64,000 nucleotides of DNA, from assembly GCF_002797535.1 (NCBI RefSeq), contig NZ_PGFD01000001.1:1116001-1180000 (forward strand), read 5' to 3'. The position numbers and the translations under genes were made by a program. Origin of the DNA: Chryseobacterium geocarposphaerae (GTDB taxonomy: Bacteria; Bacteroidota; Bacteroidia; Flavobacteriales; Weeksellaceae). The notes beneath the pieces are model-generated. The model saw only the letters and a list, made by a program, of their open reading frames with translations, was not told the origin of the DNA and did no database searches. Shown piece by piece: positions 1 to 64,000 of this stretch (positions are counted from its first letter, which is position 1; the number at the start of each line of letters is the position of its first letter).

Positions 1-1710
1 GCCTTCTTTAGGTTTACTGCTGATCATTGTTCCCCGTGTCACCCGTACTTCTTTCAACTCATCTTTCAGTACCATTCTGCAATAGTTTTTTACATCTTCC
101 AGAGAAATGATTTTATCCCTGGTTGTCAGAGCATATTTATAGGCCTGAATACTATCTGTTCCTTTTTGCTCTTCTGCTCCTCCTATGGTTTCGGTAAGGA
201 GAACCAGCATCTGAGATTTTAACTGATTGGAAAGTTCCGTTCCGGGACGCATATGATTGGCCAAAGTAGAATGTGTTACCCAAAACGAAGCATAGGTATG
301 ATCTGTTTTATCAACAGGCTCCATGATAACGTAGTTAAGCTCTTGTTTAATATTTCTTTTAGCATTATTTACTTTTTGGATCATAGACTTCATTCTGTCC
401 GACATTTCACTCAGAATACCTTTTACATTATCTCTGTTCAATAATGAAAAAGCTGCAATTTCGTCTCTGGTAAGCTCCAGTACACTTGCAATCATATCGA
501 CTGCATTTCTGTTGGAAAAACGCTCCATTCCTCCTTTTCTAACAGTGTAAAGGCCTTTCTTCAGATCATCGCTTGGCGTAAACGGAATTTCTGTATATCT
601 TCTTCCGTCACCATCCTGAACTTCATCTACATACAGGAAATGTTCTCCATCATCCGTCACTAAAGGAATATTATTCCCCATAATATCGAGGCTGTATTCC
701 GTTTTCTTCCAACCTCTGTTATAGATTGGAAATGCATTGAGTACGAACGAAAAGTTATCTAAGATCTCAGCGGAGAACTGTGGCGGAAATTCAAAAGTAA
801 GCCATAAGAACTTTTTTCCTTCGATATATTTGTTGATTTCTTCTTTATAGTCCAGGAAGTCCAAATTTTCAGGAAGTTTTCCAGCTTCAGTAAATAAGCT
901 TTCCGAAAGCCCTTTTACTTCTATAAATTTATGATGATAAATACTTTTAACATCTTCTACAATTTTATTTCGGATAGACTGTTCTTTGAACATTTGTTCA
1001 TAGCCATCCGCTTCGTTATTTTTCAGATAAGTCAATCCTTCCCGAACAAACAACGGATTGTTGTTACTTGTTACGGTAATATATGGCAGGAGCTTATATA
1101 CGAAATCGATATGTTCAAAAGCGGGATTTGAGCAATAAATACTTAGATTCTTTGGAAATTTCTCACTGCTGTATTTTGATACATTAATCCCTATGGTGAT
1201 CTTCCTGTAATCTTCCGGCCTTCCCTGAAATCTTGCAATCGGAACCTTATTAAGCCTGTCATCAATTCCATAACAGGTATTTCCTACAAACATGACAGCA
1301 GTTTGTGCTTTATTAATCCTTACATTTCCTACCGGAGTAAAAGGAATATTAATCTGCTTATCAGACTCCGATTTTACCGTAGAAATCATCTGTTTTCTAA
1401 AGAAGAATTCTGTATGTTCCAACAATACTTCAGTAGATTCCGTAGGATTTGTAAAGGCAACTGCATGAGCAGGAACCGGATGGGTATAAATAGACGGAGT
1501 AAGAAGTTTTGCCAGCTTTTCTAAAATTCGGGCATTTACCGTCTGTATTTCGTTGTTGGCTTTAAAAATTTCAGTGCTGAATGCATCAATTAATAATTTT
1601 ACAAAAGGATCTAAAGACTGCGGGCTTTTCAATCCCCAGACTTTCGTGGCATTCTGCAGCATTCTTGCTTTTACTGATTCTTTGGAATATATATTCTGAT
1701 CTAAATTCAT
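1..1710 (-). CDS. tssF: Type VI secretion baseplate protein TssF, N-terminal part
   Basis: The frame is open from an ATG at 1708-1710 to the left edge, giving about 570 N-terminal residues with no stop, so the gene is cut by the window. TssF is the large wedge protein of the T6SS baseplate in the cytoplasm. It links TssE and TssG and supports assembly of the contractile tail. The translation begins with the typical TssF helical region (SVKARMLQNATKVWGLKSP, then a statement-like FVKLLIDAFSTEI segment) and keeps family character throughout. It lies 24 bp downstream of tssE in the same orientation, which supports the call. The family is normally about 600 residues, so little should be missing. 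The Bacteroidetes form belongs to subtype T6SSiii. The identification rests on recognition, not a search. Confidence 0.72.
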   Translation of the reverse strand, partial: MNLDQNIYSKESVKARMLQNATKVWGLKSPQSLDPFVKLLIDAFSTEIFKANNEIQTVNARILEKLAKLLTPSIYTHPVPAHAVAFTNPTESTEVLLEHTEFFFRKQMISTVKSESDKQINIPFTPVGNVRINKAQTAVMFVGNTCYGIDDRLNKVPIARFQGRPEDYRKITIGINVSKYSSEKFPKNLSIYCSNPAFEHIDFVYKLLPYITVTSNNNPLFVREGLTYLKNNEADGYEQMFKEQSIRNKIVEDVKSIYHHKFIEVKGLSESLFTEAGKLPENLDFLDYKEEINKYIEGKKFLWLTFEFPPQFSAEILDNFSFVLNAFPIYNRGWKKTEYSLDIMGNNIPLVTDDGEHFLYVDEVQDGDGRRYTEIPFTPSDDLKKGLYTVRKGGMERFSNRNAVDMIASVLELTRDEIAAFSLLNRDNVKGILSEMSDRMKSMIQKVNNAKRNIKQELNYVIMEPVDKTDHTYASFWVTHSTLANHMRPGTELSNQLKSQMLVLLTETIGGAEEQKGTDSIQAYKYALTTRDKIISLEDVKNYCRMVLKDELKEVRVTRGTMISSKPKEG

Positions 1711-1734
1711 AATTCGTGATTACCTTTAAAAAAA

Positions 1735-2175
1735 TTAATCAATAGACATTGGGCTCAAAAATAATTCTGTGGAAAAACTGAACCGTTCTCCTGTCATTTC
1801 CATTTTCGCATTAATGGCTATTTTTACTTTTTTCTTGATTTCTGTGTGCTCTTTTGTATCGTAATTATGCTCCACAAACTGAATATGAGCTTCAATTTGC
1901 GGCTGTACGATTCTGGGTTCGTAGTCCTGTATCTGCCTTTTCAGGCTCTTAATGAAAACATTTTCCCAAACAGCACTGGTAACTCCATTATCGAATTCCA
2001 GGTTCCAAACATCGTTTCCGTAATTTTCATCATATCTGTTTTCGCCTTTTTTGGTAGTGATCAGCAACATAATGTTATGGGCAATACTTTCGCCCATATC
2101 GCAGGTATCAATACTTCCTCCTTCCGTCATTAATGTTGATGGAACAAAAGGCATTCTGTAATTTGGTGTGTCCAT
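1735..2175 (-). CDS. tssE: T6SS baseplate protein TssE (GPW/gp25 family)
   Basis: This 146-residue protein is homologous in type to phage T4 gp25, the wedge component that seeds sheath polymerisation on the baseplate. Visible gp25-like features are the early segment SIAHNIMLLITTKKGENRYDENYGN, which matches the family pattern of 'I...I..lL.T..GER....yG..', and the following V-x-N-L-E-F-D. It starts at the ATG at 2173-2175 and is the first gene of the transcript that continues into tssF. No T6SS gene lies upstream. The region between 2176 and 2286 contains no gene. Known Flavobacteria T6SSiii clusters place these two genes together. I am fairly sure of the family and the context makes the T6SS role likely over a phage tail. 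Confidence 0.75.
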   Translation of the reverse strand: MDTPNYRMPFVPSTLMTEGGSIDTCDMGESIAHNIMLLITTKKGENRYDENYGNDVWNLEFDNGVTSAVWENVFIKSLKRQIQDYEPRIVQPQIEAHIQFVEHNYDTKEHTEIKKKVKIAINAKMEMTGERFSFSTELFLSPMSID

Positions 2176-2286
2176 GATTCAACTTCTGTGTTTTACTTCA
2201 TAATTCTGGTTTACTTGAAAAGAAATACCAAATTAAACATTTTTCACGAAATAGAGGATTACTAAGTTTAAAATGATCATTATAAA

Positions 2287-2317
2287 AAAAGCTGACCTCT
2301 TAAATTGGTCAGCTTTC
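2287..2317 (-). terminator. Rho-independent terminator after APC permease
   Basis: On the minus strand a 10-bp stem (AAGCTGACC / GGTCAGCTT) encloses an AT-rich loop and is followed by a run of T, directly after the stop of the permease gene. Confidence 0.8.
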
Positions 2318-2319
2318 AT

Positions 2320-3738
2320 TTATTCTTTTTCTGTTTTCTTATTGAGATTAATAAAATAATATACGGGAAGTCCTATTAAGACCATTAAGAACCCAGGCCA
2401 AGTGTATTGCCGCTTATAAATTAAAAGTAAAATACAAAACCCTGTTCCAATTAATAAATAAATGATTGGCGTAATTGGATATAGCCATGTTTTGTAAGGT
2501 CTTTCCAGATTGGGCTGTTTGTATCTTAAATAAATCACTCCAAAAACCGTAATCATGTAAAATAATACAATTACAAAAGAAATCATATCCAAAAGATTTC
2601 CATACTGACCACTTAAACAAAGTAAAGAAGCCCAAATTCCCTGCATCCATAGAGCATTGGCCGGAACTTCATTTTTATTGTTTTTTTCAGCCTGTTTAAA
2701 GAACATTCCGTCTTTAGCCATAGTTTGGAAAACCCTTGCTCCCGCTAAGATAAGCCCGTTATTACAGCCAAAAGTCGAAACCATTACCAGCACAGCAATA
2801 ATTACCGTTCCCGCACTTCCGAAAATAAAATGAGAAGCCGCAACCGCTACCCTGTCATTTTCTGCAAACGCAATTGAATCTCTGTCTAAGGCATTTAAAT
2901 AAACATAATTAACAGCAATATATAAAACGATAACAGCGGTTGTTCCGTAGATCATTGATTTCACCACATTTTTCTTTGGATTTTCAATCTCTCCCGAAAC
3001 AAAAGTTACACTTTCCCAAGCTACAGAACTGAATACAGATCCAACCATTGCCGCAGCAATTCCCCCCAGTAAAGTCATTCCTCCAATAGGCTCCCATCCT
3101 TCTTTCAGGAAGTTTCCAAGTGTGTCTTTTTTAAGATTATTAAAAGAATTCATTCCAAAACTGAAGTTTTCAGCCATGTGCGAAATATCTACCAGAATAA
3201 AACCTGCAGCGATTAATCCTACCAAAGCAATGATTTTTGATCCTGTAAATATATTTTGCAAAAGTTTTCCACTTTCCACCCCTCTTGTATTGATATATGT
3301 AAGCAAAAGAATGATCGCAATTGCCAAAATCTGAATCCAGGTAATTTTAAACTCGCCGCTCTGGAAAATAGGTGCCACATCATTTAAAGCGGGAACCAAA
3401 TAAGCTGTAAATTTACCAAAAGCCATTGCCACTGCTGCAATAGTCCCTGTCTGAATTACTGTAAACAATCCCCATCCGTACAAGAAGCCCATCTTTTTCC
3501 CAAAAATTTCTTTAAGATAGGTATATTGTCCGCCAGCTTTGGGATAGAGTGCAGAAAGCTCTCCGTAGCTGATTGCTGCGGCAACGGTCATAATTCCTGT
3601 AATTACCCAAACGATAATCAGCCAGAACCCGGAACCCAAATTCCGCATCATATCAGCGCTTACAATAAAAATTCCGCTTCCGATCATAGATCCCATTACC
3701 AACATAATGGCATCCCAAAGTTTTAGTTTTTTCTGCAT
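2320..3738 (-). CDS. APC-family amino acid permease
   Basis: This 472-residue inner-membrane protein should import amino acids, probably with protons or by exchange. It opens with MQKKLKLWDAIMLVMGSMIGSGIF, the TM1 GSMIGSGIF signature of the APC superfamily. It continues with about 12 to 13 hydrophobic segments, including GGQYTYL (after TM2) and SVAWESVTFVSGEIENPKKNV, the conserved loop after TM6 with the E-x-x-N-P-x-K motif. The reading frame extends 51 codons further upstream, but that extension is low-complexity, lacks the family pattern and would overlap the divergent gene at 3881. I therefore use the ATG at 3736-3738. It is monocistronic with its own terminator. Substrate cannot be read from the sequence. 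Confidence 0.85.
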   Translation of the reverse strand: MQKKLKLWDAIMLVMGSMIGSGIFIVSADMMRNLGSGFWLIIVWVITGIMTVAAAISYGELSALYPKAGGQYTYLKEIFGKKMGFLYGWGLFTVIQTGTIAAVAMAFGKFTAYLVPALNDVAPIFQSGEFKITWIQILAIAIILLLTYINTRGVESGKLLQNIFTGSKIIALVGLIAAGFILVDISHMAENFSFGMNSFNNLKKDTLGNFLKEGWEPIGGMTLLGGIAAAMVGSVFSSVAWESVTFVSGEIENPKKNVVKSMIYGTTAVIVLYIAVNYVYLNALDRDSIAFAENDRVAVAASHFIFGSAGTVIIAVLVMVSTFGCNNGLILAGARVFQTMAKDGMFFKQAEKNNKNEVPANALWMQGIWASLLCLSGQYGNLLDMISFVIVLFYMITVFGVIYLRYKQPNLERPYKTWLYPITPIIYLLIGTGFCILLLIYKRQYTWPGFLMVLIGLPVYYFINLNKKTEKE

Positions 3739-3858
3739 AGTGAAATATAGGCTCCAAATATAAATAAATATGCAATGAATTTGGAGTTTTGTTTCAAATT
3801 TTAGAATAAGGCTGTTTTTTATCAACTTTTTTGGCAAGTATGATTCAATTTTTATTAG

Positions 3859-3866
3859 TACTTTTG
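3859..3866 (+). promoter_or_regulatory. Bacteroidetes-type -7 box for DUF4920 gene
   Basis: TACTTTTG fits the TAnnTTTG -7 consensus and lies 14 bp before the ATG at 3881. No well-spaced -33 TTG is seen; the nearest is about 25 bp away. Confidence 0.4.
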
Positions 3867-3880
3867 GAAAAAATATAAAA

Positions 3881-4387
3881 ATGAAATTCAAAGCGATATT
3901 ATTTGCAGTAGCAGTAAGTGCATCTTCTTTAGCTTTTGCACAGGAATCAAAAAAATCAGGTCCACCAGCAGGAAATGCTCTTGTTGGGGATACTTATGGA
4001 GATGGTATAGCTTCCAACGTAGAATCTAAAGCAATCTCTGTAGATAAATTAAGCAAAAAGCTTAAAAAAGAGAAAAAAGTAGAAAACGTTGCCATAAAAG
4101 GAAAAGTAACGGATGTTTGTGATAAAAAAGGATGCTGGTTAACAATTCAAACCGAAGATAATTCTAAGTTTTTCGTAAAAATGAAAGATTATGCATTCTT
4201 TGTTCCTACTGCTTTAAAGGGTAAAACAGTGGTTATGGACGGAACGGCTGAAAAAAAAGTAACTTCTGTTGATGAGCAGAAACACTATGCGGAAGACGCT
4301 AAAAGACCTCAATCTGAGATCGACGCTATCACAACTCCAAAAGAAGAAATCAGATTTGTAGCCAACGGAATTAAGGTTATAAACTAA
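3881..4387 (+). CDS. DUF4920 domain secreted protein
   Basis: This 168-residue protein starts with a Sec signal peptide (MKFKAILFAVAVSASSLAFA, cleavage likely before QES). The mature part resembles DUF4920, a small periplasmic or lipoprotein-like domain with an OB-fold-type core. The family hallmark is the pair of cysteines in VCDKKGCWLTI (C80 and C85), which could bind metal or form a disulfide. The function of the family is not established. It is divergent from the permease gene, with 142 bp between starts, and ends at a strong bidirectional terminator. Length is normal and nothing looks broken. Confidence 0.75.
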   Translation: MKFKAILFAVAVSASSLAFAQESKKSGPPAGNALVGDTYGDGIASNVESKAISVDKLSKKLKKEKKVENVAIKGKVTDVCDKKGCWLTIQTEDNSKFFVKMKDYAFFVPTALKGKTVVMDGTAEKKVTSVDEQKHYAEDAKRPQSEIDAITTPKEEIRFVANGIKVIN

Positions 4388-4397
4388 TAAAAAGTTT

Positions 4398-4449
4398 GTC
4401 ATTCTGAATGAAGTGAAGAATCTTAGATTTCTTCTATTGTCGAAATGAC
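4398..4449. repeat. GTCAT...ATGAC dispersed repeat, copy 1
   Basis: A 52-bp element begins GTCATTCTGAATGAAGTGAAG and ends AATGAC, so its ends are inverted. It contains the GAAGTGAAGAATCT core also seen near 56053, 46293 and 58721. It sits between the DUF4920 stop and the following terminator. Confidence 0.7.
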
Positions 4450-4458
4450 AGTAATATA

Positions 4459-4488
4459 AAAAAGCGGAACAGTTTGTTCCGCTTTTTT
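4459..4488. terminator. Bidirectional terminator
   Basis: The stem AAAGCGGAAC / GTTCCGCTTT is flanked by A and T runs and lies between convergent genes ending at 4387 (+) and 4488 (-), serving both. Confidence 0.88.
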
Positions 4489-5597
4489 TAGTCTTCTATT
4501 GTAAAATTTACTTCCTCATCCAGTTTAGGATATTTAGTAGCCGAAATAAATTTCTTTCCTGTACAGTCTATTTCCAGCCAGCCTTTTCGCTGTTTTACAT
4601 CTCCTACTTCCATTACAAAAGGGATAAAAGATATTTCATCCTTACCTTCTTCTTTTATTTCTCTGTATTGCACCGCCACATCCAAAATACATTCGTGTTC
4701 AGTATTCAGCTTTACATTTCTGTAAATAATATCATAATGCGTTTCTCTATTTTCCGGAATATTAAGATACTCTTCCCATCCATCAGTTCCAGAATTAAGC
4801 TCACTTATTGCCTTTAAAGCATAATACAATGCAATTGTGTAATATTTTCTCGTACCCTGTCTGGTGTAATCATCTATAAAGTGTCCCCCTTCAAACAAAA
4901 TAGTAGGCATTCCTGCTTTAATGAAATTATCTCCCGTAGAAGTAGGGTAAAACTCATCTGAATATCTGCCAATCTGGTTAGGAATCATTTCTTTCAGATG
5001 ATTATAAACATCGGCAATTACTGCCATACATTTTTTCCGGTTCTCCGTCACAGTTCTTTCCACATCCTCAGAAGGAGCCAAAAAGGATAATGTAGCAGGA
5101 TGAATTCCGTCTGTAGTAAAAATAGTTCTCTGCTCATGAAGATTCAGTGCATAGTCGTACTTTTTAGAAGCTACCGCATTTTTCAGAAATTTAATCTCTG
5201 TGCTTGCTTCATTATGAAAATCCCTGTTTAAGTCAATATCTGCTGCGTTGAGTCTTGTCCATCTTTCAGAACCGTCCGGATTGAGCATAAAAATAAAATC
5301 CAGCTGGATTTTACTAAACAGTTCTTCTTTCAATTCAGGATGATTATCCAAAGTTATGAGTAAATCGAGCATTGCGTGAGTAGCGTTCGATTCATTTCCG
5401 TGCATTTGCGACCAAGCCAGAACAGCAATATTACCGTTACCAATAGTTAACTTATAAATGGGCTTTTCTAAATAGGACTTTCCAATTTCTTGAATATAAT
5501 CGCTGAGATTCTCCTGTAAGTAAAAAAATAATTTTTCAGGGGAAATATAGCGATTAGGAAAATCAGGATTTTTCTGATAAATCTGTTCAAAGTTCAT
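4488..5597 (-). CDS. M14-family zinc carboxypeptidase-like protein
   Basis: This 369-residue protein looks like an M14 metallocarboxypeptidase or succinylglutamate-desuccinylase-type hydrolase. The zinc motif is visible as SQMHGNESN (H66, E69), followed by FMLNPDGSERWTR with a Pro-Asp-Gly typical of M14. Next come NRDFHNEAS, and then LNLHEQRTIF, whose His is the likely third zinc ligand. A late TILFEGGHF segment may carry the catalytic Glu. No convincing signal peptide is present, so a cytoplasmic role in peptide or amino-acid trimming is likely. The frame also allows a start at 5621, but MNFEQIYQK at 5597 is the better start because a TAAATTTG box (5619-5626) would overlap the longer form. 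Substrate is unknown. Confidence 0.75.
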   Translation of the reverse strand: MNFEQIYQKNPDFPNRYISPEKLFFYLQENLSDYIQEIGKSYLEKPIYKLTIGNGNIAVLAWSQMHGNESNATHAMLDLLITLDNHPELKEELFSKIQLDFIFMLNPDGSERWTRLNAADIDLNRDFHNEASTEIKFLKNAVASKKYDYALNLHEQRTIFTTDGIHPATLSFLAPSEDVERTVTENRKKCMAVIADVYNHLKEMIPNQIGRYSDEFYPTSTGDNFIKAGMPTILFEGGHFIDDYTRQGTRKYYTIALYYALKAISELNSGTDGWEEYLNIPENRETHYDIIYRNVKLNTEHECILDVAVQYREIKEEGKDEISFIPFVMEVGDVKQRKGWLEIDCTGKKFISATKYPKLDEEVNFTIED

Positions 5598-6337
5598 TAT
5601 GTAATAATTTACAAGAGTCAAATTTAGCCATTTTTAAGAGAAAAAAGAAATTAACATTTGTAATCACGTTAAACGATGTAAATTGCCAAAATGTCTGTGG
5701 ATAATTTTGTGGATTAATGATAATTCAAAGCAATATATTTATATTACTTAAAATCAATAATTTATATAATTCATCTAAACCTATATTTAAAATTTACTTT
5801 AAATTGATTTCGTCCTGTTTATCAACATTTGGGCGTAATTCTATTAAACATGGAAAAGTGTGGAAAATAGTGTTAATAACTAAATTATACAAATGTAAAT
5901 TGTTAATAATTTTACTATGAAATTTAAAATCCTCCTCATTTTTAAACTTTATTCCTGAAGTGTAAGTTGTTTAAAATATTCAATCCGGGAAATAGATATT
6001 TAGTTTAAATTTAAAAGTTAAATCAGCTAATAATGGCTGTTTAAGGACAAAATGCGGATCAATTCTAGAGCTTTATATTTGAATTTAGTAATGTAATCAG
6101 GTATTTACAGTACTCACCTACCCTAAAAGACGGATAATCGTCTAAGAAAGCCTTTAACAATACCTTATTAAGAAGTTTACCAGATCCATTATCACCAAAT
6201 AATTATTATTGCATTTATCTCAACCTTTACTTGAAGTAAAATGTAAAAAAGTGAATTTTGGGGAAAATTTGTTCATTAAAAATCAGAATTTAATTTTATA
6301 AACAATGTAAATTACTGTTTAATAGGTATTTATTTAT

Positions 6338-6419
6338 GTTTACAAATGTATTGTCAACAAGTTTAAAATTGTTTACTTTTGTATTTTGCATTTGTAAACT
6401 TTATTTTTACATTTGTAAC
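6338..6419. promoter_or_regulatory. Operator-like inverted and direct repeats before XRE gene
   Basis: GTTTACAAATG at 6338-6348 and CATTTGTAAAC at 6389-6399 form a perfect 11-bp inverted pair separated by 40 bp. TACATTTGTA at 6408-6417 is the exact complement of TACAAATGTA at 6341-6350. The copies flank the predicted promoter, the layout expected for autorepression by the XRE protein encoded just downstream. Confidence 0.6.
6351..6381 (+). promoter_or_regulatory. Promoter of XRE regulator gene
   Basis: TTG at 6351-6353 and TACTTTTG at 6374-6381 match the Bacteroidetes -33 and -7 elements with a 20-bp spacer. The predicted transcript start falls near 6388, inside the operator region and about 50 bp before the ATG. 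Confidence 0.55.
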
Positions 6420-6439
6420 TCTATTTAAAACCTCTTTTT

Positions 6440-6976
6440 ATGAGTTTAAACGAAAGAATTTCCAAGGTTATAGAATATTCTAATTTTACTCCTTCTGAAT
6501 TTGCAGACGAGATAGATGTTCAGCGTTCTTCTATTTCACACATCACTTCAGGAAGAAACAAACCCTCATTGGAATTTATCATAAAAATAAAATCACGCTT
6601 TCCTGAGATTCTTTGGGACTGGCTCGTTACAGGTGAAGGACAAATGCTGAAATCCGATTTACCCGAAGCCAAAGAAATTATTGAAGAAAAAGCTGAAGAA
6701 GTTTTAAAGCCAACCTCCCTTCCCGATCTTTTCACGATGATTAATGACAATGAAGATTTCGGTTCGGAAGAAACTGAAATCAGGCCTTCAAAACAAAGTC
6801 CTGGAGAATCGTTTATACCGCACCAAAGTACAGCACAGGAAAAAATATCCGATTCTCAGCGATTAGAAAATTCTCATCAGCAAATAATTAATCAAGTCCC
6901 TATAAATCAGCAAAGTAAGATAAAACGAATTGTTCTCTTCTACGAAAATGGAAAATTTGAAAGTTTTGAGCCATAA
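6440..6976 (+). CDS. XRE-family helix-turn-helix regulator
   Basis: This 178-residue protein carries an N-terminal HTH_XRE domain (about residues 3-66). It reads NERISKVIEYSNFTPSEFADEI, then VQRSSISHITSGRNKPS (recognition helix and the following turn), then LEFIIKIKSRFPEILWDWLVTGEG. The middle, residues 85-155, is polar and probably disordered. The last 20 residues (KIKRIVLFYENGKFESF) form a short strand-rich tail seen in many Flavobacteria XRE proteins. It stands alone between an 840-bp regulatory gap and a bidirectional terminator. The repeated TACAAATGTA-type sites at its promoter suggest it controls itself; regulon unknown. Not phage-associated in any visible way. Confidence 0.85.
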   Translation: MSLNERISKVIEYSNFTPSEFADEIDVQRSSISHITSGRNKPSLEFIIKIKSRFPEILWDWLVTGEGQMLKSDLPEAKEIIEEKAEEVLKPTSLPDLFTMINDNEDFGSEETEIRPSKQSPGESFIPHQSTAQEKISDSQRLENSHQQIINQVPINQQSKIKRIVLFYENGKFESFEP

Positions 6977-7012
6977 AAAAGTCTGATCAAAAATGATCAG
7001 ACTTTTTATTTT
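6977..7012. terminator. Bidirectional terminator
   Basis: The 9-bp perfect stem GTCTGATCA / TGATCAGAC with a 4-base A loop is flanked by A and T runs between convergent genes. Confidence 0.88.
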
Positions 7013-7028
7013 TTATATTCAAGGAAAG

Positions 7029-8198
7029 CTATCTTCCTTTTCTTCTTTCCAGTTCTTTTTTGATAAGACCTAATTCTCTTCCGGTTTGTCCGGCAACAGA
7101 AGTATTTTCCTGGGCTCTTCTTGTAAGATATGGAACTACATCTTTCACAGGTCCGTAAGGAAGGTATTTAGCTACATTATAGCCTTTATCAGACAAATAA
7201 AAGGTAATATTATCACTCATCCCGTAAAGCTGTCCAAAATACACATGAGGATTACCATTTTCAAGATTTTTAGCCTTCATTTTGTCCATGATCAGCTCAG
7301 AAGAAATCTCGTTATGGGTTCCAAAGAAAGCAGATACCTTATCTAAATGATTCATCACAAAATCAATTCCTGCATTATAATTCTTATCTGAAGATTCTTT
7401 ATTAGGCTGGATCGGATCCGGATATCCTTTTTCGGCAGCTCTGGCTCTCTCTTTTTCCATGTAAGCTCCACGAACAATTTTATATCCGATAAAATACCCT
7501 TTTTCTCTTGCTCGTTGAAGATTTTCTTCCATATACTCCAGTCTTCCGGTTCTGTACATCTGGATTGTATTCCAAACAATAGGTTTCTCCTGATTGTACT
7601 TTTCCATCATTTCTTCACAAAGATGATCTGCAGCGTCCTGCATCCAGGTTTCTTCTGCATCTACCATTACTTTTTTATCATGTTCGTGGCAAAGTTTACA
7701 TACTTCATCAAACCTTCTTACGACTCTTTCCCATTCTTCTTTCTGGCTGGATGTAAGCTCTGCATTTTTACCGACAGCTTCATACAAATCGATTCTTCCG
7801 AAGGCAGTAGGCTTAAAAACAATAAAAGGAATCGCCGGATTTCCTACGGAAAATCTTACGATATCTTTAATCTCATTACACACTGCATCAAAAGTTGCTT
7901 CATCTTCTTTACCTTCAATAGAGTAATCAAAGATACTTCCAACTCCTCTTTTAAACAGCTGTTTCACCACTTTCATGCTCTCTTCACGGGTCTCCCCGCC
8001 ACAAAATTGTTCAAATAATGTATTCTTTACAATTCCGGTAACAAAAGGAAAATTATTATGAACGGTGAAATTAAGAACAGAAGTTCCTACTTTAGTCAGT
8101 GAAGGCTGTTCAATCATTTTGAACATCCAATACGCTTTCTTTAACTGTGCATCAGATTTATCTGCGAATGCAACTTTAGTATCGTTAAAAATGGGCAT
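7029..8198 (-). CDS. Proline dehydrogenase
   Basis: This 389-residue monofunctional FAD enzyme oxidises proline to pyrroline-5-carboxylate, the first step of proline catabolism. It is a TIM-barrel protein that usually associates with the inner membrane. Diagnostic segments are IPFIVFKPTAFGR, then VMVDAEETWMQDAADHL and YKIVRGAYMEKERARA (FAD and substrate region). The C-terminal signature YLPYGPVKDVVPYLTRRAQEN contains the R-R-x-x-E-N substrate-binding motif. The length matches stand-alone bacterial and eukaryote-like ProDH; there is no PutA aldehyde dehydrogenase domain. It is transcribed toward the terminator at 6977. The P5C dehydrogenase partner is not in the window. Confidence 0.92.
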   Translation of the reverse strand: MPIFNDTKVAFADKSDAQLKKAYWMFKMIEQPSLTKVGTSVLNFTVHNNFPFVTGIVKNTLFEQFCGGETREESMKVVKQLFKRGVGSIFDYSIEGKEDEATFDAVCNEIKDIVRFSVGNPAIPFIVFKPTAFGRIDLYEAVGKNAELTSSQKEEWERVVRRFDEVCKLCHEHDKKVMVDAEETWMQDAADHLCEEMMEKYNQEKPIVWNTIQMYRTGRLEYMEENLQRAREKGYFIGYKIVRGAYMEKERARAAEKGYPDPIQPNKESSDKNYNAGIDFVMNHLDKVSAFFGTHNEISSELIMDKMKAKNLENGNPHVYFGQLYGMSDNITFYLSDKGYNVAKYLPYGPVKDVVPYLTRRAQENTSVAGQTGRELGLIKKELERRKGR

Positions 8199-8263
8199 TA
8201 CAATTATATAGTTTAGGGTTTTGCAAAGGTAAGCAAACCTTAGTTTTTTTAAAGAATTTTTTC

Positions 8264-9193
8264 CTATAATTTATTCTCTATGCCATTGAGCAGCATCGCA
8301 ATAATTCCGACAAAAACCCAAAATCTTAAAACATTAAGTGTCAAGAATTTGCTTTTTCTAGAGTAGTTTAAAATAAGATAAACACATAGAATCATAATGA
8401 ATATTCCACCTGTAAAATAATAAGCCATGAAACCGGAAATCCCGGTACGGGTAATCAATTTCATTGAAACTGCCATCGTGATGATCAGTAATGAAATGAT
8501 AATAATTTTAGTGTTCCTGGTCGTAAAATAATTGGGAATGGTAACATAATCGAAGACTTTATCTACTCTTTTTGTTAATGTATCTTTTACAATATCAATG
8601 CATAAGAGAATAAGAAACAGAAAAACTGCCATTAATAAAACTTTCTTTGAAAAGGTTCCGTAATATACCATCATTCCAAAGAAAGGATATAAAGTAAGGC
8701 TTACAAAAGTGAGATTATTTAAAATTAAAACGCGACTTAATTTATGACTATAAAACCACATAAAGAACTGGTAGATAACAAAAAACAAAAATACGCGATG
8801 CGAAATCAGCCAAGCCACTCCCAAAGAAAGAATGCTTAAAAACAGATAAGCATACAAAAAGTATTTCTGCTTGATGAAACTTTGGATTCTTGTTCTGAAC
8901 GGTTTTACCATATGATCTTTTTCAAAATCATAGAACTGATTAATGATTCCTCCCGCAAGAATGGTGAGAACCGTACAAAAAATAATGCCATGAACCTTAA
9001 AATCAAAGACAAATTTTCTGAAGTTTTCATCCTGATTAAAAAGAAAAAACGTGGAAACGTATAAGGCAAATGTAAGTAAGGCAGCAATAAAAAAGCGGGC
9101 TCCTAAAAGAAAGCCTACGAATTGCGAAAATCTGTAAAATAGAGATTTCTGAATATATTTTTTCTGTTGGAAAGTTTCTTTTTCAGAATTCAT
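8264..9193 (-). CDS. UbiA-family prenyltransferase
   Basis: This 309-residue integral membrane protein has about eight or nine hydrophobic segments. The first UbiA aspartate motif appears as NQFYDFEKDHMVKPFRTR, a variant of N-D-x-x-D with Asp in the expected register. The second is visible as DIVKDTLTKRVD. The family transfers polyprenyl groups to aromatic or glycerol-phosphate acceptors. Flavobacterial members of this type are usually named geranylgeranylglycerol-phosphate geranylgeranyltransferase-like. The gene starts 10 bp after the mevalonate kinase stop, so isoprenoid supply and prenyl transfer are likely co-transcribed. Acceptor and true product are unproven. Confidence 0.8.
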   Translation of the reverse strand: MNSEKETFQQKKYIQKSLFYRFSQFVGFLLGARFFIAALLTFALYVSTFFLFNQDENFRKFVFDFKVHGIIFCTVLTILAGGIINQFYDFEKDHMVKPFRTRIQSFIKQKYFLYAYLFLSILSLGVAWLISHRVFLFFVIYQFFMWFYSHKLSRVLILNNLTFVSLTLYPFFGMMVYYGTFSKKVLLMAVFLFLILLCIDIVKDTLTKRVDKVFDYVTIPNYFTTRNTKIIIISLLIITMAVSMKLITRTGISGFMAYYFTGGIFIMILCVYLILNYSRKSKFLTLNVLRFWVFVGIIAMLLNGIENKL

Positions 9194-9203
9194 TCCAGGC
9201 TGT

Positions 9204-10130
9204 TTAAAATCTGTAAATCACCTCTTTTTGGAAACCATCAAGCATTTTTTCAGCTTTTTCATAATCCTGGGTAAAGCCCAAAATATATCCTCCACCGCCA
9301 CTTCCGCAAAGTTTCAGGTAGTAGGCATTAGAATCTAGGCCTTTTTTCCAGATATTAAAAATACTCTCGGGAATCATTGGACGAAAATGTTCGTATGCCC
9401 AATGAGAGAGCTTTTTAAGGTTTCTAAAGAACGGATTCATATCTTTTTTAAGGAAAGATTCTATGCATGCATTATTATAGCGGATAAACTCTTCTTTCAA
9501 CGTTTTACGGAAACCTTCGGCCTTCATTTTTTCAAAGAAAATCTGAATCATTGGTCCTGTTTCGCCAGTAATTCCTGAATCTATAAGGAATATAGCTCCT
9601 TTTCCAACCTGACCGTCCGGAATAGCGACTTTATCTAAGTTTTCTTTATTTTCGATAAGAATCGGAAGATTCATATAACAGATCAACGGATCCATCCCTG
9701 AACTTTTACCGTGAAAATAGCTTTCCATTTCTCCGAAAACTGCTTTCAGATTTTTTAAAATTTCTTTGGAAATTGTCTCCGGATTAAGCTTTTTAACAGA
9801 ATATTTTTCAAAAATAGCAGCGACTAAAGCTCCTGAACTTCCTACCCCATATCCCTGCGGAATATTGGAATCAAAGAAAAGCCCGTTAGAAATATCTGTT
9901 TTAAAACGATCAATATCAAGCTTAAAATCTTCTGAAAGACTTAAATCAGCTAAATAATCTGAATATTTTTGTAGATGATGGTTCGATTTTCTTTCAAACT
10001 CTGCCGAAAGGTCAGAATATTTTAAAGTTCCTTTATAAAAACTGTAAGGTACTACCAAACCTTGGGAATCTTCAATCATTCCGTATTCACCGAACAAAAT
10101 TATTTTTGCGTAGAATAAAGGGTTTGTCAT
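9204..10130 (-). CDS. GHMP-family kinase, probable mevalonate kinase
   Basis: This 308-residue cytoplasmic kinase belongs to the GHMP superfamily. The ATP-binding glycine/serine loop is clear as PQGYGVGSSGALVAAIF (about residues 91-107). The N-terminal KIILFGEYGMIEDSQGLVVP matches the substrate loop of mevalonate kinases (K-x-I-L-x-G-E-x). The late motif KLCGSGGGGYILGF is the third GHMP glycine signature. Mevalonate kinase phosphorylates mevalonate in the mevalonate route to isopentenyl diphosphate, used by Flavobacteria in place of the MEP route. Coupling to the UbiA gene (10-bp gap) fits. Diphosphomevalonate decarboxylase, also a GHMP protein, is a less likely alternative. Confidence 0.8.
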   Translation of the reverse strand: MTNPLFYAKIILFGEYGMIEDSQGLVVPYSFYKGTLKYSDLSAEFERKSNHHLQKYSDYLADLSLSEDFKLDIDRFKTDISNGLFFDSNIPQGYGVGSSGALVAAIFEKYSVKKLNPETISKEILKNLKAVFGEMESYFHGKSSGMDPLICYMNLPILIENKENLDKVAIPDGQVGKGAIFLIDSGITGETGPMIQIFFEKMKAEGFRKTLKEEFIRYNNACIESFLKKDMNPFFRNLKKLSHWAYEHFRPMIPESIFNIWKKGLDSNAYYLKLCGSGGGGYILGFTQDYEKAEKMLDGFQKEVIYRF

Positions 10131-10199
10131 TTCTTTAAAGTTATTTTAAAAACTTTCTGCAAAGTTACTGAATATTAACAAAATTCAAGCCATTTTATA

Positions 10200-11678
10200 T
10201 TAAATCTTAGCTTTTAAAAATCTAATAAAAATAATCCCTACCGCAAAAAATGCAGACATTGTGATAAAAGCATATTGCATATTATGAAACTTCTGAATGA
10301 AAACACTGAAAATAAGCATTCCGCAGATAATTGCTATCTTTTCAAGCACATCATAAAAACTGAAATAGGTAGTGTTTTCCATAGAATTTTCCGGCAAAAG
10401 TTTAGAATAGGTAGATCTCGACATTGCCTGAAGACCACCCATTACCAGACCGATTAAACCAGCTAATCCATAAAACTGAAGCTGTAGATTCGGATTTTCC
10501 TTGTTTAATGAGTAAGCTGATAAACAACAGATAATCCAAATAATGACTGCAATCGTAATTACATTTTTATTCCCTATCTTTTTAGATAATTTTGAGAAAA
10601 GAAAGGCACCGAAGATTGCAATAATCTGAATGACCAAAATGGTAATAATCAACTTGTATTTATCTGCTTCTTTTGGGAAAATTACTGTACTTCCGAAAGG
10701 CACTGCCATTAGGAAAATAGTCTGCATTCCTACACTGTAAAAGAAAAAGCTGGACAGGAAGAACTTTAGCCCTCTATCTGAAAACAGTTTGTTTCCAACA
10801 CTAAATAATTCTTTAAAACTTTCTTTGGCAATATCTTTATAAAAGCTGAGATTATCTTTTAATACTTCAAAAAAGCCACCTTGCTCTTCGTGTTTTTTAA
10901 ATATGTTCTTATAATTTAAAAGCACTAAATCTTTAGGAAGTTTTTCTTTTACATCCCCAAATTGAGGTAAATGTTTAAAGGTATATTGTGAGAAACCAAA
11001 CCACCAAGCTCCTGTTAATAAAAAGCTGACTCTTATGTAGATTTTAGCCTGCTCCGGACCTTTAGCAACCATCTGGATCAATACCAAACAGATAATCAAC
11101 AAAACAACAGAGCCTATATATCCATAAATATATCCTTTGGCAGAAAGTGCATCTTGTTTTTCCGGAGTTGCTATATCAGGTAAAAATGAATTGTAAAATA
11201 CCAAACTTCCCCAAAAACCGACACTTGCAGTAATGCTAAAAAGTAATCCCAAAAATACGTTTTCCATACCTGTAAACATTGCTAACCCCATACAGGAAGT
11301 TGCTCCGAGATAACAGAAAAACTGAAGGAAGGATTTTTTATTTCCGATTGTATCTGCCAAAGAGGAAAGGAACGGAGACAAAAGCACAACCAAAATAAAT
11401 GAAATCGCGTAAGAAAAGCTCAAAACCGCTTCCGGTTCGTAGGCTTCTCCAAATATCTTGATCATATTTCTCACCGGAATTTCCTGAATTTCCTTTGCTT
11501 CAGGAACATATTCTTTTTTATTATAAGCAGTGGTAAGAATGGTATAATAAATAGGAAATATTGCAGATGTAATTACTAAGGAATATACTGAATTTGCCCA
11601 GTCATAAACAGCCCAGGCTTTCATTATTTTAGGATTATTCTTTATAATTTGAGGTTGTGGATTCTCAATTTCAGACAT
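10200..11678 (-). CDS. UMF1-type MFS transporter
   Basis: This 492-residue protein has about 12 membrane segments. The opening KAWAVYDWANSVYSLVITSAIFPIYY is the hallmark of the UMF1 (Atg22-like, vacuole-effluxer-like) branch of the major facilitator superfamily. A loop of about 70 residues (YTFKHLPQFG to KELFSVGNKL) separates the two six-helix halves. The second half holds GLVMGGLQAMSRSTYSKLLPENS, another UMF1 hallmark. Substrate is not known; amino-acid export is suggested for the eukaryotic relatives. It is a single gene with two hairpins lying upstream, between it and the thiolase gene. Confidence 0.82.
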   Translation of the reverse strand: MSEIENPQPQIIKNNPKIMKAWAVYDWANSVYSLVITSAIFPIYYTILTTAYNKKEYVPEAKEIQEIPVRNMIKIFGEAYEPEAVLSFSYAISFILVVLLSPFLSSLADTIGNKKSFLQFFCYLGATSCMGLAMFTGMENVFLGLLFSITASVGFWGSLVFYNSFLPDIATPEKQDALSAKGYIYGYIGSVVLLIICLVLIQMVAKGPEQAKIYIRVSFLLTGAWWFGFSQYTFKHLPQFGDVKEKLPKDLVLLNYKNIFKKHEEQGGFFEVLKDNLSFYKDIAKESFKELFSVGNKLFSDRGLKFFLSSFFFYSVGMQTIFLMAVPFGSTVIFPKEADKYKLIITILVIQIIAIFGAFLFSKLSKKIGNKNVITIAVIIWIICCLSAYSLNKENPNLQLQFYGLAGLIGLVMGGLQAMSRSTYSKLLPENSMENTTYFSFYDVLEKIAIICGMLIFSVFIQKFHNMQYAFITMSAFFAVGIIFIRFLKAKI

Positions 11679-11812
11679 TTCAAAAAAGTATTAGTAGCAC
11701 AAAAATAACAAAACCTCCGAATATTCGGGAGTTTTTATTTTTTTTCGGTGAAATTTTATTATTAGGTTAAAATTCGGACACTTTTGAGGTGGTATTTTAT
11801 TAATAAAAAAAC

Positions 11813-11845
11813 AAAAAATCCGAAAGAAATAACTTCCGGATTTTT
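11813..11845 (-). terminator. Terminator after thiolase gene
   Basis: The stem AAATCCGGAAG / CTTTCGGATTT on the minus strand is followed by T-rich DNA about 20 bp past the thiolase stop. A second hairpin (CTCCCGAATATTCGGAG, 11712-11733) follows further on. Confidence 0.75.
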
Positions 11846-11865
11846 ATCTACGATTAAAATAAATA

Positions 11866-13044
11866 TTACATATTCTCAATAACAATCGCCGAAGCACCAC
11901 CACCACCATTACAGATCGCTGCAGCACCATATTTAGCGTTATTTTGTTTTAAAACATTGATCAGAGTAACAATTATTCTAGAACCTGAACTTCCAAGTGG
12001 GTGACCAAGAGCTACTGCTCCTCCGTTTACATTTACTTTAGAAGCGTCTAATCCTAAAATTTTATTATTTGCCAAGCCTACTACAGAAAATGCTTCATTA
12101 AATTCGAAGAAATCTATATCCGTAAGCTCTAATCCAGCTTTTTTAAGAGCAATTGGTAATGCTTTTGAAGGTGCAGTCGTGAAATCTTCAGGCGCCTGAG
12201 CCGCATCAGCATAAGAAACGATTCTTGCCAAAGGCTTCAGACCTAATTCTCCCATTTTTTCTTTAGAAACAAGGATCAAAGCAGAAGCTCCGTCATTAAG
12301 AGTGGACGCATTAGCTGCCGTTACCGTACCTTCTTCTTTTTTGAAAACAGTCGGAAGAGTCGGAATTCTGTCAAAACTTACAGCCTTATATTCTTCATCT
12401 TCAGCAAAAATAACAGGTTCTCCTTTTCTTTGAGGAATGGAAACCGGAACTACTTCTTCTGCGAATTTTCCTTCGCTCCAAGCTTTTGCTGATCTTTTGT
12501 AAGACTCAATAGCAAAATTATCCTGCTCTTCTCTTGAAATATTATAGTCAGTAGCACATTTCTCTGCACAAACTCCCATATGAACTTTGTTGTAAACGTC
12601 TGTAAGTCCGTCAATAACCATTCCGTCCAACATTTTTACATCTCCTAGTTTTGTAGCATTTCTTGCATTATAGTAGTGAGGAACTGAAGACATATTTTCC
12701 ATACCTCCGGCAACGATTATGTCTGCATCTCCTGCTTTAATTGCCTGCGCAGCCATAGAAACAGCTTTCATTCCTGAAGCACAAACTTTATTTACTGTAG
12801 TAGAAGGTGTTTCAATAGAAAGCCCAGCTCCTAAAGCTACCTGACGAGCCGGAGCCTGTCCTTCTCCTGCCTGTAACACATTTCCCATATAGATTTCCTG
12901 AACCAATTTCGGGTCAAGACCAATTTTATCTAATGCTCCTTTTACAGCCACAGATCCTAATTTTGTAGCCGGAACTGTTGATAAGCTTCCCATAAAGCTT
13001 CCCATAGGAGTTCTTACTGCGGAAACAATGAATACCTCTTTCAT
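11866..13044 (-). CDS. Acetyl-CoA C-acyltransferase (thiolase)
   Basis: This 392-residue cytoplasmic thiolase either joins two acetyl-CoA to acetoacetyl-CoA or cleaves 3-ketoacyl-CoA in fatty-acid oxidation. The nucleophilic cysteine is C88 in [10 protein letters not shown]. The second half has [11 protein letters not shown], then [16 protein letters not shown] with the catalytic His, and the C-terminal CNGGGGASA with the proton-shuttling Cys. All three catalytic positions are intact and the length is standard. It stands alone with a downstream terminator, not beside a hydratase/dehydrogenase gene. That favours the acetoacetyl-CoA thiolase role, possibly feeding the mevalonate route whose kinase lies 2 kb away. 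The biosynthetic or degradative direction cannot be settled here. Confidence 0.92.
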
Positions 13045-13102
13045 GTCTATACTTTTATTTTTATATTTTTTATTTTATTTTGAACCTTTCGGTATTTTAT
13101 AT

Positions 13103-13495
13103 TTAATTCAAATTCTTAGCATTGCTTTTAACTAAAATCATCAGGAAAGCTCCTAAAAATTCTACTATCCAGCCCCACCTTAATTTAACGATACCTGCAA
13201 AAGTTTCTACCCAGGATTTAAAGGGTAAAAAACTAAAGTATTCTTTAGACTGAAACTTAATTGCAAATAAGGTAAAACAAAATAGCAGCAATAACAGAAT
13301 TCCAAAAATTCTTCCTATTTTGATATTATTATTTACAATACCCAAAATAGCACAGGCTGATAAAATCCAGCACATAATGGCCAAATAATGATTAAGATCC
13401 CAATAATTCCAATTTCCAACCACAGGAACATGAACTAGGGGCAAAAAACTACCAATAATCACTAAAATTAACCCTACTAATTGAATATTTTTCAT
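13103..13495 (-). CDS. Small integral membrane protein
   Basis: I do not recognise the family. The 130-residue product has four hydrophobic segments: about residues 4-22 (IQLVGLILVIIGSFLPLVH), 37-54, 62-80 and 100-120. The latter two are separated by a charged KFQSKEYFSFLPFKSW loop. The frame extends 12 codons further to 13531, but the extension runs into the upstream terminator hairpin, so the ATG at 13493-13495 is preferred. It lies 58 bp before the thiolase gene on the same strand, without a terminator between them, so co-transcription is possible. No function can be inferred. Confidence 0.6.
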   Translation of the reverse strand: MKNIQLVGLILVIIGSFLPLVHVPVVGNWNYWDLNHYLAIMCWILSACAILGIVNNNIKIGRIFGILLLLLFCFTLFAIKFQSKEYFSFLPFKSWVETFAGIVKLRWGWIVEFLGAFLMILVKSNAKNLN

Positions 13496-13522
13496 ATTTC
13501 TTAAAGTGCCAAAATACAAAAA

Positions 13523-13550
13523 AAAACACACTTAAAATCAGTGTGTTTTA
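13523..13550 (-). terminator. Terminator after envelope protein gene
   Basis: The stem AACACACT / AGTGTGTT is followed by a long T run on the minus strand. It lies about 100 bp beyond the stop at 13645 and just ahead of the small membrane protein start. Confidence 0.75.
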
Positions 13551-13644
13551 AAAACGTGTTATTTATAGACAATCAATTATTAATAATAAAAATTTTAAAA
13601 CAAATTTAAATAATTCGTAATAAAACACATTAAATTTTGTTAAC

Positions 13645-14724
13645 TTAAAAATTAACATAAAGCAATTCTAATCCAATCTGAATGCCATATTTATTATTTA
13701 TCTTGGCATTCTCATTAAAAATCGGAGTAAAATCTTTCTTTATAAACACATTCAAAGCCCCATATCCTAAAGATACCTTCCCGCCAAATAAAAAGTTATT
13801 CACAGAACCATTGATATTTTCTCTGTAGTTCACTTTATGGTCTTCAAAATTTTTATATAAAATCTGACTTTGCGACAAATATCTTATTCCTCCATAAATT
13901 CCAGCTGAGATTCTAAAGTTTCCTTTGGAATTATCCAGCATCTTTTCATTATTTTCAGTTGTATATTTCGGATTTAGAACAAAAACAAAGTCAACCGGAA
14001 CTGTAATATAATTATTAGCAATTCTCGAATTTCTTAAATATCCGGCAGTAAAATCCTCTAAAAATATCTGACGATCCTGCTGAACAACTACTTTAGAGTC
14101 TGCAAGTTTGTAAGTATCATTTCTTAAACCTAGCCCGATACGGTAAAAAACAGGTGAAGTAAGCTTCCCAAGCTGTCTTGTAGCACGATATTCAAAAACA
14201 AGGGAGGTAGATCTTCCAAACATAGTTTCCGAGCTGTTTCCCAATGCTAAAGAACCCGCTGATTTTGTAAGATTTGTAAAACCAAAAGAAATATTAAAGT
14301 CATCTCCTTTCAACAATTCTTTTTTCGTTTTTTTATAGTCTCTAAAGCTTAAAATAGCATTATTTTGTGTAAATCCTACTCTATCAAAAACTTTGCCTTT
14401 TCCCATCACTGAACTTTTCACAAGCTCTTTGGTTGCTTCTTCCAGAGCAACTTTTTGCCCATCTACCTTCTCATTAATGATCTGTTCATATTTTTTTGCC
14501 ACTTCAGTTCGCTGCTTCTGCTTTTCTTCTGCGGAAAGCTTATTCTCTTTAAAAGTTTTGTCCAATACATCCAGCTCGTCATTCATCTTTGCTTTTTCAG
14601 AGACGATAATACTGTCAATTTTTTTGGAATAATTACGCATTTGAACATCTGTATAAGGCGTTTCCTGAGATTTGGCGTAAGAAAATGCCAGCACAGCTGA
14701 GAGTAAAGCAACTTTTGTTTTCAT
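13645..14724 (-). CDS. Secreted coiled-coil plus beta-barrel-like envelope protein
   Basis: This 359-residue protein starts with a signal peptide (MKTKVALLSAVLAFSYAKSQ). Residues 28-105 are highly charged and helical (KIDSIIVSEKAKMNDELDVLD and following), likely a coiled coil. From about residue 115 to the end it alternates short aromatic/polar strands and finishes YGIQIGLELLYVNF. A terminal aromatic residue after alternating hydrophobics is typical of outer-membrane beta barrels. It follows the ECF sigma and anti-sigma genes (88 bp from the latter), suggesting it is a target or partner of that system. No established family is recognised. A soluble periplasmic protein is the main alternative. 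Confidence 0.6.
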   Translation of the reverse strand: MKTKVALLSAVLAFSYAKSQETPYTDVQMRNYSKKIDSIIVSEKAKMNDELDVLDKTFKENKLSAEEKQKQRTEVAKKYEQIINEKVDGQKVALEEATKELVKSSVMGKGKVFDRVGFTQNNAILSFRDYKKTKKELLKGDDFNISFGFTNLTKSAGSLALGNSSETMFGRSTSLVFEYRATRQLGKLTSPVFYRIGLGLRNDTYKLADSKVVVQQDRQIFLEDFTAGYLRNSRIANNYITVPVDFVFVLNPKYTTENNEKMLDNSKGNFRISAGIYGGIRYLSQSQILYKNFEDHKVNYRENINGSVNNFLFGGKVSLGYGALNVFIKKDFTPIFNENAKINNKYGIQIGLELLYVNF

Positions 14725-14811
14725 GTTATTTTTAATTTTTAGACAATATTTTACTTCCGTCCGGGGTATTCCGGAACTATTTTACTTAACAATATTATTT
14801 TTCTGATTATT

Positions 14812-15501
14812 CTATTTACTTTTCAGGGAATCGGAAATCACTGTAAATCCAAGGATTTTAAGAGAATTTGGGCCTTTGATTTTTATTTTGCTCATATCAA
14901 TCACACCAAATTTTCTCTGATCATTATAATTCTCTTCTCTTGTCTTGTCCAGTTCTCTACCGATAAGCAGATCTTCTGCGCTGATGTAGGAAACTTTTTT
15001 CCGATCGGCTATAAGAGGTTTTTCAGAATTATTTTCCGGTTTTTCAGTTAAAACTGAAGGAACTTCAACTACTATGTTTTCTTCTTCCTTTACCGCTAAA
15101 CTTTGAAATTTCTCTTTTTCGGATATGTTTTCAGAAGGAAAATAGGATTGGCTATGAATTCTTTTTATTTCCGAAGAAATTGGTTTTTGTATTTGATTTT
15201 CATTTAAAACTAACTCCTCATTATGCTTTTCCTGAGGCTCCAGAATAGCTTCTGACGTATTCTGAGTAATTTTTACTTCATCGATTTGAGAAGGGCCTTC
15301 TAAGTTAAAATAGAACAAACTTCCCAAAGAAATCAAGACAACAATAACAGCCGCATATTTCCACCACTGGAAGGATGATTTTAATGCGATTTGAGGCTTT
15401 TCCTCCAACTTTCCTTCCAATCTCTCCCAAAGATCGGAAGAAGGCTTAATTTCAAGCTCCTCGTAGTCGGATTTTAATTTATTTAGCATATTGTTGTTCA
15501 T
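14812..15501 (-). CDS. Putative anti-sigma factor, single-pass membrane protein
   Basis: This 229-residue protein has a cytoplasmic N-terminus of about 45 residues. It starts MNNNMLNKLKSDYEELEIKPSSDLWERLEGKL, a pattern common in flavobacterial anti-sigma proteins. One membrane helix follows (about residues 48-67, YAAVIVVLISLGSLFYFNL), then a long polar periplasmic part rich in Glu, Lys and Ser. The gene overlaps the 3' end of the ECF sigma gene by 23 bp, so the two are translationally coupled, the usual cognate-pair arrangement. No RskA or zinc-finger motif is visible, so the assignment leans on topology and neighbourhood. Confidence 0.65.
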   Translation of the reverse strand: MNNNMLNKLKSDYEELEIKPSSDLWERLEGKLEEKPQIALKSSFQWWKYAAVIVVLISLGSLFYFNLEGPSQIDEVKITQNTSEAILEPQEKHNEELVLNENQIQKPISSEIKRIHSQSYFPSENISEKEKFQSLAVKEEENIVVEVPSVLTEKPENNSEKPLIADRKKVSYISAEDLLIGRELDKTREENYNDQRKFGVIDMSKIKIKGPNSLKILGFTVISDSLKSK

Positions 15502-16021
15502 CTTTCTTTTGTTTTAAAAAATCTGCAATCCATTTTTTAGATTTACTCAACTGGCTTTTGCTTGTGCCTTCAGAAATATTGAGAATTTCCGCAATTTCAT
15601 GATGTTTTTTCTCTTCAAACACATATAAATTGAAGATCAGTCTGTATCCATCCGGCATTTTAGAAAAAATCTCCTCCATATTAATTTCTTCTATTTCTTC
15701 CCAATCTTCATAAACATTCCCAATTGCATTTATTTCAACATCTGTGTAAAGGATATTTTTATTTTTCCTGATGAAGTTTATCGAATTATTGACTACGATT
15801 TTCCTCAGCCAGAATTGAAAGCTTTTCCACTCTCTACACTCATCAATTTTTGAAAAGCAGATGAAAAAAGAATTCATTAGGATATCTTCTGCATCATGAA
15901 GATTATTGACGTAAGAATTTGAAATAGCCAACATTTTCGCCGAGAACATTTCGTAAAGCGCTTTCTGCCCTCTCCGATCCTGTTTTTTTGCCAGTTTAAA
16001 ATTCTCTTCTAAATTCTTCAT
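15479..16021 (-). CDS. ECF-type RNA polymerase sigma factor
   Basis: This 180-residue protein has the two-domain ECF sigma70 layout. Region 2 spans about residues 20-90, with YVNNLHDAEDILMNSFFICFSKI as its core DAED signature and FQFWLRKIVVNNSINFIRK following. Region 4 spans about 117-172. It contains MPDGYRLIFNLYVFEEKKHHEIAEILNIS and GTSKSQLSKSKKWI, the DNA-binding HTH that reads the -35 element. It directs RNA polymerase to a small regulon under control of the overlapping anti-sigma gene. Region 3 is absent, as is usual for ECFs. A possible self-recognised promoter lies upstream. Confidence 0.9.
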   Translation of the reverse strand: MKNLEENFKLAKKQDRRGQKALYEMFSAKMLAISNSYVNNLHDAEDILMNSFFICFSKIDECREWKSFQFWLRKIVVNNSINFIRKNKNILYTDVEINAIGNVYEDWEEIEEINMEEIFSKMPDGYRLIFNLYVFEEKKHHEIAEILNISEGTSKSQLSKSKKWIADFLKQKKDEQQYAK

Positions 16022-16038
16022 GTATCTGTTTCTGTCTA

Positions 16039-16067
16039 TAAGACAATGTATTTTTTAAATGGTTGCC
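16039..16067 (-). promoter_or_regulatory. Possible ECF-type promoter of the sigma operon
   Basis: On the minus strand GGCAACC (16061-16067) and GTCTTA (16039-16044) are spaced by 16 bp. This resembles the AAC and GTC cores of ECF-dependent promoters and would permit autoregulation. It is a match by eye only. Confidence 0.35.
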
Positions 16068-16082
16068 TATAAAAACAAAAAA

Positions 16083-16110
16083 ATTGCACTTTTTTGAAAG
16101 TGCAATTTAA
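16083..16110 (-). terminator. Terminator after permease/nuclease operon
   Basis: The 10-bp stem AATTGCACTT / AAGTGCAATT is followed by seven T on the minus strand, 25 bp past the permease stop. Confidence 0.85.
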
Positions 16111-16133
16111 TATATTAATTATCAATGCTATAA

Positions 16134-17516
16134 TTAATGCTTTACATCAGCTAATTCTTCAGGGTTGTGTTTATGTTTAAATAAAACCGCAAATAAAACG
16201 GCAAGTATCAAAGCATAAGCAGCAAAAGAAAGCCATATATTGTGCCAGTCTTTTACCATTACAATAGAAGATAATGTTCCGTCAGGATTAACAACAGCAT
16301 TAAAGCTCTTTTTCAGTATTCCCAGAAAGGTAGGGTTATCCGGTGTTGTTTCCAAATAGGATGATAAAGATGATGCTGTCGTAAATTTATGGGTAAAAAA
16401 TTTATCAATTGCCCAACCTGCAGCATAACTTCCGAAAACAGCTCCAAAGCCATTGGTCATCATCATGAAAAGTCCCTGAGCAGAAGAACGTATCTTCTTA
16501 TCAGTAGTCGTTTCTACGAAAAGGGATCCTGAAATATTAAAGAAATCGAAAGCCATTCCGTAAACAATACAGGAAAGAATAATCAATCCTAAACCAAATC
16601 CTTCCGGAATTCCGTAAGCGAAAAATCCGAATCTTAATACCCAGGCCAACATAGACATCAGCATTACCATTTTAATTCCGAATTTCTTTAAAAAGAAAGG
16701 AATAGCCAGGATAAATAAGGTTTCCGAAACCTGAGAAATGGACATAATGATCGTTGATCTTTGTACAACGAAAGAATCTGCATATTTCGGGAAATGCTCA
16801 AATTCACTCAGAAAAACATCACCATAAGCATTGGTTAGCTGTAAAGCTGCTCCCAATAACATAGAGAACAAGAAAAATAATGCTGTCTTATAATCTTTAA
16901 ATAATTTAAAAGCATTTAAACCCAATTGTTCTGATAAAGGTGCATTTTTATCAATTAACTTTTGAGGAGGACATTTTGGTAAGGTTAAAGCATAAATTCC
17001 TAAGAAAATAGCAACACCACCCGCAATGTAAAACTGTCCTTCTGTAGCTTTATTTCCTGTAAGGTTGGTAATCCACATTGCTACAATAAATCCAATGGTT
17101 CCCCAAACACGGATTGGCGGGAAATCTTTTACAACATCCAAAGAGCTGTTCTTTAAAATAGTATAAGAAATAGAGTTTGCCAAAGCAATGGTAGGCATGT
17201 AAAAACACATCGCTATAAGCATTACCGAGAAAAAAGAATTGGGGTCTGCAGAGTGTGGCAAAAAGAAAAGCACAATTCCGTAAAGAATATGTAAAGCCGA
17301 AAAAATTCTCTCTGCATTTACCCAGCGATCGGCAATAATCCCGGTGATGGTTGGCATAAAAATGGAAGCAATTCCCATGGTCCCGAAAACAGCCCCAAAC
17401 TGTGCTCCGTCCCAATGTTTTGTGCCAAACCAGAAGTTAGCCATCGTAATCAGCCACGCTCCCCAAACGAAGAACTGTAAAAAGCTGAGGATGGTCAGAC
17501 GTAATTTTAAATTCAT
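16134..17516 (-). CDS. NupG-type nucleoside MFS permease
   Basis: This 460-residue membrane protein has about 12 helices and resembles the nucleoside:H+ symporter branch of the MFS (NupG/XapB). The diagnostic start LRLTILSFLQFFVWGAWLITMANFWF is followed by MPTITGIIADRWVNAERIFS, in which Asp and Arg of the TM2-3 loop are preserved. PPIRVWGTIGFIVAMW forms TM5. The domain boundary has a short loop (PKCPPQKLIDKNAPLSEQLG). It should import nucleosides from outside. Only 22 bp separate it from the upstream nuclease-family gene, so the two are probably co-transcribed and may act in nucleic-acid salvage. A sugar or other solute cannot be excluded. Confidence 0.78.
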   Translation of the reverse strand: MNLKLRLTILSFLQFFVWGAWLITMANFWFGTKHWDGAQFGAVFGTMGIASIFMPTITGIIADRWVNAERIFSALHILYGIVLFFLPHSADPNSFFSVMLIAMCFYMPTIALANSISYTILKNSSLDVVKDFPPIRVWGTIGFIVAMWITNLTGNKATEGQFYIAGGVAIFLGIYALTLPKCPPQKLIDKNAPLSEQLGLNAFKLFKDYKTALFFLFSMLLGAALQLTNAYGDVFLSEFEHFPKYADSFVVQRSTIIMSISQVSETLFILAIPFFLKKFGIKMVMLMSMLAWVLRFGFFAYGIPEGFGLGLIILSCIVYGMAFDFFNISGSLFVETTTDKKIRSSAQGLFMMMTNGFGAVFGSYAAGWAIDKFFTHKFTTASSLSSYLETTPDNPTFLGILKKSFNAVVNPDGTLSSIVMVKDWHNIWLSFAAYALILAVLFAVLFKHKHNPEELADVKH

Positions 17517-17538
17517 AAGTCAGTATAAAATATCTCTT

Positions 17539-18138
17539 TTAATCAATTTTCTTTTTTCTCCTCTTGATTTCTTCCTGAATCTCCAAAGCGGTATCATAAT
17601 CTTCTTCTTTTACCGCTTCATCCAACAATTTTTGAAGTTCTTCCATAGAAACCGATCTCAGATTATCTTCAGTAGAAACTGTTTCGGAAAATGATTGTTC
17701 TTCCTTAGCCACTTCTTCTAATTCAAGAAGAATCCCGGCTTCATTCAAGACCTGTTGGGTCGTAAAAATAGGGGCATCAAAACGTACCGCCATTGCTACC
17801 GCATCAGAGGTTCTTGCATCAAGGATCAATTCTTCTTCTGTCGCTTTATTTTTAAAGTTGATATTCGAAAAGAAGACTCCGTCTACAATTTGGTAAATGA
17901 TCACAGAGACCAGTTCATAATTAGCCGAAACGATAAATTTTGTGAATAAATCATGCGTAAGAGGACGGGGCGGATGAATGTCTTTCTCCAGACCAAGAGA
18001 AATGGATTGTGCCTCGAAGTTTCCTATAACAACAGGTAATTTTATATGTGTTTCTTCATGTTCCAATAATAATGCGTACGCACCTGATTGGGTCTGGCTG
18101 TACGATATTCCGCGAATAATTAGCTGTTTATAATCCAT
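17539..18138 (-). CDS. Bifunctional nuclease (BFN, DUF151) family protein
   Basis: This 199-residue protein has a BFN/DUF151 domain over about residues 1-130. It reads LLEHEETHIKLPVVIGNFEAQSIS, then PRPLTHDLF and LDARTSDAVAMAVRFDAPIF, the latter being the family signature with DARxSDAIALA. A C-terminal UvrB/UvrC-like helical hairpin follows (about 163-197: SMEELQKLLDEAVKEEDYDTALEIQEEI). Relatives have reported RNase and DNase activity, but the biological role is poorly defined. Co-transcription with a nucleoside-type permease 22 bp downstream suggests nucleotide salvage. The C-terminal motif is commonly seen in Bacteroidetes members. Confidence 0.85.
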   Translation of the reverse strand: MDYKQLIIRGISYSQTQSGAYALLLEHEETHIKLPVVIGNFEAQSISLGLEKDIHPPRPLTHDLFTKFIVSANYELVSVIIYQIVDGVFFSNINFKNKATEEELILDARTSDAVAMAVRFDAPIFTTQQVLNEAGILLELEEVAKEEQSFSETVSTEDNLRSVSMEELQKLLDEAVKEEDYDTALEIQEEIKRRKKKID

Positions 18139-18186
18139 AACTACAAATATAGACTAATTTTTCATAGTTGTTTTCACTTTTTAGAC

Positions 18187-18217
18187 AAAAATAAAAGCCC
18201 GGAAGCCGAGCTTTTAT
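18187..18217 (-). terminator. Terminator after etfA
   Basis: The stem ATAAAAGC / GCTTTTAT with an inner CGG/CCG pairing lies between etfA and the BFN gene, ahead of the BFN promoter region. Confidence 0.65.
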
Positions 18218-18241
18218 CTATGTTATAAGCATTAGAAAGTC

Positions 18242-18334
18242 GTGAATTTTATTCCATAAGTCAATTTTGTTTCGCAAGTGAATCAATTTACTAAAAAACT
18301 AACAAACGCAGCGAATTGACCATTGACAATTCAC
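18242..18334. repeat. Intergenic dispersed repeat B, copy 1
   Basis: A 93-bp element starts GTGAATTTTATTCC and ends ATTGACAATTCAC, with TCAATTTTGTTTCGCAAG and AGCGAATTGAC inside. The same order of blocks occurs at 26924-27049, and its end is the complement of that copy's start. Confidence 0.65.
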
Positions 18335-18338
18335 TTTT

Positions 18339-19286
18339 TTATCCTTTCAATGCTTTAATTTTCTCTGTTAATGCAGGAATAATCTGGAAAGCATCTCCTA
18401 CTACACCGTAGTCAGCTGACTTGAAGAACGGCGCTTCTGCATCACTATTGATTACTACAATTGTTTTAGAAGAGTTAACTCCAGCCAAATGCTGAATTGC
18501 TCCAGAGATACCTACTGCAATATAAAGATTTGGAGAAATCGCTTTACCTGTTTGTCCTACGTGTTCCGTGTGAGGTCTCCATCCTATATCCGAAACCGGC
18601 TTAGAACAAGCTGTTGCAGCACCTAAAACGTTGGCCAAATCTTCGATCATTCCCCAGTTTTCAGGACCTTTCAATCCTCTACCTGCAGAAACTACGATTT
18701 CAGCTTCTTTTAAGTCTAATTTACCTGAACTTTGCTCGTGAGAAATTACTTTAGTATCTTCATTAGCTACTGAAAGATTTTTTATTTCTTCTGAACCAGA
18801 AACAGCATTTTCTTTCACTCCGAAAGCATTTTGAGAAACCGTAACGATTACTCCTGTTCCTTCAGCTTTTGCATGCATAAAACCTTTTCCTGAAAAAGAT
18901 TTTCTTTTTACCTGGAAAGGAGAAAGACTTTCCGGAACTGCAATCGCATTGGTAATTAAAGAATGTCCGTTCATGATCGCCAACATGGGAGCGATAGATG
19001 AAGCATCTGTAGTATGAGGGAAAACGATGATATTTCCGTTTGCTACTTCACTTACAGCCTGTGCATAAGCTTTAGCTGAGAAGCTTTTTAGCCCTTCATC
19101 TTTGATATTGATTACATTTGAAGCTCCATATTTATATAATAAATCTGAAGAATCTGTTGGATTTACAGAGATCGCCGTAACTGTTTCACCAGCCTGATCT
19201 GCGATCGCTTTAGCATAAGCAACTGCCTCAAAAGCCGCTTTCTTGTAAACTCCGTTTATATTTTCTGCGTATACGAATACTGCCAT
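18339..19286 (-). CDS. etfA: Electron transfer flavoprotein subunit alpha
   Basis: This 315-residue subunit binds FAD and passes electrons from acyl-CoA and related dehydrogenases to the quinone pool. The C-terminal FAD-binding region is clear. It has VSAGRGLKGPENWGMIEDLA, then GWRPHTEHVGQTGKAISPNLYIAVGISGAIQHLAGV, the ETF-alpha signature with the Arg, Ser and His FAD contacts, and INSDAEAPFFKSADYGVVGD. It starts 42 bp after etfB with no terminator between, so they form an operon. Upstream regulation may involve the palindrome at 20174-20191. Confidence 0.95.
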   Translation of the reverse strand: MAVFVYAENINGVYKKAAFEAVAYAKAIADQAGETVTAISVNPTDSSDLLYKYGASNVINIKDEGLKSFSAKAYAQAVSEVANGNIIVFPHTTDASSIAPMLAIMNGHSLITNAIAVPESLSPFQVKRKSFSGKGFMHAKAEGTGVIVTVSQNAFGVKENAVSGSEEIKNLSVANEDTKVISHEQSSGKLDLKEAEIVVSAGRGLKGPENWGMIEDLANVLGAATACSKPVSDIGWRPHTEHVGQTGKAISPNLYIAVGISGAIQHLAGVNSSKTIVVINSDAEAPFFKSADYGVVGDAFQIIPALTEKIKALKG

Positions 19287-19328
19287 TTTTTTAAAATTAA
19301 AAGATTAAAAAATTAATGATTAAAAAGA

Positions 19329-20075
19329 TTAAATTACTTTCGCTTCTTCGTGAAGTAATCTTACCAATTCATCCAAATTATCCGGAGAAACTAATTTCAC
19401 GGCAGCTCTCGGAGGAACACTGTCATAAGAAACTCCCTGAACTTTCACTTCAGAAGAAGTAGGTTCAACGACCTGCAAAGGTTTTGTTCTTGCAGACATA
19501 ATCCCTCTCATGTTTGGAATGATCAGATCTTTTTCATCTACTAACCCTTTCTGACCAGCGATTACAGCAGGTAATTTTACAGAAATAGTTTCTTTACCTC
19601 CTTCAATTTCTCTTACCGCAGTAGCTTCACTTCCGTTTACATCAAGACCTACAGATGCATTTACAAAAGGCTGGTTTAATAGCTGAGCTACCATTCCCGG
19701 AACGGAACCCCCATTATAATCGATGGATTCTTTACCGCAAAGAATTAGATCATATCCTCCGTTTTGAGCCACAGCAGCAATTTCTTTTGCTGTAGAATAG
19801 CTGTCTTTAGGGTCTAAATTTACTCTTACTGCATCATTTGCTCCAATTGCCAAAGCTTTTCTTACTACCGGCTCTGTAGCTGCATCACCTACGTTAATTA
19901 CCGTTACTGTAGCTCCTTGAGACTCCTGAAGTTTAATCGCTTTTGTTAACGCAAATTCATCTAATGGATTGATCACCCACTGAATTCCGTTTTTGTCGAA
20001 AGCAGATTTATCTGCTGTGAAGTTAATTTTGGAAGTAGTATCCGGAACACTACTTATACAAACTAATATTTTCAT
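19329..20075 (-). CDS. etfB: Electron transfer flavoprotein subunit beta
   Basis: This 248-residue subunit pairs with EtfA. It begins MKILVCISSVPDTTSKINF and contains WVINPLDEFALTKAIKL, matching the ETF-beta start (N-P-x-D-x-x-A-x-x-x-A). The AMP-binding segment LCGKESIDYNGGSVPGMVAQLL follows. The ETF-beta signature region lies in VREIEGGKETISVKLPAVI. The gene is first in the etfBA operon and the length is typical. Fatty-acid oxidation partners such as the acyl-CoA dehydrogenase are not adjacent, although a thiolase gene lies 6 kb away. Confidence 0.95.
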   Translation of the reverse strand: MKILVCISSVPDTTSKINFTADKSAFDKNGIQWVINPLDEFALTKAIKLQESQGATVTVINVGDAATEPVVRKALAIGANDAVRVNLDPKDSYSTAKEIAAVAQNGGYDLILCGKESIDYNGGSVPGMVAQLLNQPFVNASVGLDVNGSEATAVREIEGGKETISVKLPAVIAGQKGLVDEKDLIIPNMRGIMSARTKPLQVVEPTSSEVKVQGVSYDSVPPRAAVKLVSPDNLDELVRLLHEEAKVI

Positions 20076-20173
20076 GTGTACTTATATTTATTGTTTCTCT
20101 GATTGTATAAAATTCAGAACATTTTATACTGAGATTTTACTAAATTAATTTTCGCTAATATAAATAAAATATA

Positions 20174-20191
20174 TATTATGCATGCATAATA
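20174..20191. promoter_or_regulatory. 18-bp perfect palindrome upstream of etfBA
   Basis: TATTATGCATGCATAATA is its own complement and lies about 100 bp before the etfB start, in a 150-bp gap also holding the 3' end of the SDR gene. It could be a dimeric regulator site. No regulator gene is adjacent. Confidence 0.4.
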
Positions 20192-20225
20192 CTTAGTAAT
20201 TTATTATTCAACGCATTAGATGTTT

Positions 20226-20933
20226 TTAATTGGCTGGTTTTGTTGCCCTAAACTCTATCTTACTTGGTAAAACTCTGGGATTCATTTTTAAAATATCCAA
20301 CACAAGATTTCCCATATCTTCCGGCTGAATCTTCCAGGCATCTTTTTCTGAGGGTACATTTCCATTGAAGTTGGTTGCAACCGATCCCGGCATAATTACC
20401 GTTGATTTGATATTATACTTTCTTAAATCGATCATGGCTGCCTGTGTAAAGCCTACAACACCAAATTTTGAAGCATTATAACCTGCTCCATTTTCAAAGA
20501 AGTTCGCTCCTGCCAAACTTGAAATGGTAATATAATAACCTTTTGATCTTTTTAATTCTTCCACAGAAGCTTTTAAGGTATAGAAAACGCCTGTTAAATT
20601 CGTTTCAATCATATCATTCCATTCTTCAGCGGAAAGCTGATCTACGGGTTTAAAAATTCCTAAACCTGCATTTGCAATTACAAAATCTAATCTCCCAAAT
20701 TTCTCTTTGATATATTTCACTACCTCCTCTTCACTTTCAAGACTTCTTACGTCCGAAACGATTCCTAAAACATTTTGAGAAACCTTTTTTAAATCTTGTT
20801 CAGCTTTTTCCACATCATCTCTTTTCCTTCCGGAAAAAGCTACCGAAACACCATTTTCAAGTAAAATCTTTGCAATCCCGAAACCAATTCCTTTGGTTCC
20901 ACCTGTTATATAAGCTACTTTATTTTCTACCAT
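20226..20933 (-). CDS. Short-chain dehydrogenase/reductase
   Basis: This 235-residue classical SDR has the Rossmann cofactor motif TGGTKGIGFG near the start. NANAG-type IANAGLG follows at about residue 86, and the catalytic triad is visible as TISSLAG (Ser) and GYNASKFG (Tyr and Lys). FSGRKRDD at about 33-40 places Arg residues after strand 2, favouring NADPH. The C-terminal RVLPSKIEFRATKPAN is typical of a flavobacterial group of uncharacterised SDRs. It stands alone upstream of etfB. Substrate is unknown; 3-oxoacyl-ACP reductase-like activity is one possibility. Confidence 0.88.
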   Translation of the reverse strand: MVENKVAYITGGTKGIGFGIAKILLENGVSVAFSGRKRDDVEKAEQDLKKVSQNVLGIVSDVRSLESEEEVVKYIKEKFGRLDFVIANAGLGIFKPVDQLSAEEWNDMIETNLTGVFYTLKASVEELKRSKGYYITISSLAGANFFENGAGYNASKFGVVGFTQAAMIDLRKYNIKSTVIMPGSVATNFNGNVPSEKDAWKIQPEDMGNLVLDILKMNPRVLPSKIEFRATKPAN

Positions 20934-20962
20934 TTTTATTAGTTTAAGTTCTTAAAAATAAC

Positions 20963-20988
20963 AAAAACGCCCCACATGGAGCGTTTTA
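20963..20988 (-). terminator. Terminator after T9SS cargo gene
   Basis: The stem AAAACGCTCC / GGGGCGTTTT (one mismatch) is followed by T-containing DNA on the minus strand, about 20 bp past the stop at 21007. Confidence 0.65.
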
Positions 20989-21006
20989 ATAGGTAAGATT
21001 TATCAT

Positions 21007-22032
21007 CTATTTTTTAATGAATTTCTCAGTAGAAACTCCATCTTTTGTTTCAATATTTATTAAATATGTTCCAGCTGGTAATTTTTTTACATCAACTTTA
21101 TCACCGTCTAATTTTACATCTAGTTTTCTTCCTGTAAGATCTACAACAGAAACCGCATTGATTTTAGAATCCGATTTTATATTTAAAATGTCAGAAGTTG
21201 GATTTGGATAGACAGCCAAGGATACAATAGCATTTTTAACTGGAGTATCATTTACAGATAGAGTTGCCGCATTAGTAAATTCAGCTTGTATATTATCAAT
21301 TCCAGCTGTATTAGCTACTGTATTGCTAGCAAGCGTTGTATTTACAGCGTCAAATTCTACCGCAACGTCACCTGTAAAAATCGAATATGTTGTATTTCCT
21401 GAGAAATTGTAACTTGCATTTGTAGTACCATTGGTATACTGGTAGGTATGTTGTCCTGTTGTTTTGTTATAAATATACGTTACAGTGACCCAAGAATTTG
21501 CAGGAAAAGTTTCAGTTCCTAATGTTAAAGTAAGAGTACCTGTTTGGGTAGGATCTGCTACCACCGAAACTCTAGCTTGTCCATATACTTTTTTTGTTTC
21601 ATAGTCATAAACAATTCCTCCAATTGCTGCTGTACTAGAATATAATTGTATCCCGACTCTTCCTTTTCCTGTTGCTGCCCCTGTATAGATATCCATTTTA
21701 GCCCTCACTAAATTATTTGAAGCATTTGCTGTAGTTGATATCGTTTTATAGGCATATCTATTACTTGTATTTGCTCCTGACGCAGGAGGTGCACCAGCTC
21801 CTGTAGTAAGATTAAGACTTTTTCCGTGAGAAGCATCAATTGTTGTAACTTGATAATCTGCAGCTGCACCTTGATATATATACCAACTATTTTGTCCAGC
21901 TGTAGTACCTGTAACATCAGTGGCCAGATTCCCGTTTGTCAAGGCATCAAAATTTTCTGTAAAAATAGTTTGTGTTTGGCCATAAAGAAAAACTGATCCT
22001 GTAATTGTTAAAGTCAATAAAAATTTTCTCAT
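21007..22032 (-). CDS. T9SS-exported protein with C-terminal sorting domain
   Basis: This 341-residue protein has a signal peptide (MRKFLLTLTITGSVFLYGQ). A beta-rich region of about 230 residues follows, with FTENFDALTNG near its start, a pattern common in flavobacterial exported LamG/jelly-roll-like proteins. The final 75 residues form a type A T9SS sorting domain: VYPNPTSDILNIKSDSKINA, then VVDLTGRKLD, LPAGTYLINIETKDGVSTEKFIKK. The protein is thus expected on the cell surface or in the medium, with the C-terminal domain cleaved. The middle domain is rich in Thr, Ala and Asn. No enzyme motif is visible; adhesin or binding function is possible. It is preceded by an AT-rich promoter region. 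Confidence 0.88.
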   Translation of the reverse strand: MRKFLLTLTITGSVFLYGQTQTIFTENFDALTNGNLATDVTGTTAGQNSWYIYQGAAADYQVTTIDASHGKSLNLTTGAGAPPASGANTSNRYAYKTISTTANASNNLVRAKMDIYTGAATGKGRVGIQLYSSTAAIGGIVYDYETKKVYGQARVSVVADPTQTGTLTLTLGTETFPANSWVTVTYIYNKTTGQHTYQYTNGTTNASYNFSGNTTYSIFTGDVAVEFDAVNTTLASNTVANTAGIDNIQAEFTNAATLSVNDTPVKNAIVSLAVYPNPTSDILNIKSDSKINAVSVVDLTGRKLDVKLDGDKVDVKKLPAGTYLINIETKDGVSTEKFIKK

Positions 22033-22116
22033 AGTATATTTTTTTTATAAAAATAAAAATAAATATTTAAAAATCAAATATTTAATAAAAAAAACATTCA
22101 AAGATATTCACATAAT

Positions 22117-22149
22117 AAAAGAGCACCTCTTTTGGAGATGCTCTTTTAT
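22117..22149 (-). terminator. Terminator after M20 dipeptidase gene
   Basis: The stem AAAGAGCATCTCC / (G)GAGGTGCTCTTT is followed by T on the minus strand, 16 bp past the stop. Confidence 0.85.
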
Positions 22150-22164
22150 TGATCAGGAAATCCT

Positions 22165-23547
22165 TTATCTTTTCGTATAATTCTCAAAAAACAAAGGAAT
22201 ACTTTCAATTCCTTTATAGAAATTGAAAAGTCCGTAATGCTCATTTGGAGAATGGATCGCATCAGAATCTAAACCAAATCCCATCAAGACCGATTTAGCA
22301 CCTAAAACCTGCTCAAACATAGCCGTAATAGGAATACTTCCTCCTCCTCTGTATGGAAGAACTTCTTTTCCGAATGAAGATTCCATGGCTTGTTTTGCTG
22401 CTAGGAATTCTTTGGTATCTGTTGGCAATACGTAAGGCATACCTCCGTGATGTGGGGTAACTTTAACCTTTACATTATCCGGAGCGATTTTTTCAAAATA
22501 TTTTGTGAATTTTTCAGTAATCTCTTCCGGAGTCTGATACGGCACCAAACGCATAGATATTTTTGCAGAAGCTTTAGATGGAATTACCGTTTTAGCTCCT
22601 TCTCCTGTATAGCCACCCCAAATACCATTACAGTCTAAAGTTGGACGGATAGACGTTCTTTCAAGCGTCGTATAACCTTTTTCACCTTCCACTCCATTTA
22701 GTCCGATAGATTGTTTGAATTCTTCAGGATTATCCTTCAGTTTATTCATATCTGCTCTGTCAGCATCGGAAACCGTTTCTACATTATCATAGAATCCGTC
22801 GATAGTAATATGACCATCTTCATCAATCAGCTTAGCAATCATTCTTGAAAGCACATGAATAGGATTTGGAACCGCTCCTCCATAAAGTCCTGAGTGTAAA
22901 TCTCTGTTGGGACCCTCAATTTCAACTTCTACATAGCTTAGTCCTCTTAATCCCGTTGTTACAGTAGGTTGTTCGTTACTGTAAATATGAGTATCCGAAA
23001 TTAAAATACAGTCACAAGATAATTTCTCTTTATTTTCATTAACAAAATCTCCTAAACTTACAGAACCCACTTCTTCTTCTCCTTCCAAAATAAATTTAAC
23101 ATTACAAGGCAGAGCATTCGTTTTCATCATTGCTTCAAAAGCTTTCAAATGCATGAAGAACTGCCCCTTATCGTCCGCAGATCCTCTGGCAAAGATAGCT
23201 CCTTCAGGGTGAAGTGGAGTTTTTTCAATATACGGTTCAAAAGGTGGTCTTGTCCATAATTCTAACGGATCTGCCGGCTGAACATCATAATGCCCATACA
23301 CCAAAACTGTTGGTAAATCTTCATTTAAAAATTTTTCACCGAAAACAATAGGATATCCCTTTGTCTGGCAAACTTCTACATTGTCCGCTCCTGCATTTTT
23401 AAGATGTGTTGCCACTACCTCTGCACATTTTAAAACGTCATCTTTATACGCGGGATCTGCAGAAATAGAAGGGATTCTCAATAATTCAAATAATTCATCT
23501 ACGAAACGTTGTTTGTTTTCGTTGATGTAATTTAATGTCTCTTGCAT
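22165..23547 (-). CDS. M20-family dipeptidase
   Basis: This 460-residue cytoplasmic metallopeptidase hydrolyses dipeptides and resembles carnosine dipeptidase/PepV-like enzymes. The first zinc site is VLVYGHYDVQPAD (His and Asp). GSADDKGQFFMHLKA holds the bridging Asp, and LEGEEEVGSVSL holds the catalytic Glu pair. VEIEGPNRDLHSGLYGG marks the lid domain, and a late IHSPNEHYGLFNF carries the last His ligand. All these are intact and the length is normal. No signal peptide is seen. It is a single gene with its own terminator. Confidence 0.92.
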   Translation of the reverse strand: MQETLNYINENKQRFVDELFELLRIPSISADPAYKDDVLKCAEVVATHLKNAGADNVEVCQTKGYPIVFGEKFLNEDLPTVLVYGHYDVQPADPLELWTRPPFEPYIEKTPLHPEGAIFARGSADDKGQFFMHLKAFEAMMKTNALPCNVKFILEGEEEVGSVSLGDFVNENKEKLSCDCILISDTHIYSNEQPTVTTGLRGLSYVEVEIEGPNRDLHSGLYGGAVPNPIHVLSRMIAKLIDEDGHITIDGFYDNVETVSDADRADMNKLKDNPEEFKQSIGLNGVEGEKGYTTLERTSIRPTLDCNGIWGGYTGEGAKTVIPSKASAKISMRLVPYQTPEEITEKFTKYFEKIAPDNVKVKVTPHHGGMPYVLPTDTKEFLAAKQAMESSFGKEVLPYRGGGSIPITAMFEQVLGAKSVLMGFGLDSDAIHSPNEHYGLFNFYKGIESIPLFFENYTKR

Positions 23548-23666
23548 TGTAAAATAATATTTTGTTAAAAGTAAAAAATTTGCCCCGCAGGAACAAACAA
23601 AAACATATAATTTTCCTCATGTTTGTTGCAATCAGAAAATTAAATCTTTACCAATTTTAATCCAAA

Positions 23667-23701
23667 AAAAAATGTCTTACATTCCTGCAAGACATTTTTT
23701 T
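23667..23701 (-). terminator. Terminator after small lipoprotein gene
   Basis: The stem AAAATGTCTTGC / GTAAGACATTTT is followed by T on the minus strand, 15 bp past the stop at 23717. Confidence 0.82.
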
Positions 23702-23716
23702 ATATTGTTCTACTAA

Positions 23717-23989
23717 TTAGTGTTCAGCTTTTGGAGCCTGAGTTTCTGCTGGTTTTGCAGGAGTAGCTGCACTGTCGGTTTTCGGAGCTTCTGCTTCATG
23801 CTTTTCCGCAGCTGCTTCTTCTGTATGAGCCGCAGCAGCTTGATGACCGTGACCTTCTCCTTGTGGATCATCAGAATATCTTTCAACTCCTTCTTCAAGT
23901 TTCAGTGTATTCTTATTTCCACCAGCTGCTACTTTTTTACAGCTTACAGCAACAGTTGCAATAGCTAAACATATAACTAATTTTTTCAT
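23717..23989 (-). CDS. Small Ala/Glu-rich predicted lipoprotein
   Basis: This 90-residue product starts MKKLVICLAIATVAVSCKK, a signal with Cys at the end of the hydrophobic core, so a lipoprotein is likely even though the lipobox (VAVSC) is loose. The mature part is low-complexity. It contains GEGHGHQAAAAHTEEAAAEKHEAEAP and a Pro-Ala-Lys-rich tail, with several His residues that could bind metal. A TTG two codons upstream would also fit; the ATG at 23987-23989 is preferred. No family is recognised. It has its own terminator and an AT-rich 130-bp upstream gap. Confidence 0.6.
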   Translation of the reverse strand: MKKLVICLAIATVAVSCKKVAAGGNKNTLKLEEGVERYSDDPQGEGHGHQAAAAHTEEAAAEKHEAEAPKTDSAATPAKPAETQAPKAEH

Positions 23990-24126
23990 ATGCAAAATTT
24001 ATTTTTTTAAAGGTATATGGAATCGTATTATTTTCAGCTGGCAATAATTGTTTTAACAGCAGCGATTACCTACTTAAATTTTTAATTGCCCAAAATTAAG
24101 AAATCCTACATTTTTCGGCAACATTT

Positions 24127-25293
24127 TTATACTGATTTTAGTATTATTTTTCCTTTTTTGGATTGTGTAAAAATAAGATAGTGATCTCCCCCATCTTTTA
24201 ATCCATATTTTTTCTTGATTTCTTCCGGTTTTAAAGGATAATTCTTTGATATAATATTAAACTGACTTTTCTTTTTAATCTGTTTACTATCAATTATTTC
24301 AGCCTCTAAAATTCTTCCGGGGAAATCTTCCACCTTTTCATTTGAAGTATAAAGATGTGTATTCGGATGAAGCTTTTTTACTTTAAAGTTTTCTGAAATC
24401 AAATTAAATACTCCCGCCTTTAAAATTGAGTTATTGGGAATATAGATAAACTTTTCAGGCTCAGCATATTCTGAATGAGCATTTTCTTCTTCTCCGAATT
24501 TATAGTTGAAAGTAGATTCTTCACTTTCTAAATTCACGCAATTACAGATAATCTCTTCTGATTCTTTGCTTGATAAAAAGACAACGATCTCTTTTACATC
24601 ATTTTTCCATGCAATAATATCAATCCTTGAAATATTCTGCAGAACAGAGACAAGGTATTTCAAATCGATAAGCGGAGATAATTTTATAACTACTTCATCA
24701 GAAATCGAAAGTAATTTCTTCTGAATTTGAAGAATGTCCGGTGACAAATCTTCTAATAAGAATACTTTGTTCTTATTATTATCTCTTCGGGCCGGATCCA
24801 TATATATTACATCAAAATTTTCTTCATTTTCATTAAGAAAATCTTCCAGTTTTTGATTGATAAATCTTGCTTTTCTACCTAAAACAGTCCAGTTATTTTC
24901 AACAATTGCTAAAAGTTCGGCATTTTGTTCAACGAGCGTAACCTCATCAAAATTTTTAGATAAATAATAGGCATCAATCCCAAAACCACTTGTAAGGTCA
25001 ATAAACTTTTTACCTTTTAAAATTTCAGATTTGTAGACTGCTGTTTTTTCTGAAGAAGCCTGTTCCAGATTAAGTTGTGGCGGAAAAATAATTCCTTCTT
25101 TTAATAAAAACGGAAACTTTTTCTCCGCCACCTGCTTTCCTTTGATCTGCTGAACGATTTCTTGCATCGAAACCTCTGAAAACGGAGATTTTTTCAATAA
25201 TAAGGAATGTAAATCTGTAGTTAGATTTGCATTGATGTATTTTTGGACATCAGAGTATAATAATTTATTTCCCACAGATTTCGCAAATATCAC
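24127..25293 (-). CDS. THUMP-like class I SAM methyltransferase
   Basis: This 388-residue protein has a methyltransferase core: FIDLTSGFGIDAYYLSKNF (motif I), VTLVEQN (motif II acidic end), then FDVIYMDPARRDNNKNK. The MDPARR sequence is typical of a Bacteroidetes group with a C-terminal THUMP-like domain, suggesting RNA as substrate. The target is unknown. The start is unusual: the frame begins with GTG at 25291-25293, which lies inside the 32-bp inverted terminal repeat of the neighbouring GxxExxY cassette. The first eight codons are therefore repeat sequence. The natural start was probably close to the NKLLYSDVQKY segment, before the cassette arrived. The C-terminus ends in a basic KKGKIILKSV. 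Confidence 0.78.
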   Translation of the reverse strand: MIFAKSVGNKLLYSDVQKYINANLTTDLHSLLLKKSPFSEVSMQEIVQQIKGKQVAEKKFPFLLKEGIIFPPQLNLEQASSEKTAVYKSEILKGKKFIDLTSGFGIDAYYLSKNFDEVTLVEQNAELLAIVENNWTVLGRKARFINQKLEDFLNENEENFDVIYMDPARRDNNKNKVFLLEDLSPDILQIQKKLLSISDEVVIKLSPLIDLKYLVSVLQNISRIDIIAWKNDVKEIVVFLSSKESEEIICNCVNLESEESTFNYKFGEEENAHSEYAEPEKFIYIPNNSILKAGVFNLISENFKVKKLHPNTHLYTSNEKVEDFPGRILEAEIIDSKQIKKKSQFNIISKNYPLKPEEIKKKYGLKDGGDHYLIFTQSKKGKIILKSV

Positions 25294-25300
25294 AGATTTT
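25269..25300 (-). repeat. Cassette inverted terminal repeat, left
   Basis: On the minus strand it reads AAAATCTGTGATATTTGCG and on to TCTGTGGGAA. It differs from the right copy at two positions and contains the GTG start of the methyltransferase frame. Confidence 0.8.
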
Positions 25301-25307
25301 AAACATT

Positions 25308-25691
25308 TTAATCAATAATTCCGTTTATTTTTCTAATTATATTTTTGTCAATATAATCTGTATTAAAATTGACTAGTATTCCTAATTTAAAATCCGTCAA
25401 CTTTAAATAGGTTAATAATTGTTTATGATGAACATTACTAATTTCTGGAATTGATTTTATTTCGATAATTACTTTATTTTCTACAATAATATCAGCAATA
25501 AAACTTGTATCTATCACAATCCCTTTATATTCAATTGGAATATGAACCTGGGTTTTCACACTTAAACCATTACTTTCTAACTCATGAACCAATACCTTTT
25601 CATAAACTTTTTCTAATAAACCAGGCCCAAGTTCGTTGTAAACAGAAAATATAGATTTTCTGATATAAAAACTAATTTCATTTTCATTCAT
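25308..25691 (-). CDS. GxxExxY protein (PD-(D/E)XK-like)
   Basis: This 127-residue protein matches the GxxExxY family. The name motif is visible as GLLEKVY (G25, E28, Y31 region), preceded by IRKSIFSVYNELGPG. A nuclease-like core follows: DTSFIADIIVENKVIIEIKS, with Asp and E-x-K in PD-(D/E)XK order, then HHKQLLTYLKLTDFKLGILVNF. The family is abundant in Flavobacteria and Cyanobacteria, with unknown function. The gene ends 7 bp from one inverted terminus and begins 26 bp from the other, so it is the only cargo of the cassette. It starts with ATG at 25691. Confidence 0.88.
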   Translation of the reverse strand: MNENEISFYIRKSIFSVYNELGPGLLEKVYEKVLVHELESNGLSVKTQVHIPIEYKGIVIDTSFIADIIVENKVIIEIKSIPEISNVHHKQLLTYLKLTDFKLGILVNFNTDYIDKNIIRKINGIID

Positions 25692-25717
25692 TTGTAGAAA
25701 ATTTATTTAGCTAAGCT

Positions 25718-25749
25718 AAAATCTGTGCTATTTGTGAAATCTGTGGGAA
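25718..25749 (+). repeat. Cassette inverted terminal repeat, right
   Basis: It reads AAAATCTGTGCTATTTGTG and on to TCTGTGGGAA on the plus strand. It ends five bases before the mutA stop codon complement at 25755-25757. Confidence 0.8.
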
Positions 25750-25754
25750 CAAAA

Positions 25755-26906
25755 TTACTCAAACATTTCAGCCCAACGAACAGCTTTAATACTTGTTTCG
25801 TTATATAATTCCTCAACTGTCTTTTTAACCTCTAATTTCGGGTATAAATTGACTCCAATCAGTTTTATTTTACCTTCTTCTACCCATCTTTGTTCTTCCA
25901 CAGCATGATTATAGATCTTCTTTTGAATGATACCTTGTTTTAAAAGCTCCAAATAACCTCCTGCCTCTTCAATTTCTACAAATAAAGCCCATGACTTTTC
26001 AGCGATTTGCTGTGTAATATCTTCCACGTAATAACTTCCGTTTGCGGCATCTTCAAAGACATTGATGATACTTTCGTAAGCTAAAACAATTTGTTGTTTG
26101 AAAGAAATTTCTTCTGAATTTTCCGTACTTCGGTCAACCAGATAATTATTGCTGAAAACTGCATCTGCTCCACCGATCATTGCAGAAGCCAATTCCAGCG
26201 TAGAACGGATCAGGTTATTTTCATTATCCGAAACTGCTTTATTTCTCAAAGAAGTTTCTGCGAAAATGTAAGGAATTTCGTCCAAGCCATATTCTTTTGA
26301 CAACTGATTGAAAACCATTTTAAAAGCTCTCAGTTTTGCCATTTCAAAGAAATAATTTCCTCCTGTAGCGATTCTGAAAATCAGTTTATTTAGGATTTCA
26401 GGTCCATATACTTCAACCAGTTCCTTTGTCTTTGCCAAAGCAATCCCCAATTGCTGATAAATTGCTGCTCCGGCATTTTGATGAAGAGAAATATCTACAC
26501 AAATATTTCTTTTAAATTCTTTTGCCAACAATTCTTTTACCAGCTGATCATTAATCACAGCTTCTTTTTCATCAAATACATCAATTAAAGAAAAATACTG
26601 ATCTTCTTCTTTTGGACTGATATGTCCCGCCAAATCAACATTATTAACAAAAATTGTTTTCTGTTCCAGATTTTCTACATTTTGATCCAAAATAAAGGCA
26701 AAAACATCTTCCTCTAGACTTTCGTGGTACCTTGCCACCAAATGAGTACTTTCTTCTATTTTTGGCAGGTTTACCAACGGTTTTTGTACCGAATCATAGT
26801 AAGGTTTCACTTGGATCCCTTCCAAATTGTCCTTGGTAAGAACGGAATAAATATCTTCTGTTTTAAGCTGTTTTTTTACTAGATTTTCCCAGGTTGTATT
26901 TGACAT
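25755..26906 (-). CDS. mutA: Methylmalonyl-CoA mutase small (beta) subunit
   Basis: This 383-residue protein is related to the TIM-barrel part of methylmalonyl-CoA mutase and lacks the C-terminal B12-binding domain, as expected for the small subunit. Family segments are KRNICVDISLHQNAGAAIYQQLGIALA, then IFRIATGGNYFFEMAKLRAFKMVF and AETSLRNKAVSDNENNLIRSTLELASAMIGGADAV. Together with the B12-bound large subunit it interconverts methylmalonyl- and succinyl-CoA. The large subunit gene, often directly downstream in Bacteroidetes, is not here; the downstream side is instead occupied by the GxxExxY cassette. Length is short for small subunits but no truncation is evident. Confidence 0.85.
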   Translation of the reverse strand: MSNTTWENLVKKQLKTEDIYSVLTKDNLEGIQVKPYYDSVQKPLVNLPKIEESTHLVARYHESLEEDVFAFILDQNVENLEQKTIFVNNVDLAGHISPKEEDQYFSLIDVFDEKEAVINDQLVKELLAKEFKRNICVDISLHQNAGAAIYQQLGIALAKTKELVEVYGPEILNKLIFRIATGGNYFFEMAKLRAFKMVFNQLSKEYGLDEIPYIFAETSLRNKAVSDNENNLIRSTLELASAMIGGADAVFSNNYLVDRSTENSEEISFKQQIVLAYESIINVFEDAANGSYYVEDITQQIAEKSWALFVEIEEAGGYLELLKQGIIQKKIYNHAVEEQRWVEEGKIKLIGVNLYPKLEVKKTVEELYNETSIKAVRWAEMFE

Positions 26907-26923
26907 TGGTTATGGATTATTTT

Positions 26924-27049
26924 GTGAATTGTCAATCATCAATTTTGTTTTACGAGTGAATTATGAATTGACACATTCTGACATTCTTTTTATTAGATTT
27001 TTAGATTGAAAAATTGACAAGCAAAGCGAATTGTTCATTCACCATTCAC
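26924..27049. repeat. Intergenic dispersed repeat B, copy 2
   Basis: A 126-bp element starts GTGAATTGTCAAT and ends CATTCACCATTCAC. It holds TCAATTTTGTTTTACGAG and AGCGAATTGTTCATTC, matching blocks of the copy at 18242-18334. It fills the gap between mutA and the ftsB-like gene. Confidence 0.65.
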
Positions 27050-27057
27050 TTCTTAAA

Positions 27058-27414
27058 TTATTTTTTCGCAATATTCGTACTATCTACGACCAAAATAAAG
27101 ATCTCTTCATTCGGTTTTTTCATAAAATAATTTTCTCTTGCGTATTTTTCTTTTTCAGATTTATTATTCATCAGTTTTTTATAAAACGCGTCATTTTTTT
27201 CGTATTCGGTTTTATAATATTGAAGCTGGTCTTCGTATTTGTTAATTTCCCCATTCAGTTCATTAATTACCAAAAACGAAGTTTTATCAAAGAAAATCAT
27301 CCACACCAGAAACAAACAAATGGTAAGCGTATATTTATTCAAAACATATTTTTGAATAAGCTTAAAAGTTTCAGACTTAGGCTGGATGTCTTTAATAAGT
27401 TTGTTTTCTTTCAT
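27058..27414 (-). CDS. FtsB/DivIC-type septum formation protein
   Basis: This 118-residue protein has a basic cytoplasmic start, one membrane helix (about residues 30-50, YTLTICLFLVWMIFFD) and a periplasmic coiled coil (ELNGEINKYEDQLQYYKTEY). It then has the conserved EKYARENYFMKKPNEEIFIL segment, which is the hallmark of the FtsB/DivIC family (R-E-x-Y-x-M-K-K-P-x-E). The family acts in the divisome together with FtsL and FtsQ. It starts 2 bp after the uridine kinase stop, a tight operon seen in many Chryseobacterium genomes. Confidence 0.88.
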   Translation of the reverse strand: MKENKLIKDIQPKSETFKLIQKYVLNKYTLTICLFLVWMIFFDKTSFLVINELNGEINKYEDQLQYYKTEYEKNDAFYKKLMNNKSEKEKYARENYFMKKPNEEIFILVVDSTNIAKK

Positions 27415-27416
27415 TT

Positions 27417-28031
27417 CTAATGTTTTCTCAACGAATTTTTAATAACAGTAGTTAAAAAATCAATCGCCACGGAATTTTGCTTCATATTCGGGATAATAAG
27501 ATCTGCTTCATTTTTTGAAGGCTCAATAAATTCCTGGTGCATCGGTTTCAATGTTGTCTGATAACGGTGCAGTACTTCATTCAGGTCTCTTCCTCTTTCC
27601 TGAGTATCTCTCCTGATCCTTCTGATCAGTCTTTCATCAGAATCTGCATGAACAAATACTTTTAAATCAAATTCTTTTAGTAATTCTTTGTTCGTAAGTA
27701 CCAAAATTCCTTCTACAACCAATACATTTTTAGGCTCTACAGTCACATGATCTCCGGTTCTTCCGTGTGTTACAAAACTATAGATTGGCTGTTCGATCGG
27801 CTCATTGTTTTTTAAAGCTTTCACATGTTTTATCAACAAATCAAAATCGATGGATTTAGGATGATCATAATTTAAAGCTTCTCTTTCCGTTAATGTAAGA
27901 TTATGATTATCATGATAGTAATTATCCTGTGAAAGGATATTCATTCCTTCGATATCAAGCTGCTGAATGATCTTATCAACAACCGTAGTTTTGCCGGATC
28001 CTGTACCTCCTGCAATTCCTATTACAAGCAT
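27417..28031 (-). CDS. udk: Uridine kinase
   Basis: This 204-residue cytoplasmic enzyme phosphorylates uridine and cytidine for pyrimidine salvage. The P-loop is GIAGGTGSGKTTVVDKI near the N-terminus. NYYHDNHNLTLTEREALNYDHPKSIDFDLL is the nucleoside-binding region. ERLIRRIRRDTQERGRDLNEVLHRY forms the lid with its Arg cluster. Both are textbook family features. It is transcribed with the ftsB-like gene and probably also mutA. Confidence 0.95.
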   Translation of the reverse strand: MLVIGIAGGTGSGKTTVVDKIIQQLDIEGMNILSQDNYYHDNHNLTLTEREALNYDHPKSIDFDLLIKHVKALKNNEPIEQPIYSFVTHGRTGDHVTVEPKNVLVVEGILVLTNKELLKEFDLKVFVHADSDERLIRRIRRDTQERGRDLNEVLHRYQTTLKPMHQEFIEPSKNEADLIIPNMKQNSVAIDFLTTVIKNSLRKH

Positions 28032-28180
28032 TCTTTTTTTGTTTCTTTATAGTTTTTACAAATATACTATTTTAGATGAATGCAAATAAAATAAATGAGA
28101 ATCTAAAATTTCAAACAGATGAAAACTAATGCATAATTTTAAAGTTATCAGATATTAATAAGAATTAGCAATATTCAAAA

Positions 28181-28642
28181 TTAAATATTCACCCCATGAA
28201 TATTTTTCACCTCTGCCATCACAAACGTACTGTGTGTACTTCCGATAGAATCTACAGAGCCTAATTTATTAAAAACAAAATCCTGATAGTGCTTCATATC
28301 TCTTACCTGAACTTTCAGTAAAAAATCAAAATCTCCGGAAATATTATAGCATTCTGCGACTTCATCAATCTGTAAAATATCTTCAACAAATCGATTTCCG
28401 ACAGAACGATCATGGATTTTCAGTTTTACCTGACAAAAAACGGTAAAACCACGATTCAATTTTTCCGCTTCCAGAATGGCAGCATAATGTTTAATATATC
28501 CTTCCTGCTCCAGTCTTTTCATCCGTTCAAAAACAGGGGAAGCAGATAGGTTTACTTCTTTCGCGAGCTCTTTTACGGTTAGTTTTGCATTTTTTTGAAG
28601 GATTCTCAGCAGTTGAAGATCCTTTTCATCCAGTCTTTCCAC
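28181..28642 (-). CDS. Lrp/AsnC-family transcriptional regulator
   Basis: This protein of about 153 residues has the N-terminal HTH of Lrp: LDEKDLQLLRILQKNAKLTVKELAKEV, then NLSASPVFERMKRLEQEGYIKHYAA. The C-terminal RAM (effector-binding) domain follows, with VAECYNISGDFDFLLKVQVRDMKHYQDFV. No ATG fits: possible starts are GTG at 28640-28642 and TTG at 28667-28669. The GTG gives a start nine residues closer to the LDEKD motif, the usual Lrp start, so I use it. It lies divergent from the riboswitch-controlled metE gene and may sense an amino acid. Target genes are unknown. Confidence 0.85.
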   Translation of the reverse strand: MERLDEKDLQLLRILQKNAKLTVKELAKEVNLSASPVFERMKRLEQEGYIKHYAAILEAEKLNRGFTVFCQVKLKIHDRSVGNRFVEDILQIDEVAECYNISGDFDFLLKVQVRDMKHYQDFVFNKLGSVDSIGSTHSTFVMAEVKNIHGVNI

Positions 28643-28765
28643 AGAATAATATTCTTTTTGGGGGTTCAATTCTCAAATTTACAGAATAATAATCTTTCAA
28701 ATATACATAAATCGAAATAAAAATCTTATTTTAATCAATATATCCAATCAATATACTTTAATCAA

Positions 28766-28773
28766 TATCTTTG
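28766..28773 (+). promoter_or_regulatory. -7 box of the metE leader
   Basis: TATCTTTG fits the TAnnTTTG consensus and would start the transcript near 28780, just before the riboswitch. No -33 TTG at ideal spacing is seen. Confidence 0.4.
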
Positions 28774-28804
28774 AATCCTATTTTGTTCTTTAATATACTT
28801 CATC

Positions 28805-28975
28805 AAACGGAAAAGGTTTTACTTAAGGTAAATTAATAGGGAATCGTGTGAAAATCACGAGCTGTCGCGCAACTGTAAGTAACACATCAAAGTTTTTGTC
28901 CACGCATATCCACTGTGTAAACGGGAAGGATGACAATAACCGTTATAAGTCAGGAGACCTGCCTGTTCCGAATTG
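28805..28975 (+). ncRNA. Cobalamin (B12) riboswitch
   Basis: The order of conserved aptamer elements is present. It has AGGGAATCGTGTGAAAATCACGAG (G-G-G-A-A box with a paired arm), then CTGTCGCGCAACTGTAAGT, ACGGGAAGGATGACAA, and the B12 box GTCAGGAGACCTGCC at 28949-28963. It precedes metE on the same strand. Adenosyl- or other cobalamin would shut down metE, the B12-independent route, when B12 is plentiful. The exact ends are approximate. Confidence 0.93.
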
Positions 28976-29371
28976 ACAATGCTCTCGCGGTTGGAGTTTT
29001 TGGTTAGACAGATGATATTTTGGAAACGTATTGGGTTTAAAATTTTGATTTTTTAAACGCAAAGATTTTTTATGATGACTTCTTATTTTTTAAGGAGCAA
29101 AGAATTGCGACTTCTTCGCTGATGAAGCGTATGGATAAAACGTCCGCTCTTACAATCAATGAAATTGATTCTACTCTGCTCACTTAAGACGTCAAGAAAA
29201 TTTAATTAAAACTTTGCATCAAAAAATAAAAATCTTATAATTCTTTTCATTAAAAAGAAAAATACGTCTTCACTATATCTTACCAATTCCCCAAAACTTT
29301 TCCCTGCAATAGCATTATGAAGCATCCGAAGAACTTTTAAAATCATTGTCTAATTTAAAAGTTGTAAGAAA
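28976..29371 (+). promoter_or_regulatory. Long metE leader after the riboswitch
   Basis: Nearly 400 bp separate the B12 box from the metE ATG with no convincing gene. A possible stem ACGTC ... GACGT (29140-29192) encloses a perfect 7-bp hairpin AATCAATgaaATTGATT (29154-29170). AACGCAAAGATTTTT at about 29058 and GGAGCAAAGAATTGCG (29094-29109) look like a further dispersed repeat. The switch mechanism (termination or start occlusion) is not evident, since no terminator lies next to the aptamer. Confidence 0.4.
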
Positions 29372-31687
29372 ATGCAAACACATCTTCTTGGCTATCCGCG
29401 TATTGGTAGCAACAGAGAACTCAAAAAAGCCTGTGAACAATATTGGGCAGGTAAAATCAATTTAGACGACCTTCTAGAGGTTGGAAAAACCATTACTCAA
29501 AGTAATTGGAAACTTCAGCAGGAAGCGGGAATTGACCTTATCCCATGTAATGATTTTTCGTATTACGATCAGGTTTTGGATATGACCTTAACGGTTGGAG
29601 CCATTCCTGAACGTTATCAGGAAATTGCTTTAAAAAAGCCCGAACTGGACGTTTATTTTGCAATGGCAAGAGGTTTCCAGAAAGACGGCTTAGATATTAC
29701 CGCAATGGAAATGACGAAATGGTTTGATACGAATTATCATTATATCGTCCCTGAATTTCAGAAAAACCAGGAATTTAAATTATTCTCCAATAAAATCATC
29801 GAAGAATTCATTCGTGCGAAACAGACCGGATTCAATGCAAAACCTGTTATTATTGGTTTATTAACGTATTTACTGCTTGGAAAAGAGAAAGAAGAAGGTT
29901 TTGATAAGTTGGATTTAGCTCAAAACTTACTTCCTGTTTATATTCAGATCTTAAAGGAGCTGGAGGGTCACGGTGCGGAATACATTCAGTTTGATGAGCC
30001 ATTTTTAGCATTAGATTTAACTGAAAAAGCAAAAGAAGTCTATCAGTTTGTGTATGCTGAAATCAAAAAACAGTTCCCTAAGCTTACATTTATTGTCGCA
30101 ACTTATTTTGACGGCTTAAAAGACAATCTTTCACTCGCCACTTCCCTACCTGTCGATGTTTTACACATTGACCTGGTTCGTTGTCCAGAACAATTGGATG
30201 AAGTTTTGAATAATATTCCCAATACTTTAAGCCTTTCTTTGGGTGTTGTAGACGGCAGAAACATCTGGAAAAATGATTTTCAGCATTCTTTACAGTTCAT
30301 TAAAAAAGCTGTTCAAAAAATTGGTTCGGAAAGGGTTTTCATCGCCCCGTCCTGTTCTTTGTTACACTCTCCTTTCGATCTGGATTCAGAGAAAAATGAA
30401 GAAACTTTATCTCCCGAAATCAAACAATGGATGGCTTTTGCGAAACAGAAAGTGTATGAAGTTGTCAATTTAAAGAAATTGGCTTCAGAAAACCCGGATT
30501 ACAATACGTTGCAGATTTTAGCAGAAAATAAAAAAGCGATTGAAAACCGTAAAACATCTCCATTAATTCACAATCAAAAAGTAAAAGACCGTATTGATGT
30601 TACTACTGAAAGTGATGCCCGAAGAAACAATCCATTTAATGTTAGAAAAGAAGTACAACAGGAAGTACTGCAGCTTCCTTTATTTCCAACAACTACCATC
30701 GGTTCATTTCCACAGACAAAAGAGGTGAGAAACTGGCGTGCCAAATTCAAGAAAGGGGAACTGAATGCCGAACAATATGATATTTTGCTAAAACAGGAAA
30801 CCGAAAGAACGATTCGTTGGCAGGAAGAAATCGGAATCGATGTGCTTGTTCACGGGGAATTCGAAAGAAACGATATGGTGGAATATTTCGGGGAACAATT
30901 GGCTGGGTTTGCGTTTACACAAAACGGTTGGGTTCAAAGTTATGGAAGCCGTTGTGTGAAACCTCCGGTGATTTTCGGAGATGTATACAGACCGAATCCA
31001 ATGACTGTTTATTGGTCGGAATATGCTCAATCTTTAACTAAAAAATGGGTAAAAGGAATGCTAACTGGACCTGTAACGATTCTTCAATGGTCTTTTGTAC
31101 GTGATGACCAACCTCGTTCACTGACCTGCAAACAGATCGCTTTAGCAATTCGAGATGAAGTCAATGATCTGGAAAAAGCAGGAATCAGGATTATCCAGAT
31201 TGATGAACCTGCGATTCGTGAAGGACTTCCATTAAGAACATCCGACTGGCAGAATTATCTGAAATGGGCAGTTGAAGCGTTCAGAATTTCAGCAAGCGGC
31301 GTGGAAGATGCAACACAAATTCATACCCATATGTGTTATTCTGAATTTAATGATATTATCCAAAATATTGCTGATATGGATGCCGATGTGATTACGATAG
31401 AATGTTCCAGAAGCCAGATGGAATTATTAAATGCTTTTGCAGATTTCAAATATCCTAATGAAATCGGACCGGGAGTTTATGATATTCACTCACCAAGAGT
31501 TCCGTCTAAAGAGGAAATGGTTGAACTGTTGAAAAAAGCACAAACTGTTATTCCTGTGCAACAACTTTGGGTTAATCCTGATTGCGGCTTGAAAACCCGT
31601 CATTGGGATGAAACAGAAAAGGCTTTGATTGCGATGGTGGAGGCTTCTAGGGAAGCTAGTAAGGAGTTTGCTTTGGAGACGTTTTGA
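29372..31687 (+). CDS. metE: Cobalamin-independent methionine synthase
   Basis: This 771-residue cytoplasmic enzyme transfers the methyl of 5-methyltetrahydropteroyl-triglutamate to homocysteine. It has the two-barrel MetE layout: LLGYPRIGSNRELKKA at the start of the N-terminal barrel and TTTIGSFPQTKEVRNWRAKFKKG at the start of the C-terminal one. The zinc ligands are visible as H653 and C655 in IHTHMCYSEF, E677 in ITIECSRSQ, and C738 in NPDCGLKTR. GSYG-type folate contacts lie near WVQSYGSRCVKPP. It is controlled by the upstream B12 riboswitch. Length matches the family (753 in E. coli). MetH is not in this window. Confidence 0.97.
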   Translation: MQTHLLGYPRIGSNRELKKACEQYWAGKINLDDLLEVGKTITQSNWKLQQEAGIDLIPCNDFSYYDQVLDMTLTVGAIPERYQEIALKKPELDVYFAMARGFQKDGLDITAMEMTKWFDTNYHYIVPEFQKNQEFKLFSNKIIEEFIRAKQTGFNAKPVIIGLLTYLLLGKEKEEGFDKLDLAQNLLPVYIQILKELEGHGAEYIQFDEPFLALDLTEKAKEVYQFVYAEIKKQFPKLTFIVATYFDGLKDNLSLATSLPVDVLHIDLVRCPEQLDEVLNNIPNTLSLSLGVVDGRNIWKNDFQHSLQFIKKAVQKIGSERVFIAPSCSLLHSPFDLDSEKNEETLSPEIKQWMAFAKQKVYEVVNLKKLASENPDYNTLQILAENKKAIENRKTSPLIHNQKVKDRIDVTTESDARRNNPFNVRKEVQQEVLQLPLFPTTTIGSFPQTKEVRNWRAKFKKGELNAEQYDILLKQETERTIRWQEEIGIDVLVHGEFERNDMVEYFGEQLAGFAFTQNGWVQSYGSRCVKPPVIFGDVYRPNPMTVYWSEYAQSLTKKWVKGMLTGPVTILQWSFVRDDQPRSLTCKQIALAIRDEVNDLEKAGIRIIQIDEPAIREGLPLRTSDWQNYLKWAVEAFRISASGVEDATQIHTHMCYSEFNDIIQNIADMDADVITIECSRSQMELLNAFADFKYPNEIGPGVYDIHSPRVPSKEEMVELLKKAQTVIPVQQLWVNPDCGLKTRHWDETEKALIAMVEASREASKEFALETF

Positions 31688-31711
31688 TTTTTTTATTGAT
31701 ATTTATTTTTC

Positions 31712-31730
31712 AGGAGCCTTTTGGGCTCCT
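31712..31730 (+). terminator. Hairpin after metE
   Basis: The perfect 7-bp stem AGGAGCC / GGCTCCT has a TTTTG loop. No strong T run follows directly, but the position 25 bp past the metE stop suits a terminator. Confidence 0.6.
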
Positions 31731-31786
31731 GTTCTAGTAATTTTTACTATATTCGAAAAACTTCAAACTTTCTTAATTACAATAGA

Positions 31787-32286
31787 ATGAGACTTTTATT
31801 CTTGTTTCTTTTAATATCAACATCATTATCTGCACAATTAAATAATGATTTAAAAAATCAAATAAAGTTTAAAAGCTATAGGTATTTGGATAGTATTGAT
31901 GTTTATTCTAAAAAATACCCAATAAACTTATTGAAGGTTCTGGATCAATTAGAAATAAAAACAATAAAACTATTGGTTCAATAGGATTCTCCATTGAAAT
32001 CACCTCAAATAAAAACAATAAAATAGTTCGCGTTTTAAAATCTGAATCAACTCATTACGAAAAGTATGATGGAAAGCCTCAAAAAAGCATTATTACTGAA
32101 ATTACAATATATTTTGATAATTTTCAAATTCCTTATTTAGCGAAATATATATCCAAAATATATATTTCTGGATCACTGGTAACAAGTAAAAATAAACTCT
32201 TTAATCTAAAAGAAGATAATTCAGAAAGTTCAGAGTTTAAAAGCATTGAAGCATTATTAGAAGATACAAAAAAACATATTAAATAA
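31787..32286 (+). pseudogene. Frameshifted small secreted protein gene
   Basis: An ATG at 31787 opens a signal peptide (MRLLFLFLLISTSLSAQ) and a mature start LNNDLKNQIKFKSYRYLDSIDVYSKKYPIN. Around 31934-31945 the frame breaks: the original frame stops at 31982-31984, while a second frame continues as IEGSGSIRNKNNKTIGSIGF and on to TAA at 32284-32286. Joined, they give about 165 residues. The second part has good coding character, with KIVRVLKSESTHYEKYD. A single-base deletion in an A/T-rich run or a sequencing error explains it. Family unrecognised. The gene lies between metE and a J-domain gene. Confidence 0.65.
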
Positions 32287-32338
32287 AATTGTTTTACATT
32301 AATAATGAATAACTTATAGAATTTCCAATTAATTTCCT

Positions 32339-32346
32339 TAATTTTG
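32339..32346 (+). promoter_or_regulatory. -7 box of the J-domain gene
   Basis: TAATTTTG fits the TAnnTTTG consensus and lies 26 bp before the ATG at 32373. No spaced -33 TTG is seen. Confidence 0.4.
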
Positions 32347-32372
32347 CACCCCGAAAATAAGGGATAGAAGAT

Positions 32373-32819
32373 ATGAAAAAAATTGGCGAGCACAGAAAAC
32401 TTTTGGGAGTTGATCAGAATGTAACTTTAAAAGAGCTGAAAACCATCTACAGAAATGCGATGAAAGATACGCATCCTGATAAATTCATCAACGATGAAGC
32501 CGGACAACTGGAAGCTGAGGAAAAAAGTAAATCTGTGATTGAAGCTTACCATTTTTTAGTAAGTATCAATCCGGAAACGCAGGAAAAATACAAAGAAGAA
32601 TATACAGAAACGATTACCAAATCCAATATCCAGGATTTTTATCTGGAAAAATCGATTCTTACCGTTCTTCACCTGAATGGAGTGTCATACGAATACATGG
32701 GTGTTCCGAAAAACACCTATATTAAGATGATCAATTCAGATTCACCAAGCCGTTTTGCAAGAAGACATATCTATGGAAATTTTGTTTTCAGAAAAGCGGG
32801 TGAAGTTATGCAGGACTAA
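32373..32819 (+). CDS. J-domain plus KTSC-domain protein
   Basis: This 148-residue cytoplasmic protein joins two small domains. Residues 5-70 resemble a DnaJ J domain: LLGVDQNVTLKELKTIYRNAM, then the HPD motif in KDTHPDKF (residues about 34-36), then a third helix EEKSKSVIEAYHFL. The J domain stimulates DnaK-type chaperones. From about residue 93 comes a KTSC domain (LTVLHLNGVSYEYMGVPKNTYIKMINSDSPSRFARRHIYGNFVF), named for a lysyl-tRNA synthetase-associated domain of unknown role. The fusion suggests recruitment of Hsp70 to a KTSC target. It has its own promoter and ends at a bidirectional terminator. Confidence 0.82.
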   Translation: MKKIGEHRKLLGVDQNVTLKELKTIYRNAMKDTHPDKFINDEAGQLEAEEKSKSVIEAYHFLVSINPETQEKYKEEYTETITKSNIQDFYLEKSILTVLHLNGVSYEYMGVPKNTYIKMINSDSPSRFARRHIYGNFVFRKAGEVMQD

Positions 32820-32844
32820 TTCTGAACAATCAACAGTATAGAAT

Positions 32845-32877
32845 GAAAAACCGTACCTCAATGAGATACGGTTTTTC
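32845..32877. terminator. Bidirectional terminator
   Basis: The stem AAAAACCGTA / TACGGTTTTT with an inner CTC/GAG pairing lies between convergent genes. Confidence 0.88.
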
Positions 32878-32896
32878 TTTATCTTTTTTAGAACGT

Positions 32897-33697
32897 TTAC
32901 ATTCCGTTCAGATACGTTTTTATGGTTTCTAATACTCCAAACCGGTCGTTGGAACAGGCTTCAAACCTGGCTACTTCTTTTACCGAAGGATGGGCATTTT
33001 CCATAGCGTAGGAATAATGAGCATTCTTAAGCATTTCAATATCGTTCAGATAGTCACCGAAAGCCATTGTCTGCTCCGGAAGGATATTTAAAGATTTCTG
33101 CAGCTTTTCAATGGCATTACCTTTGTTGGTGTGCTTATTCATAATATCCAGCCAGTTTTTCCCCGAAACTACGACTACTAAATCTTCATCTTCAAAATTT
33201 TTCAAAGCCGGGTATAGAAATTCTTCAGCACTTACCGGATGATAGACTGCAATTTTAAAAACCGAATCATCAACTTCCAATGTAAGGTCTTCTTTTTTCT
33301 GATTCTGAATGTAATATTTAGAAAAATACTCTACGAATACCTCATCGGAACTTTCATAATACGAGTTTTCTTTGGCACTTAAAACCGCTCTTGCTTCGGG
33401 AATTGCTCTTATTGTACGAATAATATCGGCAATGGATTCCTGGCTGAACTTATCAGCAAAAATCTCTTCATTTTTATACACTACATAACCGCCGTTTTCA
33501 GCAATAAAACCTATTTCACTTTGGATCTCTCCAAAATATTTGGTAATTCCCGACATCTGTCTCCCGCTTGCAGGAACGAAAAGAATATCGCGTTTCTTCA
33601 GTTCTTCATATACCGCTGGAAAATCCGGACTTACTTCGTATTTTGAATTCAGAAATGTCCCGTCCATATCGGTTACAATCAGCTTTATATCCTTCAT
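32897..33697 (-). CDS. Cof-type HAD-family phosphatase
   Basis: This 266-residue enzyme belongs to the HAD superfamily, Cof (IIB) subgroup. The nucleophile motif is VTDMDGTFLNSKYEVS (D10 and D12). VPASGRQMSGI is motif II, and motif IV is AFGDYLNDIEMLKNAHYSYAM with the Mg ligands. The cap domain lies between. Members dephosphorylate sugar phosphates or flavin/pyridoxal phosphates; the substrate here cannot be told. It ends at the terminator shared with the J-domain gene. Confidence 0.92.
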   Translation of the reverse strand: MKDIKLIVTDMDGTFLNSKYEVSPDFPAVYEELKKRDILFVPASGRQMSGITKYFGEIQSEIGFIAENGGYVVYKNEEIFADKFSQESIADIIRTIRAIPEARAVLSAKENSYYESSDEVFVEYFSKYYIQNQKKEDLTLEVDDSVFKIAVYHPVSAEEFLYPALKNFEDEDLVVVVSGKNWLDIMNKHTNKGNAIEKLQKSLNILPEQTMAFGDYLNDIEMLKNAHYSYAMENAHPSVKEVARFEACSNDRFGVLETIKTYLNGM

Positions 33698-33822
33698 AAA
33701 ATTCTTTTTCTTCTTCTTTATTTCTCAAACCTTATACAAATATAGACTTTAAAATCTTAAAGATAGGTTCAGTCTTTATTATCATTAGGTTATTAATTTT
33801 AATTTTTTTTAATATGAAATTC

Positions 33823-34716
33823 CTAATCAATCAGATAATTAAATTCTTTTCTGTATTGTGAAGGACTTTTCCCGGTGTATTCTTTAAATGTTTTATTAAA
33901 GTAACTGAAATTATTAAAGCCGGATTCAAAACAGACGTCAGTAATGCTTAAAGGCTGTTCTGCAAGTAGTTTTAATGAATGGGTAATCCTGTATTCATTC
34001 ACAAACTGGGTAAATGTTTTGTTGGTGATCTTTTTAAAATACCGGCAAAAAGAAGGTACTTTCATATTCGCAAGATCAGAAATCTGCTCCAGACTAATCT
34101 GTTCTTTAAAATGGTCTTTCACGAAATTGAAAATATGGTTAATTCTCTCATTGTCTTCCACCTGGGTCTGAAGGTAATATTTTCCGGCATTTAAAATTCT
34201 GTATTCATTGGTAGAAGCCAGTTCTTCCAGGATTTTCAGGAACCTCATCAGTTTATCCAGCGAAGAGGACTCGTGCATTTCTACAATCTTCTGCCCTATT
34301 TCTTTTTTAATATTTTCAGAAAATACAATCCCTGCTTTTGCCTTTTCCAGCAGAACTGCAATTTTCTGCATTTCGGGTAAAGTCCAGATTTCTTCTCCTA
34401 AAAAATCGGGTTTAAACTGGATTACCATTTCATAATCATTATTGGTATTTTCATTGGTCATTCCGCAGTGCGGAAGATTGCTCCCCATTAAAACCAGATC
34501 ACCGTCTGAAAAATAAGAAATATTACTCCCGATTTGCCTCTTTCCCGAACCACCACACACGAAAATAAGCTCAATTTCAGGATGATAATGCCAAATATGA
34601 GACTTAATATTTTCGTTTTTCAGAAATTTTAAACTCGTAAAACTGCTTCCTATATTAGGTTTTACGGCTTCAAAGGCGGGATGGGAATGCTTCATAACAC
34701 TCGGGATAAAATTCAT
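33823..34716 (-). CDS. AraC-family transcriptional regulator
   Basis: This protein of about 297 residues has an N-terminal cupin (HIWHYHPEIELIFVCGGSGKRQIG, with SDGDLVLMGSNLPHC) that would bind an effector. Two HTHs occur in the C-terminal 100 residues: ISLEQISDLANMKVPSFCRYFKKITNKTFTQFVNEYRI and LSITDVCFESGFNNFSYFNKTFKEYTGKSPSQYR, the AraC signature. The frame begins at 34731 (MLILC). MNFIPSVMKHSHPAF at 34716 is chosen; MKHSHPAF at 34695 is also possible. It lies divergent from an exported-protein gene, a plausible target. Confidence 0.86.
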   Translation of the reverse strand: MNFIPSVMKHSHPAFEAVKPNIGSSFTSLKFLKNENIKSHIWHYHPEIELIFVCGGSGKRQIGSNISYFSDGDLVLMGSNLPHCGMTNENTNNDYEMVIQFKPDFLGEEIWTLPEMQKIAVLLEKAKAGIVFSENIKKEIGQKIVEMHESSSLDKLMRFLKILEELASTNEYRILNAGKYYLQTQVEDNERINHIFNFVKDHFKEQISLEQISDLANMKVPSFCRYFKKITNKTFTQFVNEYRITHSLKLLAEQPLSITDVCFESGFNNFSYFNKTFKEYTGKSPSQYRKEFNYLID

Positions 34717-34814
34717 ACACAAAATTAACAAATAATATTCAAATAATTAATTTAAAGGTTAAAATAGTACATAAATATGAAAATTGTATGGTAGAATGGC
34801 ATTGCTAGCTCATC

Positions 34815-34822
34815 TAAATTTG
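34815..34822 (+). promoter_or_regulatory. -7 box of exported-protein gene
   Basis: TAAATTTG lies 29 bp before the ATG at 34852. A TTG at proper spacing was not found. Confidence 0.4.
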
Positions 34823-34851
34823 CAGTATTAACAAATGAAAAAATAAATAGT

Positions 34852-35448
34852 ATGAAAAAAGTATTTAGATCAGCTTTATTAATAGGTTTTTTATCTATTT
34901 CAGCAAGTATGATGAGTAAAGACAGGGACTTTTCACTTTCATTTGGAAAAACAGAAGCAGAAACTGTAAGATTTGAAGTATCCAATGCAAAAAATGTATC
35001 TGTAGTTATTTACAACGACACTTATGGTGAATTGTTTTCTGAAGATTTAGATTCGGATAAGAACGTTATCAAGTCTTACAATTTTAAAGACCTTGATGCA
35101 GGAATTTATTATTTACTGTTAGAATCTGACCGAAAAATAGAAAAATATAAAATTAAGGTAAGCGCAGACAAAAAGGTTATCATTGATAAAAAACCTGTTG
35201 CGGAAATTATCAAGCCGGAATTTCAGGTAGACGGAAATAAAGTAAAACTGGTTCTATCTGAGTTAAAAAATACAGCAAAAATTTCTGTATCTGACTTGTC
35301 CGGTAATGTATATTATAACTCTACAAAACCGGCAATTGACGGTAAACTGGAAATTACTTTCGATTTAAACCCGAAAACTGCGGATAACTACATCATCAGT
35401 GTGGAAGAAAACGGAAAAGTGTTTAATAAAACAATCAGTCTGAAGTAA
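34852..35448 (+). CDS. Exported protein with two Ig-like/sorting-like modules
   Basis: This 198-residue protein begins with a signal peptide (MKKVFRSALLIGFLSISASMMS). The mature part has two beta-rich modules. Residues 30-105 hold VVIYNDTYGELFSEDL and GIYYLLLESDRKIEKYKIKV; residues 118-198 hold ISVSDLSGNVYYNS and NYIISVEENGKVFNKTISLK. The strand pattern 'G-x-Y-x-x-x-x' followed by K-x-I-x-x is like that of T9SS C-terminal domains, but in a duplicated form and without a large cargo part. No enzyme residue is apparent. It is divergent from the AraC gene. A family name cannot be assigned. Confidence 0.6.
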   Translation: MKKVFRSALLIGFLSISASMMSKDRDFSLSFGKTEAETVRFEVSNAKNVSVVIYNDTYGELFSEDLDSDKNVIKSYNFKDLDAGIYYLLLESDRKIEKYKIKVSADKKVIIDKKPVAEIIKPEFQVDGNKVKLVLSELKNTAKISVSDLSGNVYYNSTKPAIDGKLEITFDLNPKTADNYIISVEENGKVFNKTISLK

Positions 35449-35490
35449 AAAAACTTCTGATAAATATTTTTATATAGTTTAATTTCAAAG

Positions 35491-35532
35491 TCAGATTTTC
35501 CCTGAAAATATCATCGAAAATCTGGCTTTTTT
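35491..35532 (+). terminator. Terminator after exported-protein gene
   Basis: The stem CAGATTTTC / GAAAATCTG with a 14-base loop is followed by a T run. Confidence 0.8.
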
Positions 35533-35691
35533 TCTTTTTGAGAATGCCGTTTTCTATTATTTGTTATCCTTTTGATTTAATTTAGTCCCAAAGCATGCAA
35601 AATAAAATGTAAGCATTTTTCTGCGGATAATATCATATCTCTATTCAATCTTTACGGACATTTAAATCCATTTTTACTAAATTATATTGAC

Positions 35692-35724
35692 AAAAAACCG
35701 TATCATTTCTGATACGGTTTTTAA
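35692..35724 (-). terminator. Terminator of the RND efflux operon
   Basis: The perfect stem AAAAACCGTATCA / TGATACGGTTTTT is followed by T on the minus strand, 23 bp past the permease stop. Confidence 0.88.
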
Positions 35725-35746
35725 GTTAATTAAGGTTGTTATATTT

Positions 35747-38700
35747 TTAGTCTACGTGCTTCGGAGTAAACCCGTCTTCACTTAGTTCTCTGTGTACATA
35801 GTCAGCTTTCATTTCAGCTTCATAGTCTACTTTTTCATGTTTACCCATTCTTCTTAGAATAGAGTCAAATAAAGAGTAAACTACCGGTACAATGATCAGT
35901 GTAAGGAATAATGACGATGTCAAACCACCGATGATTACCCAAGCCAATCCGTTGTTCATCTCCGCTCCTGCTCCTTTTGCAATCGCAATCGGGATCATAC
36001 CGAAGATCATCGCAATCGTAGTCATCAGGATCGGACGAAGACGTGCGTGGTTTGCCTGGATCAAAGCATCATGAGTATTGAATCCTGCTGCTTTTCTCAT
36101 ATTGGCAAAGTCGACAATCATAATCGCGTTCTTCGCTACCAAACCAATCAACATGATCATCCCCAACATCGTAAAGATATTCAGCGAGTTTCCGGTGATG
36201 GCCAAAATTACCATTACCCCGATCAATGCCAATGGAATTGAGAACAATACCACAAACGGATATACGAAAGAATCATATAATGAAACCATTACCAAATAAA
36301 CCAATACGATAGCTGCTAATAATGCAATTCCCAACGTACCGAAACCTTCAGTCTGGTTTTCCATATCTCCACTCCAAATGTAAGTCACACCGGCAGGTTT
36401 TGTTTTCTCATTATCCATAAACATTGCAGCCCATTCGTTTGCAACATCACCTACAGGACGACCTACTACTTTAGATTTTACTTTTACAGAAGGAGCTTTA
36501 TCTCTACGTTCCAACAAACTTGGTCCGGAACCCATTTTTACTTCTGCAAACTGGCTTAATCTAATCTGCTCTCCCTGAGGATTCGTAAACATTAAGTTTC
36601 TTACATCTTCAATCGACTTTCTGTTCGCATCCCCAAAACGGATATTGATATCGTATTCATATTCTCCCGCTCTGAATTTTCCGTCTGTATTTCCACTGAA
36701 TGCAGTCTGCATCGTTTGTCCTACACTGGAAAGATTTAAGCCTAAAGAAGCCATTTTATCTCTGTCAATATTCACCTGAACCTCCGGATTTCCAGAATCC
36801 GTTGATAATTCTGCATCTACTGATCCCGGAACTTTTTTAAGCAATTCAAGAATTCTGTTCGCTTCCTTGTTTGCAGTTTCGTTATCCTGAGCGGTTACTA
36901 CAAGTTCAATCGGTGCATTATCTGCTCCCATTAATCCGATTGGCGCTGTTTTAAATTCAACTCCCGTAAATTTCTCTTCTAATGCTCTTTTGATTCTTGC
37001 AGATTTGATATCCGTACTCTCATTACGAAGAGACTTGTCTACCAAGATTACCTGAATTTCCGATTGATACAAAGTAGCCTGAGCTCCACCAAAACCTGAT
37101 GACTGCTGACCAACTGTTGTAATCATATCTACAACGTCCTTATCATTTCTAAGGTATTTTTCAACCGCTAATGTTACCTGGTTCGTTTTCTCTACCGAAG
37201 CATCTTTTGGTAATTCCATCTGAACAAGGAACTGTCCTCTGTCCATTTTAGGGAAGAATTCACCTCCGATAAATCCTCCTCCAAGTAAACCCATCGTGGT
37301 AACAATAAGCAATACGAAAGTAAAGAATACGGTTAACACTCTTCTCCAAGTATTTTTAAGGCACCATTCTAAGATATTACTGATCCAGTGTGTAAATTTC
37401 TCCAGTTGCTTTTCAAACCAAAGGATGAATTTCTCAAAAGGATTTTTTCCAGTCAAATGAACCAACTTACCAAATCTTGAAGATAACCATGGAATAATGG
37501 TAAATGAAGCCAATAATGATAATAATGTTGCAATAACTACCGTAACACAGAACTGTGCCAAGATATCAGCAACCAATCCCGAACTCATCGCAATTGGTAA
37601 GAATACCACTACAATTACCATCGTGATTGCCGTTACGGTAAATCCAATTTCCGAAGCTCCATCGTATGCTGCACGGATTCTGCTTTTTCCCATCTCCATG
37701 TGTCGGTAAACGTTTTCCAATACCACAATCGCGTCATCCACAAGGATACCTACAACAAGTGACAGCCCCAATAAACTCATCAGGTTCAAGGTATATCCCA
37801 TCAGATACATTCCGATTACGGTAGCAATCAAAGACATCGGGATTGAAACCATTACGATGAATGCGTTTCTGATGTTGTGAAGGAATAATAACATTACTAC
37901 AGCCACCAAAATAATCGCCAGGAATAAGTCGAAAATTACGTGATCTGCCGCTTCAAGCGTAAAGTCAGTAGTATCATCTACAATATTTACCTTAATATCC
38001 TGAACTTTATAATTATCCTGAACCTGACCAATGGTTTTCTTAACTAACTCTGAAACTGACACCGCATTGGCATCCGATTGCTTTTTTACCTGAAGTAAAA
38101 TCGTTGAATGCTGGTTGTATCTTGCTACTTTTTCTACATCTTTCTGGGTATCAAAAACCGTTGCAATATCAGACAAACGAACCTGAGCTCCATTTTTATT
38201 GGAAACAACAAGATTATTCATTTCCTGAACATTTTTATACTTTCCTGAAAGTCTGATCGTAGATCTTGAAGTTCTCGTTTTTAAAGCTCCTGTCGGGAAG
38301 TCTAAGTTTGAAGAAAGAATCGCTTGCTGTACATCTGCAATAGCAACACCATATCCCTGCATTTTCTTTTCATCCAGATTTACCTGAATCTCTCTTTCCT
38401 GACCCCCTACAAGGGTAACCTGAGCAACTCCGTTTACACGGGAGAATATAGGCTCAATTTTTTTATCTAAAAGATCGTAAAGATCCTTGTTATTAAGCTT
38501 ACTACTAGAAATACTCAATGTCATGATCGGTAAATCATCCAATGAGAATTTCTGTAATGAAGGCGGATCCGCATCATCCGGAAGATCTGCTAAAATAGCA
38601 TTTACTTTTCTCTGTGCATCATTCAACGCATAGTTTACATCGGCACCTGTATTCAGCTGAACCATGATTACCGATAAACTTTCGTAAGACGAAGATTCTA

Positions 38701-38938
38701 CCTTTTTCACATTTTCCAAAGAACCAACAGCATCTTCAATTTTTCTGGTCACCGACGTTTCCACCTCGCTCGGTGAAGCTCCCGGATATACCGTAGAAAT
38801 GGTTACCATATTGGTTTCAAACTTCGGAATCAACTCGTACCCCATCATGGAGTAACTTAATAAACCACCCAGCGTAAGTATCGTAAACAATACGATAACC
38901 AGCGATGGCCTTTTAATGGATATTTCTGCTAACTTCAT
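35747..38938 (-). CDS. RND efflux permease (HAE1 family)
   Basis: This 1063-residue inner-membrane proton antiporter has the RND duplicate layout. TM1 (SLVIVLFTILTLGGLLSYSMMG) precedes a porter domain of about 290 residues, then a bundle of five TMs, a second porter domain and a second bundle. GLSLVVGILVDDAIVVLENVYRHME is the TM4 sequence with the two proton-relay Asp. KNAIMIVDFANMRKAAG is the matching repeat in the second half. It expels drugs or other amphiphiles with the adaptor and outer-membrane factor. The gap to the adaptor gene is only 7 bp. Substrate range cannot be read. Confidence 0.95.
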   Translation of the reverse strand: MKLAEISIKRPSLVIVLFTILTLGGLLSYSMMGYELIPKFETNMVTISTVYPGASPSEVETSVTRKIEDAVGSLENVKKVESSSYESLSVIMVQLNTGADVNYALNDAQRKVNAILADLPDDADPPSLQKFSLDDLPIMTLSISSSKLNNKDLYDLLDKKIEPIFSRVNGVAQVTLVGGQEREIQVNLDEKKMQGYGVAIADVQQAILSSNLDFPTGALKTRTSRSTIRLSGKYKNVQEMNNLVVSNKNGAQVRLSDIATVFDTQKDVEKVARYNQHSTILLQVKKQSDANAVSVSELVKKTIGQVQDNYKVQDIKVNIVDDTTDFTLEAADHVIFDLFLAIILVAVVMLLFLHNIRNAFIVMVSIPMSLIATVIGMYLMGYTLNLMSLLGLSLVVGILVDDAIVVLENVYRHMEMGKSRIRAAYDGASEIGFTVTAITMVIVVVFLPIAMSSGLVADILAQFCVTVVIATLLSLLASFTIIPWLSSRFGKLVHLTGKNPFEKFILWFEKQLEKFTHWISNILEWCLKNTWRRVLTVFFTFVLLIVTTMGLLGGGFIGGEFFPKMDRGQFLVQMELPKDASVEKTNQVTLAVEKYLRNDKDVVDMITTVGQQSSGFGGAQATLYQSEIQVILVDKSLRNESTDIKSARIKRALEEKFTGVEFKTAPIGLMGADNAPIELVVTAQDNETANKEANRILELLKKVPGSVDAELSTDSGNPEVQVNIDRDKMASLGLNLSSVGQTMQTAFSGNTDGKFRAGEYEYDINIRFGDANRKSIEDVRNLMFTNPQGEQIRLSQFAEVKMGSGPSLLERRDKAPSVKVKSKVVGRPVGDVANEWAAMFMDNEKTKPAGVTYIWSGDMENQTEGFGTLGIALLAAIVLVYLVMVSLYDSFVYPFVVLFSIPLALIGVMVILAITGNSLNIFTMLGMIMLIGLVAKNAIMIVDFANMRKAAGFNTHDALIQANHARLRPILMTTIAMIFGMIPIAIAKGAGAEMNNGLAWVIIGGLTSSLFLTLIIVPVVYSLFDSILRRMGKHEKVDYEAEMKADYVHRELSEDGFTPKHVD

Positions 38939-38945
38939 CTTCTGC

Positions 38946-40007
38946 TTACTTTACGATATTGATTTTTGAACCGTTATCAAGGTTGATCTGTCCGCTGGTT
39001 ACTACCTGCTCACCACCATTCAATCCGCTTAAGATCTGAACTTTGTCACCGTATACTTTTCCGGTCTGAACTTTAATTAATTTAGCAATTCCGTTATTCA
39101 CAACAAACAATTGTCCTGAACTTACTCCGTTTACGAAAGCTTCCGCCGGAACCGTTAACATATTCTGAGTTTCAGCACCGTGATTTGTTTTGAATGTAGC
39201 TGTTGCATACATCCCCGCTTTAAGATTACCTCTGTTCTGAACTTCAATTTCAACAGGGAAATTTAAAGAGGCATCACTTTTAGGAGCAATGAACGTAATT
39301 CTTCCGCTGAAAGATTCTCCAGGTAAAACATTAACATTAATAGCCACTTCCTGACCTAATGCAATTTTTCCTACCTGACTTTCATCTACCAACACAGAAA
39401 GTTTAAGGGAGTTAATGTTTACAATTTCAAACATTGAAGTTCCAGGAGAAACCACAGTTCCCGGTTCTACCATTTTTTTGTTGATTGTACCACTGATTCC
39501 CGCTCTTACATTAGTATCATTTACTTTAACACTTTGAGCTCTTACTGCAGCCTGAGCATTTTTTAGCTGTAATCTTGAATTATCAAGCTGTTGCTTTGTA
39601 ACACCACCTGTTTTATATGCATTTTCATAACGCTGATTATCGATAATTGCATTTTGTAAATTGTTCTGAGCCTGCGTAACATCTACTTCAATAGCATCTC
39701 TTTTAATGGTTGCTAAAGTTTGCCCTGCCGAAACTCTTGATCCTTCTTTTACCAAAACACTTACAATACGTCCTGAAATTTCTGAGGACTGGTTCATTTC
39801 CTGTTTAGGAAGGAAAGTTCCGTTAGCAGAATAGTCAGTATTAATATTTTCTCTGCCTACTGTTATTACATTGACATTGATCTTATCAACCTGCTTAGCC
39901 ACCTCTTTTACTTCCTGCGTCTGCTTCTCTTTATTGCTGGCAATTTTATAAGCTGCCAAACCTACTAATACCGCCGCGACGATAATATATATTAAAGTTT
40001 TTTTCAT
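38946..40007 (-). CDS. RND efflux periplasmic adaptor
   Basis: This 353-residue membrane-fusion protein has one N-terminal membrane anchor (LIYIIVAAVLVGLAAYKIA). A lipoyl half-motif follows at SGRIVSVLVKEGSRVSAGQTLATI, then a helical hairpin and the second lipoyl half SGTINKKMVEPGTVVSPGTSMFEIVN. The beta-barrel and membrane-proximal domains complete it. It connects the permease to the TolC-type channel. Gaps to its neighbours are 7 and 9 bp, so the three genes are one operon. Confidence 0.94.
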   Translation of the reverse strand: MKKTLIYIIVAAVLVGLAAYKIASNKEKQTQEVKEVAKQVDKINVNVITVGRENINTDYSANGTFLPKQEMNQSSEISGRIVSVLVKEGSRVSAGQTLATIKRDAIEVDVTQAQNNLQNAIIDNQRYENAYKTGGVTKQQLDNSRLQLKNAQAAVRAQSVKVNDTNVRAGISGTINKKMVEPGTVVSPGTSMFEIVNINSLKLSVLVDESQVGKIALGQEVAINVNVLPGESFSGRITFIAPKSDASLNFPVEIEVQNRGNLKAGMYATATFKTNHGAETQNMLTVPAEAFVNGVSSGQLFVVNNGIAKLIKVQTGKVYGDKVQILSGLNGGEQVVTSGQINLDNGSKINIVK

Positions 40008-40016
40008 TTTCGTTTA

Positions 40017-41369
40017 TTATAAGTTTTGTAGTGTGTTTAATTCTCCTTTTGCCTTAATAAGCTTTATTTCGGCCTGTTTATAGTCTAACAAGGCATTTGC
40101 ATAGTTTTGTTTAGCCTGAGTTAATGCGTTTTCTGCATCCAGCAATTCTGTAAGCGTTGCCAAACCGTTTTGATAGTTAGACTGAGTATTTTTCTGAACT
40201 CTTTCTGCCAATGCCACATTATCTTTCATACTGTCGATATTGATCAACGCATTTTCCATATTGGTAATGGCATTTTTATAATCTAAACTTAAGCTTAGCT
40301 GCGTATTCTGAATATCCTGATCTAAATCCTGAATATCGATTTCCGCCTGGTTTATTTTAGCCTTTGTAGCCCCTCCCGTAAAAATAGGGATGCTTACATT
40401 CAAACCGATCGCAGAATAGTCACTCCAAAGAACTCCGTTTTTAAAACCGTTTGTCAGTGGAAATTTACCTCCGTTTGCTCCCCATCCGTAGTTTGCCGTT
40501 AAACTCACTGTAGGATAAAGATATGCCTCGGTAGCTTTTTTATTGAAAACCAAAAGCTCTCTGTTCTTATTTAAAACTTTAAGCTCCATACGCTCATCAA
40601 GGTTTACAGTACTTGCAATAAGCTCAGGTTTTGGCTCAATTGTTTTCTCTTCCAGCTCGATATCCGTACTAACCGGAATTCCCATATAAAATTTCAAAGC
40701 ATTTTTTGAAAGTTCTACTGAGTTGATCAATTGCTGCTTGTTTGAACCAATATTAGTTAGCTGTACATTTGTACGATCCAAATCTATTGGTTTTGCCAAT
40801 CCGTTCTTTACCAAGCTCTGGATTACATTTCTTACTCTCTCCGTATTGGCATAACTCGCTTCAATGGTTTTAAGATTTTCTTCCTGTACAAATACCTGAT
40901 AATAAGCTGTTGCCACATTTTCAATCAATTGCTCATTGGTAAGCTGCGCATTCAGAATATAGAATTCTCTTGTAGATTTTGCAGCTTTTAAACCTGTAAA
41001 TACTCTTTGGTCAAAAATCGCTTGTTGAAGCTGTACAGAAGCCGTAGAATTCCATGGCTGTCCAAGCTGAGCTCTGATCTTCTCTCCTCCAAATTCCAGC
41101 AATGACTCCTGAATAAGAGGATTGTAGGTCAACCCCGCCGTAGCACTTATCTGCGGTAAAGCACCGGCTTTCGCCTCATCAATCTTATATTCGGCTTTTT
41201 TAATCTGTAAAGCAGCCTTTTTCGCCTCCGCTTTGTTCTGAAGTGCCTGTTTTATGGCCTCCTGAAGAGAGATCTGCTGCTGTGCAGATACTGATGAAAA
41301 ACCGAAAATCATACATGCAGCCGCTATTCCTATTTTTAGCTTCCTTGCAGTGATACAATTTCTTTTCAT
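40017..41369 (-). CDS. TolC-family outer-membrane efflux protein
   Basis: This 450-residue protein has a signal peptide (about residues 1-29, ending VSAQ) and two repeats of the outer membrane efflux domain. Each holds long helices, for example ISLQEAIKQALQNKAEAKKAALQIKKA and, near the C-terminus, QSNYQNGLATLTELLDAENALTQAKQNYANALLDYKQAEI, which is the clear TolC signature. Short strands between them form the 12-stranded barrel in the trimer. It is first of the three efflux structural genes and follows tetR by 95 bp. Confidence 0.94.
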   Translation of the reverse strand: MKRNCITARKLKIGIAAACMIFGFSSVSAQQQISLQEAIKQALQNKAEAKKAALQIKKAEYKIDEAKAGALPQISATAGLTYNPLIQESLLEFGGEKIRAQLGQPWNSTASVQLQQAIFDQRVFTGLKAAKSTREFYILNAQLTNEQLIENVATAYYQVFVQEENLKTIEASYANTERVRNVIQSLVKNGLAKPIDLDRTNVQLTNIGSNKQQLINSVELSKNALKFYMGIPVSTDIELEEKTIEPKPELIASTVNLDERMELKVLNKNRELLVFNKKATEAYLYPTVSLTANYGWGANGGKFPLTNGFKNGVLWSDYSAIGLNVSIPIFTGGATKAKINQAEIDIQDLDQDIQNTQLSLSLDYKNAITNMENALINIDSMKDNVALAERVQKNTQSNYQNGLATLTELLDAENALTQAKQNYANALLDYKQAEIKLIKAKGELNTLQNL

Positions 41370-41464
41370 AATTTTATACTCGTTTATTTTTTAATGTAAT
41401 TGCTTTATCTTGAATGTTTTTATTTCTAAAGGACGAATCATTTCTTAAAATACTTTAACATTTT

Positions 41465-42058
41465 TTAATTTTTAAACAACATATTCAAAATAATCTCCTT
41501 TCGCTCAGAAATAATCTTATCAAATTCTTCATCGCTAATCATTAAATTTTCCATCAATAAGGGCCTTACAGCACTTGGAAAAACCAACAGGGAAATCATA
41601 TTAAGGACAAACTGGATAGGTTCCATTTTTTCGATATTTCCCAATTCCATTTCGGTTTCGATATCTTTGTAAAGCTTGCGAAGCTCATCTTCTTCAATAT
41701 CTTTTTTGTGACAGTTTCCTTTATTGATCTGCGACACAATATAGGTTTCCAGATATGGATACTGAAGGCTTGTTGATAGGCTCCCTTCTATAAACTGACC
41801 GATCTTTTCTTTGAAAGGCAGATCAGAATTCATGATAATTTCAGATTTTTCGTGTTCTACTTTCTGCGCTTCATCAAAAATAATCTGAATCAGATTATCT
41901 CTGGAACGGAAATAATAATTAATAAGCGTTCTATTGACACCCGCTGCATCAGCAATTTCCTGAGTAGTGGCGTCAAACTTCCCTTTCACAAAGAATAAAT
42001 TCTTCGTTGTTTCTTTGATCAATTCTTGTGTTTGGTCTTTTTTAGCTTGATTTGACAT
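41465..42058 (-). CDS. TetR/AcrR-family repressor
   Basis: This 197-residue regulator has an N-terminal TetR HTH: LIKETTKNLFFVKGKFDATTQEIADAAGVNRTLINYYFRSRDNLIQIIFDEA. The LINYYF recognition helix is a textbook TetR pattern. The remaining helices form the ligand-binding domain. It heads the tolC-MFP-RND genes, so it very probably represses its own efflux operon, released by an efflux substrate. Repeated TTAAACAAATTTGT sites lie upstream around its promoter. The 95-bp gap to tolC holds no clear terminator. Confidence 0.92.
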   Translation of the reverse strand: MSNQAKKDQTQELIKETTKNLFFVKGKFDATTQEIADAAGVNRTLINYYFRSRDNLIQIIFDEAQKVEHEKSEIIMNSDLPFKEKIGQFIEGSLSTSLQYPYLETYIVSQINKGNCHKKDIEEDELRKLYKDIETEMELGNIEKMEPIQFVLNMISLLVFPSAVRPLLMENLMISDEEFDKIISERKEIILNMLFKN

Positions 42059-42060
42059 TT

Positions 42061-42140
42061 TTGTTAAACAAATTTGTGCAAATATAAATCAATCACTTGT
42101 TTTGACAAAATTGTTAAACAAAAAAATTAAACAAATTTGT
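42061..42140. promoter_or_regulatory. Operator array for the TetR/efflux operon
   Basis: TTAAACAAATTTGT occurs at 42064-42077 and 42127-42140; each contains the perfect palindrome ACAAATTTGT. TTTTGACAAAA (42100-42110) is another palindrome, and a further TTGTTAAACAAA lies at 42111-42122. Together they flank the promoter, as expected for a repressor binding on both sides. Confidence 0.55.
42079..42108 (-). promoter_or_regulatory. Promoter of the TetR/efflux operon
   Basis: On the minus strand TTG (42106-42108) and TATATTTG (42079-42086) match the Bacteroidetes -33 and -7 elements with a 19-bp spacer, the best-fitting promoter in the window. The start would lie near 42072, inside an operator copy. 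Confidence 0.65.
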
Positions 42141-42205
42141 ATGATTTGCATCATATTTTTATTTGCATCATATTTTTAAAAGGAACACCTGAAGAATAGA
42201 AAAAT

Positions 42206-42238
42206 AAAAGCGGGCAGAAATTCTGCCCGCTTTTATTT
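42206..42238 (-). terminator. Terminator after CvfB gene
   Basis: The perfect stem AAAAGCGGGCAGAA / TTCTGCCCGCTTTT is followed by T-rich DNA on the minus strand, 17 bp past the stop. Confidence 0.9.
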
Positions 42239-42254
42239 TTTACGCTATATTTAA

Positions 42255-43079
42255 TTAAAGTAATTTAATTTTATCCTCTTCAATATCGATAATCTTATCT
42301 TTATACAATCCTCCAATTGCCTTTTTGAAATTCTTTTTACTCATCTGAACCTCCTCTTTAATCTCTTCGGGAGTAGACTTATCCGAAAGATAAAGCAATC
42401 CATAGTTTTCTTCTAATTTGTCTAAAATTTTCTTTTTAAACTCATCTATATTTTCAAAACCCTGAGGCTGTAAAGAAACATCAATTTTTCCGTCTTCCCT
42501 GATTTCTTTAATATATCCTGATTCTTCAGATAAAGGATATAATTTTTTGAAAACATCCGAACTGTAGATTAATCCGATATACTTTTTATTGATAACCACA
42601 TTCCAGCCCAGTTCACTTTCATTCATCATGATCAGATCAACCTTATCTCCTTTTTTAAAAGGCAAATCCTGATACTGAGGGTTTCTCTTGAATTTTGTTG
42701 TTCCTGTAATTAAATCCAGATCTTCATCTACATAAATGTAAACTAAATATCTTTTGCCTTCAACAATTTTAGTTTTTTGCTGTTTGTAAGGAATGAACAG
42801 ATCTTTGATGATTCCCCAATCCATAAAAGCGCCACTTGGCAGACTTTGTACACAACTCATTACTGCAAACTCTCCAACTTCAGCCAGAGGAATTTCTGTA
42901 GTTGCTTTCAGTTTATGGTCGTCCTGATAAACGAAAACCTCCATTTCATCACCAATTTCTTTTTCATCCTGAACAAAAATTTTAGGTAAAAAAGCTTTTT
43001 CACCAGATTCATCCGTTAGGATCCATCCTGAATTGTTTTTGTCTGAAATTTTTAAAGTCTGAGTTTTTCCGGGTTGCAT
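42255..43079 (-). CDS. CvfB-family S1-like RNA-binding protein
   Basis: This 274-residue cytoplasmic protein matches the CvfB (YitL) family: several S1-like OB domains plus a C-terminal winged helix. The first S1 region holds the PLAEVGEFAVMSCVQSLPSGAFMDWGIIKDLFIPYKQQ segment, the family signature for 'G-A-F-x-D-W-G-L-x-K-D-L-F-V-P'. The second repeat is GWNVVINKKYIGLIYSSDVFK. The tail is YGLLYLSDKSTPEEIKEEVQMSKKNFKKAIGGLYKDKII, which fits the winged helix. It is thought to act in RNA-level regulation; in staphylococci it affects virulence genes. Role here is unknown. Confidence 0.88.
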   Translation of the reverse strand: MQPGKTQTLKISDKNNSGWILTDESGEKAFLPKIFVQDEKEIGDEMEVFVYQDDHKLKATTEIPLAEVGEFAVMSCVQSLPSGAFMDWGIIKDLFIPYKQQKTKIVEGKRYLVYIYVDEDLDLITGTTKFKRNPQYQDLPFKKGDKVDLIMMNESELGWNVVINKKYIGLIYSSDVFKKLYPLSEESGYIKEIREDGKIDVSLQPQGFENIDEFKKKILDKLEENYGLLYLSDKSTPEEIKEEVQMSKKNFKKAIGGLYKDKIIDIEEDKIKLL

Positions 43080-43240
43080 GTATGATAAAATTAGCTCACA
43101 AAGGTACGGAAATTTGAGTATTTTAATCTATTTATAATTCATAGGCGTTACAGATATCTTCAATAAGCTGTTTTAAAAGTTAATTTCAAAAAAATAACAC
43201 TTGTAAGGAAAAATAATCCTAGTTTTATAAAAATATCAAT

Positions 43241-43732
43241 ATGACAATACCAAAATCAATTATTTCCACTCTTTTCATTACACTCGTAGTCATTTCCTGC
43301 TCAAAAACACCAAAAATCAACGATGAGTTCCGAAATACTGTAATTTCAAAAATAAATCTTCATCAAGATACTTTGCTTGTTTTCAATCAATTTTTGGATC
43401 AGCTGGATTCAAAAAACAAAACTTTTGGAGAGTATTACATTAAAACCCATCGTGATATTCAGGACTCCTGCGATAAAGTATTAGCCGCAAAGTATGAACC
43501 TGAACATTTCGTTTATAATAATCATACCCCGGAAGATTTTGATTTTCTGCATAAGATTACTGTAGAGTCACTTAATAATTATCATAAAAAATTAGATATT
43601 GACACCAGTAAAATCTATATGATAGAATGGGTTACCAATTCCAGTCCTGATATCAAAAGATACTTAAATCAAAAATATGGTCTAGGAATTTTTATTTCGG
43701 AAGATCAACCTCAGGATGCGGCAAAAGAGTAA
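43241..43732 (+). CDS. Predicted lipoprotein of unknown family
   Basis: This 163-residue product starts MTIPKSIISTLFITLVVISCSK, a lipoprotein signal with the lipid-carrying Cys after VVIS. The mature part is helical and polar. It holds DTLLVFNQFLDQLDSKNKTFGEYYIKTHRDIQDSCDKV and YNNHTPEDFDFLHKITVESLNNYHKKL, and ends with the acidic EDQPQDAAKE. I recognise no domain. It lies between two minus-strand genes and ends at a bidirectional terminator. Confidence 0.6.
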   Translation: MTIPKSIISTLFITLVVISCSKTPKINDEFRNTVISKINLHQDTLLVFNQFLDQLDSKNKTFGEYYIKTHRDIQDSCDKVLAAKYEPEHFVYNNHTPEDFDFLHKITVESLNNYHKKLDIDTSKIYMIEWVTNSSPDIKRYLNQKYGLGIFISEDQPQDAAKE

Positions 43733-43759
43733 TCTTAAGTTTTACTTATACCATTTATT

Positions 43760-43797
43760 AACAAAAAAAGAGAGGCTTTAAGCTTCTCTTTTTTGTT
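43760..43797. terminator. Bidirectional terminator
   Basis: The stem AAAAAAGAGA / TCTCTTTTTT with an inner GCTT/AAGC pairing lies between convergent genes. Confidence 0.85.
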
Positions 43798-43808
43798 GGT
43801 ATTAATAT

Positions 43809-44675
43809 TTAAGATTTTGCTACAAAATCCATCAACTCCCGTTTGCTACTTTCAAAATCAAATGCATCACAAACTATAAAATATTTATGCTTGTCAACAC
43901 AATTATTAAATATAGATTTTGCCAAAGACAATTTATTTTTATCAAAACTCATTTCCTTGACCAAAGCCTGAATCTGTTGGGATGTAAACATTGTTGTACG
44001 CATCTGCTGTCTTATTACGGAAAGTCTGTCATCGTCAAATCTTGTATTTCTCTGAAGCATAGAAAGAAAATCACCGAAAGAACTGTTATCCATAACATTA
44101 GCATAACTCCCTCCATTATTCCAGTTATTCCCCTGATTTCCATAAGGATTATTCCAGACATCGTTCCAGTTATTAAAACCGTAAGACTGATTTTGAACAG
44201 GATAAGAATCTAAAAGATACAAACCTTTATTGGTAAAAAAATCAAGGACTAATCTGCTGTTATTACGGACATTTAAAGTGGTTCTGTATAATAAATAACC
44301 GTTTTCGTAAATAGAAATCGGAATTCTTCCGGATGGCAGATCAAAAAATCTGAATTTTCCGGAATTGTTTGCCATAAACTGATCACCTAATTCTACACTA
44401 AATATTCCCTGTTCCGGAATTCTAAGAAAAACTTCAGAATAGCCATAATCTACATTCCATTGATATCGTGAATTTTTAAAACCAGATTCATTATTTTGGC
44501 TCTGATTTCTAAAACCTGAATTATTTTTAATTCTGGCCTCACTTCTTTTAGTATTTGGAGATTCTATCTCTGTTTTTGAGGCTTCGTTTTTTAAAAGCTC
44601 CCCTACTTTTCCTGCTTCTTGTGCAAATGAATGAATTCCTATAAGAAACATAAAACCGATAAAAATATTTTTCAT
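43809..44675 (-). CDS. DUF4476 domain secreted protein
   Basis: This 288-residue protein begins with a signal peptide (MKNIFIGFMFLIGIHSFAQ). A low-complexity Asn/Ser-rich part follows, then an Ig-like segment (EVFLRIPEQGIFSVELGDQFMANNSGKFRFFDLPSGRIPISIYENG). A glycine/asparagine/tryptophan linker NNPYGNQGNNWNNGGSY leads to a C-terminal DUF4476 of about 100 residues. It contains FGDFLSMLQRNTRFDDDRLSVIRQQM and IQALVKEMSFDKNKLSLAKSIFNNCVDKHKYFIVCDAFDFESSKREL. Function of the domain is unknown; the Cys pair may form a disulfide. Confidence 0.85.
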   Translation of the reverse strand: MKNIFIGFMFLIGIHSFAQEAGKVGELLKNEASKTEIESPNTKRSEARIKNNSGFRNQSQNNESGFKNSRYQWNVDYGYSEVFLRIPEQGIFSVELGDQFMANNSGKFRFFDLPSGRIPISIYENGYLLYRTTLNVRNNSRLVLDFFTNKGLYLLDSYPVQNQSYGFNNWNDVWNNPYGNQGNNWNNGGSYANVMDNSSFGDFLSMLQRNTRFDDDRLSVIRQQMRTTMFTSQQIQALVKEMSFDKNKLSLAKSIFNNCVDKHKYFIVCDAFDFESSKRELMDFVAKS

Positions 44676-44711
44676 AAGTATCTTTTTAATTTACAATCTC
44701 CATTTTTATGC

Positions 44712-44751
44712 CAAAAAAAAGAGAAACCATAATTATGGTTTCTCTTTTTGT
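44712..44751 (-). terminator. Terminator after lpdA
   Basis: The stem AAAAAGAGAAACCAT / ATGGTTTCTCTTTTT with an AATT loop lies 20 bp past the lpdA stop; flanking T runs would let it work in either direction. Confidence 0.88.
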
Positions 44752-44770
44752 ATATAAGATTATTTTTCAA

Positions 44771-46174
44771 TTACATATGAATAGGTCTCTTCGCCGTAGC
44801 ATCCAATGCAGCTTCTTTAATTGCTTCTGCATAAGTCGGGTGAGCGTGAGAACTTCTTGCAATATCTTCAGCACTTGCACGGAATTCCATTGCAATAACT
44901 CCTTCTGCAATAAGGTCTGCAGCTCTTGCTCCTACAATGTGCATTCCTAAAACCTCATCCGTTTTTTCGTCTGCAATGATTTTAACCAAACCATCCACAT
45001 CGCCACTTGCACGGCTTCTTCCTAAAGCTCTCATAGGGAAAGATCCTACTTTATAAGCTACTCCTTCTTCTTTCAACTGCTCTTCAGTTTTACCTACTCC
45101 TGCAACTTCAGGCCAAGTGTAAACAACTCCCGGAATTAAATTATAATTGATGTGAGGTTTTTGTCCTGCCAAAGTTTCAGCAACGAAAACTCCTTCTTCT
45201 TCAGCTTTGTGAGCCAACATTGCTCCTTTGATAACGTCTCCGATCGCATAGATATTAGCAACGTTAGTCTGAAGATGATCGTTTACCTTTACTCTTCCTC
45301 TTTCGTCAAGCTCAACACCCGCTTTCTCCAGTCCAAGACCTTCAGTATAAGGTTTTCTACCTACAGAAACCAAACAATAATCTCCTTCAACAGTTACCTC
45401 TTCTCCTTTTTTATCTTTGGCAGTAATTTTTACAGTATCTCCGTTTCTTTCCACTGCAGAAACTGCTGTAGAAAGCATGAATTTCATTCCTTGCTTTTTA
45501 AGAACTTTAGTTAATTCTTTACTTAAAGCTCCATCCATTCCAGGGATGATTTTATCCATAAACTCAACCACAGTTACCTGAGCTCCTAATCTTAAATACA
45601 CTGAACCTAATTCAAGACCGATAACTCCGCCACCGATCACTACCAAATGCTTAGGAATTTCCTTAAGATTTAAAGCTTCTGTAGAAGTGATTACTCTTTC
45701 TTTATCTAAAGTGATGAAAGGTAAAGTAGATGGTTTAGAACCTGTTGCAATGATGGTATATTTAGATTCGATCGTTTCAGTAGAACCGTCGTTTTTCGTT
45801 ACTTTGATCTGAGTTGCAGATTCGAAGCTTCCAACTCCTTCAAAAACAGTGATTTTGTTTTTGTTCATCAGGTAATTGATTCCGTCTGTATTTTGTTTTA
45901 CCACCTCATTTTTACGCTCGATCATTCTTGCGATATCTGCCTGAGGCTCATTGATAATGATTCCGTGACCTGCGAAATTGTGCTTTGCATTTTCAAAATG
46001 TTCAGAGCTATCCAAAAGCGCTTTTGACGGAATACACCCAACATTAAGGCAAGTTCCTCCTAAAGTAGGATATTTTTCAATAATTGCTGTTGTGAAACCT
46101 AATTGTGCAGCACGGATTGCAGCAACATAACCTCCAGGACCAGAACCGATTACGGTAACATCGAATTGACTCAT
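44771..46174 (-). CDS. lpdA: Dihydrolipoyl dehydrogenase (E3)
   Basis: This 467-residue FAD enzyme reoxidises the lipoyl groups of pyruvate, 2-oxoglutarate and branched-chain dehydrogenase complexes. The FAD fold starts VTVIGSGPGGYVAAIRAAQ. The redox-active disulfide is C42 and C47 in GGTCLNVGCIPSKALL. The NAD site is VVIGGGVIGLELGSVYLRLGAQVTVVEF, and the C-terminal HAHPTYAEAIKEAA carries the catalytic His-Glu pair. All motifs are intact. It is monocistronic here, away from E1/E2 genes, which is usual in Bacteroidetes. Confidence 0.97.
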   Translation of the reverse strand: MSQFDVTVIGSGPGGYVAAIRAAQLGFTTAIIEKYPTLGGTCLNVGCIPSKALLDSSEHFENAKHNFAGHGIIINEPQADIARMIERKNEVVKQNTDGINYLMNKNKITVFEGVGSFESATQIKVTKNDGSTETIESKYTIIATGSKPSTLPFITLDKERVITSTEALNLKEIPKHLVVIGGGVIGLELGSVYLRLGAQVTVVEFMDKIIPGMDGALSKELTKVLKKQGMKFMLSTAVSAVERNGDTVKITAKDKKGEEVTVEGDYCLVSVGRKPYTEGLGLEKAGVELDERGRVKVNDHLQTNVANIYAIGDVIKGAMLAHKAEEEGVFVAETLAGQKPHINYNLIPGVVYTWPEVAGVGKTEEQLKEEGVAYKVGSFPMRALGRSRASGDVDGLVKIIADEKTDEVLGMHIVGARAADLIAEGVIAMEFRASAEDIARSSHAHPTYAEAIKEAALDATAKRPIHM

Positions 46175-46292
46175 GTTATTTTATGAATTTGTTTATTATT
46201 AACTTTCTTACTTCTTACAAATTTAACGATTAATTACCACGTGAGAAAGTGAGATTTGTCAATTTTAAAGTTATTGTTAAGTAAACTAAAAT

Positions 46293-46350
46293 GCTTCAAC
46301 TTCGCTCAGCATGACAACGTTACTATTTAAAAGCAGTTAGTACTAGAATG
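46293..46350. repeat. GTCAT...ATGAC-type dispersed repeat, copy 2
   Basis: CTTCGCTCAGCATGAC (46299-46314) is the complement of the GTCATnCTGAnnGAAG core seen at 4398. The element continues to GTCATGAAGTCGAAAC. It lies upstream of lpdA in the lpdA to 46378 gap, whose remainder is AT-rich with no gene seen. Confidence 0.6.
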
Positions 46351-46377
46351 TCATGAAGTCGAAACATTTATAAAATG

Positions 46378-46722
46378 TTACACATTCAGTTTTCCTTGCC
46401 CAAACTCTCCCATACTCTCAAAAAAGGAACCGCCATACACATACCATTCAAGACTTTCAAGATATTCTACGGCATTTTCCGGAGTTATGTTTGGTCGATC
46501 CTTTTTAGAAACAATTCCTTTGTACCATCTTCCTGATTTAGAATAATGCTCATATTCCACAAAATAATGAATCCAGATTCTTTGACAAAGCTTACATTGC
46601 TGAATCGTTACCTCTCCATATCTTCCGTTAGTATGATCTATACCTAATTCAGAACTTCTGTATTCCGTATAGTTCGAGTTAGGCTTTTCACAAGAGCAAC
46701 CCAATTTCTGAATTTTATTCAT
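46378..46722 (-). CDS. Small Cys-pair protein, possibly zinc-binding
   Basis: I do not recognise the family. The 114-residue product has CSC near the start (LGCSCEKP, C9 and C11) and CKLC at about residues 43-46 (IQQCKLCQRIWIHYF), so four cysteines in two close pairs could bind zinc. HYFVEYEHYSKSGRWYKG follows, rich in aromatic residues and His. The C-terminus contains ENAVEYLESLEWYVYGGSFFESMG. No signal peptide is seen; a cytoplasmic protein is likely. It starts at ATG 46720-46722, 74 bp after the glycosyltransferase gene, with little sign of coupling. Confidence 0.65.
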   Translation of the reverse strand: MNKIQKLGCSCEKPNSNYTEYRSSELGIDHTNGRYGEVTIQQCKLCQRIWIHYFVEYEHYSKSGRWYKGIVSKKDRPNITPENAVEYLESLEWYVYGGSFFESMGEFGQGKLNV

Positions 46723-46796
46723 TAGAAATATTGATTAGATAAGATTAATGGCATCAAATGTAAGAAAATAAGACTCCATGAGACAAGTCTAGCTTT

Positions 46797-47879
46797 CTAT
46801 TTCATTAGATCCAGCAAAACCTTCTCATATTTATCCATAATAATTTCTTTTGAAAATCTGGATTTAATAGAATTCTTAATGGAACTGCTGTCATAACTTT
46901 CATGTAAAATCTGAACGATTTTCTGTGAGAAATCATCATGATTTTCAATATCAGAAACTTCACCATTGATTCGATTCTGAATAATTTCATTGATTCCTCC
47001 GGGACAATTATTAGCCAAAGAATACGTTCCACACGCACCAGCTTCTAATAAAACATTCGGAAAGCCTTCATATCTTGAAGAGAGGATAAAAAGATCCGCA
47101 AACTTCAGAAACTGGTAGGGATTCTCCTGTCTTCCATGAAAAATAACTTTTTTTAAGTCCAAAAACTCTTTCATCTGATGCAGGATTTCCCGGTCTTTCC
47201 CATCTCCCAAAATATGTAATAAAATATTTTCGTTTTTAAGTCTTGAAAATACTTTCAGCAGGTTATCAAAGCCTTTTCTTTCCGATAAATTGCCGATCGC
47301 TACAACGTTTTTGTAATTATATTTAAAGCACTCCGGTCTACTTGAAAGAGCAAGCTTTCCTTCAATAAAATCAAAATCGACAGGATTATTAATTTTAATG
47401 ATTTTCTTTTCTTTAACGTTGAAATTATCGATCAGATCTTTTTTCATATCATCACTCTGCGCAATGATTTGTTGATAATTGTTATAAAAGCTATAGAAGA
47501 ATTTGATTTCTTTTCTGGTAATATGATGGGAAACCACATTCGTTTCTCTTGCAATAAATTTTGTTCTCGGAAAAAGCTTGATAAACAGTGATAAATAAGC
47601 ATTTACTTCTCCAAAACCAGAAAATACTATATCCGGCTTTCTACGGTAAATTTCTCTTAGAATCGGCTTTAATGAATGTCGGATTCTTTCTGTATCCACA
47701 TCAATAATTTCAACATCTTTCTTAAGGAAATTAAGATAGCCACCTTGTTTGCGTAAAAGCAATATTTTAGGTTCGAACTTATCCCTGGAAAGATGGTTCG
47801 CAATGGTGGTAATGATTCTTTCTGCACCTCCGGTTTCCAAATCCGGCAGAATAAATATGACAGAAATCTTTTTCATCAT
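46797..47879 (-). CDS. GT4-family glycosyltransferase
   Basis: This 360-residue enzyme has the GT-B fold of the GT4 group, which transfers sugars from nucleotide donors onto surface glycans. LPDLETGGAERIITTIANHL marks the N-terminal acceptor domain. VVAIGNLSERKGFDNLLKVFSRLK starts the donor domain. The ending LFILSSRYEGFPNVLLEAGACGTY holds the catalytic E-x7-E pair (E in YEG and LLEAG). Two Met codons are possible; the first is used. It starts 40 bp after recQ and likely reads through from it. No capsule cluster is visible, so its pathway is unknown. Confidence 0.9.
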   Translation of the reverse strand: MMKKISVIFILPDLETGGAERIITTIANHLSRDKFEPKILLLRKQGGYLNFLKKDVEIIDVDTERIRHSLKPILREIYRRKPDIVFSGFGEVNAYLSLFIKLFPRTKFIARETNVVSHHITRKEIKFFYSFYNNYQQIIAQSDDMKKDLIDNFNVKEKKIIKINNPVDFDFIEGKLALSSRPECFKYNYKNVVAIGNLSERKGFDNLLKVFSRLKNENILLHILGDGKDREILHQMKEFLDLKKVIFHGRQENPYQFLKFADLFILSSRYEGFPNVLLEAGACGTYSLANNCPGGINEIIQNRINGEVSDIENHDDFSQKIVQILHESYDSSSIKNSIKSRFSKEIIMDKYEKVLLDLMK

Positions 47880-47919
47880 ATCAAAAACCTTACCTATAAA
47901 TCAGGCAAGGTTTATATTT

Positions 47920-50124
47920 TTAGTTAGCTACGTCACTAATGAATTTGATTCTCAACATTCTCACTTCTTCATCAGAAAGCTCATCTCCGAATTCATCTAG
48001 TAGAACCTTCATACTATCACTTTCGGATTCGTTCATAAATTCCATGAAGCCGTCTACAATATCTTCATCAAAATTATCTTCAATATAATAATCAATATTC
48101 AATTTAGTCCCCTGATAAACAATACGTTCCATTTCTTTCAACAATTCATCCATTGAAAGATTTTTGGCTCTTGCAATATCTTCAAGATCAATTTTTTTAT
48201 CGGTACTCTGAATAATGAAAACCTTATGACTGGATTTATTAGCCACCTGCTTCAATACCATATCCTGAGTACGTTCAATATTGTTGTCTTCTACATATTT
48301 ACTGATAAAATCAGCGAATTCTTTACCATACTTTTTAGCTTTCCCTTCACCGACTCCATAAATTTTCGTAATTTCTTCAACCGTAATCGGGTATTGAACC
48401 GTCATATCTTCCAAGCTCGGATCCATGAATACTGTGTAAGGAGGAATTCCGTGTTTTTTGGCTACTTTTTTTCTTAAATCTTTTAATAACGTAAATAAAT
48501 TCTGATCTAACCCGCCTCCGGATTGCTGCTGAATCTGATCACTCTCCGCTTTAGCCTGAGTTAAATCGAATTCCCGGTCTTCAGCAATTAAGAATGAATG
48601 TTCTAATTTACCTTCCAAAACCAGTTTCCCTTTTTCGGCAATTTTTAAAACGCCATAGGTTTCAATATCCTTTTGCAGAAAATTCTGAACCGTTGCCTGT
48701 CGTAGAATAGTTTTCCAGTGATTATCCTTTTCTTGTTTTCCAAAACCGAAATAAGAACTCTGCTCCAATTTATATGATTTTGTCACTGCTGTTTCTTTTC
48801 CGGCAATTACAGAAATCAGATCCTTTGATTTGAATTTCTCTCCGGTATCTTTAATAAGCTCCAGTACTTTTTTCAAGTCATCTGTAGCATCTTTCAGCTT
48901 TGGTGGGTTTGATGAATTATCACACATTTTGGCGCCTTCCCCATTAACCGGATCAAAGTTTTCACCAAAATAATACAGAATATATTGTCTTCTGCTCATT
49001 GAAGTTTCGGCATAGCCTACCACTTCATTCAGAAGCTGCAATCCGATTTCTCGTTCAGAAACAGGCTTTTGAGCTAAAAACTTTTCTAACTTTTCAATAT
49101 CTTTAGGATCATAGAACGCCAGACAATGTCCTTCTCCTCCATCTCTTCCTGCACGTCCTGTTTCCTGATAATAGCTTTCCAAAGATTTCGGAAAATCATA
49201 GTGAATCACAAAACGAACATCCGGTTTATCGATTCCCATTCCAAAAGCAATTGTCGCTACAATCACATCCACTTCTTCCATCAGGAATTTATCCTGATTG
49301 GCGACTCTTATTTTCTGATCAAGACCGGCATGATAAGGCAAAGCATTGATTCCGTTTACCTGCAAAAGCTGCGCAAATTCTTCCACTTTTCTTCGGCTTA
49401 AACAGTACACAATTCCTGATTTTCCTTTGTGCTGATTAATGAATTTAACAATCTCCTTATCTACATTTACTTTAGGCTGTACTTCATAGTAAAGATTCGG
49501 TCTATTGAAACTTTCTTTAAAGACTAAAGCGCTACTCATTCCCAAAGTCTTCTGGATATCATCCTGAACTTTAGGCGTTGCAGTTGCAGTTAAGGCAATT
49601 ACAGGAACATCTGCAATTTTATCGATAATAGATTTCAAATTTCGGTATTCCGGTCTGAAATCATGTCCCCATTCTGAGATACAGTGGGCTTCGTCTATAG
49701 CAAAGAAAGAAATTTTCACTTCTTTCAAAAAGTCTAAATAATCATCTTTAATTAAAGATTCGGGAGCGACATAAAGAAGTTTGGTTTTACCGCTTTTAAT
49801 ATCATCAAAGACCTGTTTGGTCTGTGTCTTATTTAAAGATGAATTAAGAACATGGGCTACTCCATCATCAGATGAAAGTCCGTTTACTGCATCTACCTGG
49901 TTTTTCATTAACGCTATTAACGGCGAAACTACTATTGCCGTACCTTCCGAAATAAGTGCCGGAAGCTGATAACATAAGGATTTCCCTCCTCCTGTAGGCA
50001 TCAACACAAATATATCCTTCCCATTCAACAGGTTTTCTATAATTTGCTCTTGTTGTCCTTTAAAAGTAGAAAACCCGAAATATTTTTTCAATTCGCCTGA
50101 TAAATTGGCTTTTTTTGCGCTCAT
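47920..50124 (-). CDS. recQ: RecQ ATP-dependent DNA helicase
   Basis: This 734-residue 3'-5' helicase works in recombination and repair. Motif I is [16 protein letters not shown]; motif II is [64 protein letters not shown] is the V/VI region with the arginine finger. The RQC part contains a zinc-like [13 protein letters not shown] region, followed by CD at [10 protein letters not shown]. An HRDC domain lies at about 530-600 ([27 protein letters not shown]). The last 100 residues form an acidic extension, as in many Bacteroidetes RecQ proteins. It starts at 50124, divergent from kdsD. Confidence 0.96.
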
Positions 50125-50147
50125 CTAATTTTCTATTGCTAAATTTG
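50115..50147 (+). promoter_or_regulatory. Possible promoter of kdsD
   Basis: TTG (50115-50117) and TAAATTTG (50140-50147) fit the -33 and -7 patterns with a 22-bp spacer, overlapping the 5' end of recQ. The leader would be about 130 bases. Confidence 0.4.
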
Positions 50148-50282
50148 CATCTAACCCAAAGTTATGAATTTTTCACTTAAAATAAAAGTGAACGAATTTA
50201 TTAAAAATAAAATTTATATTAAATATTGTTTTTAAAATATAACATTTTTTAAGAGATTTTTTGTATGCCCTATAAAAGTAAA

Positions 50283-51242
50283 ATGGAAAAAGCCAATATC
50301 ATTTCGATAGCAAAAAGTACTTTAGAAATAGAGATTTCAGAACTTGAAAAACTAAAAAACAGACTTGACGAAGATTTTGTAAAAGCTGTAGAAATTATAC
50401 ATTCTGCACAGGGAAAATTAATTGTAGTAGGAATAGGAAAATCGGCGCACGTTGGAAATAAAATTGTAGCCACTTTAAATTCTACAGGCACTCCTTCTCA
50501 GTTTCTTCATGCTTCGGAAGCCATTCACGGAGATTTAGGAGTAATCCAAAAGCAGGATGTTGTGTTATGTATTTCCCAATCCGGAAACTCGCCTGAAATT
50601 GTAAATCTTGTTCCTTACTTAAAAGATTATTCCTCTGCACTGATCGGGATGACGGGAAATAAAAACAGTAAACTGGCAGAATCCTCCGATATTATCTTAA
50701 ATACTCATGTAGATATGGAAGCTTGTCCTAACAAGCTGGCTCCTACAAGTTCCACCACATTACAAATGGCTCTTGGTGATGCTTTAGCCATTTCTTTAAT
50801 GGAAATAAATGATTTCCGAGCGAATGATTTTGCAAAATTCCATCCGGGAGGAAGCCTAGGTAAAAACCTGATTTCAAAAGTAAATGATTTCCTTTCTTCC
50901 CAAAAACCACAGGTTACGGAAAATGACAGCATTAAGGATGTCATTATTTCAATCAGCAGCTCAAGGCACGGGATTACGGTTGTAACTAATGAAAATGAAA
51001 TCATTGGAGTGATCACAGACGGAGATTTGAGAAGAATGTTAATGAAAGGGGATGATATTTCTAAAGTACAGGCAAAAGATATCATGTCTGCTCAACCCAA
51101 AACAATTGAAAGAACGGCTTTGGCAAAAGATGCCATGAAAATTTTAAAAGAGAATAATATCGGACAGCTTGTAGTAACAGAAAACGGAAAATATTTCGGA
51201 ATTATTGATCTGCATAAGTTGTTGGATGAAGGAATAAACTAA
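50283..51242 (+). CDS. kdsD: Arabinose-5-phosphate isomerase (KpsF/GutQ/KdsD)
   Basis: This enzyme of 319 residues converts ribulose-5-phosphate to arabinose-5-phosphate, the precursor of Kdo in lipopolysaccharide. An N-terminal SIS domain includes GKLIVVGIGKSAHVGNKIVATLNSTGTPSQFLHASEAIHGDLG and TSSTTLQMALGDALAISLME. FHPGGSLGKNLI follows. Two C-terminal CBS domains begin at about VNDFLSSQ and VIGVITDGDLRRML. The frame starts at 50265 (MPYKSK) but MEKANIIS at 50283 fits family starts better. It is followed by tatC after a 67-bp gap. Confidence 0.92.
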   Translation: MEKANIISIAKSTLEIEISELEKLKNRLDEDFVKAVEIIHSAQGKLIVVGIGKSAHVGNKIVATLNSTGTPSQFLHASEAIHGDLGVIQKQDVVLCISQSGNSPEIVNLVPYLKDYSSALIGMTGNKNSKLAESSDIILNTHVDMEACPNKLAPTSSTTLQMALGDALAISLMEINDFRANDFAKFHPGGSLGKNLISKVNDFLSSQKPQVTENDSIKDVIISISSSRHGITVVTNENEIIGVITDGDLRRMLMKGDDISKVQAKDIMSAQPKTIERTALAKDAMKILKENNIGQLVVTENGKYFGIIDLHKLLDEGIN

Positions 51243-51309
51243 CTTATAATTTCTAACCTCTAACTTCTTTAAATATTTCATAAATTTGAAGCCTTAAAAA
51301 TATTATTCT

Positions 51310-52137
51310 GTGAGTGATGCTAAAGACATGTCCTTCCTTGGACATATTGGAGAATTAAGAGGTCATCTTATCCGCTCGATTATTGCGATTATCATTGCGG
51401 CTTTGGTTGTCGGCTTTAACATCAATTGGATTATGGATCATATCTTTTTTGGTCCTACCAGAAACGATTTTCCAACGTTCGAGATTGTCAATCACTTTTC
51501 CAAGATGCTTTTGGGTGAAGACAGTATTCATCTTCCAAAAGATTTCCCTGTTCGCGCGAGTAAACTTTATCAACAGTTTAATGTCATGATGGCAGTTTCT
51601 ATTTTTGGAGGAATGGTTGCAGCATTTCCTTATATTGTCTGGGAACTTTGGAGATTTATCAGTCCTGCCTTGCATCCGAAAGAAAGAAAAAATTCGATCT
51701 TTATCATCAATTCTGTCTGGATTCTATTTATGACAGGAGTTTTATGCGGATATTTTTTAATTCTTCCTTTTGCGGTTAACTTTGGAGTTATTTTTAAGAT
51801 TTCAGATATTATCGTTCCTCTATATGATCTGAGCGATTATACGACACTATTTTTACAGGTTGTTTTAGGAATGGGAGTAATTTTCTTATTTCCGATCCTT
51901 ATTTATTTCCTTACTTCCATCGGGATTTTAACTCCTATGTTTATGAAAACCTACCGTAGACATGCTATCGTTTTAATTATGGTGGTAGCGGCAATTATTA
52001 CTCCGGCCGATGTTTTAAGTATGATGATGGCTGCACTACCACTATTACTATTATATGAATTCAGTATTGTGATGTGCTCTTATACTTACAAAAAAGTTCA
52101 GAAGCGTGAAGGTAATCTTCCCGCAGTTCAAAACTAA
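51310..52137 (+). CDS. tatC: Sec-independent translocase subunit TatC
   Basis: This 275-residue protein with six membrane helices is the receptor subunit of the twin-arginine translocase, which exports folded proteins. FLGHIGELRGHLIRSIIAI is the N-terminal TatC signature with the conserved Glu and Arg. LWRFISPALHPKERK lies after TM2-3, and AVNFGVIFKISDIIVPLYDLSDYTTL is a conserved loop. RRHAIVLIMVVAAIITPADVLSMMMAALPLLLLYEFSI is the C-terminal TM5-6 signature. The start is GTG at 51310, since the first ATG begins seven residues into the family start. A terminator follows. TatA is not in the window. Confidence 0.95.
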   Translation: MSDAKDMSFLGHIGELRGHLIRSIIAIIIAALVVGFNINWIMDHIFFGPTRNDFPTFEIVNHFSKMLLGEDSIHLPKDFPVRASKLYQQFNVMMAVSIFGGMVAAFPYIVWELWRFISPALHPKERKNSIFIINSVWILFMTGVLCGYFLILPFAVNFGVIFKISDIIVPLYDLSDYTTLFLQVVLGMGVIFLFPILIYFLTSIGILTPMFMKTYRRHAIVLIMVVAAIITPADVLSMMMAALPLLLLYEFSIVMCSYTYKKVQKREGNLPAVQN

Positions 52138-52157
52138 TTAAAGATCAATTAAATATA

Positions 52158-52186
52158 TTCCCGCGGAACAATCTGCGGGATTTTTA
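52158..52186 (+). terminator. Terminator after tatC
   Basis: The stem TCCCGC / GCGGGA is followed by T, 20 bp past the stop. Confidence 0.82.
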
Positions 52187-52304
52187 TATGTTAAAAAGTA
52201 ACAAAACTTCATTTCTCCCGTCTAATCAAGAAATCGATTAATTTAAACTTCCTAAATTTAAAATCGATTAATTATTTATTTTTGATCCATTAATTTAATT
52301 TCAA

Positions 52305-53933
52305 ATGAAAAAACTGACATACACCCTTTTATTTGCTTCGGGACTTGTATTTGGACAATTCTTTGAGAAAGATAAAACTTTCACAAAACAGGATACTTTA
52401 AAAGGCTCCAATACCATATTCCGAAACTTTTGGGATGTAAAGAAATATGACTTATCTGTTGAACCTGATTTTGCTCAAAAAAGCATTAAAGGGAATAACA
52501 CGATCAGTTTTGAAATTATTAAAGACATTACCAATCCAACCTTTCAGATTGATCTACAACAGCCGATGAAGGCTGATAAGGTAACTGCAAGCTTCCCGAT
52601 CTCAGAATACAAACAGGAAGGTGATTTCATCTGGATTAAAGCAAAAAAAAGCTTCAAGAAAGGAGAAAAATATACAATTGATGTCACTTATTCCGGAAAT
52701 CCAACTATTGCTAAACACGCACCGTGGGACGGAGGCTGGGTTTTCACAAACGACCAGAACGGAAATCCCTGGATGAGTGTTGCTGATGAAGGAATCGGTG
52801 CTTCAATCTGGCTGCCTACAAAAGATATCTGGAGCGATGAACCTGACAACGGCGTTGTGATGAAAATTATCACTCCAAAAGATTTGGTGGGTGTCGGAAA
52901 TGGAAGATTAATTAATACAAAAACTATTGGTGATAAAACAACTTACACCTGGGAAGTAAAAAATCCGATCAATGCCTACTCTATTATTCCGAATATTGGA
53001 AAGTATGTAAACTTTAAAGATACTTTTAACGGAGAAAAAGGAAAACTTGATCTTGATTACTGGGTTTTGGACTATAATTTAGAGAAAGCTAAAAAACAAT
53101 TCCAACAGGTGAAACCTATGCTTTCCGCTTTTGAATATTGGTTTGGGGCCTATCCTTTTTATGAGGATTCCTACAAACTGGTAGATTCTCCGTATTTGGG
53201 AATGGAACATCAGAGTAATGTAGCTTATGGAAATCAGTACCTCAACGGATATTTGGGAAATGATCTTTCGGGAACGGGAGTCGGACTCAACTGGGATTAC
53301 ATTATCATTCACGAAAGCGGCCACGAATGGTTTGCCAATAATATTACAGCAAAAGATCAGGCAGATATGTGGGTTCACGAAGGATTCACGATGTATTCCG
53401 AAGTTCTTTTTACCGAAAAATACATGGATAAAAAATCGGCAGACCTCTATGCTGTAGGTATTCGAAACAGTATAGAAAACGATATTCCGATCATCGGGAA
53501 ATACGGGGTAAGAAATGAGGGAAGCGGAGATATGTATTATAAGGGAGCAAGTATGATCCATACCATTCGCCAGGTGATTGATAATGACGAAAAATTCAGA
53601 CAGATCTTAAGAGGTTTAAATAAAGACTTTTATCATAAAACAGTTACTACTGAAGAAATTGAAAATTACATTTCAAAAAAAGCCAGGATCGATTTTTCAA
53701 GCATATTTAACCAGTATTTAAGAACAGCAAAAATCCCGACACTGGAATATTCTCAAAACGGCAATGTCTTGAAATTCCGTTATACGAATGTGGTTAAAAA
53801 CTTCAAACTTCCTGTAAAAATTGACGGAGAGCAGGTTATCAACCCGACAGAAGAATGGCAGACCATAAAACTGAAGAAAGGTACTCCCGTTGAATTCAAT
53901 AATGCTTACTACATTAATTATGTGAAAGCTTAA
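52305..53933 (+). CDS. M1-family aminopeptidase
   Basis: This 542-residue zinc peptidase has a signal peptide (MKKLTYTLLFASGLVFG) and so acts outside the cytoplasm. The M1 zinc motif is IIIHESGHEWFANNI (H336, E337, H340), with the third ligand E359 in VHEGFTMYSE, the usual HExxHx18E spacing. YLGMEHQSNVAYG before it is the M1 G-x-M-E-N-type aminopeptidase substrate motif, here with His. The N-terminal beta domain (KKYDLSVEPDFAQKSIKGNNTISFEI) is typical of M1. The C-terminal helical part is short. It would trim imported or environmental peptides. Confidence 0.92.
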   Translation: MKKLTYTLLFASGLVFGQFFEKDKTFTKQDTLKGSNTIFRNFWDVKKYDLSVEPDFAQKSIKGNNTISFEIIKDITNPTFQIDLQQPMKADKVTASFPISEYKQEGDFIWIKAKKSFKKGEKYTIDVTYSGNPTIAKHAPWDGGWVFTNDQNGNPWMSVADEGIGASIWLPTKDIWSDEPDNGVVMKIITPKDLVGVGNGRLINTKTIGDKTTYTWEVKNPINAYSIIPNIGKYVNFKDTFNGEKGKLDLDYWVLDYNLEKAKKQFQQVKPMLSAFEYWFGAYPFYEDSYKLVDSPYLGMEHQSNVAYGNQYLNGYLGNDLSGTGVGLNWDYIIIHESGHEWFANNITAKDQADMWVHEGFTMYSEVLFTEKYMDKKSADLYAVGIRNSIENDIPIIGKYGVRNEGSGDMYYKGASMIHTIRQVIDNDEKFRQILRGLNKDFYHKTVTTEEIENYISKKARIDFSSIFNQYLRTAKIPTLEYSQNGNVLKFRYTNVVKNFKLPVKIDGEQVINPTEEWQTIKLKKGTPVEFNNAYYINYVKA

Positions 53934-53948
53934 TAGATAATGAATACA

Positions 53949-53982
53949 AGAGAGCAAAACTGAAAGTTTGCTCTTCTTTTTT
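53949..53982 (+). terminator. Terminator after M1 peptidase gene
   Basis: The stem AGAGCAAA / TTTGCTCT is followed by a T run 15 bp past the stop. Confidence 0.85.
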
Positions 53983-54075
53983 GATATTCCTAATTTTAGT
54001 TTTAAGAAAACTTTAATACATCCATTCGTAACAAAATCAATAAAAAAACAACTATTTAACTATAATTTAAACTCA

Positions 54076-55920
54076 ATGAAAAAAATTGCACTTAGTTTAG
54101 GGATTTTAGCCACTTTCTGGCTTAATGCCCAATCTATTAAGACAACCATTGATCTTGTCAATGTAAAAAACGATAAAGTTGCCGTAACGATGGAATTCCC
54201 GAAAATGAAATCGGGAGATATAAAATTCCATTTTCCTAAAACCGTACCAGGAACCTATTCTGTAGACGATTACGGAAGATTTGTGGAAGGGATCAAGTTT
54301 TTTGACAATAAAGGAAAAGAAATCGCTTTTACAAAAGTTAATGACAATACTTACTCTCTTAAAAATGCTCAGAACTTAAGCAAAATCACTTACCTGGTAA
54401 ACGACAGCTTTGATGATGAAATGGATACTTCAAAGCACAAAGCGGTATTTTCGCCTTCAGGAACAGATATTGAAGAAGGAAAAATTTACCTGATCAACAC
54501 TCACGGTTTTATCGGATATATTGATAATATGCAGGATGTACCTTATCAGCTGATCATTCAGAAACCAACTGATTTTTACGGAACCACGGCTTTGGTAGAT
54601 CAGGATAAGTCTGAATCTACGGATACATTTACCTTAGCCAATTATGCGAAAGTAACCGATTCTCCACTAATGTATACCAAACCCGACTACATTACATTCA
54701 ACGCAGGAGGAATGGATCTTGTGCTAGGAGTTTATTCTCCGACGGGAAAATACAAAGCGGCAGATTTTAAAGATAATTTAGAAAAAATGGTCATTGCCCA
54801 GAAGAAATTTTTGGGTGATATGAATACCAATAAAAAATATGCGATCATGCTTTACCTTTCAGGAGGAGAAGGACCGCAAATTAAAGGTTTCGGAGCATTG
54901 GAGCACCATGAATCCACCAGTGTTGTATTGCCGGAAATGATGCCAAAAGAAGCGATCGATAAAACTATTACCGATGTGGTTTCCCATGAGTTTTTCCATA
55001 CGGTAAATCCTTTAAAGACCCATTCTGAGGAAATTCACTACTTTGATTATGCAGATCCGAAAATGTCTCAGCATTTATGGATGTATGAAGGAGGAACCGA
55101 GTATTTTGCTAATCTATTCCAGATCCAAGAAGGACTGATTACCAAAAATGAATTCCTTCAGAGAATGAGCGAGAAAATTGCTAATTCTAAGAACTACAAC
55201 GACACAATGCCTTTTACGGTAATGAGTAAAAATGTTCTTAAGGATGAATATAAAGACCAATACAGAAATGTTTATGAAAAAGGAGCCCTTCTTGCGATGT
55301 GTCTTGATATTGAATTAAGAAAATTATCCAACGGAGAAATGGGTTACCGTGATATGATCCGCAAACTTTCCCAAAGATTCGGAGAAAATAAACCGTTCAA
55401 AGATGATCAGCTTGTTGACGAACTGGTAGCGGTTACAGGTTATCCACAGGTAAAAGATTTTTACAACAAATATATCTCAGGAAGCGAACCTACCCCGTAT
55501 GAAAAGTACCTGAGCATGGTGGGTGTAGAGATCAAAAAACAGGAAACTCCGCCTATTTTCTGGTTTATCAAAGATCCTAATCAAACGGGGTATAATGATA
55601 AGAATAATACCTTTGTTTTTGATGAAAGCTCGGCCTTATCCCCATTTGCAAAAAGCATCGGTTTCAAAGCTACGGATGAAGTTGTTGCGTTAGATGGCAA
55701 AACAATCAATATCCAAAATGTACAGGCGTTTATTGATTATTCTAAAACCATCAAGGAAGGCCAAAACGTTACAGTTACCATTTTAAGAAATAATACTAAA
55801 ATGGAGCTGAAAGGAAAAGCTATTCTTGACAAAATGACGATGGAAAGTCTTCAGTTTAAATCCAGTCCGACTGCAGAAGAACAAAAGCTGCAAAACCAAT
55901 GGTTAACCGGTAAAAAATAA
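54076..55920 (+). CDS. M61-family peptidase with PDZ domain
   Basis: This 614-residue zinc aminopeptidase resembles the M61 (glycyl aminopeptidase) family. It has a signal peptide (MKKIALSLGILATFWLNAQ) and an N-terminal beta domain. The zinc motif is VVSHEFFHTVNPLKTH (H304, E305, H308), and YEGGTEYFANLFQIQEG carries the third ligand Glu. A PDZ-like domain occupies about residues 490-585 (SIGFKATDEVVALDGKTINIQNVQAFI). The frame also starts at 53968, but the first 36 codons overlap the terminator and lack character, so 54076 is used. A neighbouring M1 peptidase suggests shared peptide use. Confidence 0.92.
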   Translation: MKKIALSLGILATFWLNAQSIKTTIDLVNVKNDKVAVTMEFPKMKSGDIKFHFPKTVPGTYSVDDYGRFVEGIKFFDNKGKEIAFTKVNDNTYSLKNAQNLSKITYLVNDSFDDEMDTSKHKAVFSPSGTDIEEGKIYLINTHGFIGYIDNMQDVPYQLIIQKPTDFYGTTALVDQDKSESTDTFTLANYAKVTDSPLMYTKPDYITFNAGGMDLVLGVYSPTGKYKAADFKDNLEKMVIAQKKFLGDMNTNKKYAIMLYLSGGEGPQIKGFGALEHHESTSVVLPEMMPKEAIDKTITDVVSHEFFHTVNPLKTHSEEIHYFDYADPKMSQHLWMYEGGTEYFANLFQIQEGLITKNEFLQRMSEKIANSKNYNDTMPFTVMSKNVLKDEYKDQYRNVYEKGALLAMCLDIELRKLSNGEMGYRDMIRKLSQRFGENKPFKDDQLVDELVAVTGYPQVKDFYNKYISGSEPTPYEKYLSMVGVEIKKQETPPIFWFIKDPNQTGYNDKNNTFVFDESSALSPFAKSIGFKATDEVVALDGKTINIQNVQAFIDYSKTIKEGQNVTVTILRNNTKMELKGKAILDKMTMESLQFKSSPTAEEQKLQNQWLTGKK

Positions 55921-55923
55921 ACG

Positions 55924-55953
55924 AAAAGCGAGGAAATTTCCTCGCTTTTTTAT
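55924..55953 (+). terminator. Terminator after M61 gene
   Basis: The stem AAAAGCGAGGAAA / TTTCCTCGCTTTT is followed by T, three bases past the stop. Confidence 0.88.
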
Positions 55954-56052
55954 TTATAAAGTAGTTTAACTTAACCATTAAGGTGCCTTAAGATTTTAAG
56001 AATACTAAGGTGAAATTCATTAAAAAGAATATAAAATATCCTTCCAAAATCT

Positions 56053-56116
56053 GTCATTCCGAGGAATCGAGGAATCTTTTAGATTCATCAATCTGCTTCG
56101 CACCTTTCTGAATGAC
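56053..56116. repeat. GTCAT...ATGAC dispersed repeat, copy 3
   Basis: A 64-bp element begins GTCATTCCGAGGAATCGAGG and ends CTGAATGAC, so its ends are inverted like copy 1. AATCTTTTAGATT forms an inner hairpin. It lies between the M61 gene and the histidine kinase gene end. Confidence 0.7.
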
Positions 56117-56145
56117 AAATTTCCTTATGGTGTTATAATAAATAC

Positions 56146-57318
56146 TTAAACTTTTTCCCCTTCAGTTTTTCTGATCGTAATTCTGAACGTAGTTCCCTTT
56201 CCCACTTCTGTCTGAACAATTTTAATATCTCCGTTGTGATATTCCTGAATCACTCTTTTAGCTAATGACAATCCTAATCCCCAACCTCGTTTTTTAGTCG
56301 AATATCCTGGCTTAAAGGCATTTCTCGCCTGTTGCTTCGTCATTCCGCTTCCGTCGTCTTTTACTTCAACGATAATATTCTTATTTCTTTCAAAAACAGT
56401 CATGAGCAAATTTCCTTGTCCTTTCATTGCATCTACCGCGTTTTTCACCAGATTCTCAATCACCCAGCTCATCAGTATTTTATTGTGCGGAACCAAAATA
56501 GTATAAGTAGGCTGATGTAACGTAAAATTGATTTTCTTTGAAATCCTCGTTTTCAGATAATCATAGTTCTCCTGAATGGTTTCATTCAAGTTTTTATCAT
56601 TAAGCTCCGGAACAGAACCTATTTTAGAAAATCTTTCCGAAATGGTACGTAAGCGTTCAATATCTTTTTCAATCTCGTGTACACCTTCAGACTCAGGATT
56701 TTCGAGCTTCATAATTTCCATCCATCCAATCATTGAAGAAAGAGGCGTCCCAATCTGATGTGCCGTTTCTTTTGCCAATCCAGCCCAAAGATACCCTTCA
56801 TCAGTTTTCTTAATGGTTCTCAGAAACCAAAAAGAAAATAAGAAGTAAGACAGCACAAACAGTCCTAATAGAAAAGGAAAATACTGAAGATTATTAAGAA
56901 TTCTTGAATTATCATAATACACAAACTGATTATTTCCGTGCAAAATTTTTATTTCAATGGCCGGATATTTTTTCTCCATTCTTTTAGCTAAAGCAATAAT
57001 TTCGTTAGGCTTATCATTGATCTCTTTAGGTAAATTCTTGTATTCTATAAGCTGGTCATTATTATCCAAAATAATGAGCGGAATTGTCGTATTGGAGCTG
57101 TAGATCGTCAAAAGCAATTCCTGAACCTCCAGACTGGGAGTGGTTACTTCCTGTTGAAATTTGATAGCATTCACCAAAATATCAACCCTTTTTACTTCTT
57201 CTTTCTTTAAATAATTAACGACCAACGTTGATGCTATAACGATAGACACAACGACCAGCGTCATAAGAGAAAAAATAAACCAGTTGTTGAATCTGGAAAA
57301 TATGGATTTCTTTTTCAA
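56146..57318 (-). CDS. Membrane-bound sensor histidine kinase
   Basis: This 390-residue protein has two membrane helices (about residues 14-35 and 142-166) flanking a periplasmic sensor of about 105 residues. The H-box is AKETAHQIGTPLSSMIGWMEIM, an H-Q-x-G-T-P-L variant common in Bacteroidetes. The ATPase boxes are NLVKNAVDAM (N), VKDDGSGMTKQQARNAF (G1/F) and KRGWGLGLSLAKRVI (G2). No response regulator gene is adjacent, so it is an orphan here. It is 6 bp downstream of dacB and likely co-transcribed. Stimulus is unknown; cell-wall state is one possibility suggested by the neighbour. Confidence 0.92.
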   Translation of the reverse strand: MKKKSIFSRFNNWFIFSLMTLVVVSIVIASTLVVNYLKKEEVKRVDILVNAIKFQQEVTTPSLEVQELLLTIYSSNTTIPLIILDNNDQLIEYKNLPKEINDKPNEIIALAKRMEKKYPAIEIKILHGNNQFVYYDNSRILNNLQYFPFLLGLFVLSYFLFSFWFLRTIKKTDEGYLWAGLAKETAHQIGTPLSSMIGWMEIMKLENPESEGVHEIEKDIERLRTISERFSKIGSVPELNDKNLNETIQENYDYLKTRISKKINFTLHQPTYTILVPHNKILMSWVIENLVKNAVDAMKGQGNLLMTVFERNKNIIVEVKDDGSGMTKQQARNAFKPGYSTKKRGWGLGLSLAKRVIQEYHNGDIKIVQTEVGKGTTFRITIRKTEGEKV

Positions 57319-57324
57319 AGCAAG

Positions 57325-58698
57325 CTATTTTAAAACATTCAGGATTTTTTGAAGCTCTGTACTTCCGCTTCCCTGATAATTGTTGATGATAATCGAAAAT
57401 ACATATTTTTTTCCATCTTTAGCCATATGAAAACCCGCAAAAGATTTGGTATCTTTCATCGTTCCGCTTTTCATTTTAAGGCCATTATCCTGAACCGGAA
57501 AACCATCATAATAAGCATCAAACCAAGGTTGCTTTTTAGTATACAATAATGCCTGAACTTCGGCTTTTGCAGAAACATAATTTTGAGGAGAAAGTCCGCT
57601 TCCATCGGCAAAATTGATCATATTTCCGTTAATCCCCTTTGATTTCCAGAATTCCTTTAGATAGGCAACTCCGCTTTTAAAGCTGGAATCACCCTTTTTC
57701 TCTTTTCCTAATGTTTTAACTAAAGTTTCACCATACATATTCACACTTTTTCTCAGAAACCAATACACTATTTTATCTAATGTAGGTGATTGATAAGTAA
57801 GAATAATATTATTTTTAGGTGAAGATAGTATTGCTTTTCCTTCAATTTCAAGCTGAGAATTGGTAATTACTTTTCCTGAAAAATCAATTCCCGACTCTTT
57901 TAGCCATTGCTTTACTTCTGTTCCTAACTGCAAAGGCGGATTCGGTACTGAGCCCGAAACGGTTGTAACTTTTCCTGCAGGTAAAGTCCCATTGATTAAA
58001 GCGACATCGGAATAAGGCGCTGTAAACACCAGACTCTGGTCAGAATCCCCTCCGGTTTTCAGATCATTCAGCCACTTTATTCCGGCCAAAGGATAAGAGA
58101 AGTTCTTAAAATCTGTTCCATTGATATTCACATCGAACTGATTTTCTCTCCAGTTCACACTCCATACTCCGGCTCCGTAATAATTCCCAAGATCATCCCA
58201 AGGCCAGCCTCCGGGAATCGTCTGATGGTCAAAATAAGAATCATCAATAACCAAATCTCCTGAAATTTTTGTAATTCCGGCATTTTTTATAGCTTCAATC
58301 AGTTTCTTTTTAAAGTTTTCGGGTTTAAAAGATTCATATCTCCAGCTTCCTAAGGTAGGATCTCCATTAGAACTGATAAAGAGATTTCCATTCAGATTAC
58401 CGCCTGAAATATTTCCTGAATAGCTCGAAGTCGTTTTATAGGTGTAATCTTTGCCTAATGTTTCCAAAGCTGCAGCTGCTGTAAATATTTTCTGGGTAGA
58501 AGCCGTAGAAAGGCCTTTATTTCCCTGATATTCATAAATGAGTTTCCCTTCTTCATCCGATACATAAAATGACAGATTGGAAGCAATTGCTCCGGAAGAA
58601 TTCATCAGATTCTTTGCAGCTGCATCCAATTTCTCTGATATATTTTGAGCAAAAATAATTTGTGTTGATAAAGTAAGAACTGCAAATGTTTTTTTCAT
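57325..58698 (-). CDS. dacB: D-Ala-D-Ala carboxypeptidase/endopeptidase (S13, PBP4 type)
   Basis: This 457-residue periplasmic penicillin-binding protein trims peptidoglycan. A signal peptide opens it (MKKTFAVLTLSTQIIFA). The S-x-x-K motif is S67-K70 in STASTQKIFTAAAALE. The second active-site segment is ADGSGLSPQNYVSA, characteristic of S13 enzymes. The third motif is KSGTMKDTKSFAG, equivalent to K-T-G. All are intact. An inserted domain of about 180 residues between motifs one and two is normal for PBP4. It leads the transcript that includes the histidine kinase. Confidence 0.93.
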   Translation of the reverse strand: MKKTFAVLTLSTQIIFAQNISEKLDAAAKNLMNSSGAIASNLSFYVSDEEGKLIYEYQGNKGLSTASTQKIFTAAAALETLGKDYTYKTTSSYSGNISGGNLNGNLFISSNGDPTLGSWRYESFKPENFKKKLIEAIKNAGITKISGDLVIDDSYFDHQTIPGGWPWDDLGNYYGAGVWSVNWRENQFDVNINGTDFKNFSYPLAGIKWLNDLKTGGDSDQSLVFTAPYSDVALINGTLPAGKVTTVSGSVPNPPLQLGTEVKQWLKESGIDFSGKVITNSQLEIEGKAILSSPKNNIILTYQSPTLDKIVYWFLRKSVNMYGETLVKTLGKEKKGDSSFKSGVAYLKEFWKSKGINGNMINFADGSGLSPQNYVSAKAEVQALLYTKKQPWFDAYYDGFPVQDNGLKMKSGTMKDTKSFAGFHMAKDGKKYVFSIIINNYQGSGSTELQKILNVLK

Positions 58699-58720
58699 TG
58701 CGTTTTATTTTCTTTTTATG

Positions 58721-58749
58721 AGATGCTGAACGAAGTGAAGTATTCTTTT
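58721..58749. repeat. GTCAT...ATGAC-type dispersed repeat, partial copy 4
   Basis: ATGCTGAACGAAGTGAAG followed by TATTCTTTT matches the repeat core GCTGAACGAAGTGAAGnATCTTTT; the terminal GTC is missing. It lies just upstream of dacB. Confidence 0.5.
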
Positions 58750-58805
58750 ACCTTAAAATGTGATCCAGAAACCACATTATTTAATTCAAATATAATTAAA
58801 TAAAA

Positions 58806-59498
58806 TTACAGTTCAGCACCCGCCTCAATCTCGTAAGGATCTTTACCTTTTTCAAAAATCCGGGTCAATTCGTTGCCTTCAACAGTAATCCTGTCTCCAA
58901 TTCTTCTGATCCAGTTTCCTTCACGAAGCCCCACAACTTTTAGGTCATTCTGCGTTAAAAATTCTTTGATTCTTGTTTCTCTTGTTTCTCCATTATGCTT
59001 CAAATCAGGATTCGGATCTAAATAATGTGGATTCAAATTAAAAGGAACCAATCCCATGCAATCAAAACTTGGCGGATAAACAATTGGCATATCATTCGTT
59101 GTTTTCATATTTTGTCCGCCGATATTGCTTCCCGCACTGCATCCCAAATAGGGTTTTCCGTTTTCAATATTCTGCTTTAGAACAGACATTATTCCTTCTT
59201 CATGCAAAGTTTTTACCAGCAAAAAAGTGTTTCCGCCTCCTGTAAAATATCCTTGTGCATTATTTAAAGCTTCTATTTTATTTTCGAACTCATGAAGACC
59301 TTTCACTTTTATGTTGATGGTTTCAAAAAAAGAGCGTGCTTTTGCCGTATAATCATTATGAGAAATTCCGCTTGGTCTCGCAAAAGGAATGAATACTATT
59401 TCATCTATTCCGCTATATAACTGAATTAATTCTTCTCTTAAATATTCCAGATATTCTCCTCCGAAAAGTGTGGAAGTGGAAGCCAATATGATATTCAT
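58806..59498 (-). CDS. pepE: Dipeptidase E (peptidase S51)
   Basis: This 230-residue cytoplasmic peptidase cleaves Asp-X dipeptides. The nucleophile is S121 in YLGCSAGSNIGG, an elbow that matches E. coli PepE. FTGGGNTF precedes it and the catalytic His is H158 in NLNPHYLDP. The length equals the family norm. It is a single gene with a weak hairpin at 58757-58780 beyond its end. It probably works with the other peptidases in this region on imported peptides. Confidence 0.93.
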   Translation of the reverse strand: MNIILASTSTLFGGEYLEYLREELIQLYSGIDEIVFIPFARPSGISHNDYTAKARSFFETINIKVKGLHEFENKIEALNNAQGYFTGGGNTFLLVKTLHEEGIMSVLKQNIENGKPYLGCSAGSNIGGQNMKTTNDMPIVYPPSFDCMGLVPFNLNPHYLDPNPDLKHNGETRETRIKEFLTQNDLKVVGLREGNWIRRIGDRITVEGNELTRIFEKGKDPYEIEAGAEL

Positions 59499-59680
59499 AT
59501 AAATATATTTGATTAAAAGTTCAGATACAAAGATAACTGAAACCGCACCGAATCAAAAATTTCGATAAAAAAAGATACAATCCTCTTAATATTTTCTAAA
59601 AAAACTTAAGGGTTCTAAAATTTGGGTTTTTATGGAATTATTATTGAACTTTCTATATCACAATTCGAAAATATAATGTT

Positions 59681-60226
59681 ATGAAAATGATTAAAATGAA
59701 CACAAAAAGTCTGATTTTAGGTTTATTATTCGCAGGAGGTTTAGGCTTGGCAAACGGCCAGACAACACAACAGGCAGATCCTCAGAAAACAGTTCAAAAT
59801 ACAGGTAACGCTACTATTGATGGTCTTAAAAAACAAGTTGAAGCCAATCCAAAAGATGCCAATGCCTTGGCAAAATTAGCCACTGCTTATCAGGAAGCTT
59901 CAGATTGGACCAATGCAATAGATACCTGGAAAAAAATATCTGTTTTACTTCCGGATTGGGCACCATCATATTATAGCCAGGCTTATGCTTATCAATCTGC
60001 AAAAGATGATGTAAATGCAAAACTTGCCTATGAAAAGTATATAGCAACAGTAAAACCAGAAGAGGTTGAACAGAATAAGAAAAACCTAGCGTATGCTTAT
60101 TTTTATCTTGCCTTTTCTGAGCAGAAAAATAATCCAGATAAAGCAAAAGAGCATATTGCCAAATCCTTACAGTATGACCCTACTAACGAGGATGCTGTAA
60201 AATTGAATAAAGCTTTAAATTCATAG
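59681..60226 (+). CDS. Secreted TPR-repeat protein
   Basis: This 181-residue protein begins with a signal peptide (SLILGLLFAGGLGLANGQ after a short Met/Lys-rich start). From residue about 45 it has three to four TPR-like helix pairs: DGLKKQVEANPKDANALAKLATAYQEASDWTNAIDTWKKISVLLPDWAPSYYSQAYAYQSAKDDVNAKLAYEKYIA. They continue in the C-terminal AYAYFYLAFSEQKNNPDKAKEHIAKSLQYDP. TPRs mediate protein contact; the partner is unknown. Several Met codons could start the protein; the first is used. A bidirectional terminator follows. Confidence 0.85.
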   Translation: MKMIKMNTKSLILGLLFAGGLGLANGQTTQQADPQKTVQNTGNATIDGLKKQVEANPKDANALAKLATAYQEASDWTNAIDTWKKISVLLPDWAPSYYSQAYAYQSAKDDVNAKLAYEKYIATVKPEEVEQNKKNLAYAYFYLAFSEQKNNPDKAKEHIAKSLQYDPTNEDAVKLNKALNS

Positions 60227-60229
60227 ATA

Positions 60230-60268
60230 ATTAAAAAGGTTCAGATTAATTTCTGAACCTTTTTAATT
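60230..60268. terminator. Bidirectional terminator
   Basis: The stem AAAAAGGTTCAGA / TCTGAACCTTTTT serves the TPR gene and, in the other direction, the YdeI-like gene ending at 60263. Confidence 0.88.
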
Positions 60269-60748
60269 TATTTTCTTTCCGAAAAAATCAGTTTCACCAT
60301 GCAAATGCTTTATAATCTTTTCTATATTTCTCTGAATACTTATTTCAGTTTTAAGATTATTGATATAGCGGATAAGTTCTGCTTTCCTTGAAGGAATTAA
60401 ACTTTCAAAATTTTTTAAAGCCACTGGATTTTCTCGTATCGCTTTCTCCAATTGGGGATGAATGGAAATTGTCCTCTCCAAATTATCGTATTCAACAGAG
60501 ATTTCTATAATTTCCCCTATTCTTTTCGGAGAATCTTTGAGCATCATCATATTGATATACAATCGCCATTCTCCAAGATATTTCATGAGATTCTGCGCGT
60601 ATTCTTTACCGTTTACAGTTCCTTTTACCGGAATCGGGCTTTTATTTCTTCCGGAAGCTTCAAAAATTTCATGCAAAATTTCCTCGGGAAGAAAAACAAA
60701 AGGGTTGATTCCTATGATTTCCAGCTTTGCTGTGAATTGATTTTTCAT
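60263..60748 (-). CDS. DUF1905/YdeI-type protein
   Basis: This 161-residue protein has an N-terminal DUF1905-like domain (FTAKLEIIGINPFVFLPEEILHEIFEASGRNKSPIPVKGTVNG), followed by YLGEWRLYINMMMLKDSPKRIGEIIEISVEYD. The C-terminal YdeI/OmpD-associated helical part is EKAIRENPVALKNFESLIPSRKAELIRYINNLKTEISIQRNIEKII, which includes the family's S-x-x-x-x-E-x-x-x-x-I motif. Related proteins are linked to bacteriocin protection and to unknown cytoplasmic roles. No signal peptide is present. Its exact function is unknown. Confidence 0.85.
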   Translation of the reverse strand: MKNQFTAKLEIIGINPFVFLPEEILHEIFEASGRNKSPIPVKGTVNGKEYAQNLMKYLGEWRLYINMMMLKDSPKRIGEIIEISVEYDNLERTISIHPQLEKAIRENPVALKNFESLIPSRKAELIRYINNLKTEISIQRNIEKIIKHLHGETDFFGKKIN

Positions 60749-60939
60749 TATTATAAATTTAATTATTTTTAAACCACCCCGTCAAAAATTCTTTGAATTT
60801 TCGCTACCCTCCAAGCTGAAGGGAATTTTAAGTAATTAATGTTATCTTTAAATTAATTGCACTAAGTTTTTAATACAAAAACCAGAAGCAGGAATCCCAA
60901 TCTCGTTCTAAATTAATTTTCCACTCACAAAGGAATGAT

Positions 60940-60947
60940 TATCTTTG
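60940..60947 (+). promoter_or_regulatory. -7 box of the aldolase gene
   Basis: TATCTTTG fits the TAnnTTTG consensus and lies 23 bp before the ATG at 60970. The 60749-60939 gap upstream is AT-rich with no gene. Confidence 0.5.
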
Positions 60948-60969
60948 TACCAATAAATCTAGAAAACAA

Positions 60970-61623
60970 ATGAAATTTTTTATTGACACAGCCAATTTAG
61001 ATCAGATTAAGGAAGCTAAAGACCTTGGAATTTTAGACGGGGTTACTACCAATCCTTCATTAATGGCAAAAGAAGGCATTCAGGGAGCTGAAGCGATCAA
61101 AAATCACTACAAAGCAATCTGCGAAATCGTAGACGGAGATATTTCAGCAGAAGTTCTTTCGACTACGTATGAAGAAATGATCAAAGAAGGGGAAGAATTG
61201 GCGGCAATCCACTCAAATATCGTGGTAAAAATTCCAATGATTAAGGATGGTATCAAAGCGTTAAAATATTTTTCTGATAAAGGGATCAAAACTAACTGTA
61301 CACTGATTTTCTCTCCGGGACAGGCTCTTTTAGCAGCTAAAGCAGGGGCTACTTATGTTTCTCCTTTCTTGGGAAGATTAGATGATATTACTACTGACGG
61401 ATTAAATTTAATTCAGGAAATCAGACTGATTTTTGATAATTATATGTACGAAACTGAAATTTTAGCAGCTTCTATCCGTCACTCCATGCATATTATCGAC
61501 TGTGCGAAGATTGGTGCAGATGTAATCACTTCTCCACTGCCTCCGATCTTGAGCTTGTTGAAACACCCGTTAACAGACAGCGGATTGGCTCAGTTTATTG
61601 CAGATTCTCAGAAATTAGCTTAA
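60970..61623 (+). CDS. fsa: Fructose-6-phosphate aldolase / small transaldolase
   Basis: This 217-residue TIM-barrel enzyme is of the short TalC/FSA group. The start [32 protein letters not shown] is the class signature. The Schiff-base lysine is in [48 protein letters not shown] and the late [24 protein letters not shown] are also conserved. Both FSA and transaldolase members have this shape; telling them apart would need active-site comparison. It belongs to sugar-phosphate metabolism. A strong terminator follows. Confidence 0.92.
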
Positions 61624-61647
61624 GGAATCTTTCTTTAAGTTCAAGAT

Positions 61648-61685
61648 AAAAAACGCGCGAAACTTTCAGTTTCGCGCGTTTTTTA
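61648..61685. terminator. Bidirectional terminator
   Basis: The 13-bp GC-rich stem AACGCGCGAAACT / AGTTTCGCGCGTT with flanking A and T runs separates convergent genes; it overlaps the stop at 61683. Confidence 0.92.
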
Positions 61686-62528
61686 TCTGAGTAAATATAA
61701 TTCAAGAACATTATTGTTTTTTGCATTTTCTTCTTTCGCTTTCTTTTCCCGTTCTCTAAACATTTTTTCGGGATCCAGAGGCTTTCCGCTTTCGTCTACA
61801 ATAGTTACTTTCGTATTTCCGGACATCATCTGTCGCATCCCTTTGGTAGGATTATTTCTGTAATCAACAAACTGCTTTTTATATTTATCCGGATCTACTT
61901 CAAACAGGTTTCCGAATATTTTCTTTTCTGCATCACTTTTCCATTCCTGATTATCGGGAATTTTTGCAATGCCTTTCAGAACAAAAGAGTGAGATTGGGT
62001 TTTATCCTCTACTTTAATAATCATTCCCGGCAGTCCGTGAAATTTATAGGGTCCATCCTGAATAGGAAGATCGGGTACAAACCAGGCAGTCCACTGTCTC
62101 CCTGCAAAGCTTACATTTGCTTTCTGGGCATTAAACTCACCAATTTTTTCTTTTTCAGGAAGTATTTTCCAATCCATTTTTCTTTGGTCATTTACCTTAT
62201 AATGATCCACCTCTAATTGATTAAAAAACAAAACTTTATAGTCAGGATATGATTTCTCAACGGCGAAAGATATTTTCCCATAATCTATTCCGCTAAAATC
62301 ATGCATATTTTTTGCGATTCTGTCTTCTCTTATTGAATCTGCGGTAAAGCTTTTTCTGCTATAAAATTTTGATCCTTTTTTAGCGATATCCAGATACATG
62401 ATCTCCTGATCAGATTTGCTTCTGTCTGTAGAGTCTGCTACAAATTTGTATTCATAAATAAAACGCTGATTCTGAGCCAGCATGAAAACACTAAAAAAAG
62501 AAAAAACTCCCAAAATAATTCTCTTCAT
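61683..62528 (-). CDS. GLPGLI-family protein
   Basis: This 281-residue protein has a signal peptide (MKRIILGVFSFFSVFMLAQ). The name motif appears as YKFHGLPGMIIKVEDKT. RQWTAWFVPDLPIQDGPYKF just before it is the other conserved block of the family. It opens FIYEYKFVADSTDRSKSDQEIMYLDI. Function is unknown; members occur as paralogue groups in Bacteroidetes and are often near TonB-dependent receptors. It is the second of a tandem pair; the first copy, 111 bp upstream, shares the same block order. Confidence 0.9.
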   Translation of the reverse strand: MKRIILGVFSFFSVFMLAQNQRFIYEYKFVADSTDRSKSDQEIMYLDIAKKGSKFYSRKSFTADSIREDRIAKNMHDFSGIDYGKISFAVEKSYPDYKVLFFNQLEVDHYKVNDQRKMDWKILPEKEKIGEFNAQKANVSFAGRQWTAWFVPDLPIQDGPYKFHGLPGMIIKVEDKTQSHSFVLKGIAKIPDNQEWKSDAEKKIFGNLFEVDPDKYKKQFVDYRNNPTKGMRQMMSGNTKVTIVDESGKPLDPEKMFREREKKAKEENAKNNNVLELYLLR

Positions 62529-62587
62529 ATTGATTTTTTTTCAAAGATAATTTTTTTTATTAAACTGGATTGGTTTGTTGTATAAAG

Positions 62588-62619
62588 AAAAAGCAGGAAA
62601 ATTTTATCACTCCTGCTTC
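62588..62619 (-). terminator. Terminator after the first GLPGLI gene
   Basis: The stem AAGCAGGA / TCCTGCTT is followed by a T run on the minus strand, 22 bp past the stop at 62640. Confidence 0.82.
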
Positions 62620-62639
62620 AATTAGAAAATATATGTATT

Positions 62640-63545
62640 TTAATTTACTAGGTCCGGTTCGATAGGATTATTATTTTTTGCTAAACCTTCTTTGGTTCTT
62701 TTTTCCATTTCCCTGAACACCTGGTTTGGATCTGAAATCTCTTTCCCATCAGCTGTTTTCGTTTTAAAAACCATTTTCGTATTGCCATCGTTTTTCATCA
62801 TCATTTCCCTCATATTTTTTGTAGGATCATTTACGTATGCTTTCCATGCTTTTTTAAACTGATCTTTCGTCACTTCAATTTCTTTGCCTCCCATTCCGAA
62901 TAATTTGATATTTTCTGGTAAGCTCAGCTCCTTATCCTCAGCTTTACTACTTTGAAGGACTTTATTCCCTACCAGAGTCATTACATGAGAACCTGTTGTA
63001 TCTTCTATTTTAACAATCAGTCCCGGTAATCCGTAAAAAGTGTACGGTCCGTCCTGGAAAGGAAGATCACCGGCAAACCAGGCAATCCATTCTCTACCGC
63101 CAAAACTTGTAGTGGCTTTCTGAGCTGTGTATTCTCCAATTTTTTGTTTTTCAGACTGTATTTTCCATTCAGGCTTTTTATCTTCTTTTATTTTATAAGA
63201 ATCGCTGGAAATATTTCTGAAAAGATAAGTCTTGAAATCAGGATAAGACTTGGTTACTCTATAAGAAACCTGCCCCGGTTTTTCTCTTTTATTGATGCTT
63301 ATATTTCCTGAAAATGTCTTGATCTGTTTTTCCAGATCCGCCCTTTGCGTGGAATCAGCAATATATTTGTCACGGCTGTAATAAGAAGATCCGTTTTTAT
63401 CTATATCCAGATACATCATTTCCGTTTTTATATCCGTTTTATCATTGGAGTTAGGTATAAACTTATATTCATAAAAGAATCTGTTGGTCTGAGCATTGGT
63501 AATCATTCCAATCAAAATACAACTAAAGACTAAAAGTTTTTTCAT
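62640..63545 (-). CDS. GLPGLI-family protein, paralogue
   Basis: This 301-residue protein has a signal peptide (MKKLLVFSCILIGMITNAQ) and matches its neighbour in layout. It opens RFFYEYKFIPNSNDKTDIKTEMMYLDI, continues with REWIAWFAGDLPFQDGPYTFYGLPGLIVKIEDTT (the name motif) and ends with basic/acidic helices. The similarity to the gene at 61683 shows a local duplication. It starts 10 bp after the upstream partial gene, so it is co-transcribed with it; a terminator precedes the second copy. Confidence 0.9.
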   Translation of the reverse strand: MKKLLVFSCILIGMITNAQTNRFFYEYKFIPNSNDKTDIKTEMMYLDIDKNGSSYYSRDKYIADSTQRADLEKQIKTFSGNISINKREKPGQVSYRVTKSYPDFKTYLFRNISSDSYKIKEDKKPEWKIQSEKQKIGEYTAQKATTSFGGREWIAWFAGDLPFQDGPYTFYGLPGLIVKIEDTTGSHVMTLVGNKVLQSSKAEDKELSLPENIKLFGMGGKEIEVTKDQFKKAWKAYVNDPTKNMREMMMKNDGNTKMVFKTKTADGKEISDPNQVFREMEKRTKEGLAKNNNPIEPDLVN

Positions 63546-63555
63546 TTTTTACAAA

Positions 63556-64000
63556 TTAATAGGTGATAATCTCCATTCTTTTAGCATAAGATCTATTGTT
63601 GCTCCCTGCTACACGATCTACTTTAAAAACTTTGATGTTCGCAGGCAAGTTAATATCTTTTGGATCACTTTGATACGCCATAAATTCTTCTCTGCTTACT
63701 TTTTTTCCATTGACATACAATTCAGGCACATCAACATTAATCATAAATAAAGCAGTTTTTCCTACAGGAGATTTTTTATTGTTTTCATCTTTAACTTCAG
63801 CGCCATGTACATCAACAATCTTATTTAAGCTATTATCTATTCTAAAGATCGCAAAATTGTTTTTGTTAGGTGTATTTTGATGCAAATCCTGTATTTTTTT
63901 TGCTTCTTTTTTCAGTAGTTCTTTTTCAGTTTCAGTCAAAGGCTTTTTTTCATAATCCCTGCTTTTAGGAAACTTTTCATCAAAGGCATATTCTCTTCGA
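63556..64000 (-). CDS. C-terminal part of a protein entering from the right edge
   Basis: The frame is open to the window edge, so the gene begins outside. A TTG at 63937-63939 is an internal codon, not the start; upstream residues EYAFDEKFPKSRDYEKKPLTETEKELLKKEAKK continue the same frame. About 148 residues are visible. The end contains VPELYVNGKKVSREEFMAYQSDPKDINLPANIKVFKVDRVAG and finishes SYAKRMEIITY, a pattern like the TonB-plug-type tail of flavobacterial M56/BlaR1 membrane proteins. That is a tentative reading. It is 10 bp upstream of the first GLPGLI gene. Confidence 0.6.
   Translation of the reverse strand, partial: RREYAFDEKFPKSRDYEKKPLTETEKELLKKEAKKIQDLHQNTPNKNNFAIFRIDNSLNKIVDVHGAEVKDENNKKSPVGKTALFMINVDVPELYVNGKKVSREEFMAYQSDPKDINLPANIKVFKVDRVAGSNNRSYAKRMEIITY

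Follow-up and report, generated by a model that had tools for sequence, protein, structure and literature searches.

A GxxExxY gene between inverted arrays of seven-nucleotide words in Chryseobacterium geocarposphaerae, a candidate member of a REPtron-like system built on a PD-(D/E)XK nuclease

The DNA analysed here (the window) is a stretch of 64,000 nucleotides from the 4.11 Mb genome of Chryseobacterium geocarposphaerae (G000). At 25308–25691 on the minus strand, it carries a gene encoding a 127-residue protein of the GxxExxY (GX) family, a predicted PD-(D/E)XK nuclease. This gene is enclosed by two inverted arms to which no strand is assigned, the left one (25261–25301) downstream of the gene and the right one (25717–25757) upstream of it. 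A first-pass annotation had reported 32-bp inverted termini; the comparison of the core 25269–25300 with the reverse complement of 25718–25749 again gave 30 identities out of 32, and the arms were found to lengthen to 41 nt with 37 matches. The inverted-repeat (IR) score of the locus (match 1, mismatch -1, gap open -3, extend -1) is 33, the maximum reached by 2913 random placements in the window being 21. Each arm is made of three 7-nt words aimed at the GX gene: CACAGAT (25273–25279), CGCAAAT (25282–25288) and CACAGAT (25291–25297) on the plus strand of the left arm, and CACAGAT (25745–25739), CACAAAT (25736–25730) and CACAGAT (25727–25721) on the minus strand of the right arm. The outer ends read TTCCCAC...GTGGGAA.

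As the first-pass annotation had it, the unit encloses exactly one gene and no transposase, its single ORF matching PF13366 only. The outer ends had been placed within a few bases of both neighbours and they even overlap them. Two candidate GTG starts (25293 and 25275, minus strand) of a gene encoding a PG_1098-like methyltransferase (24127–25293, minus strand) both fall within the left arm. On the other side, the 41-nt right arm extends as far as the stop codon (25755–25757) of a gene encoding a mutA-like methylmalonyl-CoA mutase subunit (25755–26906, minus strand). The mutA, GX and methyltransferase genes are all co-directional, and the arms could therefore pair in mRNA. The site is thus located between two protein genes and not in 23S rRNA, and it includes no S23p ORF.

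The GX protein matches PF13366 (PDDEXK_3) with 139.3 bits (cut-off 22) and TIGR04256 with 137.7 bits (cut-off 35). Its predicted fold is Cas4/RecB-like, with 4ic1 as the best structural match, and its predicted active-site residues (E27, D67, E77, K79, Q91 and Y95, i.e. D/E-x-K and QxxxY) are near-invariant. Both the fold and the D...(D/E)xK residues of PD-(D/E)XK enzymes are therefore found in this protein, which is predicted from these models to be such a nuclease. Four Cas4/Cas4b profiles of PADLOC are also matched, weakly. Cas4 proteins possess four cysteines that hold an Fe-S cluster; none of the 127 residues of the GX protein is a cysteine, and it therefore has no Cas4-type Fe-S cluster. 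Among other GX proteins, the domain was found in an in-frame fusion with a complete RecQ helicase (DEAD, Helicase_C, RQC and HRDC; L503, 2989–5640, plus strand, 878 aa), which a long ORF of L504 resembles, and joined to an Rce1-like (CAAX endopeptidase) domain (L505, 1971–3422, plus strand).

GX genes were found in 93 of 98 genomes of the genus Chryseobacterium, with 0–9 copies each, and GX/PF13366 in 122 of 247 genomes of the phylum. Loci were gathered by protein similarity from the genus, the phylum and named genomes, 211 being kept once duplicates and loci with short flanks had been dropped. An IR score of at least 20 within 350 nt of the gene was obtained for 98 of these 211 loci versus 3 of 206 ordinary ORFs from the same contigs with no GX gene nearby (Fisher p 2e-31). 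The same score was reached by 2 of 166 ORFs adjoining GX genes and by 2 of 2110 block-shuffled flanks. After removal of 43 loci from the mutA–methyltransferase junction and of 23 from another orthologous position, 71 of 145 loci still reach it. At least three inward words were found at 135 of the 211 loci and three outward words at 40, and 55 have neither an IR score of at least 18 nor three inward words. The gene plus its arms is a real, recurring unit, whose median size at the 98 IR-positive loci is 522 bp, the arms being separated from the gene by 34 and 11 nt. The arms are built from tandem 7-nt words (CACAGAT, CACAGAG, CGCAAAG, CGCAGAT and others) aimed at the gene. In a member of the Gemmatimonadota (L358), the GX gene is flanked by two hairpins of about 85 bp made of CGCAGAG words and, on a Sphingomonas replicon (L360), it lies tightly between fabD and fabG in the fatty-acid operon, with a CGCGAAG array upstream. 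A GX locus from Fusobacteriota (L361) has no clear array (IR score 13).

Some loci display other arrangements. L283 and L298 both carry two GX genes in tandem, about 190–390 nt apart, possibly a tandem duplication of a cassette. A GX locus orthologous across the genus (23 loci, L039–L064), upstream of an apparent beta-mannosidase gene, has a AACGCAAAG...CTTTGCGTT hairpin on the upstream side only, and none of the 23 reaches an IR score of 20. At L208/L118 (genome G257), long tandem arrays of CACAGATGG words with a 47-bp period lie on both sides of the GX gene.

G000 itself encodes three GX proteins. The second gene (L006) is associated with CACAAAGG words, with one hairpin per side, and the third (L008) with CATTAAGG words. 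It had been proposed that the terminus found in the window might explain why such genes are multi-copy; as the words of the three genes differ, a terminus common to all copies is rejected and does not account for their number. A search of G000 for this terminus did detect one other strong match, which is a gene-less palindrome (L004, a 'solo') and not another GX gene.

The words differ between GX proteins and follow their phylogeny. When the 107 loci dominated by one word (one of eight preset 7-mers, present in at least three copies) were placed on the protein tree, 25 word changes were needed versus 60.1 in shuffles, none of 200 shuffles being as low. In a subset of 50 loci that share no neighbour protein, chosen to remove orthology, 20 changes are needed versus a shuffled mean of 30.6 and a minimum of 25 (200 shuffles). 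When the bases of the word are considered separately in this subset, no shuffle out of 200 is as low for the second and for the seventh, and 14 of 200 are for the fifth, which is not clearly significant. Among 21 proteins sharing less than 60% identity, 6 of 200 shuffles are as low for the whole word, 5 for base 2 and 2 for base 7, with no effect at base 5 (200 of 200). The host family does not predict the word, same-word pairs being as frequent within (0.185) as between families (0.179), a rough estimate given that family labels cannot be matched between the genome sets. Among the protein columns, Y18/H18 and N19/K19 show the closest association with the seventh base (YN versus HK for T versus G), uncorrected for phylogeny. 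The GX protein is coupled to its own word; such a coupling would equally arise if both merely travel together.

Arrays are also found away from GX genes. Of the 247 genomes of the phylum, 35 contain three closely spaced CACAGA words and 3 the reversed control pattern. PF13366 is encoded by 31 of these 35 genomes versus 91 of the 212 others (Fisher p 3e-7, a value inflated by relatedness and by arrays located beside GX genes), the other four array-bearing genomes having no PF13366. Many arrays stand alone between unrelated genes, several being palindromes of about 60–75 bp, and their number per genome is low, one pattern being matched 17 times at most. In genome G214, the solos have ends (TTGCCACAGATGGCAC...CTGTGCCATCTGTGGCAA) that are common to both flanks of one resident GX gene; likewise, the ends of the solos of G172 (TCTCACAGAT...TCTGTGAGA) are common to the flanks of a resident GX gene. 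After exclusion of 13 of 68 solos, which belong to genomes without a collected GX locus, the GX locus of the same genome ranks first among 280 for 15 of the 55 others (about 0.8 expected). These 15 solos are distributed over 6 of 23 genomes, one (G257) lying in a long array beside a GX gene and two (G241) in a single array. No best match within the same genome was found in the other 17, the GX loci of several genomes having been collected only partly, and G279 is a plain counterexample to a match between solos and residents. The solo signature of G214 was found in 3 of 92 genomes of the family: 11 times in G214, twice in G364 and once in G375. As G364 and G375 lack a G214-type GX gene, no dependence of solos on GX is demonstrated in the G214 family. 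Ten other genomes do harbour a G214-type GX gene; none has the exact solo signature, and their arrays read CACGGAG.

The fate of the cassette of the window was followed by reading by eye 30 mutA–methyltransferase junctions out of 60 genomes carrying the methyltransferase gene, a comparison that the first-pass annotation had proposed as a way to find an empty site and any target duplication. The GX gene is present in 11 of them and absent from 18, and the last one (L074) is an internally deleted 125-bp derivative with two arms that keeps a scrap of the GX C-terminus. Gene-less forms thus do exist; most of them retain remnants, and no target duplication can be read. ATCTGTG is found at the methyltransferase start in 14 of the 18 gene-less junctions and, with one mismatch, in 2 more; it is not kept in L076 and L087. 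A recent insertion at this junction is therefore unsupported. For a second locus of G000, the one with CATTAAGG words, 98 genomes were searched, 30 loci read and 27 placed, 17 with GX and 10 without. Pieces of arm or gene are found in 6 of these 10 (L409, L413, L414, L415, L420 and L421) and none in L411, L417 and L418, L419 being doubtful. Since fragments of the cassette persist at both loci in most gene-less relatives, the latter represent losses and not clean empty sites; neither excision, insertion, target duplication nor a clean empty site was seen at either. Given these remnants, both cassettes look old and in decay, and seem to have been present ancestrally in much of the genus. At the mutA–methyltransferase junction, the sequences make it look as if the end of an arm had been co-opted as the methyltransferase start codon.

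The same junctions reveal a second palindromic repeat (ATGCTTCGACTCCGCTCAGCATGACA...TGTCATGCTGAGCGGAGTCGAAGCAT) in 11 of the 30 genomes (L071–L073, L075, L077, L078, L080, L084, L086, L091 and L096), none of which has the GX gene there; a decayed copy lies at 46288–46370 of the window. In 14 of the 30 genomes (L068–L097), the methyltransferase gene is preceded by a DinB-like gene, which G000 lacks and which coexists with the cassette in L089, L090 and L094. Concerted evolution of the two arms seemed indicated when they were compared with the three nearest relatives (41 wins, 17 losses), but the arms had been picked by their own similarity; an unbiased comparison gave 38 wins, 31 losses and 15 ties, i.e. 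no concerted evolution beyond relatedness. A strict scan for CACAGATT-N9-CACAGATT was set aside, its matches being mostly chance-like.

Differences in location were found for the G214-type GX, whose relatives (65–83% identity) occur in ten other genomes of the same genus. Eight of these 11 genes share one site, next to a symporter gene, an RdgB-like gene (both named by eye) or both where the contig allows, and the three others (L487, L488 and L489) occupy three other sites, with GCCACGGAG-type arrays. This type therefore occupies four sites within one genus, the protein tree being unresolved and giving no direction. From such data, we infer that GX cassettes are mobile. Among 72,556 plasmid records, tblastn detected GX in 7, all typed as non-mobilizable, and among 50,697 phage records in none, so that carriage by plasmids or phages is next to absent. 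The earlier description of a mobile or domesticated nuclease cassette thus holds for a recurring unit (98/211 versus 3/206) with words coupled to protein clades, deleted or remnant forms and four sites; 'mobile' stays putative, with no target duplication seen, and 'domesticated' fits best the right-arm remnant used as a methyltransferase start codon.

A comparable organization surrounds PF05635 four-helix-bundle genes, found in 90 of 118 genomes and in 11 copies in G000. Outside rRNA (L362–L391), 10 of 30 loci have an IR score of at least 20, with words that differ from those of GX (TTAGCTA, AGTATCAAGAT, GTACAAAGTA and GGCTACT). These inverted word-array flanks suggest an architecture that extends beyond a single protein family.

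Among known systems, RAYT-REP/REPIN systems come closest in architecture. In these, a single small gene lies between two inverted repeats, hairpin-forming doublets are dispersed in the genome, and repeat and protein trees agree (PMC2817692, PMC3116915). Likewise, the GX gene lies inside inverted repeats, and its words follow the protein tree. However, GX is a predicted PD-(D/E)XK protein matching only PF13366 and not an HUH/Y1 transposase (Transposase_17), the arms, made of tandem 7-nt words, lack the 5' GT(A/G)G head that precedes the palindrome of REP sequences, and solos are few per genome with only a partial match to residents (6 of 23 genomes; one solo in G000). The enzyme being unrelated and the head missing, the GX unit is not a member of RAYT-REPIN, although, by analogy, it may work in a similar way. 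GX shares its predicted fold and the D/E-x-K and QxxxY residues with Cas4/RecB nucleases but, unlike Cas4, the window protein is only 127 residues long, has no cysteine and adjoins no cas genes. The deleted L074 (125 bp) and the solo L004, which belongs to the same genome as the cassette, are reminiscent of MITEs, whereas GX solos have no known parent transposase and no target duplication was seen; the lack of a transposase inside also distinguishes the cassette from transposons and insertion sequences. The 23S intervening sequence of Coxiella, as described (PMC4990558), carries an S23p (PF05635) ORF, is excised by RNase III and contains tandem GACAGAT heptamers. Small ORF, short unit, complementary ends and tandem heptamers are thus shared with the cassette, which differs by its location outside rRNA, its gene family and its words.

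Plausibly, if tentatively, the cassette is one member of a widespread system of the REPtron type, in which a PD-(D/E)XK nuclease mobilizes word-bounded units. The anatomy, the enrichment of arms at GX genes, the coupling, some matches between solos and residents, the active site, the predicted fold, the four sites and the decay forms are results of computation; word recognition, cleavage and nuclease-driven movement are inferred, and the following model can be drawn. The unit would consist of one GX gene, for a protein of Cas4/RecB fold, with its cognate 7-nt word repeated on either side in inverted arrays or in whole hairpins. The substrate recognized by the nuclease would be the pair of arrays, probably folded into a hairpin of single-stranded or cruciform DNA, and cutting at the arrays would lead to rare excision and re-insertion of the cassette; acting in trans, the nuclease would move gene-less palindromes likewise. 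The window copy would have inserted long ago between mutA and the methyltransferase gene and been lost repeatedly by related species, which would often have kept the end of the right arm as the methyltransferase GTG start. A broader proposal is possible though doubtful: GX proteins would be the enzymes of an unrecognized class of mobile DNA in Bacteroidota and other phyla, each reading one 7-nt word and mobilizing its own cassette and palindromes in trans, PF05635 cassettes being a parallel branch with its own vocabulary.

Other explanations give the GX protein a lesser or different part. The units might be moved by a RAYT/HUH or DDE transposase acting in trans, or by hairpin replication slippage, GX being a cargo, a regulator or a hairpin-trimming nuclease. 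This would agree with movement by GX being putative, with solos in 4 of 35 array-bearing genomes devoid of PF13366 and without a resident match in 17 of 23, and with four-helix-bundle genes, non-nuclease by family, sharing this architecture at 10 of 30 loci; yet neither the word–protein coupling over unrelated sites and hosts nor the near-invariant GX active site would be expected of a passenger, and we regard it as unlikely. Homing, in which GX would cut solo palindromes or word-like targets and recombination would copy the cassette into the break, would suit a small PD-(D/E)XK nuclease whose gene is flanked by arrays on either side, the solos being potential targets, and the gene-less junction L076 reads TTGTGG where the arm ends in TCTGTGG. 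However, comparisons of close relatives at the two loci of G000 gave no instance, deletions aside, of a solo occupying the position of a full cassette, which makes homing rather improbable. It is also improbable that the arms are operators, terminators or RNA-processing stems of a resident gene, GX having an ordinary task on DNA or RNA: the co-directional mutA, GX and methyltransferase genes would fit such a role, as would the Coxiella intervening sequence with its S23p ORF, RNase III excision and GACAGAT heptamers (PMC4990558), but this would not explain why solos without a gene lie between unrelated genes, nor why a single GX type is found with arrays at four sites.

In the literature searched, which excludes most subscription journals and bioRxiv, the name GxxExxY is rare and its mention incidental in the text available, and six strings of 15 to 17 nt from word arrays are absent. 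If the REPtron-like reading is true, the GX family, common in the genus and the phylum, would gain a role, and an origin would be offered for a set of unexplained palindromic repeats. A Cas4/RecB-type nuclease would hold the place so far known from HUH transposases, and the protein–word code would be testable residue by residue, for example positions 18–19 versus the seventh base. GX loci with arrays of their own words in many bacteria suggest a little-noticed kind of mobile DNA that pairs a nuclease with the repeats surrounding it.
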